Shown here: piece by piece, positions 1 to 27,143 of the stretch
How positions within the stretch are numbered: position 1 is the first letter of the stretch
Layout: each line of letters starts with the position of its first letter
Source of the DNA: a virus
IMG/VR virus record: IMGVR_UViG_3300017714_000125
Coordinates: 1-27,143 of that record
Length of the DNA stretch: 27,143 nt
Reading direction: 5' to 3' (one strand)
Made by a program: the position numbers and the translations under genes
Notes under the pieces: generated by a model
Databases searched by the model: none
Told to the model about the DNA's origin: nothing
The model's input: the letters and a program-made list of their open reading frames with translations, nothing else

Positions 1-144
1 CCCGGCATCGTGCTCGAAATGTACGAAAAGAATTTATGGGACCGTACCAAGAGAAGTTACCTTATCCGATGGCACGATGGAAATGTTACCACAGAACACG
101 AAGGTTACCTCAAACTAGCAAGAGACATGGTGGGAAAGATATGA
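1..144 (+). CDS. SH3-like small protein, C-terminal fragment
   Basis: The open frame enters from the left edge and ends at TGA 142-144, leaving 47 residues. It begins GIVLEMYEKN and continues YLIRWHDG, then YLKLA. This is the second half of the small VGDLV/SH3-like proteins that recur in the window: a GIVLE strand, then a (V/I)RW strand, then a closing strand. Its stop overlaps the next start as ATGA (141-144), so the two are probably translationally coupled. The start lies outside the window. Function unknown; family membership is inferred from the strand pattern. Confidence 0.6.
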   Translation, partial: PGIVLEMYEKNLWDRTKRSYLIRWHDGNVTTEHEGYLKLARDMVGKI

Positions 145-326
145 AAGAAGGCGATAAAGTTATTATTATAACGCACGATATAAAAGGGCGCATCTTGCGC
201 TTCTATAATGATGACCGTGCGCTTGTGGTCACGGGCGAAGTGGGCGACCAACTCATCAGGGAGTACCTAATTCCTAAGAAAGACCTGAGAGTCATAACAG
301 ATAAAACTTACTCGACGTGGAGGTAA
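141..326 (+). CDS. small SH3-like protein
   Basis: This 61-residue protein starts MKEGDKVIIITHDIKGRILR and has a predicted all-beta pattern. The EGDKV opening is the same turn as the VGDLV signature of its neighbours, followed by alternating hydrophobic strands (RALVVTGEVG, LRVIT). An open frame extends upstream to 36 but has no ribosome site there. The ATG at 141 overlaps the previous stop and follows GGTGGGAAAG, so I chose it. KOW/SH3-like barrels often bind nucleic acid or protein, but nothing here identifies a ligand. Confidence 0.65.
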   Translation: MKEGDKVIIITHDIKGRILRFYNDDRALVVTGEVGDQLIREYLIPKKDLRVITDKTYSTWR

Positions 327-331
327 GCGTG

Positions 332-589
332 ATGAAGCACCTTTTAAATAATAATATTAAGGTTGGGGATCTGGTATGGATCCACAAGCCAACCCCACCC
401 AAAGGGCAAGTTGTCCCAGAGATCAATCTGAAGCCAGAGCTTGCGATTTACTTGGGGCAGAAAACTTTCGATGAAACCTATGCTTGCTCAATGGTTCATT
501 TCGTCAACTGGGATAGCTCCCTCCCGCAACCTCGACCGGTACAATCAAACTTGCTTGAGAAGGTTCAGCCAAAGGAGAAGATTGAATAA
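332..589 (+). CDS. small VGDLV (SH3-like) protein
   Basis: This 85-residue protein opens MKHLLNNNIKVGDLVWIHKP. The IKVGDLV signature is followed by a predicted strand (ELAIYLGQ) and a C-terminal VHFVNWDSSLPQP, the usual order in the family expanded in this window. The ATG at 332 lies 8 nt after GGAGG (319-323). An in-frame GTG at 317 overlaps that Shine-Dalgarno site and is not credible as the start. Function unknown. Confidence 0.7.
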   Translation: MKHLLNNNIKVGDLVWIHKPTPPKGQVVPEINLKPELAIYLGQKTFDETYACSMVHFVNWDSSLPQPRPVQSNLLEKVQPKEKIE

Positions 590-677
590 TTTTAATTTTT
601 TGATAGAGATGGGCACGGCAATTCTGCTGCTCGCCTGTGGTTTTATTCTTTACAACTTTGGAGTATTTTGTTTATGA
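582..677 (+). CDS. small single-pass membrane peptide, TTG start
   Basis: This is a 31-residue frame from TTG 582, with AAGGAG at 572-577. It ends in a hydrophobic helix (GTAILLLACGFILYNFGVFCL), so it would be a membrane peptide. An in-frame ATG at 609 would give only 22 residues and has no ribosome site. The frame overlaps the end of the upstream gene by 8 nt, and its stop overlaps the next start as ATGA (674-677). That chain of overlaps supports real translation. Function unknown. Confidence 0.5.
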   Translation: MNNFNFLIEMGTAILLLACGFILYNFGVFCL

Positions 678-880
678 TTCGTGAAACATTAATTTTGGTC
701 TCTTTGGGATTCATAGCAGCAGCAGTCTGGAACCACGTTTGGGTCCAGCCAAATGACGAGTTTAGATTTGCGGTCATGGACTGCATGACAGAAACTGATC
801 GTCATAATCAAGCCGGGTATAATATTTGTGTGGACAGGGTAAGAAAAAGTAAAAAAGCCCTTGACAATGCTCGTCGATAG
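674..880 (+). CDS. membrane-anchored small protein
   Basis: This 68-residue protein starts at ATG 674, overlapping the preceding stop. Residues 5-20 (TLILVSLGFIAAAVW) form one hydrophobic helix, which could be a signal anchor. The rest is polar with two cysteines (VMDCMTETD, YNICVDRV) and a basic C-terminus (RVRKSKKALDNARR). The cysteines would lie outside the membrane if the tail is periplasmic. It is the last gene before a strong promoter. I do not recognise the family. Confidence 0.65.
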   Translation: MIRETLILVSLGFIAAAVWNHVWVQPNDEFRFAVMDCMTETDRHNQAGYNICVDRVRKSKKALDNARR

Positions 881-889
881 TGTTATATT
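861..889 (+). promoter_or_regulatory. sigma70 promoter
   Basis: TTGACA (861-866), a 17-bp spacer and TATATT (884-889) give a near-perfect housekeeping promoter. Its -35 box overlaps the end of the upstream gene. It should drive the gene at 921 and the run that follows. Confidence 0.85.
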
Positions 890-920
890 AGTGTGTAAGT
901 TAGAGACAAGGAGATAGGTT

Positions 921-1193
921 ATGGAAAATCGTCGTAAAAATCGTGGTGGTGGTCGCCAGCGTCTAACAGCAGAACAGAGAGTACAGTTCGCCCGTGAACG
1001 TCGAGCCATGTGCGGGAAACTGCTAACACAGCAGGGTTTTGAAGGTGCTCTTGTCGTTGAGCACGTCCGAGGCTCGCAATACTTGCTGCGCCTGCCTAAC
1101 GGAGAAGAGGTCTTCGCCTCTCATAAGAAGCAAAAGAACCAAGCTGAAGGTGCCGTGACCCAAGCAGGCTGGCGACTCTGGGAAGAGCGATGA
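921..1193 (+). CDS. small basic protein, possible IF1/S1-like OB fold
   Basis: This 90-residue protein has a very basic N-terminus (MENRRKNRGGGRQRL). It is the first gene after a consensus promoter, with AAGGAG at 908-913. Residues 41-70 (EGALVVEHVRGSQYLLRLPN, then GEEVFASHKK) resemble the core of translation initiation factor IF1: V-x-E, an aromatic strand, L-x-N-G-x-E-V-x-A, then basic residues. That likeness is pattern-level only and unverified. An RNA- or ribosome-binding role would suit an early phage gene. It could instead be another SH3-like protein. Confidence 0.7.
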   Translation: MENRRKNRGGGRQRLTAEQRVQFARERRAMCGKLLTQQGFEGALVVEHVRGSQYLLRLPNGEEVFASHKKQKNQAEGAVTQAGWRLWEER

Positions 1194-1453
1194 TGAAAGC
1201 CGGAGTCACAGACCCCACCGGCTCCTTGGTCAGGTTTTCGACGGAAAAGCGTCAGCTTTACTTTCCGACATCCTCCACCTATGGGCTCTTCGACGGAGAG
1301 GTCGGCTTGGTTATTTCATCCACAGACAATCACGGAGACATTCACGTGAGGGTCAGGTGGCTCAAGCCAGTCCTGCAAACCAACGGAAGTTATGCCGAAA
1401 TTTCTGATTTTAATTTATTAAATTTTGTTGTAGTGAGTTCAGCGCATGAATAG
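1190..1453 (+). CDS. small SH3-like protein
   Basis: This 87-residue protein overlaps the previous stop (ATG 1190; a second ATG at 1193 is an equally possible start). It contains TGSLVRFSTE, then GEVGLVISS, then IHVRVRWLKP and a closing FVVVSS, matching the four-strand order of the VGDLV family although the leading motif is GSLV. It sits in a coupled run with the genes on either side. Function unknown. Confidence 0.65.
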   Translation: MMKAGVTDPTGSLVRFSTEKRQLYFPTSSTYGLFDGEVGLVISSTDNHGDIHVRVRWLKPVLQTNGSYAEISDFNLLNFVVVSSAHE

Positions 1454-1655
1454 AGTGAAGGTTAAGCCCGGAGATTTGGTTAGGTTACACCCGAACGAAA
1501 CAAGACTTATGGGGCTCGAAGACCAGCAGCGTCTGGGGTTGGTGATGGAGGTTCTGTCCAATACTCAGCCTAGAATTATTTCTGTCTTATGGCACGGCTG
1601 TTCAGAAACAGATGATGAGTATGAGGACGGTCTTGTTCTCATGAGCAAGGCTTAG
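1446..1655 (+). CDS. small VGDLV (SH3-like) protein
   Basis: This 69-residue protein starts MNRVKVKPGDLVRLHPNETR. KPGDLVRL is the family signature, LGLVMEVL the second strand and IISVLWHG the third; it ends DGLVLMSKA. The start overlaps the upstream gene by 8 nt. It belongs with the preceding and following small genes in one polycistronic unit. Function unknown. Confidence 0.7.
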   Translation: MNRVKVKPGDLVRLHPNETRLMGLEDQQRLGLVMEVLSNTQPRIISVLWHGCSETDDEYEDGLVLMSKA

Positions 1656-1657
1656 AG

Positions 1658-1918
1658 ATGTGGCATCTTTATGTGGTTGAGTGTGCGGACAAGACTCTGT
1701 ATACCGGAGTGACCACAGATCTTCGGAGGAGGCTTCACGAACACAATCACACTAAACGTGGTGCCAAGTACACAAGATGCCGAAGACCAGTAGCCTTGGT
1801 CTGGAACAGAGAGTACCCTACTCGATCAGAAGCACAATCCGCAGAGTATCAATTTAAAAAACTTGTTCATAAACAAAAATGGACTATAATAAGAAAAGGA
1901 AAACCAGATGAGAGATAA
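1658..1918 (+). CDS. GIY-YIG nuclease domain protein (UPF0213/YhbQ-like)
   Basis: This 86-residue, single-domain GIY-YIG protein begins MWHLYVVECADKTLYTGVTT. LYVVEC and LYTGVT are the two halves of the GIY-YIG core. They are followed by DLRRRLHEHN (catalytic arginine region), RGAKYTRCRRPV, and the helix SEAQSAEYQFKKL carrying the conserved glutamate. This layout and length match the UPF0213 group. Family members are probable metal-dependent endonucleases with poorly defined cellular roles. In a phage it may act in DNA processing or repair. A second, unrelated GIY-YIG protein lies at 18130. Confidence 0.85.
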   Translation: MWHLYVVECADKTLYTGVTTDLRRRLHEHNHTKRGAKYTRCRRPVALVWNREYPTRSEAQSAEYQFKKLVHKQKWTIIRKGKPDER

Positions 1919-2132
1919 GTTACTAAACGCAACGCTACTACACTTTCAGGCAAAGAAAGCAGAAGCGTCCGCAAACCTAGAGATCTACATGAGTAACCCT
2001 GTAGGTGTCGCCGAGCACCCGAATATCGTTGAGGAGCTTGCGAGCCTAACGAAACAAGTGGTTGAGGCTGATGAGTGCATCACGCTTCTTCTGTCTAAGC
2101 AAGGCTATACAAAAGCAACTTCTAAGAGGTAG
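1908..2132 (+). CDS. hypothetical helical protein
   Basis: This 74-residue protein overlaps the GIY-YIG gene by 11 nt. It is predicted to be mostly helical (LLNATLLHFQAKKAEASANL, then NIVEELASLTKQVVEADECI) with a basic tail (KATSKR). The heptad-like spacing suggests a small helical hairpin, perhaps a dimer. No family is recognised. Confidence 0.65.
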   Translation: MRDKLLNATLLHFQAKKAEASANLEIYMSNPVGVAEHPNIVEELASLTKQVVEADECITLLLSKQGYTKATSKR

Positions 2133-2137
2133 AGCCA

Positions 2138-2245
2138 ATGGAATGGGAGCTTATAGGAAGGATTGTTCTTTGCTGCCTGATCGTCGCTGGTGGTCTGATC
2201 ATGGTGGTCACAAATGTTAATTATGAACCAGACGACAGGGAGTGA
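2138..2245 (+). CDS. small single-pass membrane peptide
   Basis: This 35-residue frame runs from ATG 2138, shortly after AAGAGG. A hydrophobic helix (LIGRIVLCCLIVAGGLIMVV) is followed by an acidic tail (YEPDDRE). It sits between two genes with almost no gap, in register with the operon. It is one of several tiny membrane peptides in this window. Function unknown. Confidence 0.6.
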   Translation: MEWELIGRIVLCCLIVAGGLIMVVTNVNYEPDDRE

Positions 2246-2248
2246 GGA

Positions 2249-2611
2249 TTGACAAGCACTAATTTGTTTTATGCCACAATGTTCTTCGTAGCAGGGCACA
2301 CCTTGGGGTGGTTTCAGGTGAATAGTCAGTTCGTATGGGAGTGGTGGCGAGACCGACCGTTCCTAACCGTCTGCATTTATGCGATCCCCACGTCACTATG
2401 TTACTTGTACGGCGCAAGGTTCGCATACATGGACACTCAAGAAGCGTGGGCTGGCAGGTTTCTTGCGTTCGCTGCAAGTTACTTGGTGTTTCCGCTGTTG
2501 ACGTGGTGGTTCCTGAAGGAGAGCATGTTCACGACTAAAACGATGGTGTGTGTTTCGTTATCCTTTTTAATAATTGCGATCCAGCTTCTCTGGAGTCAAA
2601 ATAATGCTTGA
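2249..2611 (+). CDS. four-helix integral membrane protein
   Basis: This 120-residue protein starts with TTG 2249 just after GGGAGTGAGG. It has four predicted transmembrane helices: about 5-20, 34-54, 66-88 and 95-114. Aromatic-rich stretches (FVWEWWRDRPFL, LLTWWFLKESMF) flank them. I recall similar proteins from marine phage genomes but cannot give a function. The size and topology recall half-sized DMT-type transporters, a weak resemblance. It ends the operon; its stop codon adjoins the next promoter. Confidence 0.65.
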   Translation: MTSTNLFYATMFFVAGHTLGWFQVNSQFVWEWWRDRPFLTVCIYAIPTSLCYLYGARFAYMDTQEAWAGRFLAFAASYLVFPLLTWWFLKESMFTTKTMVCVSLSFLIIAIQLLWSQNNA

Positions 2612-2636
2612 CTCTTTATTTAAAATGTGTTATATT
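2608..2636 (+). promoter_or_regulatory. sigma70 promoter for uvsE
   Basis: TTGACT (2608-2613), 17 bp, TATATT (2631-2636). The -35 box overlaps the stop codon of the preceding gene. It lies about 30 nt before the uvsE-like start. Confidence 0.85.
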
Positions 2637-2668
2637 GTAGAAGTAATAATAGTCAAGGAGTTACACTT

Positions 2669-3595
2669 ATGTCAAATAATCTAGGTTATGCTTGTATCAA
2701 CACACACCTTTCAGATGTGCCCAAGTCTCAACGCATTACAACCAATCGCTCTATGATCAAACGCACGTTCCAAGAGCGTGGTCTGCCATACGCTTCAGAG
2801 CTTGCGCTTGCTAACTGCCGTGACTTGCTCAAGGTTCTCAAGTGGAATCACCAGCACGACATTCACTTCTTCCGCATGTCATCCGACTTGTTCCCGTGGG
2901 CTTCCGAGTACAACCTTCGTGACCTGCCAGACTACGACGACATTTGCGATGCGCTTATGGATGCAGGCGACTTCGCCCATGACAACGGTCATCGCATTAC
3001 TACCCATCCCGGTCCATTCAACGTACTCGGTTCACCCAAGCAGCAAGTCGTTGACAATACCATCAAAGAACTCAACACCCATGCAGAGATCTTTGACATG
3101 TTAGGTCTGCCTACTACACCGTATGCCAAGATCAATATTCATGTCGGTGGTACTTACGGCGGCGACTTTGCAGGCACAGCCAAGCGTTGGTGCGCCAACT
3201 TCCACAAGTTGTCCGAGACTGCTCAAGCTCGTATTACCGTAGAGAACGACGACAAGGCTTCTATGTGGTCTACGCAGCACCTGTACGATTACATTCACAA
3301 AGATATTCTTATCCCTATCGTACACGACGTGCACCATCACAAGTTTTGCCCCGGCGGTCTTACCGACAAAGAAGCTATGACCCTTGCCGCATCTACGTGG
3401 TTCGATGTCAAGCCTGTCATCCATTACTCACAGGATCGTAGCGTAGAACACAACGACCCTAAGATTCGTGCACAGGCTCACTCCGATTCATACTGGACTC
3501 CCGTAGATACACACGGTCTAGACGTTGACGTTATGCTGGAGTGCAAACACAAAGAACTCGGCTTGTTCAAGATGCGACAACTCTTGCAAGGCTGA
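2669..3595 (+). CDS. uvsE: UV damage endonuclease (UvsE/UVDE family)
   Basis: This is a 308-residue TIM-barrel endonuclease that nicks DNA 5' of UV photoproducts and other lesions, starting excision repair without UvrABC. The N-terminus NLGYACIN matches the family start. Other signatures are FRMSSDLFPW (68-77), THPG (112-115), NIHVGG with His158, VENDD (191-195) and HDVHHH (219-224), which supply acidic and histidine ligands for the metal cluster. The length is normal for the bacterial enzyme. It has its own promoter and AAGGAG (2655-2660) before ATG 2669. Codon use is richer in C-ending codons than its neighbours, suggesting strong expression. A phage copy would protect the genome against sunlight damage. 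Confidence 0.9.
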   Translation: MSNNLGYACINTHLSDVPKSQRITTNRSMIKRTFQERGLPYASELALANCRDLLKVLKWNHQHDIHFFRMSSDLFPWASEYNLRDLPDYDDICDALMDAGDFAHDNGHRITTHPGPFNVLGSPKQQVVDNTIKELNTHAEIFDMLGLPTTPYAKINIHVGGTYGGDFAGTAKRWCANFHKLSETAQARITVENDDKASMWSTQHLYDYIHKDILIPIVHDVHHHKFCPGGLTDKEAMTLAASTWFDVKPVIHYSQDRSVEHNDPKIRAQAHSDSYWTPVDTHGLDVDVMLECKHKELGLFKMRQLLQG

Positions 3596-3620
3596 GTCTC
3601 CCAGAGAGAATATTGTTGCG

Positions 3621-3660
3621 GTAGGTTGCTTGATACTTGTGACCTACTTTTCTTTTTATT
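3621..3660 (+). terminator. possible Rho-independent terminator
   Basis: GTAGGT (3621-3626) pairs with ACCTAC (3642-3647) across a 15-nt loop, followed by TTTTCTTTTT. The stem is short and the loop long, so this is a modest candidate for ending the uvsE transcript. Confidence 0.45.
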
Positions 3661-3686
3661 AAATTTGTTATGGAGTTAAAACTCTT

Positions 3687-4505
3687 ATGTTATTTATATA
3701 TTTATTTACAGCCCTTCTTGGAGGGGTGTTATCTCCACCACAAGCATCAATTCACATAGATGCAAACGTATACAGTAAGACTGCTGCTCGTTGGTCAGAG
3801 ATGCTGATGAAGACTACGACTGAGCACTCGACTACGCTTATTAAAAAGATCGAGATTGAGGACTCGAAACACGCAAACTTATCTAGAGATTATATTATAT
3901 GGATCCCTCACAACCGGCAAAGCCGATCAAAAAAAACGATTGGGGTTCTTTGGTTTCATGGTCATCATGGATTCTCTTCGAGGACATTCCGTGAGAGAAT
4001 ACTAAAACAATTTAGACGACAGTCAGATAAAAATTTCTTTGTAGTAATCCCAGAAATGCCATGGTCAACCAACACGAGCACAAGAACCGGCAGGAACGGT
4101 CAGGTTTGGAAAAATTCTGGAGACTTTACGAGGTTCATAAAGCGAGTCCGTCAGGATGTAGCCCTCGCCGGTATCGACGAAATAGACTGGCGGGTTGTTG
4201 GTCACTCTGCTGGAGGCTCTACGATAGCGACAGTCGGCTCTACGGGAGACCTATGTCTACTGAACCCGTCGATGATAGTCTGGTCAGATTCGACATACGG
4301 GTGGTGGATACAGAAGGCTAACCGCTCATGTCTCCAAGAATTTAAGACAGAGGTTTTCATAAATGGACACCCCAGTACCGCCACCTCTGCCAGAAGGATC
4401 TTGAATACCGAGGCTGGTAGAAATGTCACGGTTCACAAGAGAAACTTAACCCACAAGCAGATTGGAGACAACATCGTGAAACTATCAGGAGTACTAAATG
4501 ATTAA
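3687..4505 (+). CDS. secreted alpha/beta hydrolase (serine esterase-like)
   Basis: This 272-residue protein has a hydrophobic signal-like N-terminus (MLFIYLFTALLGGVLS). VLWFHGHHG (88-95) is the HG oxyanion loop, GHSAG (172-176) holds the nucleophile Ser174, and THKQIG places the likely catalytic His at 256. Asp201 (WSDSTYG) is a possible acid. This is the alpha/beta-hydrolase layout. Substrate unknown: lipid, cell-envelope ester or peptidoglycan-linked ester are all possible, and envelope lysis is an inference from secretion. The Shine-Dalgarno GGAG sits in a small GAGT/ACTC inverted repeat that may modulate initiation. Confidence 0.75.
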   Translation: MLFIYLFTALLGGVLSPPQASIHIDANVYSKTAARWSEMLMKTTTEHSTTLIKKIEIEDSKHANLSRDYIIWIPHNRQSRSKKTIGVLWFHGHHGFSSRTFRERILKQFRRQSDKNFFVVIPEMPWSTNTSTRTGRNGQVWKNSGDFTRFIKRVRQDVALAGIDEIDWRVVGHSAGGSTIATVGSTGDLCLLNPSMIVWSDSTYGWWIQKANRSCLQEFKTEVFINGHPSTATSARRILNTEAGRNVTVHKRNLTHKQIGDNIVKLSGVLND

Positions 4506-4794
4506 ATTGGGCGACAACGAGGGCATATCGGATCTATATTATAACGACAGTTGGTTTAAATCTCTTGTTATGGAGATAGCAGATTTTTATGGATATCCGA
4601 TCAGCACAGAGGATGCGATCTCGACGGGAGAACAGGTCATGTGCACGTATGCGACTGTCAATATCTCGCTGGGTCTAGAGCAGTTTCTCGACGAGTGGTA
4701 TAGTTGGTGGGAAGACAAAGTGCCAGTAACTCCACTCATGGCTGAGCTTTTTTGTAGAAAATATTATAAGCAGATGGGGGATCATATTTTATAA
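4498..4794 (+). CDS. hypothetical acidic protein
   Basis: This 98-residue protein overlaps the hydrolase gene by 8 nt, so the two are probably coupled. It is acidic and aromatic-rich (DLYYNDSWFK, FLDEWYSWWEDKVP) with a C-terminal LFCRKYYKQMGDHIL. It has no signal peptide or membrane segment and no motif I recognise. Being co-transcribed with a secreted hydrolase is the only functional hint. Confidence 0.65.
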   Translation: MIKLGDNEGISDLYYNDSWFKSLVMEIADFYGYPISTEDAISTGEQVMCTYATVNISLGLEQFLDEWYSWWEDKVPVTPLMAELFCRKYYKQMGDHIL

Positions 4795-4811
4795 ATAAAT
4801 TAAAAAAACAC

Positions 4812-4840
4812 TTGACATCTGGCTTCACCTTTGGTATATT
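4812..4840 (+). promoter_or_regulatory. sigma70 promoter
   Basis: TTGACA (4812-4817), 17 bp, TATATT (4835-4840). A G-rich leader follows; GGGGGG (852-857 of this kilobase block) can pair with CCTTCC (863-868) close to the transcript 5' end. Confidence 0.85.
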
Positions 4841-4901
4841 ATAAGAGTGATGGGGGGGTTGTCCTTCCTGCTTTTGAGAGAATGACAAAGAGAGGTTAGC
4901 T

Positions 4902-5225
4902 ATGGGAAGAATGGAAGTTGATATGTTTGTGACGGAAGAAATGGTTGATGCAGAGCTTCCGAACTTTGTTGCTAAGGTTCAGCAGCAGTTCGATGAGCAC
5001 TATGCGAAAAATCTACCCAACCTACAGGCTCCTTTCGTGTTTGTGTCGGGCGGTCGTAAGTACATTAAGATTGCTAGGAGAGACAATCAAACCTCAGTCA
5101 TTTGCTTCGTTCGAGCAGCGGACGGGGCGATCCTCAAGGCGGCTTCTTGGAAGGCTCCAGCCCTGAACTTCACTCGTGGAAGTATTTTTGAAGGAAAGTT
5201 CCCTTTCATGTGCTACGGGCTGTAA
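4902..5225 (+). CDS. conserved phage hypothetical protein (ASWKAP motif)
   Basis: This 107-residue protein contains RKYIKIARRDNQTSVICFVR and then GAILKAASWKAPA. I recall a widespread phage family of unknown function with the pattern KYxKI...V.CFI...G.V.KAASWKAP. The N-terminal 45 residues are helical and acidic; the rest looks beta. It is the first gene after a consensus promoter, so probably early and well expressed. An alternative ATG lies at 4911. Function unknown. Confidence 0.75.
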   Translation: MGRMEVDMFVTEEMVDAELPNFVAKVQQQFDEHYAKNLPNLQAPFVFVSGGRKYIKIARRDNQTSVICFVRAADGAILKAASWKAPALNFTRGSIFEGKFPFMCYGL

Positions 5226-5254
5226 ATAAAAAAGATCCTTTTTCAAGAAAACAC

Positions 5255-5283
5255 TTGACTTTTGGATCTCCAGCGTGTATAAT
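5255..5283 (+). promoter_or_regulatory. sigma70 promoter
   Basis: TTGACT (5255-5260), 17 bp, TATAAT (5278-5283), the only perfect -10 hexamer among the promoters found. It serves the membrane peptide at 5306 and the SWIM protein. Confidence 0.85.
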
Positions 5284-5305
5284 GTATATGTAAGATGGAG
5301 TTGAG

Positions 5306-5404
5306 ATGACAGAGACCCAAGTGATTCTAGCAATTGTTCTGACAGGCTTTGCCATTTTAAACATAACAAACATTGGGCTAATCCTGTTAGCCGGTAGACA
5401 GTAA
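5306..5404 (+). CDS. small single-pass membrane peptide
   Basis: This 32-residue frame starts at ATG 5306, with GGAG at 5297-5300. Almost the whole peptide is one hydrophobic helix (VILAIVLTGFAILNI, then NIGLILLAG) with a polar N-terminus (MTETQ). It is the first open frame after a consensus promoter and is 14 nt ahead of the next gene. Function unknown. Confidence 0.6.
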   Translation: MTETQVILAIVLTGFAILNITNIGLILLAGRQ

Positions 5405-5418
5405 GAGAGAGTAAGATA

Positions 5419-5697
5419 ATGGAATGGATTAAATGGCAACGTAAGGGTCAATGGGTTGATAACGATGAGGGTTATCACTATCGCTATTGTGGTGCGTGTG
5501 GTGGCAAAGCCGAGCACGACTTCAATGGGTGCGTTGACTGCCACAACCGTGAACTCCGTTACCGCACCAACGGTAAACGAACGACATTGGTCGGAGAATA
5601 CACGGTAACAAAGTATCCAAACGGGAAAACTTATTGTGATTGCAAGGGTTTTAAGTTTCGCAAGACGTGCAAACATGTTGGGCAAGCGAGGTTTTAA
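5419..5697 (+). CDS. SWIM-type zinc finger protein
   Basis: This 92-residue protein has a C-terminal YCDCKGFKFRKTCKHVGQAR that fits the SWIM zinc finger (C-x-C-x(n)-C-x-H), a DNA- or protein-binding module. An upstream set, CGACGG and CVDCH (about residues 24-43), could bind a second zinc. I recall similar short SWIM proteins in phages and in recombination-associated complexes. Possible roles are binding DNA ends or host nucleoprotein; neither is shown by the sequence. Confidence 0.75.
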   Translation: MEWIKWQRKGQWVDNDEGYHYRYCGACGGKAEHDFNGCVDCHNRELRYRTNGKRTTLVGEYTVTKYPNGKTYCDCKGFKFRKTCKHVGQARF

Positions 5698-5862
5698 GTG
5701 ACAAAGAGACGATTTGATTTTAAAAAGTTTGAAGAAGTTGTTGGAGAGGTTGTCTCGGAAGAGATGACTCGGATGGAAGCTTGGGAGGCTGTCACAGATG
5801 CTGGCATTACTGTCCCGTGGGAAGCTTTCAAGCGTTTGTTGCCGAGGTGTAAGAATGTTTAA
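5698..5862 (+). CDS. hypothetical small protein, GTG start
   Basis: This 54-residue frame uses GTG 5698, directly after the SWIM gene stop, and ends at 5862, overlapping the next gene by 8 nt. It is charged and helical (TKRRFDFKKFEEVVGEVVSE, then MEAWEAVTDAGITVPWEAFK). Such length and composition suggest a small helical regulator or binding protein. No family is recognised. Confidence 0.55.
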   Translation: MTKRRFDFKKFEEVVGEVVSEEMTRMEAWEAVTDAGITVPWEAFKRLLPRCKNV

Positions 5863-6034
5863 AGTTGGAGATCTGGTGGAGGTGACCGTGCGTCACGACA
5901 CAAAATGTATGGGCATCATTGTTGAACCCTACTATAGTCCAGCGGGTTGTGAGTGGTTGGTGAATCGCCTGAATGGTGACGGAAATATTATCTGTTGCCC
6001 AACTGATCTGGAGATGGTGAATGAGAGTAGGTGA
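5855..6034 (+). CDS. small VGDLV (SH3-like) protein
   Basis: This 59-residue protein begins MFKVGDLVEVTVRHDTKCMG, then IIVEPYYS, then WLVNRLNGDG and LEMVNESR. It is a minimal member of the family. The ATG at 5855 follows CCGAGG; a longer upstream frame lacks a ribosome site. It is the first of three tandem, overlapping members (5855, 6021, 6211). Function unknown. Confidence 0.7.
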   Translation: MFKVGDLVEVTVRHDTKCMGIIVEPYYSPAGCEWLVNRLNGDGNIICCPTDLEMVNESR

Positions 6035-6224
6035 TTTGGTGAGGCTCCCAGCAGGGACCAGTCGACATTGGGATTTGAGTTCCCCGATTGGTCTGTTGGT
6101 GGAGAAGTTGCCCAGAGAGGATAAACTGGAGTACGACTGGAAAGTCCTAGTTGACGGACAATACATTGAGTTCGGCAGGCAGATTGAGGACTCCTCTGAG
6201 GTGGTGAGCATTGCAGGTAGGTGA
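6021..6224 (+). CDS. small VGDLV (SH3-like) protein
   Basis: This 67-residue protein begins MRVGDLVRLPAGTSRHWDLS, followed by PIGLLVEKLP, YDWKVLVDG and VVSIAGR. Its start overlaps the preceding copy by 14 nt, with GGAG about 7 nt upstream. It is the second of three tandem members and probably arose by local duplication and divergence. Function unknown. Confidence 0.7.
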   Translation: MRVGDLVRLPAGTSRHWDLSSPIGLLVEKLPREDKLEYDWKVLVDGQYIEFGRQIEDSSEVVSIAGR

Positions 6225-6414
6225 CTTGATAGCATATCATCACGATCGAGAGCAGTTTGGTTTAATCCTAGAGCAGTTGCCATCTGGAGTGCTCATCGTC
6301 TTGTGGAGACACCCCGATCGAAACGGGAGGAACACGTGGACTGTTGACCCTAAATGGTGTGTGATGCTTAGAAGTAGAAAAGGGAATCATGCAGAGGGTG
6401 TGCAGTCATTGTAA
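6211..6414 (+). CDS. small VGDLV (SH3-like) protein, TTG start
   Basis: This 67-residue protein begins at TTG 6211 as M-QVGDLIAYHHDREQFGLIL. FGLILEQL and GVLIVLWRHPDR follow the family strand order, and WCVML closes it. The TTG start is set by the family signature and by overlap with the upstream copy. It is the third in the tandem trio. Function unknown. Confidence 0.65.
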   Translation: MQVGDLIAYHHDREQFGLILEQLPSGVLIVLWRHPDRNGRNTWTVDPKWCVMLRSRKGNHAEGVQSL

Positions 6415-6613
6415 TGGGTTTGGCTACGCCAAAGTTTATTGGACGATAGTTATGAGATTGTATTGTGATTGTGAGGCTGGCGATCGAAGAATCGAAGAAG
6501 TAAAAAATGCTTTGCGTGAAGTGGGTCTGGATCCAGAAAGCCCAGAATATAAATGGACTCGTAGGAGCGAGGTGGTTGAGAGGAGGAACAAGCATTGGAA
6601 AAAGGAGACTTAG
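6389..6613 (+). CDS. small zinc-binding protein
   Basis: This 74-residue protein has CSHCNGFGY near the N-terminus, like one DnaJ-type C-x-x-C-x-G-x-G zinc half-site. LYCDCEAGDRR follows about 20 residues later, giving four cysteines for one zinc. The C-terminal half is a charged helix (EEVKNALREVGLD, then VVERRNKHWKKET). It overlaps both neighbours by 19-26 nt. Small four-cysteine phage proteins of this type are common; their function is generally unknown. Confidence 0.65.
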   Translation: MQRVCSHCNGFGYAKVYWTIVMRLYCDCEAGDRRIEEVKNALREVGLDPESPEYKWTRRSEVVERRNKHWKKET

Positions 6614-6825
6614 TAAGGTGCCGTGAATCCGATTTCATGGGTCGAACCGACGGCAGCTTTACCATGACGGGTATCTTGGTTAGTTATGATAAGTTGATGA
6701 AGAGGGCAGATGTTTTAATTAATGAGACGGGTGCCCTTCGTGTCTTTAGGGCGAATGACGTGCAGTTACTCAAGCGCAGCCCAGAGAACGTTGAAAAATT
6801 AAAAGGAAGTGAAAATGATTCTTGA
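6595..6825 (+). CDS. SH3-like protein, paralogue of the gene at 23402
   Basis: This 76-residue protein starts at TTG 6595 as M-EKGDLVRCRESDFMGRTDG. The C-terminal half, NETGALRVFRANDVQLLKRS then PENVEKLKG, is clearly related to the 23402 protein (DTGAIERFPARDVEIIKRS, then PENVKFLKE). The shared KRSPENV tail goes beyond the generic VGDLV pattern, so these two are true paralogues. The start overlaps the upstream gene by 19 nt. Function unknown. Confidence 0.7.
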   Translation: MEKGDLVRCRESDFMGRTDGSFTMTGILVSYDKLMKRADVLINETGALRVFRANDVQLLKRSPENVEKLKGSENDS

Positions 6826-6952
6826 TATTTTATTTATATGGGTGGTCTGCTATTCTGCTGCGAAGCTGATGAACATTCTCGAAGAGCGAAACAAACCAAG
6901 TGAAGAAGAGTTGCGCCAGCGCAGGTTGGATGAACTTTACGGAAGGTGGTAG
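6815..6952 (+). CDS. membrane-anchored small protein
   Basis: This 45-residue frame runs from ATG 6815 to TAG 6952, directly abutting the thymidine kinase start. An N-terminal hydrophobic helix (MILDILFIWVVCYSAAKLM) is followed by a charged helix (EERNKPSEEELRQRRLDELY). It would be a single-pass protein with a cytoplasmic or periplasmic tail. Packing between two real genes supports it. Confidence 0.6.
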   Translation: MILDILFIWVVCYSAAKLMNILEERNKPSEEELRQRRLDELYGRW

Positions 6953-7486
6953 GTGGCTGAGTTAAAAATCTTCACGGGTCCGATGTATGGAGGCAAGACC
7001 ACTCGACTCTTGTCTGCCTTGGAAAGATACTCATATCAGAAAAAAAACATCGCCCTCTTTAAGCCGTCTGTAGACGAACGATACTCAATTGAGTCAGTTG
7101 TCACACACTCTGGCATTGAGTGGGCTGCACACCGTGTGCCAAACGGTGAAGAAATCTTAAAGCAAATGCCGTTCTGCACGGATGTTGTCGCTGTTGACGA
7201 AATGTTTATGATTGAGGGGTCCGCTGATGCGGTCATTGAATTGTATAAGTCTGGAAAGACTGTTTTAATTTCCACGCTCCAGCTTTCTTACAGAGCCGAA
7301 CCGTTTGAAGAGGTTCAGATGATTATGCCATTTGCTACGAGCGTCGAAGTTTGCCCAGCCGTTTGTTTTTGTGGAGAAGACGCTTACTTTACGCACCGCC
7401 TCAGCGAAGGCGATGAATTAATTCAGGTTGGCGGATTAGAACAATACGAGCCAAGGTGCCTGAAACATATTAAATACGAGAAATGA
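6953..7486 (+). CDS. tdk: thymidine kinase (type II)
   Basis: This 177-residue enzyme phosphorylates thymidine with ATP, salvaging dTMP for phage DNA synthesis. Visible features are the Walker A loop GPMYGGKT (9-16), the DE pair (VDEMF, 81-85, with Glu83 as likely general base), LSYRAEPF (111-118; the usual lasso is DFRGxPF) and the C-terminal zinc module with C134, C138, C140, C169 and H172. The canonical first zinc pair is CxxC; here AVCFCG has the cysteines one residue closer, so C134 may take part. The start is GTG 6953, adjoining the upstream stop. Confidence 0.92.
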   Translation: MAELKIFTGPMYGGKTTRLLSALERYSYQKKNIALFKPSVDERYSIESVVTHSGIEWAAHRVPNGEEILKQMPFCTDVVAVDEMFMIEGSADAVIELYKSGKTVLISTLQLSYRAEPFEEVQMIMPFATSVEVCPAVCFCGEDAYFTHRLSEGDELIQVGGLEQYEPRCLKHIKYEK

Positions 7487-7508
7487 AATGGTAAAAAGGA
7501 GAAACTAT

Positions 7509-8567
7509 ATGCCATCACTTTATGGATTAAATAATACAAGCAGAGACTTCTCAAGGAAAGATAGTTGGGGGAAGAACCAGTTCAACTCATCGTTCCCGGC
7601 ATCGCTGTGTTGTTATATGTCAGGCAAGGGAATGGAATCAAACTATATTGTTGTAGATGACAATCTCGACATATCTATCGACACAATTCCGTTCGGTCAA
7701 GCCTTCGGCGTAGATCCTCAATCGGAAGAGTGCTACTTTTCCTTTGAGTCAACCTATCAGCCATTCCAGCAGTTCGTGGAGGGAGCCCTGCCCAGAACTG
7801 ATTTGGTTGTAAAGAACTCTCATGGCGATGTTGCAGCCCTTGAGGTCAAACTCACAGCTTTGCCAGACCACACAACCTGCACACTCACAGAGGATTTATA
7901 TGGGTCAGAGATTGTGGTGCGTCCGGATACCATTGTTTATCTTTGCTGTTCATTGGCGAAGACGATAGGGAGGACGGCAGTACAAAAGATCTTTTCTCAG
8001 GGCATTAAGTTGTACGACTGGTCCGATGCGAATCGAGTGCTTCAGAACATGGAGAAGATCCAAGACACAATTAATTTAATTGTGGACACAGCACAAGACA
8101 GCCCACAGCCATTCTTGTTGCAGCCAGTATGGAAGACCGAGGGTAAATCTCCCCAGTTGGCTGACAACTGCTTGGATACCTTTATCTGGTCTGACGTTGC
8201 TTTCTTGAAGTTTGTCCAGAACATCAGCCAGAAGACGAGCACAACAAAAATAAATCGACAGCAGCGCACGCTTGTATGGATTTATAAAATGTTGTCAGAC
8301 TATGGAGAGTACGGGACATTCAACCACGAGGCGATCATTGATGGGTTGTCCTACAACACAAAGAATGACAAAGCATTTGCGAGCAGCGGCGTGGTAACAA
8401 ATAAATATATGAGCAGTCCAAGCTTAGTCAAGCCAAGGGTAAGCAAGGACGAGATTAAAGAAATTATATTGAGTGGCGGACAACAGATGCTTCAACCAGA
8501 GCGTAGGTTCGATGCTATTATTTATAATTCCCCAGACATCTTCGATGCCGACAAGCCGGAGACGTAA
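7509..8567 (+). CDS. type II restriction endonuclease, HindVP/HgiDI-like
   Basis: This protein is about 352 residues long. Its N-terminus, LYGLNNTSRDFSRKDSWGKN then QFNSSFPASL, closely matches what I recall of the HindVP restriction endonuclease family (Pfam RE_HindVP), whose members cut GRCGYC. A PD-(D/E)xK-type centre is visible: RTDLV (Asp98), then LEVKLTALPD (Glu112, Lys114), then EIVVRPDTIVYL. ATG 7509 has AAGGAG 7 nt upstream and aligns with the family start; ATG 7488 lacks one. No methyltransferase is present in the window. It directly follows tdk and probably shares its transcript. A role in degrading host or competitor DNA is an inference. Confidence 0.8.
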   Translation: MPSLYGLNNTSRDFSRKDSWGKNQFNSSFPASLCCYMSGKGMESNYIVVDDNLDISIDTIPFGQAFGVDPQSEECYFSFESTYQPFQQFVEGALPRTDLVVKNSHGDVAALEVKLTALPDHTTCTLTEDLYGSEIVVRPDTIVYLCCSLAKTIGRTAVQKIFSQGIKLYDWSDANRVLQNMEKIQDTINLIVDTAQDSPQPFLLQPVWKTEGKSPQLADNCLDTFIWSDVAFLKFVQNISQKTSTTKINRQQRTLVWIYKMLSDYGEYGTFNHEAIIDGLSYNTKNDKAFASSGVVTNKYMSSPSLVKPRVSKDEIKEIILSGGQQMLQPERRFDAIIYNSPDIFDADKPET

Positions 8568-8594
8568 AAAAATTTTCCTCTTCTTTTAAAAGCC

Positions 8595-8624
8595 TTGACA
8601 ATCCTACATTAGTTATGGTACAAA
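8595..8624 (+). promoter_or_regulatory. sigma70 promoter
   Basis: TTGACA (8595-8600), 18 bp, TACAAA (8619-8624). It is weaker than the others in the -10 and spacer but has a perfect -35. Confidence 0.65.
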
Positions 8625-8655
8625 TAAAGTATACATAACAACAGAGGAGGTCAAG

Positions 8656-8898
8656 ATGACCAACAAAACAAACAAAGTCAGAGTCGGATACACTAACCTC
8701 AAAAAAGGAGATAGAGTTGTACAGAGTCGCTCCCTCCAATGCTTCATTCCCAACGGAGAAGGCTTCCCTTGGAAAGTTGTAGAAACTTGGGATTGTGGTC
8801 AAATGGCTAAGCTTGAATGGGTTGGAGCCGACGGTCAAGAATCAGGTGGCTATGCCAACGCTGTCCTTACCAGTTATCTTGTAAAAGAATTCAAATAG
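8656..8898 (+). CDS. small SH3-like protein
   Basis: This 80-residue protein carries LKKGDRVVQSRSLQCF, then WKVVETWDCG, MAKLEWVG and a closing SYLVKEFK. KKGDRVV is the family turn. AGAGGAGG lies ahead of ATG 8656, and it has its own promoter. It is monocistronic, with the next promoter starting 4 nt after the stop codon. Function unknown. Confidence 0.7.
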   Translation: MTNKTNKVRVGYTNLKKGDRVVQSRSLQCFIPNGEGFPWKVVETWDCGQMAKLEWVGADGQESGGYANAVLTSYLVKEFK

Positions 8899-8901
8899 TT
8901 C

Positions 8902-8930
8902 TTGACTTCTGAGTTCTCGTTTGCTATAGT
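8902..8930 (+). promoter_or_regulatory. sigma70 promoter
   Basis: TTGACT (8902-8907), 17 bp, TATAGT (8925-8930). The spacer ends TTTGC immediately before the -10, as in the promoter at 9148. Confidence 0.8.
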
Positions 8931-8957
8931 TTATATGTGGTTGAGAGAGGAAATAAA

Positions 8958-9131
8958 ATGAATAAAGAATTTACAATAGAGATGAGACGATTGGGTTCTG
9001 GCAGCAGGTACTATGTTGCCACTCACACTAGGGAAGACGGTACGAAGCTGTCTTACAGCCGAGACGGACTCTTGGAACTCAAAAGACTTATCACCAGCAA
9101 CGGCGATACCTATAGAGTAAGTTTCTGGTAA
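8958..9131 (+). CDS. hypothetical small protein
   Basis: This 57-residue protein starts at ATG 8958 after GAGAGAGG. The sequence (FTIEMRRLGSGSRYYVATHT, LKRLITSNGDTYRVSFW) suggests a small beta-rich fold with one helix. It is monocistronic, bracketed by two near-identical promoters. No family is recognised. Confidence 0.65.
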   Translation: MNKEFTIEMRRLGSGSRYYVATHTREDGTKLSYSRDGLLELKRLITSNGDTYRVSFW

Positions 9132-9147
9132 ATAAGTGAAATAGTTC

Positions 9148-9176
9148 TTGACTTCTAGGGTCAGCTTTGCTATAGT
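9148..9176 (+). promoter_or_regulatory. sigma70 promoter
   Basis: TTGACT (9148-9153), 17 bp, TATAGT (9171-9176). It closely resembles the promoter at 8902 (shared AGTTCTTGACTTCT and TTTGCTATAGT). A short AGGG/CCCT hairpin follows at 9189-9203. Confidence 0.8.
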
Positions 9177-9221
9177 ATAAAAGTGATGAGGGGTTGAAGC
9201 CCTAAAGGAGTGAGATATCAA

Positions 9222-9410
9222 ATGAAGGTCGGTAATTTAGTTGAACATGTCGTGAATCAGCCCGGTTTCCCAAAGAGATACGGCATTATTTATAAAAGCT
9301 ATCGCCTTGACAATGGCGAGATTGCCTCACATGGAGTGAGGTTCTTCGACGGCAAAGAGCCTGAATCAAATTCTTTTCGTGAACGTGACTTGAAAGTGGT
9401 GAGCAAATGA
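9222..9410 (+). CDS. small VGNLV (SH3-like) protein
   Basis: This 62-residue protein begins MKVGNLVEHVVNQPGFPKRY, then GIIYKSYR, ASHGVRFFDG and RDLKVVSK. ATG 9222 is preceded by AAAGGAG (9204-9210). It is similar in layout to the 23167 protein (MKVGSLVKEH...RYGIIIRN). Its stop overlaps the next start as ATGA. Function unknown. Confidence 0.7.
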   Translation: MKVGNLVEHVVNQPGFPKRYGIIYKSYRLDNGEIASHGVRFFDGKEPESNSFRERDLKVVSK

Positions 9411-9637
9411 TTGTATCAAAAGAAGAAATGCCAAAGCGACCAATCGAAATCGATTTAAGCGGACCCGATGGCAACGCTTATGCTCTTATGGGGTATGCGA
9501 GAGGGCTTGGAAGACAGCTTGGCTTCTCGGAAGAGAAGATTAAAGCGATCATCAAGGTCATGATGCTTACAAACTATGATGGCTTGCTTCAAACGTTCGA
9601 TGAACAGTTTGGAGATTATGTAATATTATATAAATAA
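9407..9637 (+). CDS. conserved phage hypothetical protein
   Basis: This 76-residue protein contains RPIEIDLSGPDGNAYALMGY, ARGLGRQLGFSEEKIKAI and ends FDEQFGDYVILYK. I recall a frequent phage family of unknown function with IEIDL.GP.GNA..LLGYA and a terminal FGDYV.L. It overlaps the upstream gene by 4 nt. A predicted helical core sits between two short strands. Confidence 0.75.
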   Translation: MIVSKEEMPKRPIEIDLSGPDGNAYALMGYARGLGRQLGFSEEKIKAIIKVMMLTNYDGLLQTFDEQFGDYVILYK

Positions 9638-9642
9638 AAGAC

Positions 9643-9671
9643 TTGACATTGATTTAAACATTTGGTATAAA
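9643..9671 (+). promoter_or_regulatory. sigma70 promoter
   Basis: TTGACA (9643-9648), 17 bp, TATAAA (9666-9671). A GGGGC/GCCCC hairpin with loop GGGTT (9680-9694) lies at the expected 5' end of the transcript. Confidence 0.85.
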
Positions 9672-9708
9672 ATACCTGCGGGGCGGGTTGCCCCACAGAG
9701 GAGAAAAG

Positions 9709-9918
9709 ATGCTCGACGGTCAAGGAAAAATGCTTTATGTAGGTTCCAAGGTTAGTCACCGCTTTCACCCCCTTTATCGCAAGGTTGGGGAGGTCATCAG
9801 CCTTGAGGGTCACATGTTCGATGGCGAACAGATGATTGTTGTAGATTGGGGAGAGAGCAAGAAGTATGTCTATCCCATCCAACACCACTTCGCAGAAGCT
9901 TTGAATTCGGAGGCTTGA
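9709..9918 (+). CDS. small SH3-like protein
   Basis: This 69-residue protein has LYVGSKVSHRFHPLYRKVGE, then VISLEG and MIVVDWGESKKYVYP. ATG 9709 follows AGAGGAG. The VGSKV opening and the VVDW strand match the expanded family. Function unknown. Confidence 0.65.
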   Translation: MLDGQGKMLYVGSKVSHRFHPLYRKVGEVISLEGHMFDGEQMIVVDWGESKKYVYPIQHHFAEALNSEA

Positions 9919-9921
9919 GAA

Positions 9922-10119
9922 ATGGGTAACTGCTTCAACATGTTTCATGGTGAACGTGTTAGGTACGCAGGTGAGCATCCTCTCCTGCAAGACCAAGAGG
10001 GTGTCGTCGTTGGTGGCGATGAGCATCAGTTCGTTATCAAGTGGGATAACTTAGAAGTTTTAAGAGGTCACAGTCCGTATAATATTGTGTGGCTCCCAAG
10101 AGAAAGAGAAGAGGGTTAA
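9922..10119 (+). CDS. small SH3-like protein
   Basis: This 65-residue protein contains FHGERVRYAGEHPLLQDQEG, then VVVGGDEHQFVIKWDN and IVWLPRE. The HGERVRY opening and FVIKWDN strand fit the same barrel pattern as its neighbours. CGGAGG precedes ATG 9922. It is three bases from the upstream stop. Function unknown. Confidence 0.65.
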   Translation: MGNCFNMFHGERVRYAGEHPLLQDQEGVVVGGDEHQFVIKWDNLEVLRGHSPYNIVWLPREREEG

Positions 10120-10122
10120 GAA

Positions 10123-10338
10123 ATGTATCAAGGAAATAATCTTTATAGTTGGAACTGGGTCGGTGGCGGCTACAATCAAGTTCGTGCCAACAGTAGGCGT
10201 GAAGCGTTGCGTCGTGCTAAGGAGATTGGTCGTCCAAGCGAGGAAGGCAGTCGAGTTGCCCTAGAGGTTAACGAGAGTAGCCTTCGCCGGGTACGAAACG
10301 AAGAATCCTTCTGGAACAACTATCCCATGTTCGATTAA
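10123..10338 (+). CDS. conserved phage hypothetical protein (WVGGGYNQV motif)
   Basis: This 71-residue protein has NLYSWNWVGGGYNQVRANSR, then REALRRAKEIG and SSLRRVRNEESF. I recall phage proteins of this type with the order W.WVGGG.N.V.A.S..EAL..A..MG, i.e. a strand, a helix and a strand. It is coupled closely to the previous gene. Function unknown. Confidence 0.7.
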   Translation: MYQGNNLYSWNWVGGGYNQVRANSRREALRRAKEIGRPSEEGSRVALEVNESSLRRVRNEESFWNNYPMFD

Positions 10339-10371
10339 AACATTCCCGAGAACTAAAAAGAAAAAGATAAA

Positions 10372-10572
10372 ATGAATAATGAAGCAACGGTGGGGTGTCT
10401 AGTCCAGAAGAAAAAAGGCTATCAAGCGTTAGGGGTGGTGGTAAAGACAACAGACCATCCGTATCCATGGCACGGCAAAATCTACGATATTGCATGGCAA
10501 GACGGCTCAAACAGCAGGTATTCAAAGTTGGCGATGGAGTTGGAAGTAAAGGTTTTAACAACTTTTAATTAA
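10372..10572 (+). CDS. small SH3-like protein
   Basis: This 66-residue protein starts MNNEATVGCLVQKKKGYQAL, followed by GVVVKTTDH and YDIAWQDG, ending ELEVKVLTTFN. VGCLV stands for VGDLV, and the GVVVK and IAWQDG strands match the family. The ribosome site is weak (AAAAAGA). Its stop abuts the next open frame. Function unknown. Confidence 0.65.
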   Translation: MNNEATVGCLVQKKKGYQALGVVVKTTDHPYPWHGKIYDIAWQDGSNSRYSKLAMELEVKVLTTFN

Positions 10573-10637
10573 TGCCAAACAAGCAAGAGAAAAGCGAGAA
10601 CGTAAAAAAATTTTTATTTATAGGAGAACCGAAGAAA

Positions 10638-10982
10638 ATGAAGAACTCAACAACAGAGCATCACAGAGCATTAGTGGAGTATAAATATGGACTTTCTGAT
10701 TTGCTCATGGCTCTTGTCGGCACAGCATTGTACATGTTTGCTGTATTTGGCACGCTTGCGCTTATGGGCTGTGCTACACAAGACGAAGCGGATGATTGGC
10801 GAATTGAAGAGGTAGAGCGCAGCCGTGGCTTGAGCGAGTACGAGTACGACACCGTAGGCGACTTTCACATTGAGGACACAGGCTTGATGGAGATGGAAGA
10901 CTACGACCCATGTGAAGCTTGCCCAGAGTGTTGCGACGACGATGCTGGTCTATGGGATGCAGGCGAGGAGGACGAAGAATAA
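10638..10982 (+). CDS. acidic membrane-anchored protein, possible lipoprotein
   Basis: This 114-residue frame starts at ATG 10638, with AGGAG at 10622-10626; an in-frame ATG at 10572 would add 22 residues but lacks a ribosome site. A hydrophobic helix (LLMALVGTALYMFAVFGTLA) ends in LMGC, a loose lipobox, although about 45 residues is long for a lipoprotein signal. The remainder is very acidic, with a cysteine cluster (CEACPECCDDD) that could bind metal. The tail ends DAGEEDEE. Function unknown. Confidence 0.65.
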   Translation: MKNSTTEHHRALVEYKYGLSDLLMALVGTALYMFAVFGTLALMGCATQDEADDWRIEEVERSRGLSEYEYDTVGDFHIEDTGLMEMEDYDPCEACPECCDDDAGLWDAGEEDEE

Positions 10983-11008
10983 TCTTCATCTAGAAACAAA
11001 AACAATCC

Positions 11009-11013
11009 GGAGG
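11009..11013 (+). promoter_or_regulatory. ribosome binding site pointing to an ATT start
   Basis: GGAGG lies 9 nt before ATT 11023, the only codon at proper spacing in the downstream VGDLV frame. No ATG, GTG or TTG occurs there in frame. Confidence 0.55.
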
Positions 11014-11022
11014 GTCATAAAG

Positions 11023-11268
11023 ATTAATAATAGTACATTCTCAGTAGGTGATCTGGTTAAGAGAACAGTAAAGCCATATGACTATTGGTTAGGGATAGTC
11101 GTAAAGATAGACATAGAGAAAAAGAAGTTATACAAATCCAGACCAGCACAAGACTTTCATACTATATGGGTGAAGTGGACAATACCCAATACCTTATCCG
11201 GAATAGACCCAGAGTCCTATTGGGTAGAAGACTTAACGATTGTATCGAAAGCAAAAAAGAATAAATAA
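11023..11268 (+). CDS. small VGDLV (SH3-like) protein, probable ATT start
   Basis: This frame encodes about 81 residues: NNSTFSVGDLVKRTVKPYDY, then LGIVVKIDIEKK, TIWVKWTIPN and LTIVSKAKKNK. FSVGDLVKR is the full family signature. The nearest in-frame canonical start upstream is buried in the preceding gene without a ribosome site, while GGAGG sits 9 nt before ATT 11023. ATT starts are rare but known (infC). The alternatives are ATA 11017, too close to the site, or readthrough from upstream. Function unknown. Confidence 0.6.
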   Translation: MNNSTFSVGDLVKRTVKPYDYWLGIVVKIDIEKKKLYKSRPAQDFHTIWVKWTIPNTLSGIDPESYWVEDLTIVSKAKKNK

Positions 11269-11298
11269 TGTATTTCCCCTATAGGGAGAGGAGACTCG

Positions 11299-11502
11299 TT
11301 GACTTATGAAAAAACAAAAACTAAATTTAAAGTAGGTGACTTAGTAAAAACAAAGTCTTATTGTCTTGGTAGTTGGTCACTAGCTATAGTAGTAAAGGTC
11401 AAGCCATGGGGTGACTGTGTTATCTCATTTGTTCATATTCCACACGAGCTTACCAATGCTTTAGAAACTAATCTTATACTAGTCAAGGAAGCGGTTAAAT
11501 AA
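11299..11502 (+). CDS. small VGDLV (SH3-like) protein, TTG start
   Basis: This 67-residue protein starts at TTG 11299 after GGGAGAGGAG. The sequence is MTYEKTKTKFKVGDLVKTKS, then LAIVVKVKPWGD, VISFVHIPH and LILVKEAVK. It resembles the 11023 protein most closely (VGDLVK then IVVK), so these are probably a recent tandem pair. It is the last gene before a largely non-coding stretch. Function unknown. Confidence 0.7.
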   Translation: MTYEKTKTKFKVGDLVKTKSYCLGSWSLAIVVKVKPWGDCVISFVHIPHELTNALETNLILVKEAVK

Positions 11503-11629
11503 GGTGTGGTGGGGATTTAACTAAAGTTAATTTAAATAAACTATAGGTTCTATTAGTAGGTTTGCGGATGAGGGCTTAAAAGGTAAAAAACATTACCCCC
11601 TAACTAGCTGCGTGTCAAGATTTATTATT

Positions 11630-11663
11630 TGGCACAGTCCTTGCATTAGCAAGAGTCATGCCA
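11630..11663 (+). repeat. 34-bp palindrome of two convergent sigma54-like elements, copy 1
   Basis: Top strand TTGGCACAGTCCTTGCA and bottom strand CTGGCATGACTCTTGCT each fit the sigma54 consensus YTGGCACGNNNNTTGCW closely. They face each other and share the centre TTGCATTAGCAA. The copy can also fold as an RNA hairpin with a 5-nt internal loop. Confidence 0.65.
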
Positions 11664-11669
11664 GACCAT

Positions 11670-11703
11670 TGGCACGGATTATGCTATAGCAAGTTCTATG
11701 CCA
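11670..11703 (+). repeat. 34-bp palindrome of two convergent sigma54-like elements, copy 2
   Basis: It is offset exactly 40 bp from copy 1. The bottom strand reads TTGGCATAGAACTTGCT, a good sigma54 match; the top strand TTGGCACGGATTATGCT has one change in the -12 box. The outer TGGCA/TGCCA and inner GCAA parts are conserved between copies while the 5-nt internal parts differ. Confidence 0.65.
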
Positions 11704-11756
11704 AAATTGATTAAGATCCCGCTAGGAGCCAGCACCGAAAATAGTTGAGAAAAAGC

Positions 11757-11785
11757 TTGACATTCACCTCCGACTATGGTCTAAT
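11757..11785 (+). promoter_or_regulatory. sigma70 promoter
   Basis: TTGACA (11757-11762), 17 bp, TCTAAT (11780-11785), then the recurring ATGTGGTTGGGAGAG start region that also supplies the ribosome site for 11807. Confidence 0.75.
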
Positions 11786-11806
11786 GTACATGTGGTTGGG
11801 AGAGTT

Positions 11807-11926
11807 ATGCAAAAGCTTTTATTGTTGGCGTTGGTGATGGTTGCCTTTCAGAATGGAGGAGGTCGCTTGCCCGATCACATTATGGTCATCGACAACATTG
11901 AAACGATCGCCATGGCGGACAAATAA
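11807..11926 (+). CDS. small secreted or membrane peptide
   Basis: This 39-residue frame starts at ATG 11807, after GGGAGAG, as the sole product of its promoter. A signal-like hydrophobic N-terminus (MQKLLLLALVMVAFQ) is followed by a short polar part (NGGGRLPDHIMVIDNIETIA). It may be exported. A second promoter starts 22 nt after its stop. Function unknown. Confidence 0.6.
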   Translation: MQKLLLLALVMVAFQNGGGRLPDHIMVIDNIETIAMADK

Positions 11927-11947
11927 TGTCCGGAGTGAAGAAAGTTC

Positions 11948-11976
11948 TTGACTTCTGCCCAAAAATAGAGTATATT
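11948..11976 (+). promoter_or_regulatory. sigma70 promoter
   Basis: TTGACT (11948-11953), 17 bp, TATATT (11971-11976). The leader hairpin GATGGG/CCCGTC (11987-12004, loop GGTTCG) follows about 10 nt downstream. Confidence 0.85.
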
Positions 11977-12039
11977 ATAAGAGTGAGATGGGGGTTCGCC
12001 CGTCACACAAACCTAACCTTCCCCAAGGAGAAAAATTAA

Positions 12040-12786
12040 ATGTCATATAACGGAACAGTCGTCTGTCGCTGGTGCTACCAGAAAGGTCACAACAAGCGGA
12101 CGTGTCCGGACTGGACAAAGCGTGTCAAAGAGCGTGCCCTCGCCGAGATTGAGGAAGGCGCAGGCTATGAAGGCTATTGGGGTCGGATGTGGCTTAAGCG
12201 TCCACCTGCTCGCAAAGAAGGAATCTACGCTGATGGCACAGCTATTCCAGCAAACCTTCAGAAGAAGACAAAGCAAAAGCGAGTCTGCAAGTATTGCGGT
12301 AAGTCTGGACACAACCGTCGGACTTGCCCACAGTTGAAGGTCGACAAAGCCGAGACGGTAATTAAGACCCGTGAACTTCGTGGGCGACTCGTCGCTGCCA
12401 TGAAAGATGCTGGGTTGGGTATCGGCTCCATTGTTGCTTGGGATGTTTATGGTGAACGTCGTGGGTACATGGTGACTGGGTTTGTTAACTCTGTTGGTCT
12501 CCACTCTGACTCGGTACGACACAACCAAGACTTCCTGATGTGCAAAGCTTTGAACACGAACAACGTGTCTCGCTGGGATCTTCAGAAGTCTATGGGTCTT
12601 CCTGCTCTCGAAAACATTCCAGAGCTTGTACATGCTTGGTCTTCTCTCGAAGTTGTTGCTCCTGTCTCTCCGGAGCAGGTTGAAGCAGGTCTCCCGGAGG
12701 GTTGGGTTGAAAACATGTCCTTCCTCGATGGGCTCTACAAAGAACGTCAATCTGAGAATTATCACAATAATCGTCACGATTATTAA
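12040..12786 (+). CDS. double CCHC zinc-knuckle protein
   Basis: This 248-residue protein has two retroviral-type zinc knuckles, CRWCYQKGHNKRTC (residues 9-22) and CKYCGKSGHNRRTC (about 83-96). Both fit C-x2-C-x4-H-x4-C exactly, a single-stranded nucleic-acid-binding module. The C-terminal domain (LRGRLVAAMKDAGLGIGSIV, then AWDVYGERRGYMVTGFVN) is unrecognised but contains an SH3-like stretch. It is alone behind a consensus promoter with a stabilising leader hairpin and AAGGAG, so it is probably abundant. RNA or ssDNA binding is likely; the biological target is unknown. Confidence 0.8.
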   Translation: MSYNGTVVCRWCYQKGHNKRTCPDWTKRVKERALAEIEEGAGYEGYWGRMWLKRPPARKEGIYADGTAIPANLQKKTKQKRVCKYCGKSGHNRRTCPQLKVDKAETVIKTRELRGRLVAAMKDAGLGIGSIVAWDVYGERRGYMVTGFVNSVGLHSDSVRHNQDFLMCKALNTNNVSRWDLQKSMGLPALENIPELVHAWSSLEVVAPVSPEQVEAGLPEGWVENMSFLDGLYKERQSENYHNNRHDY

Positions 12787-12794
12787 AAAAAGAC

Positions 12795-12823
12795 TTGACT
12801 TTAAACACTAGTTGTGAGATACT
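12795..12823 (+). promoter_or_regulatory. sigma70 promoter, upstream of a second promoter
   Basis: TTGACT (12795-12800), 17 bp, GATACT (12818-12823), followed by ATGTGGTTGGGAGAGAGG. It lies 96 bp ahead of the main moxR promoter, so moxR would have tandem promoters. Confidence 0.7.
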
Positions 12824-12890
12824 TATTATGTGGTTGGGAGAGAGGAGAGAAAAAGAAATGATCTTTTTTCAAAAAAAGTTAAAAAAGTAC

Positions 12891-12919
12891 TTGACTTTCG
12901 CTTCCACATCGGTTATATT
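12891..12919 (+). promoter_or_regulatory. sigma70 promoter for moxR
   Basis: TTGACT (12891-12896), 17 bp, TATATT (12914-12919). The surrounding region, about 12865-12938, is repeated with changes at 14105-14172 in front of the partner gene. Confidence 0.85.
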
Positions 12920-12976
12920 ATATATGTAGGTTGGTTGAGATGACTGACTATTCCCTTCCCCAAAGGAGTTAAGAAA

Positions 12977-14038
12977 ATGGCTGTTGATTTTAAAACATTT
13001 GGTGCTGTCGCTCCCCTCGTTGCGAGGGTGAAGAAGCCTATCCTTCTCCGTGGTCGTCACGGTGTTGGTAAGTCTTGCGTGGTCTATCAGACTGCTGCCA
13101 CGATGGGTCTGCCCGTCGTTGAGCGTCGTGCCTCTCAAATGACTGAGGGTGACCTTGTTGGTCTCCCAGTTATCGAAGGTAACGTCACCACCTTCAATCC
13201 TCCTGACTGGTTCAAGCACGCTTGTGATGAGCCTGTCCTCCTCTTCCTTGATGAGGTTGACCGTGCCACTTCTGAGGTCCGTCAAGGGATCTTCGAGCTT
13301 ACCGACTCTCGGAAGCTGAACGGTCACGTTCTTCATCCTGAGACGCTTGTCTTCGCTGCTGTTAACGGCGGCGAGCATGGTGAGCAATACCAAGTTGGTG
13401 AGATGGACCCTGCGGAACTTGACCGTTGGACCGTGTTCGATGTTGAGCCCACGGTTGAAGACTGGTTGGGTTGGGCAAAAGAAAATGTCAACGAGATCGT
13501 CTGGGACTTCATCAACCAGAATCATAACCACCTTGAACACAAGGGTGACTTCGAGCCTAACAAGGTTTACCCTTCACGTCGCTCTTGGGATCGTCTCAAC
13601 GAATGCGTTGAGGCTGCTGGTCTCATGATGGATGAGAATCGCAAGCAAGGTCTTGGCACCATTTACGAGTTGGCTTGTGCCTTCGTCGGGTTCGAGGCTG
13701 CGGTTGCTTTCCGTGACTTCGCTGAGCGATACGAGAAGCAAGTTACTTGGCAGGACGTTATTGTCGAGGGTAACATTGATAAGACCGAAGAGTTCGGTAT
13801 CAATGACCACTCTGCAATGGTCGAAAAGATGGAGGCTGCTGAGGTCTTCAACGCCGAGCTTCCTGCTGAACAGATTGGCAATGTTGCCAAGTACTTCGTG
13901 ACGCTGCCAAGTGAGGTGGCTATGAAGCTCTGGACTGTCATGGGTAACGGTGACCTTCAGAACACTATCAATGTCCACCAGACCGAAGGTGTGAGCGGGT
14001 ACATTGTGGAGCTTTTGACCGGCAACGCTGCTGGTTAG
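12977..14038 (+). CDS. MoxR-family AAA+ ATPase
   Basis: This 353-residue ATPase has Walker A GRHGVGKS (26-33), Walker B LLFLDEVDRA (88-97) and sensor 1 FAAVN (126-130), with LDRW (148-151) as candidate arginine-finger region. MoxR ATPases act as chaperone-like remodellers paired with VWA-domain proteins. The next gene encodes such a partner, so the two probably form one machine. AAAGGAG precedes ATG 12977. It has tandem promoters, its own terminator and a codon choice suggesting strong expression. The phage role is unknown; metal insertion or maturation of a virion or host complex is possible. Confidence 0.88.
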   Translation: MAVDFKTFGAVAPLVARVKKPILLRGRHGVGKSCVVYQTAATMGLPVVERRASQMTEGDLVGLPVIEGNVTTFNPPDWFKHACDEPVLLFLDEVDRATSEVRQGIFELTDSRKLNGHVLHPETLVFAAVNGGEHGEQYQVGEMDPAELDRWTVFDVEPTVEDWLGWAKENVNEIVWDFINQNHNHLEHKGDFEPNKVYPSRRSWDRLNECVEAAGLMMDENRKQGLGTIYELACAFVGFEAAVAFRDFAERYEKQVTWQDVIVEGNIDKTEEFGINDHSAMVEKMEAAEVFNAELPAEQIGNVAKYFVTLPSEVAMKLWTVMGNGDLQNTINVHQTEGVSGYIVELLTGNAAG

Positions 14039-14061
14039 TCCTTGGGGAAGGACCGAGGAAC

Positions 14062-14105
14062 GGGCATGTTGATATCAACCTCTGCCCTGCCCTCACTTTT
14101 TCTTC
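14062..14105 (+). terminator. probable terminator after moxR
   Basis: GGGCA and TGCCC enclose the palindrome GTTGATATCAAC (14068-14079), giving a two-part stem. CCCTCAC and a T-rich run follow. It would separate moxR from the partner gene, which has its own promoter. Confidence 0.55.
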
Positions 14106-14124
14106 AAAAAAGTTAAAAAAGTAC

Positions 14125-14153
14125 TTGACTTTTGGTTCCGCATCGAGTATATT
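14125..14153 (+). promoter_or_regulatory. sigma70 promoter for the VWA gene
   Basis: TTGACT (14125-14130), 17 bp, TATATT (14148-14153), then TGTAGGTTGGTTGAGA as in the moxR promoter. It lies in the duplicated segment. Confidence 0.85.
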
Positions 14154-14188
14154 GTATATGTAGGTTGGTTGAGAGAGGTAAAAAAGAA

Positions 14189-15481
14189 ATGACAGTTGAA
14201 ACCCCCAAGTTTGATTTGAATCGCCACACGGCTCGGCTCCTTATGAAAGAGCCGTTCTTTGCTGCCTTGTCTCGCAAGATTGACAAGAAGGCTACTACTG
14301 CGGTTCCAACTGCTGGTGTCAAGGTCAACCCTGATACCGGTCATTTCGAGATGGTTTACAATCCAGAATTCTTTCAGAAGCTGACCGACATTGAGCGGGG
14401 CGGTGTTCTTAAACATGAGTTCTATCACTTGATCTTTGAACATGTTACTGGTCGTCTCCCTGAAGAGGGCATGACCAAGAAGTGGAACTTCGCTACCGAT
14501 TTGGCTATTAACTCTCACTTGATCAATGAGTTGCCAGAAGGTGCCTTGATTCCCGGTGAGGGTCACTTCGCCGATATGCCACGAGGCAAGTCTGCTGAGT
14601 GGTACTTCGCCAATCTACCTGACGGTGGTGAGGGTGAAGAAGAAGGTAATGAAAAAGGCGAGGGTCAAGACGGTGAAGAAGGCGAGGGTCAAGGTAATGG
14701 CTCTGGCGAGGACAATGACGAAAACAATGAAAATTCTTCTGGTGGTCAAGGTCAAGGCGACGGAGAAGAAGGCGAAGGACAAGGCGGTCAGCCCCAAGAG
14801 TTCGATGACCACTCAGGCTGGGGAGAAGGCGACAATACTGCAAACGAGATTGCAAAGCAACGCCTAAAGGAAGCCATCAAGGAGGCAGCTAACGAAGCTA
14901 ATAAGGCTGGTAGCTGGGGCTCTGTTGGGGCTGACTGCCGACAGGAAATCATGGACCGTCTTACGGCTAAGATTGACTGGAAGAAAGTACTTCGCTACTT
15001 CATTAAGACTTCTCAGCGGGCTAACAAGTCTAGTACTGTGAAGCGCATTAACCGGCGTTACGCTTACATCCATCCCGGTCGTAAGATTAACCGTCAAGCC
15101 AAGATCGCTATCAGCGTCGACCAGTCTGGTTCTGTTGATAACGGTATGCTTTCTGCTTTCTTCACCGAGCTTAACAAGCTCGCTGGTCTGGCTGAGTTCA
15201 CGGTGATTCCGTTTGATACTGACGTTGGGGAAGATAAGGTCTTCGTCTGGAAGAAGGGCGAGAACCGAAAGTGGGAACGTGTTATGTGTGGTGGGACTTG
15301 CTTTGATGCTCCTACTGAATATGTCAACAAGCGTGACTTCGACGGTCACATCATCTTGACTGACCTTTGCGCTCCAAAGCCAAAGGCTTCAAAGTGTCAG
15401 AGAATGTGGATGACCACGGCGTACTATGCCCAACATCCATACTTTCAAACCAATGAGCGTGTTATCGCTATTGAAGACTAA
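14189..15481 (+). CDS. VWA-like metallopeptidase-domain protein, MoxR partner
   Basis: This 430-residue protein has three parts. Residues 1-145 hold a zinc site HEFYH (76-80) and LATDL-like helices (FATDLAINSH), as in the metallopeptidase domain joined to DUF2201. Residues 146-205 are a low-complexity Gly/Glu/Gln linker with repeats of GEEGEGQG. The C-terminus is a VWA-like fold with the MIDAS motif DQSGS (311-315). Known MoxR-VWA pairs act together, so this is the likely partner or substrate adaptor of the preceding ATPase. ATG 14189 follows GAGAGAGG. An upstream in-frame start at 14132 falls inside the promoter and is rejected. Confidence 0.85.
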   Translation: MTVETPKFDLNRHTARLLMKEPFFAALSRKIDKKATTAVPTAGVKVNPDTGHFEMVYNPEFFQKLTDIERGGVLKHEFYHLIFEHVTGRLPEEGMTKKWNFATDLAINSHLINELPEGALIPGEGHFADMPRGKSAEWYFANLPDGGEGEEEGNEKGEGQDGEEGEGQGNGSGEDNDENNENSSGGQGQGDGEEGEGQGGQPQEFDDHSGWGEGDNTANEIAKQRLKEAIKEAANEANKAGSWGSVGADCRQEIMDRLTAKIDWKKVLRYFIKTSQRANKSSTVKRINRRYAYIHPGRKINRQAKIAISVDQSGSVDNGMLSAFFTELNKLAGLAEFTVIPFDTDVGEDKVFVWKKGENRKWERVMCGGTCFDAPTEYVNKRDFDGHIILTDLCAPKPKASKCQRMWMTTAYYAQHPYFQTNERVIAIED

Positions 15482-15550
15482 GCCGAGGGTAATAAATAAA
15501 AAGTTACACACACACATGAGATCGGAGTGATGGGCGAAAAGGAGAGGACC

Positions 15551-15613
15551 ATGTATCCGCCTATATCGTCGGGTGATGCCGAATGGAAGGAGCGAGACAA
15601 GCCGCAAGGTTAG
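15551..15613 (+). CDS. possible 20-residue peptide
   Basis: ATG 15551 follows AAAAGGAGAGG at good spacing and encodes MYPPISSGDAEWKERDKPQG before TAG. It ends just ahead of a strong terminator, so it is the last item of the VWA transcript. An in-frame ATG at 15530 would add 7 residues. It may be a real small protein or only a fortuitous frame. Confidence 0.35.
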   Translation: MYPPISSGDAEWKERDKPQG

Positions 15614-15624
15614 CTCCAGTTAGT

Positions 15625-15656
15625 CACGGGTAAGGTGGGTTACCCGTGCTTTTTTA
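15625..15656 (+). terminator. Rho-independent terminator
   Basis: CACGGGTAA (15625-15633) pairs perfectly with TTACCCGTG (15640-15648) around GGTGGG, followed by CTTTTTT. This is the clearest terminator in the window and ends the moxR/VWA block. Confidence 0.92.
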
Positions 15657-15702
15657 TATCAACAGGTCAGTTCAGACACTACTTATATAAGGTGAGGTTA
15701 AC

Positions 15703-15753
15703 GTGTCATTCAAAACAACAAGGTATAAGATAATCGCATTGTTCTGCGAATGA
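15703..15753 (+). CDS. possible 16-residue leader peptide, GTG start
   Basis: GTG 15703 follows GGTGAGG (15691-15697) at 5-nt spacing and encodes MSFKTTRYKIIALFCE, stopping at 15753 as ATGA with further starts. It lies directly before the 14-bp stem of the candidate RNA, as a leader peptide would. It could also be the N-terminus of a frameshifted gene continuing at 15755-15856 (WVVVVGIYGNRFNTYNESLE). Low certainty. Confidence 0.3.
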   Translation: MSFKTTRYKIIALFCE

Positions 15754-15759
15754 TGTGTG

Positions 15760-15914
15760 GGTCGTGGTGGTTGGTATATATGGAAACCGATTCAATACCT
15801 ATAACGAATCACTAGAGAGTGCAGCAAAAGTAAAGGCTGCTCACCCGCTCTCTTAAATATAAAGATAGGTTAGCAAGTGATCCCTGCGAGGATAATCACT
15901 CAACCACCACGACC
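15760..15914 (+). ncRNA. candidate structured RNA closed by a 14-bp stem
   Basis: GGTCGTGGTGGTTG (15760-15773) is the perfect reverse complement of CAACCACCACGACC (15901-15914), which is followed by TTTTAATAT. Inside are GTAT/ATAC with an ATGG-AAA-CCGAT tip, AGAGAG-GCAGC paired with GCTGC-CTCTCT, and AGTGAT/ATCACT, so a multi-branched fold is possible. There is no clear sigma70 promoter between the upstream terminator and this element. A small open frame crosses its 5' half. No known RNA family is recognised. Confidence 0.5.
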
Positions 15915-15951
15915 TTTTAATATAAATAAATGTAAAAAAACAAAATAACAC

Positions 15952-15980
15952 TTGACTTTTAGCTTAACATGATGTATATT
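15952..15980 (+). promoter_or_regulatory. sigma70 promoter
   Basis: TTGACT (15952-15957), 17 bp, TATATT (15975-15980), followed by ATATATGTAT. It drives the small helical protein at 16010. Confidence 0.85.
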
Positions 15981-16009
15981 ATATATGTATTGATGATGGA
16001 GTTAAGACT

Positions 16010-16156
16010 ATGACTGACCAAGAACTAAGAGAAGCCCTCCGCCTCCTGCTACAGATGTGGGAAGACCACGGGGAGCAGGGACTCACAGAGCTACTGCTAG
16101 CCATGGATGATACAGACGCAGAGGCAGCTTTAAACCTGCTTGTTCAAGGGGCATAG
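16010..16156 (+). CDS. small helical protein
   Basis: This 48-residue frame starts at ATG 16010, with GGAG about 10 nt upstream, right after a consensus promoter. It is predicted wholly helical and acidic-leucine-rich (ELREALRLLLQMWEDHGEQG, LTELLLAMDD, EAALNLLVQ). The amphipathic pattern suggests a helical hairpin or binding peptide. Its stop codon runs into a G-run. No family is recognised. Confidence 0.65.
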   Translation: MTDQELREALRLLLQMWEDHGEQGLTELLLAMDDTDAEAALNLLVQGA

Positions 16157-16282
16157 GGGGGGCACCCCCCCCACCCCCATAGGGTACCCCCCTCCCGGAA
16201 TCTATGTCCCACCGGGGTAGAGGGGGGTCAAATGGGGGCTAAGGTCATTCTCGATCCCTCGACAAAATTGGAGATTTAAAAA
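16157..16282 (+). other. G/C homopolymer-rich non-coding block
   Basis: Runs of 7 G, 8 C, 5 C, 6 C, 6 G and 5 G occur in about 80 bp of an otherwise AT-leaning genome. ACCCCCCT-CCCGG (16186-16198) pairs with CCGGG-GTAG-AGGGGGGT (16212-16228), giving a 13-bp stem with a 4-nt bulge and 13-nt loop. A second stem, GGGGGG/CCCCCC, lies at 16157-16170. It could be a strong terminator lacking a U-run, a replication pause or a quadruplex element. Confidence 0.6.
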
Positions 16283-16381
16283 ATGTCGCCAGAAAATTTT
16301 CCAAATTTAAAAATACAAGTTGTTGCGATCCTGATTGCATTTTGTATTTGGGGATACGTCAATCTCGGAGGGGCACTCTGA
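16283..16381 (+). CDS. small single-pass membrane peptide
   Basis: This 32-residue frame starts at ATG 16283, with GGAG at 16270-16273. A polar start (MSPENFPNLK) precedes a hydrophobic helix (IQVVAILIAFCIWGYVNLGG). The stop shares a base with the next start (TGATG), so translation is probably coupled. Function unknown. Confidence 0.6.
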   Translation: MSPENFPNLKIQVVAILIAFCIWGYVNLGGAL

Positions 16382-16689
16382 TGTTCAAGTCAAGAAGGTA
16401 TGCACAAAAAGGCGACGAGAAATCAAGAGGTTTTAAAGTCGGCGACTTGTTTGTATACAAGAACGGCGAGACCGCACTTGTGCTTGAGGTATTCGACAGA
16501 CACGAGGGTAAGTCCAAGTGGGGTCCAGAGTGGACACTCAGGTTGCTATGGACACCCGGCAAAGATGGTGATACACTATATCGAGAAGCGGATGGTAACG
16601 AACGCCACGGAGTCCTAAGCATTAACATGTTCAATCGTATGGGCATTGATCACGGACCATGGCTACATCCAGTAAAGGAAGCAAAGTAA
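16381..16689 (+). CDS. VGDLF (SH3-like) protein
   Basis: This 102-residue protein contains FKVGDLFVYKNGETALVLEV, then EWTLRLLWTPG, and ends PWLHPVKEAK. It is a larger member of the expanded family, with a basic N-terminal extension (MFKSRRYAQKGDEKSRG). ATG 16381 lies 9 nt after GGAGG and overlaps the upstream stop; the longer frame from 16342 has no ribosome site. Function unknown. Confidence 0.7.
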   Translation: MFKSRRYAQKGDEKSRGFKVGDLFVYKNGETALVLEVFDRHEGKSKWGPEWTLRLLWTPGKDGDTLYREADGNERHGVLSINMFNRMGIDHGPWLHPVKEAK

Positions 16690-16856
16690 TGTCGAGAACA
16701 AAAAGAAATAAAAAGAATACACCAAAGGTACCCAAGTCCAGAAATATGGTCGTGGTAGGTTTGATCGAAAGAGCGGGAGCGGGAGCAGGGTTTCACTCCA
16801 AGCGTGAGTATTCGAGAAAAGTAAAACATAAAAATAAATTTAACGACGAGGGTTAA
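16689..16856 (+). CDS. small very basic protein
   Basis: This 55-residue protein starts at ATG 16689 in a TAATG overlap. It is strongly basic at both ends (MSRTKRNKKNTPKVPKSRN; SKREYSRKVKHKNKF) with a short hydrophobic, Gly/Ala-rich centre (MVVVGLIERAGAGAG). It is likely to bind nucleic acid or ribosomes by charge. A longer frame from 16659 lacks a ribosome site. No family is recognised. Confidence 0.6.
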   Translation: MSRTKRNKKNTPKVPKSRNMVVVGLIERAGAGAGFHSKREYSRKVKHKNKFNDEG

Positions 16857-16857
16857 A

Positions 16858-17160
16858 ATGTCAAAGTATAATGATCCAGAGCTAAACAACATCCTCAAGC
16901 GCATGACAGAGATTGATGGGCGTATGGGAGAGCTAGCTAGAATAGCTATTGAAAAAGTTGGGCAACTCGAAGAGGAGCTTGAAGACTTAAAAAAAGAACA
17001 TAACGAACTTCAAGATGAGAACGAGTCGCTTTGGTTCATGTTGGACGAACTAAAAGAGTCCCAAAAATTTTCAAAAGAACATTCCGATTACATGGAAGAA
17101 TTTATTAAAAAGCAAATGGCGGAACTTAGCCTAATGCAGAACAACAAAGGAGAAGCTTGA
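16858..17160 (+). CDS. coiled-coil protein
   Basis: This 100-residue protein is almost wholly helical with heptad spacing (IEKVGQLEEELEDLKKEHNE, LQDENESLWFMLDELK), so it is a probable coiled-coil dimer. It is acidic and has no membrane segment. It lies between a basic protein and a DUF3228-like protein in one coupled run. Function unknown. Confidence 0.7.
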   Translation: MSKYNDPELNNILKRMTEIDGRMGELARIAIEKVGQLEEELEDLKKEHNELQDENESLWFMLDELKESQKFSKEHSDYMEEFIKKQMAELSLMQNNKGEA

Positions 17161-17804
17161 TGGGAAACAAAACTTTGACATGGGCTGATGGTGGCTTATC
17201 CCAAGCGGATGGTTGGTCCGAGGGCAGGACTACTACAATTACCGTGAATACGTTTGCCAAGCGTCATACCGCAGACAGCAAATATAGCCACTTCTCAGGA
17301 TCGGAAGATGAGCTTCTTCACTTAGTTGCGGATAACTGGGGTAAAGCCAAGCCCGGATATCGGGCAGGGGTCATCCTAATCCCAGTTGAGCCCAGAGGGT
17401 TCTTTACATCCGTTTCAAAGCTGGAAGAGGGTTCTACCCTAGTTGGCACGTTTGAAGCCCGTAGGAAGGGCGAGAAGCCCCGTAAAACGCTTTCTGTTGT
17501 GGGTGGCTCTAAGATGCCTGCAAAGTCCGTTGATATTGTCCTGTATAGCACAGCGACGCTTATGGAGGGCGACGACAATGAACTTCCCAACGGCGACATT
17601 GAGTCGTGGGAGATCATTTCTATCAATGCCAGCCCCGATACATTTGAAGCCCCGATTAATCCATCGACCCTGATGCACAATCATTTTGGATCAGACGGGG
17701 GCACCAAAACAAACTTGACGGACGAACAATTCGTCGCCAAGCTTCGGGATAGTTTTATTTATTGGTCAGACAAAGCACTTCTATGTGAAGTAAAGGAGAA
17801 TTAA
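17160..17804 (+). CDS. DUF3228-like protein
   Basis: This 214-residue protein contains TVNTFAKRHTADSKYSHFSG, then KAKPGYRAGVILIPVEPRGF, TLVGTFEARRKGE, SVVGGSKMPAKSVDIVLYS, WEIISINASP and GGTKTNLTDEQF ending with YWSDKALL. That order matches what I recall of DUF3228, a family of unknown function found in bacteria and some viruses. ATG 17160 overlaps the upstream stop and follows AAAGGAG. It is cytoplasmic, without signal or membrane segments. The next gene (17805) continues the operon. Confidence 0.78.
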   Translation: MGNKTLTWADGGLSQADGWSEGRTTTITVNTFAKRHTADSKYSHFSGSEDELLHLVADNWGKAKPGYRAGVILIPVEPRGFFTSVSKLEEGSTLVGTFEARRKGEKPRKTLSVVGGSKMPAKSVDIVLYSTATLMEGDDNELPNGDIESWEIISINASPDTFEAPINPSTLMHNHFGSDGGTKTNLTDEQFVAKLRDSFIYWSDKALLCEVKEN

Positions 17805-18116
17805 ATGATCTGGACTGTTATTCTAAAAGAAGGTGACTCGTTCGTGGTGAACGGTGTTACCTACAACTCAAACTACGAAATCGGCAAATCGCTTAAAGCA
17901 CGAGGGCTTGCGGATAGCGACGTGGCTGGTGTAGTTAAAGGCAATCACCCTGTGCTTGGTCATCCCAATCTTTTGGTTGCGCCATATACGCACTACGATC
18001 GTTATTCCGACCAACGGCGATCAGCGATTGCCGCACCTTCTATCGCCCCACGGGACACCCAAGAGGAGTTATGGACCGGAGATGTAGATTTATCGAACGA
18101 CCCTATTGATTGGTAA
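17805..18116 (+). CDS. hypothetical protein
   Basis: This 103-residue protein starts right after the DUF3228-like stop, behind AAAGGAG. It includes MIWTVILKEGDSFVVNGVTY, NSNYEIGKSLKARG and VVKGNHPVLGHPNLLVAPYT. The first half looks like a small beta domain. The C-terminus is polar and probably disordered (APRDTQEELWTGDVDLSNDP). Tight coupling suggests it works with its neighbours; no family is recognised. Confidence 0.65.
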   Translation: MIWTVILKEGDSFVVNGVTYNSNYEIGKSLKARGLADSDVAGVVKGNHPVLGHPNLLVAPYTHYDRYSDQRRSAIAAPSIAPRDTQEELWTGDVDLSNDPIDW

Positions 18117-18129
18117 GCAGGAGGTTCTC

Positions 18130-18768
18130 ATGTTAGCAGAAGTAGCAGCAAAAAATATTCTTTTGGGTAATGGGGGTCACGGTCTCAAAGAAGCCGACCT
18201 AATCGAAGCACTTAAAGGCATTAAGAATTTGGAAAAATTTCTTTACACGATGTCCAAGTGCCCAAAAGACTTTTTAACCATTCACCCTATTAGTGGAGAA
18301 AAGCCGAGCATCGATAAGGGTTGGCATGGTTGGTTTAAGATAGATCAAAAGTATGATGAGTCGTGGGGCTTCACAAAGTCACATCCGGGTTGTTATGTTT
18401 ATGCTCTGTTTGAAAACGGACCACCTGAAGAAGTTAATCCAATTTTTGCCGACGTGATTTATATTGGCGAAAGTCGAGCAGTTTCCCGTGATTCAATGTA
18501 TGGTCGTTCTTCTGACTTTCGTAGCACGATTAAGAACGATGCGGTTCGCAACCCATACGGAAATGGTTTAAAATTTAAAGAACTTTTTGGTAAAGAAAAG
18601 TTAAAGCATGTTTATCGGGCTTTTCTTCCATGCGATGCAAATGTCTGTAAAAGCCTAGAGTTAGACATCTTAAAGAAGTACTATAAATATAATGCAAGAA
18701 TTCCTCTTTGCAATTCTAATTATGATGACGTTAAAGTGAAAAAATTTTTTCGTGACAACTCGGAATAA
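18130..18768 (+). CDS. GIY-YIG superfamily protein
   Basis: This 212-residue protein carries a GIY-YIG-like core: GCYVYALF (87-94), then VIYIGESR (109-116), arginines R126 and R131 (YGRSSDFR), and Glu177 in KSLELDILKKY at the position of the catalytic glutamate. About 80 N-terminal residues form a helical region (NILLGNGGHGLKEADLIEAL). The layout suggests a nuclease, possibly a homing-like or repair enzyme, but it has no recognisable DNA-binding module. ATG 18130 follows GGAGG. A longer frame from 18106 is less likely. Confidence 0.72.
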   Translation: MLAEVAAKNILLGNGGHGLKEADLIEALKGIKNLEKFLYTMSKCPKDFLTIHPISGEKPSIDKGWHGWFKIDQKYDESWGFTKSHPGCYVYALFENGPPEEVNPIFADVIYIGESRAVSRDSMYGRSSDFRSTIKNDAVRNPYGNGLKFKELFGKEKLKHVYRAFLPCDANVCKSLELDILKKYYKYNARIPLCNSNYDDVKVKKFFRDNSE

Positions 18769-18774
18769 AGATGA

Positions 18775-19407
18775 ATGAAGAACCCCTACCAAATACTGGG
18801 CGTTGGTCGTAAAGCCTCGCCTGCTGATATAAAGAAAGCTTATCGTCGGCTGGCGATGTTGCATCACCCTGACCGTGGTGGGGATGAAAACAAATTCAAA
18901 GAAGTGACAGAGGCTTATGATGTCCTGTCCGATCCCAATAAAAAAAGAAAATTTGATCGTAGGTTTGGGTTTGGCGCAGGCTTAGAGCAACAGATTCTTA
19001 GAACTGCTCGAATGGAGTACATGAAGAATCTTATGCGGAGCAGGGCGTTACAAAAGAAAGCGGTTCCTCCCGACGAAAGAATTATTTTAAAAATTGATTC
19101 AAATCTCAAAGAGATAAAAGAGGGAGTTGTCAAGGGAATCATTTTACAGAAAAAAGTTGTATGTAGCCCGTGCAAGGGCGAAGGCGGCTTTAATCCTGTT
19201 GATTGCGCCTCTTGTGGTGGTACAGGATTTGGTAAACAAGATGAACCATGCGGTGTGTGTTTGATGACTGGCAAACTACATACTAAGAAGTGTAATTCTT
19301 GTAATGGTCAAGGAACGGCGATGGTAGAGGAAAGAGTTGCTTTTAAGATATCACCCGTACCCTTTGATGAGCAAGAGTTTAATAAATTTAAAAAGAGGAA
19401 CCAGTAA
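18775..19407 (+). CDS. dnaJ: DnaJ-like co-chaperone, short form
   Basis: This 210-residue protein has a full J domain (1-65) with HPD at 31-33, followed by four DnaJ zinc-finger half-sites: C130xxC133, C144xxC147, C159xxC162 and C173xxC176. The usual Gly/Phe linker is replaced by a Lys/Arg/Met-rich helix (66-95). The C-terminal substrate-binding and dimerisation domains are nearly absent; bacterial DnaJ is about 375 residues. It should stimulate host DnaK ATPase and could redirect it to phage replication or assembly, as lambda does through host DnaJ. It overlaps the next gene by one base. Confidence 0.85.
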
Positions 19408-19778
19408 TGATAAAAAATTTTTTTAAGCCAAAACTTTGGAAACCCTTTATGTTTGAGAACAGCAAGATTCCCGTCTTGCTATCTTACATCGCACCAATAA
19501 ACATTTGGGCAATTAGTTTTGGACCCGGCGTATGGTGCCGTGGTGAAATGTCCGAGAGAACGAAGAGACACGAAACGATCCATTTTCAGCAGCAATTAGA
19601 ACTCTTATTCGCAGGTCAATGGATTTTATACGGATTGTCGTGGCTCAAGAACCGAATCACCATGAATGGCGAAGATGCTTACTATAATAATATCTTCGAG
19701 AAAGAAGCCTACGACAACGACTCCAAAGAAGACTACTTGGAAGCACGCCCAAGATATAATTGGATAAAATACGTTTAA
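19407..19778 (+). CDS. HExxH metallopeptidase-like protein
   Basis: This 123-residue protein has RHETIHFQQQLELLFAGQWI (zinc motif HETIH) and a downstream FEKEAYDND that could supply a third ligand, the gluzincin-like arrangement. The N-terminal [20 protein letters not shown] is basic-aromatic, and WILYGLSWL is hydrophobic and may touch the membrane. I recall similar short HExxH proteins in phage genomes with no tested activity. It follows dnaJ in the same transcript. Confidence 0.68.
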   Translation: MIKNFFKPKLWKPFMFENSKIPVLLSYIAPINIWAISFGPGVWCRGEMSERTKRHETIHFQQQLELLFAGQWILYGLSWLKNRITMNGEDAYYNNIFEKEAYDNDSKEDYLEARPRYNWIKYV

Positions 19779-19782
19779 ACAC

Positions 19783-19811
19783 TTGACAAATAAATTTTAA
19801 TAGTGTAATAT
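19783..19811 (+). promoter_or_regulatory. sigma70 promoter
   Basis: TTGACA (19783-19788), 17 bp, TAATAT (19806-19811), within very AT-rich sequence. Confidence 0.75.
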
Positions 19812-19868
19812 ATATACATAAGATAGTGAAGAGCTTAACCAACAAAACCAAAATAAGGTAGACTAGTT

Positions 19869-20165
19869 ATGAGAAAGTTGAACAAGACGGTCGTATGTAA
19901 AGATGGGTTTAGCATGTCTGTGCAGGCGAATGAAGGAGCATACTGCTCCCCCAAAGTAACAGGTGCAGAGAGATATAATTCTTGCGAGGTGGGGTACCCA
20001 AGTCAAAACGAAGAGTTGATCTTGGAATGGGCTGAAGAACCCGAATCAGCACCGAACACAATATACGGCTATGTTCCCACGGAGAGGATCTCTCTAGTAA
20101 TCGCCAAGCATGGCGGCATGGTGTCGGGGGAAGTCCCTCCGGGCGTTCCAGAACTGAGAGCTTAA
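19869..20165 (+). CDS. conserved phage hypothetical protein (DGFSMSVQA family)
   Basis: This 98-residue protein has KTVVCKDGFSMSVQANEGAY, then CSPKVTGAERYNSCEVGYPS, IYGYVPTERISLVIAKHGGM and SGEVPPGVPELRA. I recall this layout from many phages of different hosts: DGFSMSVQA...Y..P, VEVG.PS, YGYVP..V...I..HGG. Function is unknown. It leads its transcript behind a consensus promoter. Confidence 0.78.
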   Translation: MRKLNKTVVCKDGFSMSVQANEGAYCSPKVTGAERYNSCEVGYPSQNEELILEWAEEPESAPNTIYGYVPTERISLVIAKHGGMVSGEVPPGVPELRA

Positions 20166-20169
20166 ATGT

Positions 20170-20469
20170 ATGCCTCGGAAGTCCACCAAACAAGTTGGGG
20201 CGTTAGTAGAGCTTGGACGCAGGCGGGTCAAAGGTCTGGGTCTGGTGCTAAAAGTCTCCAATGCCCCAACACGTGGTATGAATAAGGAAGAAAAAGAAGC
20301 CTTCGATCCTCCTTTGGATTGGGAAGCAACTCATTCATATGAGAGGGTGGCTTTGGTCAAGTGGATTACAAGACCCTCTGACTACACCATGCTTAGTGTC
20401 TACAAGGAAACAGCTTGGTACCCTCTGAGTTGGCTCCGGGTAGTGTCTAAAGGCACACATGAAGCTTAA
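20170..20469 (+). CDS. SH3-like protein
   Basis: This 99-residue protein contains KQVGALVELGRRRVKGLGLV, then LKVSN, a 45-residue insert, and ERVALVKWITRPSDY, ending WLRVVSKG. The strand order (VGALV, GLVLKV, VALVKW, LRVVSK) fits the expanded family with a long loop. The ribosome site is weak (CTGAGAG). Function unknown. Confidence 0.65.
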   Translation: MPRKSTKQVGALVELGRRRVKGLGLVLKVSNAPTRGMNKEEKEAFDPPLDWEATHSYERVALVKWITRPSDYTMLSVYKETAWYPLSWLRVVSKGTHEA

Positions 20470-20507
20470 CATAATTTCAACAACATAATATAATAAAGGA
20501 GTAGCCC

Positions 20508-20717
20508 ATGTTCGTAATCGTGCACGTAAAAGGCGTAGACGTTATAGACCCCACATTAGTCGGAATCTCACCGTCAAAAGATATTAAAGTGATCGGCTCT
20601 TTTGACACGGAAGAACAGGCTTCTTATTGGATTCGAGAGAAGTTATCGCCAGTCCACGGAAGTGAAGAAAATTTTGTTATTCTTCCGATAGAATGGTATA
20701 ACGAAACTACTTATTAA
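20508..20717 (+). CDS. hypothetical small protein
   Basis: This 69-residue protein includes MFVIVHVKGVDVIDPTLVGI, IKVIGSFDTEEQASYWIREK and FVILPIEWYN. It looks like a compact beta-alpha-beta fold of the kind with 'FdTeeeA..W...' found in many small phage proteins. AAAGGAG precedes the ATG. Function unknown. Confidence 0.68.
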   Translation: MFVIVHVKGVDVIDPTLVGISPSKDIKVIGSFDTEEQASYWIREKLSPVHGSEENFVILPIEWYNETTY

Positions 20718-20735
20718 AGCAAGGAGAGACAAAAA

Positions 20736-20987
20736 ATGTTTAATCAACAAGCAGGGATGGGATTTGACCTAAGCAGCGCAGAAACGCTTTCGTGTGAGAA
20801 ATGCGGAAATGGTTATTTTGAATCTGCATTTGTTATTAAGAGGGTGACGGCTTCGTCATCCCCTACTGGTCAAGAAGGGGTCATTCCGATCCCGGTGTTC
20901 ATCTGTAAGAAGTGTAATCATGTTAATAAGGAGTTTGAGCTAACGGAAGATAAATTGAAAGCAGCGCAAATTGCGGTGCCACGATAG
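20736..20987 (+). CDS. zinc-ribbon protein
   Basis: This 83-residue protein has CEKCGNGYF (20-28) and FICKKCNHVN (about 55-64), giving a four-cysteine zinc ribbon. The stretch between includes VIKRVTASSSPTGQEGVIPI. I recall closely similar proteins in cyanophages and other marine myoviruses (two CxxC pairs around LSPTG.E...P), function unknown. CAAGGAG precedes the ATG. Confidence 0.75.
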   Translation: MFNQQAGMGFDLSSAETLSCEKCGNGYFESAFVIKRVTASSSPTGQEGVIPIPVFICKKCNHVNKEFELTEDKLKAAQIAVPR

Positions 20988-21201
20988 CTAATAATATTAT
21001 AGAATTTGGAGCACAATCGACCAGAAGGGATTTAAAGTCGATTTATATTGGTATTAACCCGGTTCATTGCCATGAACGAACCAGCCCAGCGTCCTGTATG
21101 TCATATAACGGAGGTGATCACTAAGGGCAATTGAAGAATGGCTGACAAGGTGTGAGTGAGGAGATCACCAATCCCTTCTTACTTTTTTGAGGTGTGTGTG
21201 C
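20988..21201 (+). other. non-coding leader with three inverted repeats
   Basis: About 210 bp without a convincing gene. AATCGAC/GTCGATT (21015-21043), GTTCAT-TGCC-ATGAAC (21062-21077) and GGTGATC/GATCACC (21113-21169) can form stems. AAGGG (21123-21127) with CCCTT (21173-21177) crosses the last one, making a possible pseudoknot, and a T-run follows. GGAGGTGATC (21110-21119) is a perfect 10-nt match to the 16S 3' end but has no good start codon after it. It may be a regulatory leader for 21202. Confidence 0.5.
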
Positions 21202-21450
21202 GTGAAGAGAAAAAAATATGAAGACAAGGTAAATATTTCAAATGAAGCTCGGCTTATGTACCTTCGTGGTCAAAAAGATGTTGATTACGAGGTTGTAAGT
21301 GTCAGAGAGGTTCAACCTACCCCAATCGTACCCATTGGGTTGTACTTTGTTGTCTTCTCTTGTGTTTTCACCACCCTAAGCTTAGCCTACATTTTATGTA
21401 GCCGCTTTATTCTTCCCTTCTTTGACTCTCTGATAGGTGCCCTCTCATGA
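21202..21450 (+). CDS. single-pass membrane protein, GTG start
   Basis: This 82-residue protein probably starts at GTG 21202, about 8 nt after GAGGTG (in-frame TTG 21187 and GTG 21196 are alternatives). A soluble N-terminus (KRKKYEDKVNISNEARLMYL) precedes a hydrophobic helix (GLYFVVFSCVFTTLSLAYIL) and a second short apolar tail. It sits after the structured leader and overlaps the next gene by 4 nt. Function unknown. Confidence 0.6.
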   Translation: MKRKKYEDKVNISNEARLMYLRGQKDVDYEVVSVREVQPTPIVPIGLYFVVFSCVFTTLSLAYILCSRFILPFFDSLIGALS

Positions 21451-21698
21451 GTGATGATACAAAAGACAATATTATTGATCTCTTGCCTCACTTAGAGGAC
21501 AGAAAACAAGCTGAAATTCTGCTAGCTCTAGAGGAGATTAGAGCAGAGGCTACAATGTTTCACCAAAGTGAAGTCTTAGTCGAGTTACACCATATATTAA
21601 ATGAAGAAAGAACAAGAAAAATCTTGACGGAAGAAGATATTCTTCAGATAGTAAAGATTTTTCATATGCAGGTTGCTGATGGTTATACTATTGTTTAA
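21447..21698 (+). CDS. hypothetical helical protein
   Basis: This 83-residue acidic protein is predicted all-helical (DNIIDLLPHLEDRKQAEILL, ALEEIRAEATMFHQSEVLVE, ILTEEDILQIVKIFHM). It is coupled to the membrane protein upstream. It could be its soluble partner, which is only a context-based guess. Confidence 0.65.
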   Translation: MSDDTKDNIIDLLPHLEDRKQAEILLALEEIRAEATMFHQSEVLVELHHILNEERTRKILTEEDILQIVKIFHMQVADGYTIV

Positions 21699-21706
21699 CC
21701 TTTCTC

Positions 21707-21724
21707 ATGCAAATACCATGCCAA
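21707..21724 (-). promoter_or_regulatory. isolated sigma54-like element on the minus strand
   Basis: The minus strand reads TTGGCATGGTATTTGCAT, matching YTGGCAY-G-N4-TTGCW with the correct spacing. If active it would transcribe antisense to the gene ending at 21698. Five such elements exist in the window, four of them in the palindromes at 11630-11703. Confidence 0.4.
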
Positions 21725-21780
21725 CTTCCAATCTCATGATCTTGTTAAGGAAAAAATGGAAAATAAACCAATAAATTTAC

Positions 21781-21809
21781 TTGACATTGCTGGAGTTTTA
21801 AGTTATATT
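21781..21809 (+). promoter_or_regulatory. sigma70 promoter lying within a longer open frame
   Basis: TTGACA (21781-21786), 17 bp, TATATT (21804-21809). It lies inside an open frame that begins at ATG 21756, so transcripts made from it must use the GTG at 21846. Confidence 0.8.
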
Positions 21810-21845
21810 ATACTTGTAAATGACTACAAGAGAAAGGAATCTCCT

Positions 21846-22277
21846 GTGAAGATTGACTTTAAGAAACAGTTCCGTGAAATAGAGCAATGGGTTGCGAGTA
21901 AGGGATATACGGTTAATCTAGAGACGGGCGTAGAAGATTCAATTGTCTGGGAGACAAAAACAATCAATGTTAATTCCAGAAATCATCCCGAAACTAAATA
22001 TTATACGTTGTTGCACGAGTGTGGACACCTTCTAATTTCACAGTCATCTAAGCAATGGGAAAAAGAAAACCCTATGTATGCCAGCGTTAGTGATGCCAGA
22101 ATAGAGAGAAGTAAGGCGTATAGAGTCTCCCTCGTTGCAGAGGAGATTGAAGCTTGGCGCAGAGGTCGACGACTTGCTGCACGATTCAAACACACGATTA
22201 ACAGCGACAAATATGATAGCCACATTACTGAGAATGTGTTTACCTATATTGAAGCAGCAGCGATAGGAACAATATGA
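21846..22277 (+). CDS. ImmA/IrrE-like HExxH metallopeptidase-domain protein
   Basis: From GTG 21846 this is a 143-residue protein with YTLLHECGHLLI (zinc motif HECGH) and a downstream helix VAEEIEAWRRGRRLA that can supply a third ligand, as in ImmA/IrrE (DUF955) domains. Such proteins often cleave or inactivate repressors. GTG 21846 has AAAGGA 7-8 nt upstream, and a perfect promoter lies just before it. The open frame extends back to ATG 21756, which also has AAGGA, but its first 30 codons would be the promoter itself. I prefer the GTG. Confidence 0.7.
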   Translation: MKIDFKKQFREIEQWVASKGYTVNLETGVEDSIVWETKTINVNSRNHPETKYYTLLHECGHLLISQSSKQWEKENPMYASVSDARIERSKAYRVSLVAEEIEAWRRGRRLAARFKHTINSDKYDSHITENVFTYIEAAAIGTI

Positions 22278-22363
22278 TGATAGAAGCAGCAATGTTTATG
22301 AACGGTTTTGTGTGCGGGGTGTTGTTCCTCGTCACTATTAGTATTTCCATGAGACAAAAGTGA
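22274..22363 (+). CDS. small single-pass membrane peptide
   Basis: This 29-residue frame is MMIEAAMFMNGFVCGVLFLV then TISISMRQK, one hydrophobic helix with a basic tail. ATG 22274 and 22277 are both possible; AGGA lies upstream, and the start overlaps the preceding stop. It fills the short gap before the exonuclease gene. Confidence 0.55.
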   Translation: MMIEAAMFMNGFVCGVLFLVTISISMRQK

Positions 22364-22370
22364 GTAAAGA

Positions 22371-22958
22371 ATGATTTTAACTGTTATTGATACCGAGACT
22401 TCTGGAGTCTCCCTTAAAGATCACGAGCTTCTAGAGATTGGCTTAATTTCTTACGTCGTAACTAACGACGGAGAAAGGCTAATCACTAAGAAGTTTGAAA
22501 AAAAGATTAAGCCAAGACATATCCACACGGCGAATCATCGTGCTCTAGAGATTAATGGGTATAATAAAAAAGAATGGGAGGGTGCGGTCTTTATTGAAGA
22601 AGTTCTTCCTGAAGTTACAGAAATGATTGAAAAGTCGTCAGTCCTTATGGGGCAAAATCTTATTTTCGATTTGCGCTTTTTTGAGAAGGCGTACAAAGAG
22701 AATCAGGTTTCAGTACCCAAGTTTCCGCCGTACATTGATACAAAGTCTATGGCAGATAAGCTTCGTAAAATTGGAATTTTAAAGAAGTCTGGTATGGATT
22801 ATTTATGTGAACACTTCAATATTAAGTTTGATGGTCGTGCCCATACAGCTATCGCAGACTGTGAAAGGACTGCTAAGGCTTTTGACGCTCTCTTGGAATA
22901 CGAGCCTGATTACGATTTGTGGACTTTTGAGTTTCCTTATGAGCCTTGGAGAAGATAA
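22371..22958 (+). CDS. DnaQ-like DEDDh 3'-5' exonuclease
   Basis: This 195-residue protein has Exo I VIDTETSG (5-12; D7, E9), Exo II GQNLIFDLRFF (94-104; D100) and Exo III GRAHTAIADCERT (155-167; H158, D163), the DEDDh set. The length and single domain resemble proofreading subunits and RNase T-like enzymes. It may proofread, trim DNA or RNA ends, or act in repair. It forms TAATG with the next gene. The ribosome site is weak. Confidence 0.88.
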   Translation: MILTVIDTETSGVSLKDHELLEIGLISYVVTNDGERLITKKFEKKIKPRHIHTANHRALEINGYNKKEWEGAVFIEEVLPEVTEMIEKSSVLMGQNLIFDLRFFEKAYKENQVSVPKFPPYIDTKSMADKLRKIGILKKSGMDYLCEHFNIKFDGRAHTAIADCERTAKAFDALLEYEPDYDLWTFEFPYEPWRR

Positions 22959-23170
22959 TGATAGTTGAGATCAAAAACCTAACCGATAAGATTATTAAGT
23001 TTGAAGAAGGAGAAATGGAGTACGATGAGGTTGTTTCATTTTTTCAAGAACTAGTTAACACGGGGCTTGTTTGGAACCTACAGGGTTTCTATGGAAGGAC
23101 CGCAGTAGAGCTTATTCAGACAGGGGCAGTCGTCGTCCCGGACGCTGATTGCGAAGGAGAAGTTGAGTGA
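22958..23170 (+). CDS. conserved phage hypothetical protein (LQGFYGRTA motif)
   Basis: This 70-residue protein includes YDEVVSFFQELVNTGLVWNL, then QGFYGRTAVELIQTGAVV. I recall this small phage family from the motif FFQ.L.DTG..W.LQG.YGRTA..LI..G (possibly DUF7417). Its function is unknown. ATG 22958 is in a TAATG overlap; the upstream in-frame ATG 22946 lies in the exonuclease gene. The next start is inside its stop region. Confidence 0.75.
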   Translation: MIVEIKNLTDKIIKFEEGEMEYDEVVSFFQELVNTGLVWNLQGFYGRTAVELIQTGAVVVPDADCEGEVE

Positions 23171-23409
23171 AAGTAGGAAGTCTTGTAAAGGAGCATTTAT
23201 TTACCACGAAGCAGGGTGAGGTGATCGAAAGATACGGAATTATAATTCGGAATGAGGCTGAGGTTAGTTTTGACGGTTACGTCGAAGTGGCATGGTCGAC
23301 TCATAAATCACACCCAGTAGGTTCGGATCAAAATGTGACAATCTCTCTCTCAGAGATAGAAAAAATAGAAGTCATTGCCCTACCGCCCAACAAACAAGGA
23401 AATGAATAG
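23167..23409 (+). CDS. VGSLV (SH3-like) protein, GTG start
   Basis: This 80-residue protein begins MKVGSLVKEHLFTTKQGEVI, ERYGIIIRNEAE, then YVEVAWSTHK and IEKIEVIALPP. It follows the family pattern closely and is most like the 9222 protein. GTG 23167 overlaps the upstream stop, with GAAGGAGAAG before it. Function unknown. Confidence 0.7.
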   Translation: MKVGSLVKEHLFTTKQGEVIERYGIIIRNEAEVSFDGYVEVAWSTHKSHPVGSDQNVTISLSEIEKIEVIALPPNKQGNE

Positions 23410-23695
23410 AGGAGATCTAGTTCGAGTGTGGGCTCTAGAGAGTTTATTACACCCAGAAAAAGAATCTATTTATTTTGACCCCACAGAAACTGATATCTTT
23501 CAACATGTGCCAAGAATCGGAATTGTCCTCAAATATGAAAAGTGGGAAAAAATAGCCACGATAATGATGCAGGACACGGGGGCTATTGAAAGGTTCCCAG
23601 CACGTGATGTCGAGATCATCAAGAGATCTCCAGAGAACGTTAAATTTCTAAAAGAACTCTACCAAAAAAACTTTGAAGAAACAGAAGAAGATTAA
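23402..23695 (+). CDS. SH3-like protein, paralogue of the gene at 6595
   Basis: This 97-residue protein starts MNRGDLVRVWALESLLHPEK, then IGIVLKYEKWEKIATIMMQ, DTGAIERFPARDVEIIKRSP and ENVKFLKELY. The second half aligns with the 6595 protein over about 35 residues, sharing DV..(I/L)KRSPENV. It has an extra 20-residue insert in the first loop. The start overlaps the upstream gene by 8 nt. Function unknown. Confidence 0.72.
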   Translation: MNRGDLVRVWALESLLHPEKESIYFDPTETDIFQHVPRIGIVLKYEKWEKIATIMMQDTGAIERFPARDVEIIKRSPENVKFLKELYQKNFEETEED

Positions 23696-23704
23696 AAATA
23701 ATCC

Positions 23705-23733
23705 TTGACTTCTCGCCTCACTAATGCTATATT
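23705..23733 (+). promoter_or_regulatory. sigma70 promoter
   Basis: TTGACT (23705-23710), 17 bp, TATATT (23728-23733). It serves the HAD-family gene. Confidence 0.85.
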
Positions 23734-23753
23734 ATTAATGTGAGGTGAGAAGT

Positions 23754-24392
23754 ATGAGTATTCATTTTTATTGTGATATGGACGGCGTTCTGGTCGACTT
23801 TGTGGCTGGAGCCGTAAAGAAGATGAACGAAACAATTGATCTTCCAAACCACCCTCTAAGAGAACTAGCTGTTTTTGCTAGAGATGAGATTGGTGATGGT
23901 CCGGTTGAAAAAAAACACCTGATCAAGGGCAGCGGATTTGCCTCCTCTGCACTCCGTCGATATATGAGACCCCTTCTACAGGATGATGAAGAGTTCTGGA
24001 CCAACCTTCCTTGGATACCCGGTGGTCGAGAGATTTGGGACTCTATTAAGCAGCACAACCCAACAATCTTGACATCCCCTATGGATCAAAACGGTCATCA
24101 GGAATCTATTTTTGGAAAGCAAAAGTGGATTAAGCGTGAGCTTGGACTAGGTACTAGTGAGAGGGTAATATTCTCTCACGACAAGTATGAACACGCTGTA
24201 AAGGGGGTTACGATAGGTGTATTGATTGATGATTACGATAAGAACATCAACCTGTTTAGAGAACATGGAGGGATCGCAATTCATCATAAAAATAATTTAT
24301 CTAATACTCTCAATGCGTTGGAGGATATAAAAAATGGATATGGAAGTGCCCTTGGAAATATTAATCGAGGAACAGAGACGCAAGGAAGCTGA
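23754..24392 (+). CDS. HAD-superfamily 5'(3')-deoxyribonucleotidase-like protein
   Basis: This 212-residue protein has motif I FYCDMDGVLVDF (5-16; Asp8 nucleophile, Asp10), motif II ILTSP (105-109), a lysine in FGKQKWIKREL (120-130) and motif IV VLIDDYDKNI (156-165). This is the class of small HAD nucleotidases that dephosphorylate deoxynucleoside monophosphates, common in phages. It would balance thymidine kinase in nucleotide metabolism; substrate choice is inferred. GAGGTGAGA precedes ATG 23754. Its 3' end overlaps the next gene by 59 nt, unusually long for this genome. Confidence 0.82.
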   Translation: MSIHFYCDMDGVLVDFVAGAVKKMNETIDLPNHPLRELAVFARDEIGDGPVEKKHLIKGSGFASSALRRYMRPLLQDDEEFWTNLPWIPGGREIWDSIKQHNPTILTSPMDQNGHQESIFGKQKWIKRELGLGTSERVIFSHDKYEHAVKGVTIGVLIDDYDKNINLFREHGGIAIHHKNNLSNTLNALEDIKNGYGSALGNINRGTETQGS

Positions 24393-24546
24393 GGAAGCTG
24401 ACCAGCAACGCCAACAGCTTGAGTTGCCCATCCCTATTATGGAGCCGCCTCCTATCGAAGACGAAGCCGAAGAGAGTAATCGTGGCGTTGTTATCATCGA
24501 TGACGAAGAAGAGTCGGGCTACGGAGTCATCATACTAGACTTGTGA
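24334..24546 (+). CDS. acidic hypothetical protein
   Basis: This 70-residue protein is MDMEVPLEILIEEQRRKEAE, then a Gln/Glu helix, a proline stretch (LPIPIMEPPPIEDEAEE) and a C-terminus RGVVIIDDEEESGYGVIILD. The repeated GV(V/I)II-D motif near the end is notable. I recall phage proteins of similar build (MEVPL..., then Pro-rich, then GVVIID) with no known role. GGAGG lies upstream, and the frame overlaps the HAD gene by 59 nt in another frame. Confidence 0.68.
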   Translation: MDMEVPLEILIEEQRRKEAEEADQQRQQLELPIPIMEPPPIEDEAEESNRGVVIIDDEEESGYGVIILDL

Positions 24547-24851
24547 GCGGCTTCATTCAAAAGATAACCAATTATGGGTTGGGTTTTGTGCTGGTCGCCA
24601 ACCTAGTTGATATTTTCTTTACAGTAAAGTATATTTTTAGTGGTGTTCTGCAAGAGGCAAATCCGTTTATGGAACCTCTCGTTGAGCACCCTTTTCTATT
24701 TATAGCAGTTAAGACCCTCCTTGTTACAGGCGGGGTTATTTGTCTCCACCGGACAGCAGATCATAGGCTCGCCCAAGCCGGAACATACTTCTGTTTTTCT
24801 ATTTATTTTGCTTTAATGGTCTCATTCTATTATTTTTGCTCTACTTTTTAA
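24543..24851 (+). CDS. DUF5658-like membrane protein, GTG start
   Basis: This 102-residue protein has three predicted helices (about 12-32, 50-68, 77-100). GFVLVANLVDIFFTVKYIFS then GVLQEANPFMEPLV matches the DUF5658 pattern of NxxDxxxT...G...EANPxM. Its function is unknown; it is a small integral membrane protein. GTG 24543 overlaps the upstream stop. It is the last gene before a probable switch to the next module. Confidence 0.75.
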   Translation: MSGFIQKITNYGLGFVLVANLVDIFFTVKYIFSGVLQEANPFMEPLVEHPFLFIAVKTLLVTGGVICLHRTADHRLAQAGTYFCFSIYFALMVSFYYFCSTF

Positions 24852-24863
24852 CCATATTTCAAT

Positions 24864-24892
24864 TTTTGGACAATAAGCTCAGACAATACTAT
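24864..24892 (+). promoter_or_regulatory. weak promoter candidate before the Hc1-like gene
   Basis: A TACTAT box (24887-24892) has TTTTGG 17 bp upstream, or TTGGAC 15 bp upstream; neither is a good -35. A GCCC-CCTAT-GGGC hairpin (24904-24916) follows, as in other leaders here. This could be a different promoter class for a later gene set. Confidence 0.3.
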
Positions 24893-24945
24893 TTATTGTA
24901 AAAGCCCCCTATGGGCAAAAGTAGAATTATCGGAGGTTAAGACAC

Positions 24946-25176
24946 ATGGCAATGCAAGATGTTGTTGAAAGAGCGAGAAAGTTGGTTGAAGAGTTATCAG
25001 AAGCCATTGAATCTGAAGGGGCGAAAATGATGCGTACTAGCAACGTTTCAGCCTCGAAGCGTCTAAGAGCAGCCCTACTAGAGGCAGGGAAAGAATGCAA
25101 AGAGATTCGCAAAGAGATCATGGAAGAGATTAAAGACACGCAGTCTGGTCGTGCAGACAAGAGAGCGGGGAATTAA
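24946..25176 (+). CDS. histone H1-like (Hc1-type) nucleoprotein
   Basis: This 76-residue helical, lysine/arginine-rich protein reads DVVERARKLVEELSEAIESE, then SASKRLRAALLEAGKECKEI and RKEIMEE. The spacing of a first helix, a KxN/S-xxASKRLR stretch and a second helix with K..KEIRKE resembles the Hc1 family, which condenses DNA in chlamydiae and recurs in phages. CGGAGG precedes ATG 24946. In a phage it may compact DNA or travel in the head. The match is from memory. Confidence 0.72.
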   Translation: MAMQDVVERARKLVEELSEAIESEGAKMMRTSNVSASKRLRAALLEAGKECKEIRKEIMEEIKDTQSGRADKRAGN

Positions 25177-25179
25177 AAA

Positions 25180-26064
25180 ATGAAACCAATCACTAAGCAA
25201 TCCATCACAAAGATGATGGAAGAAGAGCTTGCTAACATGCAACCTCAAGCCATCACAAAAAATAAAATTAAAAAGATGATGGCAGAGGAACTTGCTAAAC
25301 TTAAAGAAGGCTTGCACGACGAAGGATTGAGAGAGATGATCTCTGATTTTCTTTCTAGCGAAATTTCAACTTGGCATGGAGAGGCGAAAGGCGAGCTACA
25401 GAAGCATGTCGAAGCCAACGGTTTTGATCTTTCCCGAGAAGTTTTACAAGCCTTGAGTGTTGGCGGTGTAGAGGAAGAACTTACCAACATGAAAGAGTCT
25501 CCTGACCGACTTATCATGCAGTACCAGAACGATGCCAAGGGCGCAGCGATGGGTCTGTTGACTGCTGGCAAGGATATGGCAGGAGCAGGGTCAACTACAT
25601 CCGCTTCCGATTATGCCTCTTACGTTATCAAGCAAGCAAACATCATTGTTGATGCAATGGTTGCGCTAGAGAAACACAACAACTCCGGTCAGGAAGGGCT
25701 CTCAGAAGCCCGTAAACGCCCCCTGAAGCGTCACAGAGACGCATTCGATAAGAACACCCGCATGGTTTCTGATTTACAGAAAACGATCTCTTCTTATTTA
25801 AAAGAAAGTGGTGCCAAGTTAAATAAAAACCATACAGCGGTTATCGAAAAGATCTCGACTCGCCTAATGCACATTGCTAACAGCCCGATGATTAATTTAT
25901 CTGAAGGCGATTCAAATTCCCGCATGATCTCCAGCCTTGAAAAAATCGGAGAAGAAATTAAAGGAATTGCACACATGTCAGCAGATCCAGCAGTTCTTGA
26001 TCGGCTTGAGTTTGTTGAAGAAATGATTCAACAGCTTTGGCAAGACATGATGGGTGTACAATAA
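25180..26064 (+). CDS. hypothetical helical protein with repeated N-terminal motif
   Basis: This 294-residue, largely helical protein has no signal peptide. The N-terminus holds two copies of one motif: ITKQSITKMMEEELANM (4-20) and ITKNKIKKMMAEELAKL (25-41). It resembles the ITK..L..II.EE tag often seen at the start of marine-phage virion proteins. The rest includes QNDAKGAAMGLLTAGKDMAG and a helical tail (LDRLEFVEEMIQQLWQDMMG). A structural or head-associated role is inferred from position next to the Hc1-like and metallopeptidase genes. The ribosome site is weak. Confidence 0.65.
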   Translation: MKPITKQSITKMMEEELANMQPQAITKNKIKKMMAEELAKLKEGLHDEGLREMISDFLSSEISTWHGEAKGELQKHVEANGFDLSREVLQALSVGGVEEELTNMKESPDRLIMQYQNDAKGAAMGLLTAGKDMAGAGSTTSASDYASYVIKQANIIVDAMVALEKHNNSGQEGLSEARKRPLKRHRDAFDKNTRMVSDLQKTISSYLKESGAKLNKNHTAVIEKISTRLMHIANSPMINLSEGDSNSRMISSLEKIGEEIKGIAHMSADPAVLDRLEFVEEMIQQLWQDMMGVQ

Positions 26065-26074
26065 GGAGAACATT

Positions 26075-26722
26075 ATGAAGTTTAAAGTAAAACTCTCAGA
26101 GTTGTATAAAATTATTGAAGAAGAGTATCAGCTTGTAAACGGCAACAGTTCAGCTTGGGGTCTCCCCGGAAACTGGGCTGCAAAAGTAGCCCCTGCACAA
26201 GAAATTGAAGAGAGTCGCATGGGCGACCTTCACCTCGAAATCCAAGATGCTTTGTCTGAAATTATGCAGCAGTACGGGGTTGGTCTAGAAGACATCGAGG
26301 GCGTTCTTGGAGACATGATGTCGGAACAGGGCGATGGAGCTATCGACCGAGGCTACATGGAAGAACCAGAAGGTGGTCACGCTTCTCCTGCACACTACCA
26401 AGAAGCTCAAGACCTGAGTGAAAGCGCAATGATTGATCTTGCCGTCCTCGGTTACCTTTGGGACAACCTTGGCGTACCGGGTAGTCTTGACAAGTTTATA
26501 AACTCTACTAGAGGGGTTGACAAGAAGATTGACGACTGGTTCAAGAACAATATGAAGAATCCTCTCGTGAGAGGGTTGTATAAAGCACTTATGCTTACAG
26601 GTTCACCGGGTGACAATTACCGGCACGATAAAAAATGGGAAAAGGAACAACAACAAGCTAAAGGGCTTGAAGAAAGTGTTAAAAAGTATGTTGTCAGGTT
26701 TCTAAATGGAAAAAATAAATGA
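26075..26722 (+). CDS. hypothetical protein, probable virion-associated
   Basis: This 215-residue protein begins MKFKVKLSELYKIIEEEYQL, the same kind of N-terminal helix tag (K..LS.LY.II.EEY) as its neighbour. The central part is acidic and polar; a helical region (AMIDLAVLGYLWDNLG) and a basic C-terminus (ESVKKYVVRFLNGKNK) follow. AAGGAG precedes ATG 26075; a longer frame from 26054 starts inside the preceding gene. It overlaps the next gene as ATGA. Function unknown. Confidence 0.65.
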   Translation: MKFKVKLSELYKIIEEEYQLVNGNSSAWGLPGNWAAKVAPAQEIEESRMGDLHLEIQDALSEIMQQYGVGLEDIEGVLGDMMSEQGDGAIDRGYMEEPEGGHASPAHYQEAQDLSESAMIDLAVLGYLWDNLGVPGSLDKFINSTRGVDKKIDDWFKNNMKNPLVRGLYKALMLTGSPGDNYRHDKKWEKEQQQAKGLEESVKKYVVRFLNGKNK

Positions 26723-27143
26723 GCAGCAATCATAAGAAAATAAAGTCTATGCTCAAGGATTTCTACCCTTATGCAAAAAAGACTTTTGGGTTTGACAAGG
26801 CTGCAAAGATTGTCTTGAACCCAGATCAAGAGAATTCTAAGAAACCACTTGGCAAGACAGCTTTTTATGATCCTCAAAACTATTCCGTAACGGTTTATAC
26901 CCACAATCGTCACCCGAAAGACATTATGAGATCTATTTCTCACGAGCTTGTACACCACACTCAAAATTGTAGAGGCGACCTGACAAGTGTAGCTGGCGAA
27001 CAGGGACCGGGGTATGCTCAGAACAATGACCATCTTCGAGAGATGGAGCGTGAAGCATATGAGCAAGGGAATCTTTGTTTTAGAGACTGGGAAGACGGAA
27101 TTAAGTCGAATTTAGAGCCGGGAACTATTTATGAAAAGAGGAG
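26719..27143 (+). CDS. HExxH metallopeptidase, 3' truncated by window end
   Basis: The frame is open from ATG 26719 to the window edge, at least 141 residues. It has IMRSISHELVHHTQNCRGDL (zinc motif HELVH), then GYAQNNDHLREMEREAYEQG with a likely third-ligand Glu in EREAYE, and FRDWEDGIKS. I recall very similar proteins in marine T4-like and pelagic phages, next to structural genes. It could be a maturation protease. The start overlaps the upstream stop. No stop codon lies within the window. Confidence 0.78.
   Translation, partial: MSSNHKKIKSMLKDFYPYAKKTFGFDKAAKIVLNPDQENSKKPLGKTAFYDPQNYSVTVYTHNRHPKDIMRSISHELVHHTQNCRGDLTSVAGEQGPGYAQNNDHLREMEREAYEQGNLCFRDWEDGIKSNLEPGTIYEKR

Follow-up and report, generated by a model that had tools for sequence, protein, structure and literature searches.

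A solitary HindVP/BsaHI-family restriction endonuclease gene in a GRCGYC-free marine phage sequence

Introduction

The 27,143-base record of an uncultivated marine phage (IMG/VR IMGVR_UViG_3300017714_000125), analysed here in full and called the window, encodes a type II restriction endonuclease of the RE_HindVP/BsaHI family, contains no detectable DNA methyltransferase gene, and lacks every form of GRCGYC, the known site of the BsaHI family (GR^CGYC). The enzyme family is known, and the novelty is its unusual setting, which is solitary, phage-borne and site-free. Solitary type II endonucleases ought to be lethal or useless, and they are scarce in phages: 831 phage genomes held 12 solitary endonucleases versus 143 solitary methyltransferases (PMC4176335). 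PacI and other solitary endonucleases likewise have no methyltransferase, and for PacI this has been explained by the absence of its sites in the genome (PMC3488263); PacI, however, is bacterial, whereas the window enzyme is phage-borne. Intact catalytic residues, no nearby methyltransferase and an absent site together make a testable model of a sequence-protected phage weapon. The case also draws attention to a marine phage clade with member-specific purging of restriction sites.

The reading we propose is that the gene encodes an active, solitary, site-specific phage endonuclease of the BsaHI/HgiDI type (GR^CGYC), which would be spared by the absence of its own sites and would cut other DNA. 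We hold this reading to be evenly poised between right and wrong, and three other explanations are weighed below where the evidence bears on them.

Results

An intact member of the BsaHI family

The endonuclease gene occupies positions 7509–8567 on the plus strand and encodes 352 amino acids. A preliminary description had recognized a HindVP/HgiDI-family protein with a D...ExK core, and both points were borne out. The Pfam profile RE_HindVP (PF09519) matches over all of its positions (1–332 of 332; E = 1.6e-133, 445 bits with a cut-off of 25 bits), and the PADLOC profile REase_II also matches (E = 1.4e-108). Assignment to the family is firm, and the protein appears from its sequence to be full-length and intact. 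D98, E112 and K114 are invariant in alignments of 11 and 12 members that include bacterial, plasmid and viral relatives. These residues form the predicted catalytic hairpin (7800–7850, plus strand), with D98 at 7800–7802 and E112-V-K114 at 7842–7850. The latter is equivalent to E130-V-K132 of BsaHI, the EVK that Neely and Roberts propose as catalytic (PMC2413257).

The protein also carries the other family motifs as WGKNQF, KNDKAFA and QPERRFD (family forms WGKNQF, (Q/K)(T/N)DKAF(A/S) and SPERRFD). The PERRFD motif, identified by alignment, spans residues 330–335 (8496–8513, plus strand), and its BsaHI counterpart is required for activity: alanine mutants showed that P349, E350, R351, F353 and D354 are needed, whereas S348A and R352A are tolerated (PMC2413257). 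The sole change within SPERRFD, S to Q, falls at the position where BsaHI tolerates S348A. Overall, the phage protein resembles R.BsaHI, R.HgiDI and R.HgiGI (GR^CGYC) in full-length homology, in WGKNQF, NDKAFA, PERRFD and ExK, and in a length of ~350 amino acids.

Structure prediction, which the preliminary description had suggested as a check, gave a divided answer. In the AlphaFold2 model (pLDDT 83.5), a beta hairpin (strands 97–103, 106–113, and just after) carries D98 and ExK, as expected for PD-(D/E)xK enzymes, but fold comparison with the PDB returned no match at E ≤ 0.001, EcoRV appearing only at E = 5.4. Sequence comparison with the PDB gave nothing useful, and the best viral fold match of the model was H8ZJN2, a 284-aa protein.

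Position and start of the gene

The ORF finder placed the start at ATG 7488 (359 aa), with ATG 7509 (352 aa) as the alternative. The latter is the likelier start, because a putative Shine-Dalgarno sequence, AAGGAG (7496–7501, plus strand), lies 7 nt upstream. As had been described, the gene follows tdk in a series of phage genes: the thymidine kinase gene (6953–7486, plus strand; PF00265, E = 2e-36) ends 22 nt before the endonuclease start on the same strand, and the surroundings consist of small phage genes. A common nuclease slot behind tdk in the clade was considered and rejected, since relatives carry other small genes at that place. Just downstream of the endonuclease gene are two near-identical promoter-like sequences (8902–8930 and 9148–9176), each TTGACT-17-TATAGT with TG ahead of the -10. 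The window is also rich in small proteins that have a VGDLV-like motif near their start (e.g., 6021–6224, 6595–6825, 9210–9410, 10372–10572 and 23167–23409); they make up an expanded family around the endonuclease gene and are abundant in related phages too.

Absence of GRCGYC and of other restriction sites

Across the whole record (1–27,143), GRCGYC was observed 0 times against 13.5 expected from trinucleotides. Synonymous-codon shuffles gave a mean of 15.3 sites and reached zero in 0 of 1000 cases; order-2 simulations reached zero in 0 of 300, and in neither set did the count fall below 5. The earlier argument that a lone enzyme must spare its own genome thus agrees with the available 27 kb. 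The window enzyme probably shares the GRCGYC specificity, as suggested by homology and by two bacterial contigs whose enzymes are 47–48% identical to it. These contigs contain 0 GRCGYC sites versus 114 expected and 0 versus 50 expected, which supports the same specificity.

GRCGYC is not the only missing site. Also at zero in the window are GGCC (60 expected), CGCG (34), CCWGG (34), CASTG (36), RGCGCY (11), CCYRGG (13) and TTCGAA (10). The loss of GRCGYC as a by-product of these was considered and rejected: RGCGCY covers GGCGCC, yet 11.7 of the 13.5 expected sites are uncovered. As a match for the other avoided sites, no restriction family was among the Pfam families listed for the window's other ORFs, and RE_HaeIII was not found in the 23 records searched. 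The endonuclease gene itself has 0 of the nine genome-avoided sites versus 7.8 expected. Because it lacks all nine, like the rest of the genome, and has its own ribosome-binding site, the gene appears resident, and an assembly chimera was rejected.

Related phages show that GRCGYC can be depleted where the gene is absent. The closest relative, G001, has 7 sites versus 42 expected, and the endonuclease gene is absent from its 104 kb; G046 has 2 versus 22 expected, and the gene is absent from its available sequence. Like the window, G001 has lost CGCG, CCWGG, CCYRGG and TTCGAA, and it has one GGCC versus 182 expected, whereas CASTG and RGCGCY occur in it at normal frequency, unlike in the window. 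The set of purged restriction sites differs between members of the clade. Avoidance of GRCGYC by the clade as a whole was rejected: G004 is enriched (168 sites versus 75 expected), and the clade median of the observed/expected ratio is 0.71. The ratio is nevertheless below 0.15 in 8 of 77 clade loci.

Numerous restriction systems plainly confront the phages of this clade. The lack of GRCGYC therefore permits self-sparing but is no proof that the site was lost through the action of the phage's own enzyme. Nor is this loss unique evidence, because other sites are also missing and G001 is depleted in GRCGYC while lacking the gene. Host restriction alone could explain it, because the other sites were lost with no matching phage enzyme in the window. 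BsaHI-type restriction systems of the hosts may then have purged GRCGYC, the phage having acquired its enzyme independently, whether active, weakly active or silent. The absence of at least seven other restriction sites from the window, the depletion in G001 and G046, and the divergent site loss among clade members all fit this explanation; against it, the gene is unbroken, retains the residues that are key in the family, and has lost the same sites as the remaining genome. In addition, the GACGCC/GGCGTC forms of the site are present in G001 (7 versus 20 expected) and absent from the window (0 versus 6.3 expected), although this difference is weak. On this evidence, we judge the host-driven explanation unlikely, though the strongest of the alternatives to an enzyme that is active and spared by the absence of its site.

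No methyltransferase in the window

The preliminary description had reported no DNA methyltransferase in the window, and three approaches agree with it. None was found among the 59 window ORFs by Pfam (25 of 27 matched families listed), and none in the record by PF00145 and PF01555 searches or by a motif scan. The absence of a nearby methyltransferase within the 27 kb is therefore firm. It applies to the window only, because the record is probably a fragment of a genome. A search with the window's DUF2201/VWA protein retrieved IMG/VR phage contigs that form a large clade and in many cases are 185–200 kb long; from these sizes, the full genome probably measures ~185–200 kb, of which the window would be a fragment covering perhaps 15%. 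This query protein (14132–15481) carries the PHROG 1314 label HNH endonuclease, whereas Pfam finds a DUF2201 metallopeptidase-like domain and a VWA-like domain beside an AAA ATPase; the PHROG name looks wrong.

Other members of the enzyme family are consistently paired. An adjacent C5 methyltransferase is present in all 17 with intact flanks (10 bacterial, 2 plasmid and 5 viral), a count that leaves out L133, which nearly duplicates L134 and is truncated by the end of its contig, and L011, truncated inside the gene. R.BsaHI, R.HgiDI and R.HgiGI are likewise paired with a C5 methyltransferase, whereas the phage has none in 27 kb, and this available part of its genome lacks the site instead. The five viral members (L131, L132, L134, L135 and L136) are 31–42% identical to the window enzyme, and the methyltransferase is adjacent in 5 of 5. 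The contig L012 is titled Candidatus Gracilibacteria; its gene content looks cyanobacterial, and the bin name may be wrong.

A HindVP-type enzyme was absent from 50 of 50 related phage records in a search whose positive control worked, and another search found no family member among 50,697 phage records. Scanning IMG/VR with a profile yielded six HindVP-family loci, all distant; each has a methyltransferase or is truncated where its contig ends. Because none of the 50 related records has such an enzyme and a C5 methyltransferase occurs in only 1 of 22, the endonuclease appears to be an accessory gene of rare occurrence, in a region of this phage that varies between relatives. One related phage, G004, has a candidate restriction-modification cassette a few kb after tdk (L119; G004:C1:169914-172659), where an N6_N4 methyltransferase is directly preceded by two ORFs, one of 163 aa that may contain a nuclease motif and one of 466 aa.

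These data also bear on whether the window holds one half of a split restriction-modification system, its cognate C5 methyltransferase being encoded beyond the sequenced stretch of the genome. The small share of the genome covered and the 17 of 17 pairing speak for a partner elsewhere; however, in all 17 cases the methyltransferase is immediately adjacent and never distant, any C5 methyltransferase at all is confined to a single one of the 22 related phage records, and a 27 kb sequence with 0 sites leaves little to protect. We consider a split system quite improbable. It is very doubtful that the protein is a restriction-system remnant that binds DNA and has lost its activity or taken on another role: HindVP is a family member with no detected activity (PMC2413257), and two bacterial loci (L008 near 4470 and L010 near 2230) have a HindVP-type endonuclease interrupted by a stop codon or a shift of frame beside a C5 methyltransferase that is still open, but the ExK that HindVP lacks is present in the phage enzyme, as are the essential C-terminal residues.

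Discussion

How could a phage use a restriction endonuclease with no partner methyltransferase? What we infer for the activity, specificity, expression and targets of this enzyme is the following. The phage would make a catalytically competent type II endonuclease, and its own genome would remain uncut because its DNA lacks GRCGYC, so that during infection the enzyme could cleave whatever other unmethylated DNA the cell contains. One possible target is the host chromosome, whose cleavage would help the phage to take over the cell and provide it with nucleotides, a process that T4 endonuclease II initiates in T4 infection. The other is the genomes of co-infecting phages, in which case the enzyme would serve interference competition. 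Candidate rival targets exist, since the related phages G002, G003 and G004 carry 29–168 GRCGYC sites (92, 29 and 168, respectively).

The two proposed targets follow precedents for each. T4 endonuclease II has a GIY-YIG fold, unrelated to that of the window enzyme, and T4 is protected from it by modified cytosine and not by site absence. This nuclease (denA) starts host DNA breakdown while the phage DNA is spared (PMC6071114). For rival phages, the homing endonuclease gp210 of PhiPA3 is a sequence-specific phage nuclease that harms co-infecting phage (PMC11620839); it is an intron-borne HNH enzyme with its target in one gene and, unlike the window protein, is not a restriction enzyme. More generally, phages might recruit a type II endonuclease without its methyltransferase, purge its site and weaponise it against the host and co-infecting relatives, a generalization that we offer tentatively and consider somewhat doubtful.

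A further observation on the clade concerns G004, a marine phage, in which a 396-aa ORF (L112:13253-14440) has an apparent RuBisCO_large match (E = 4.3e-32, the ORF being assigned by motif) and lies near nucleotide-sugar and glycosyltransferase genes.
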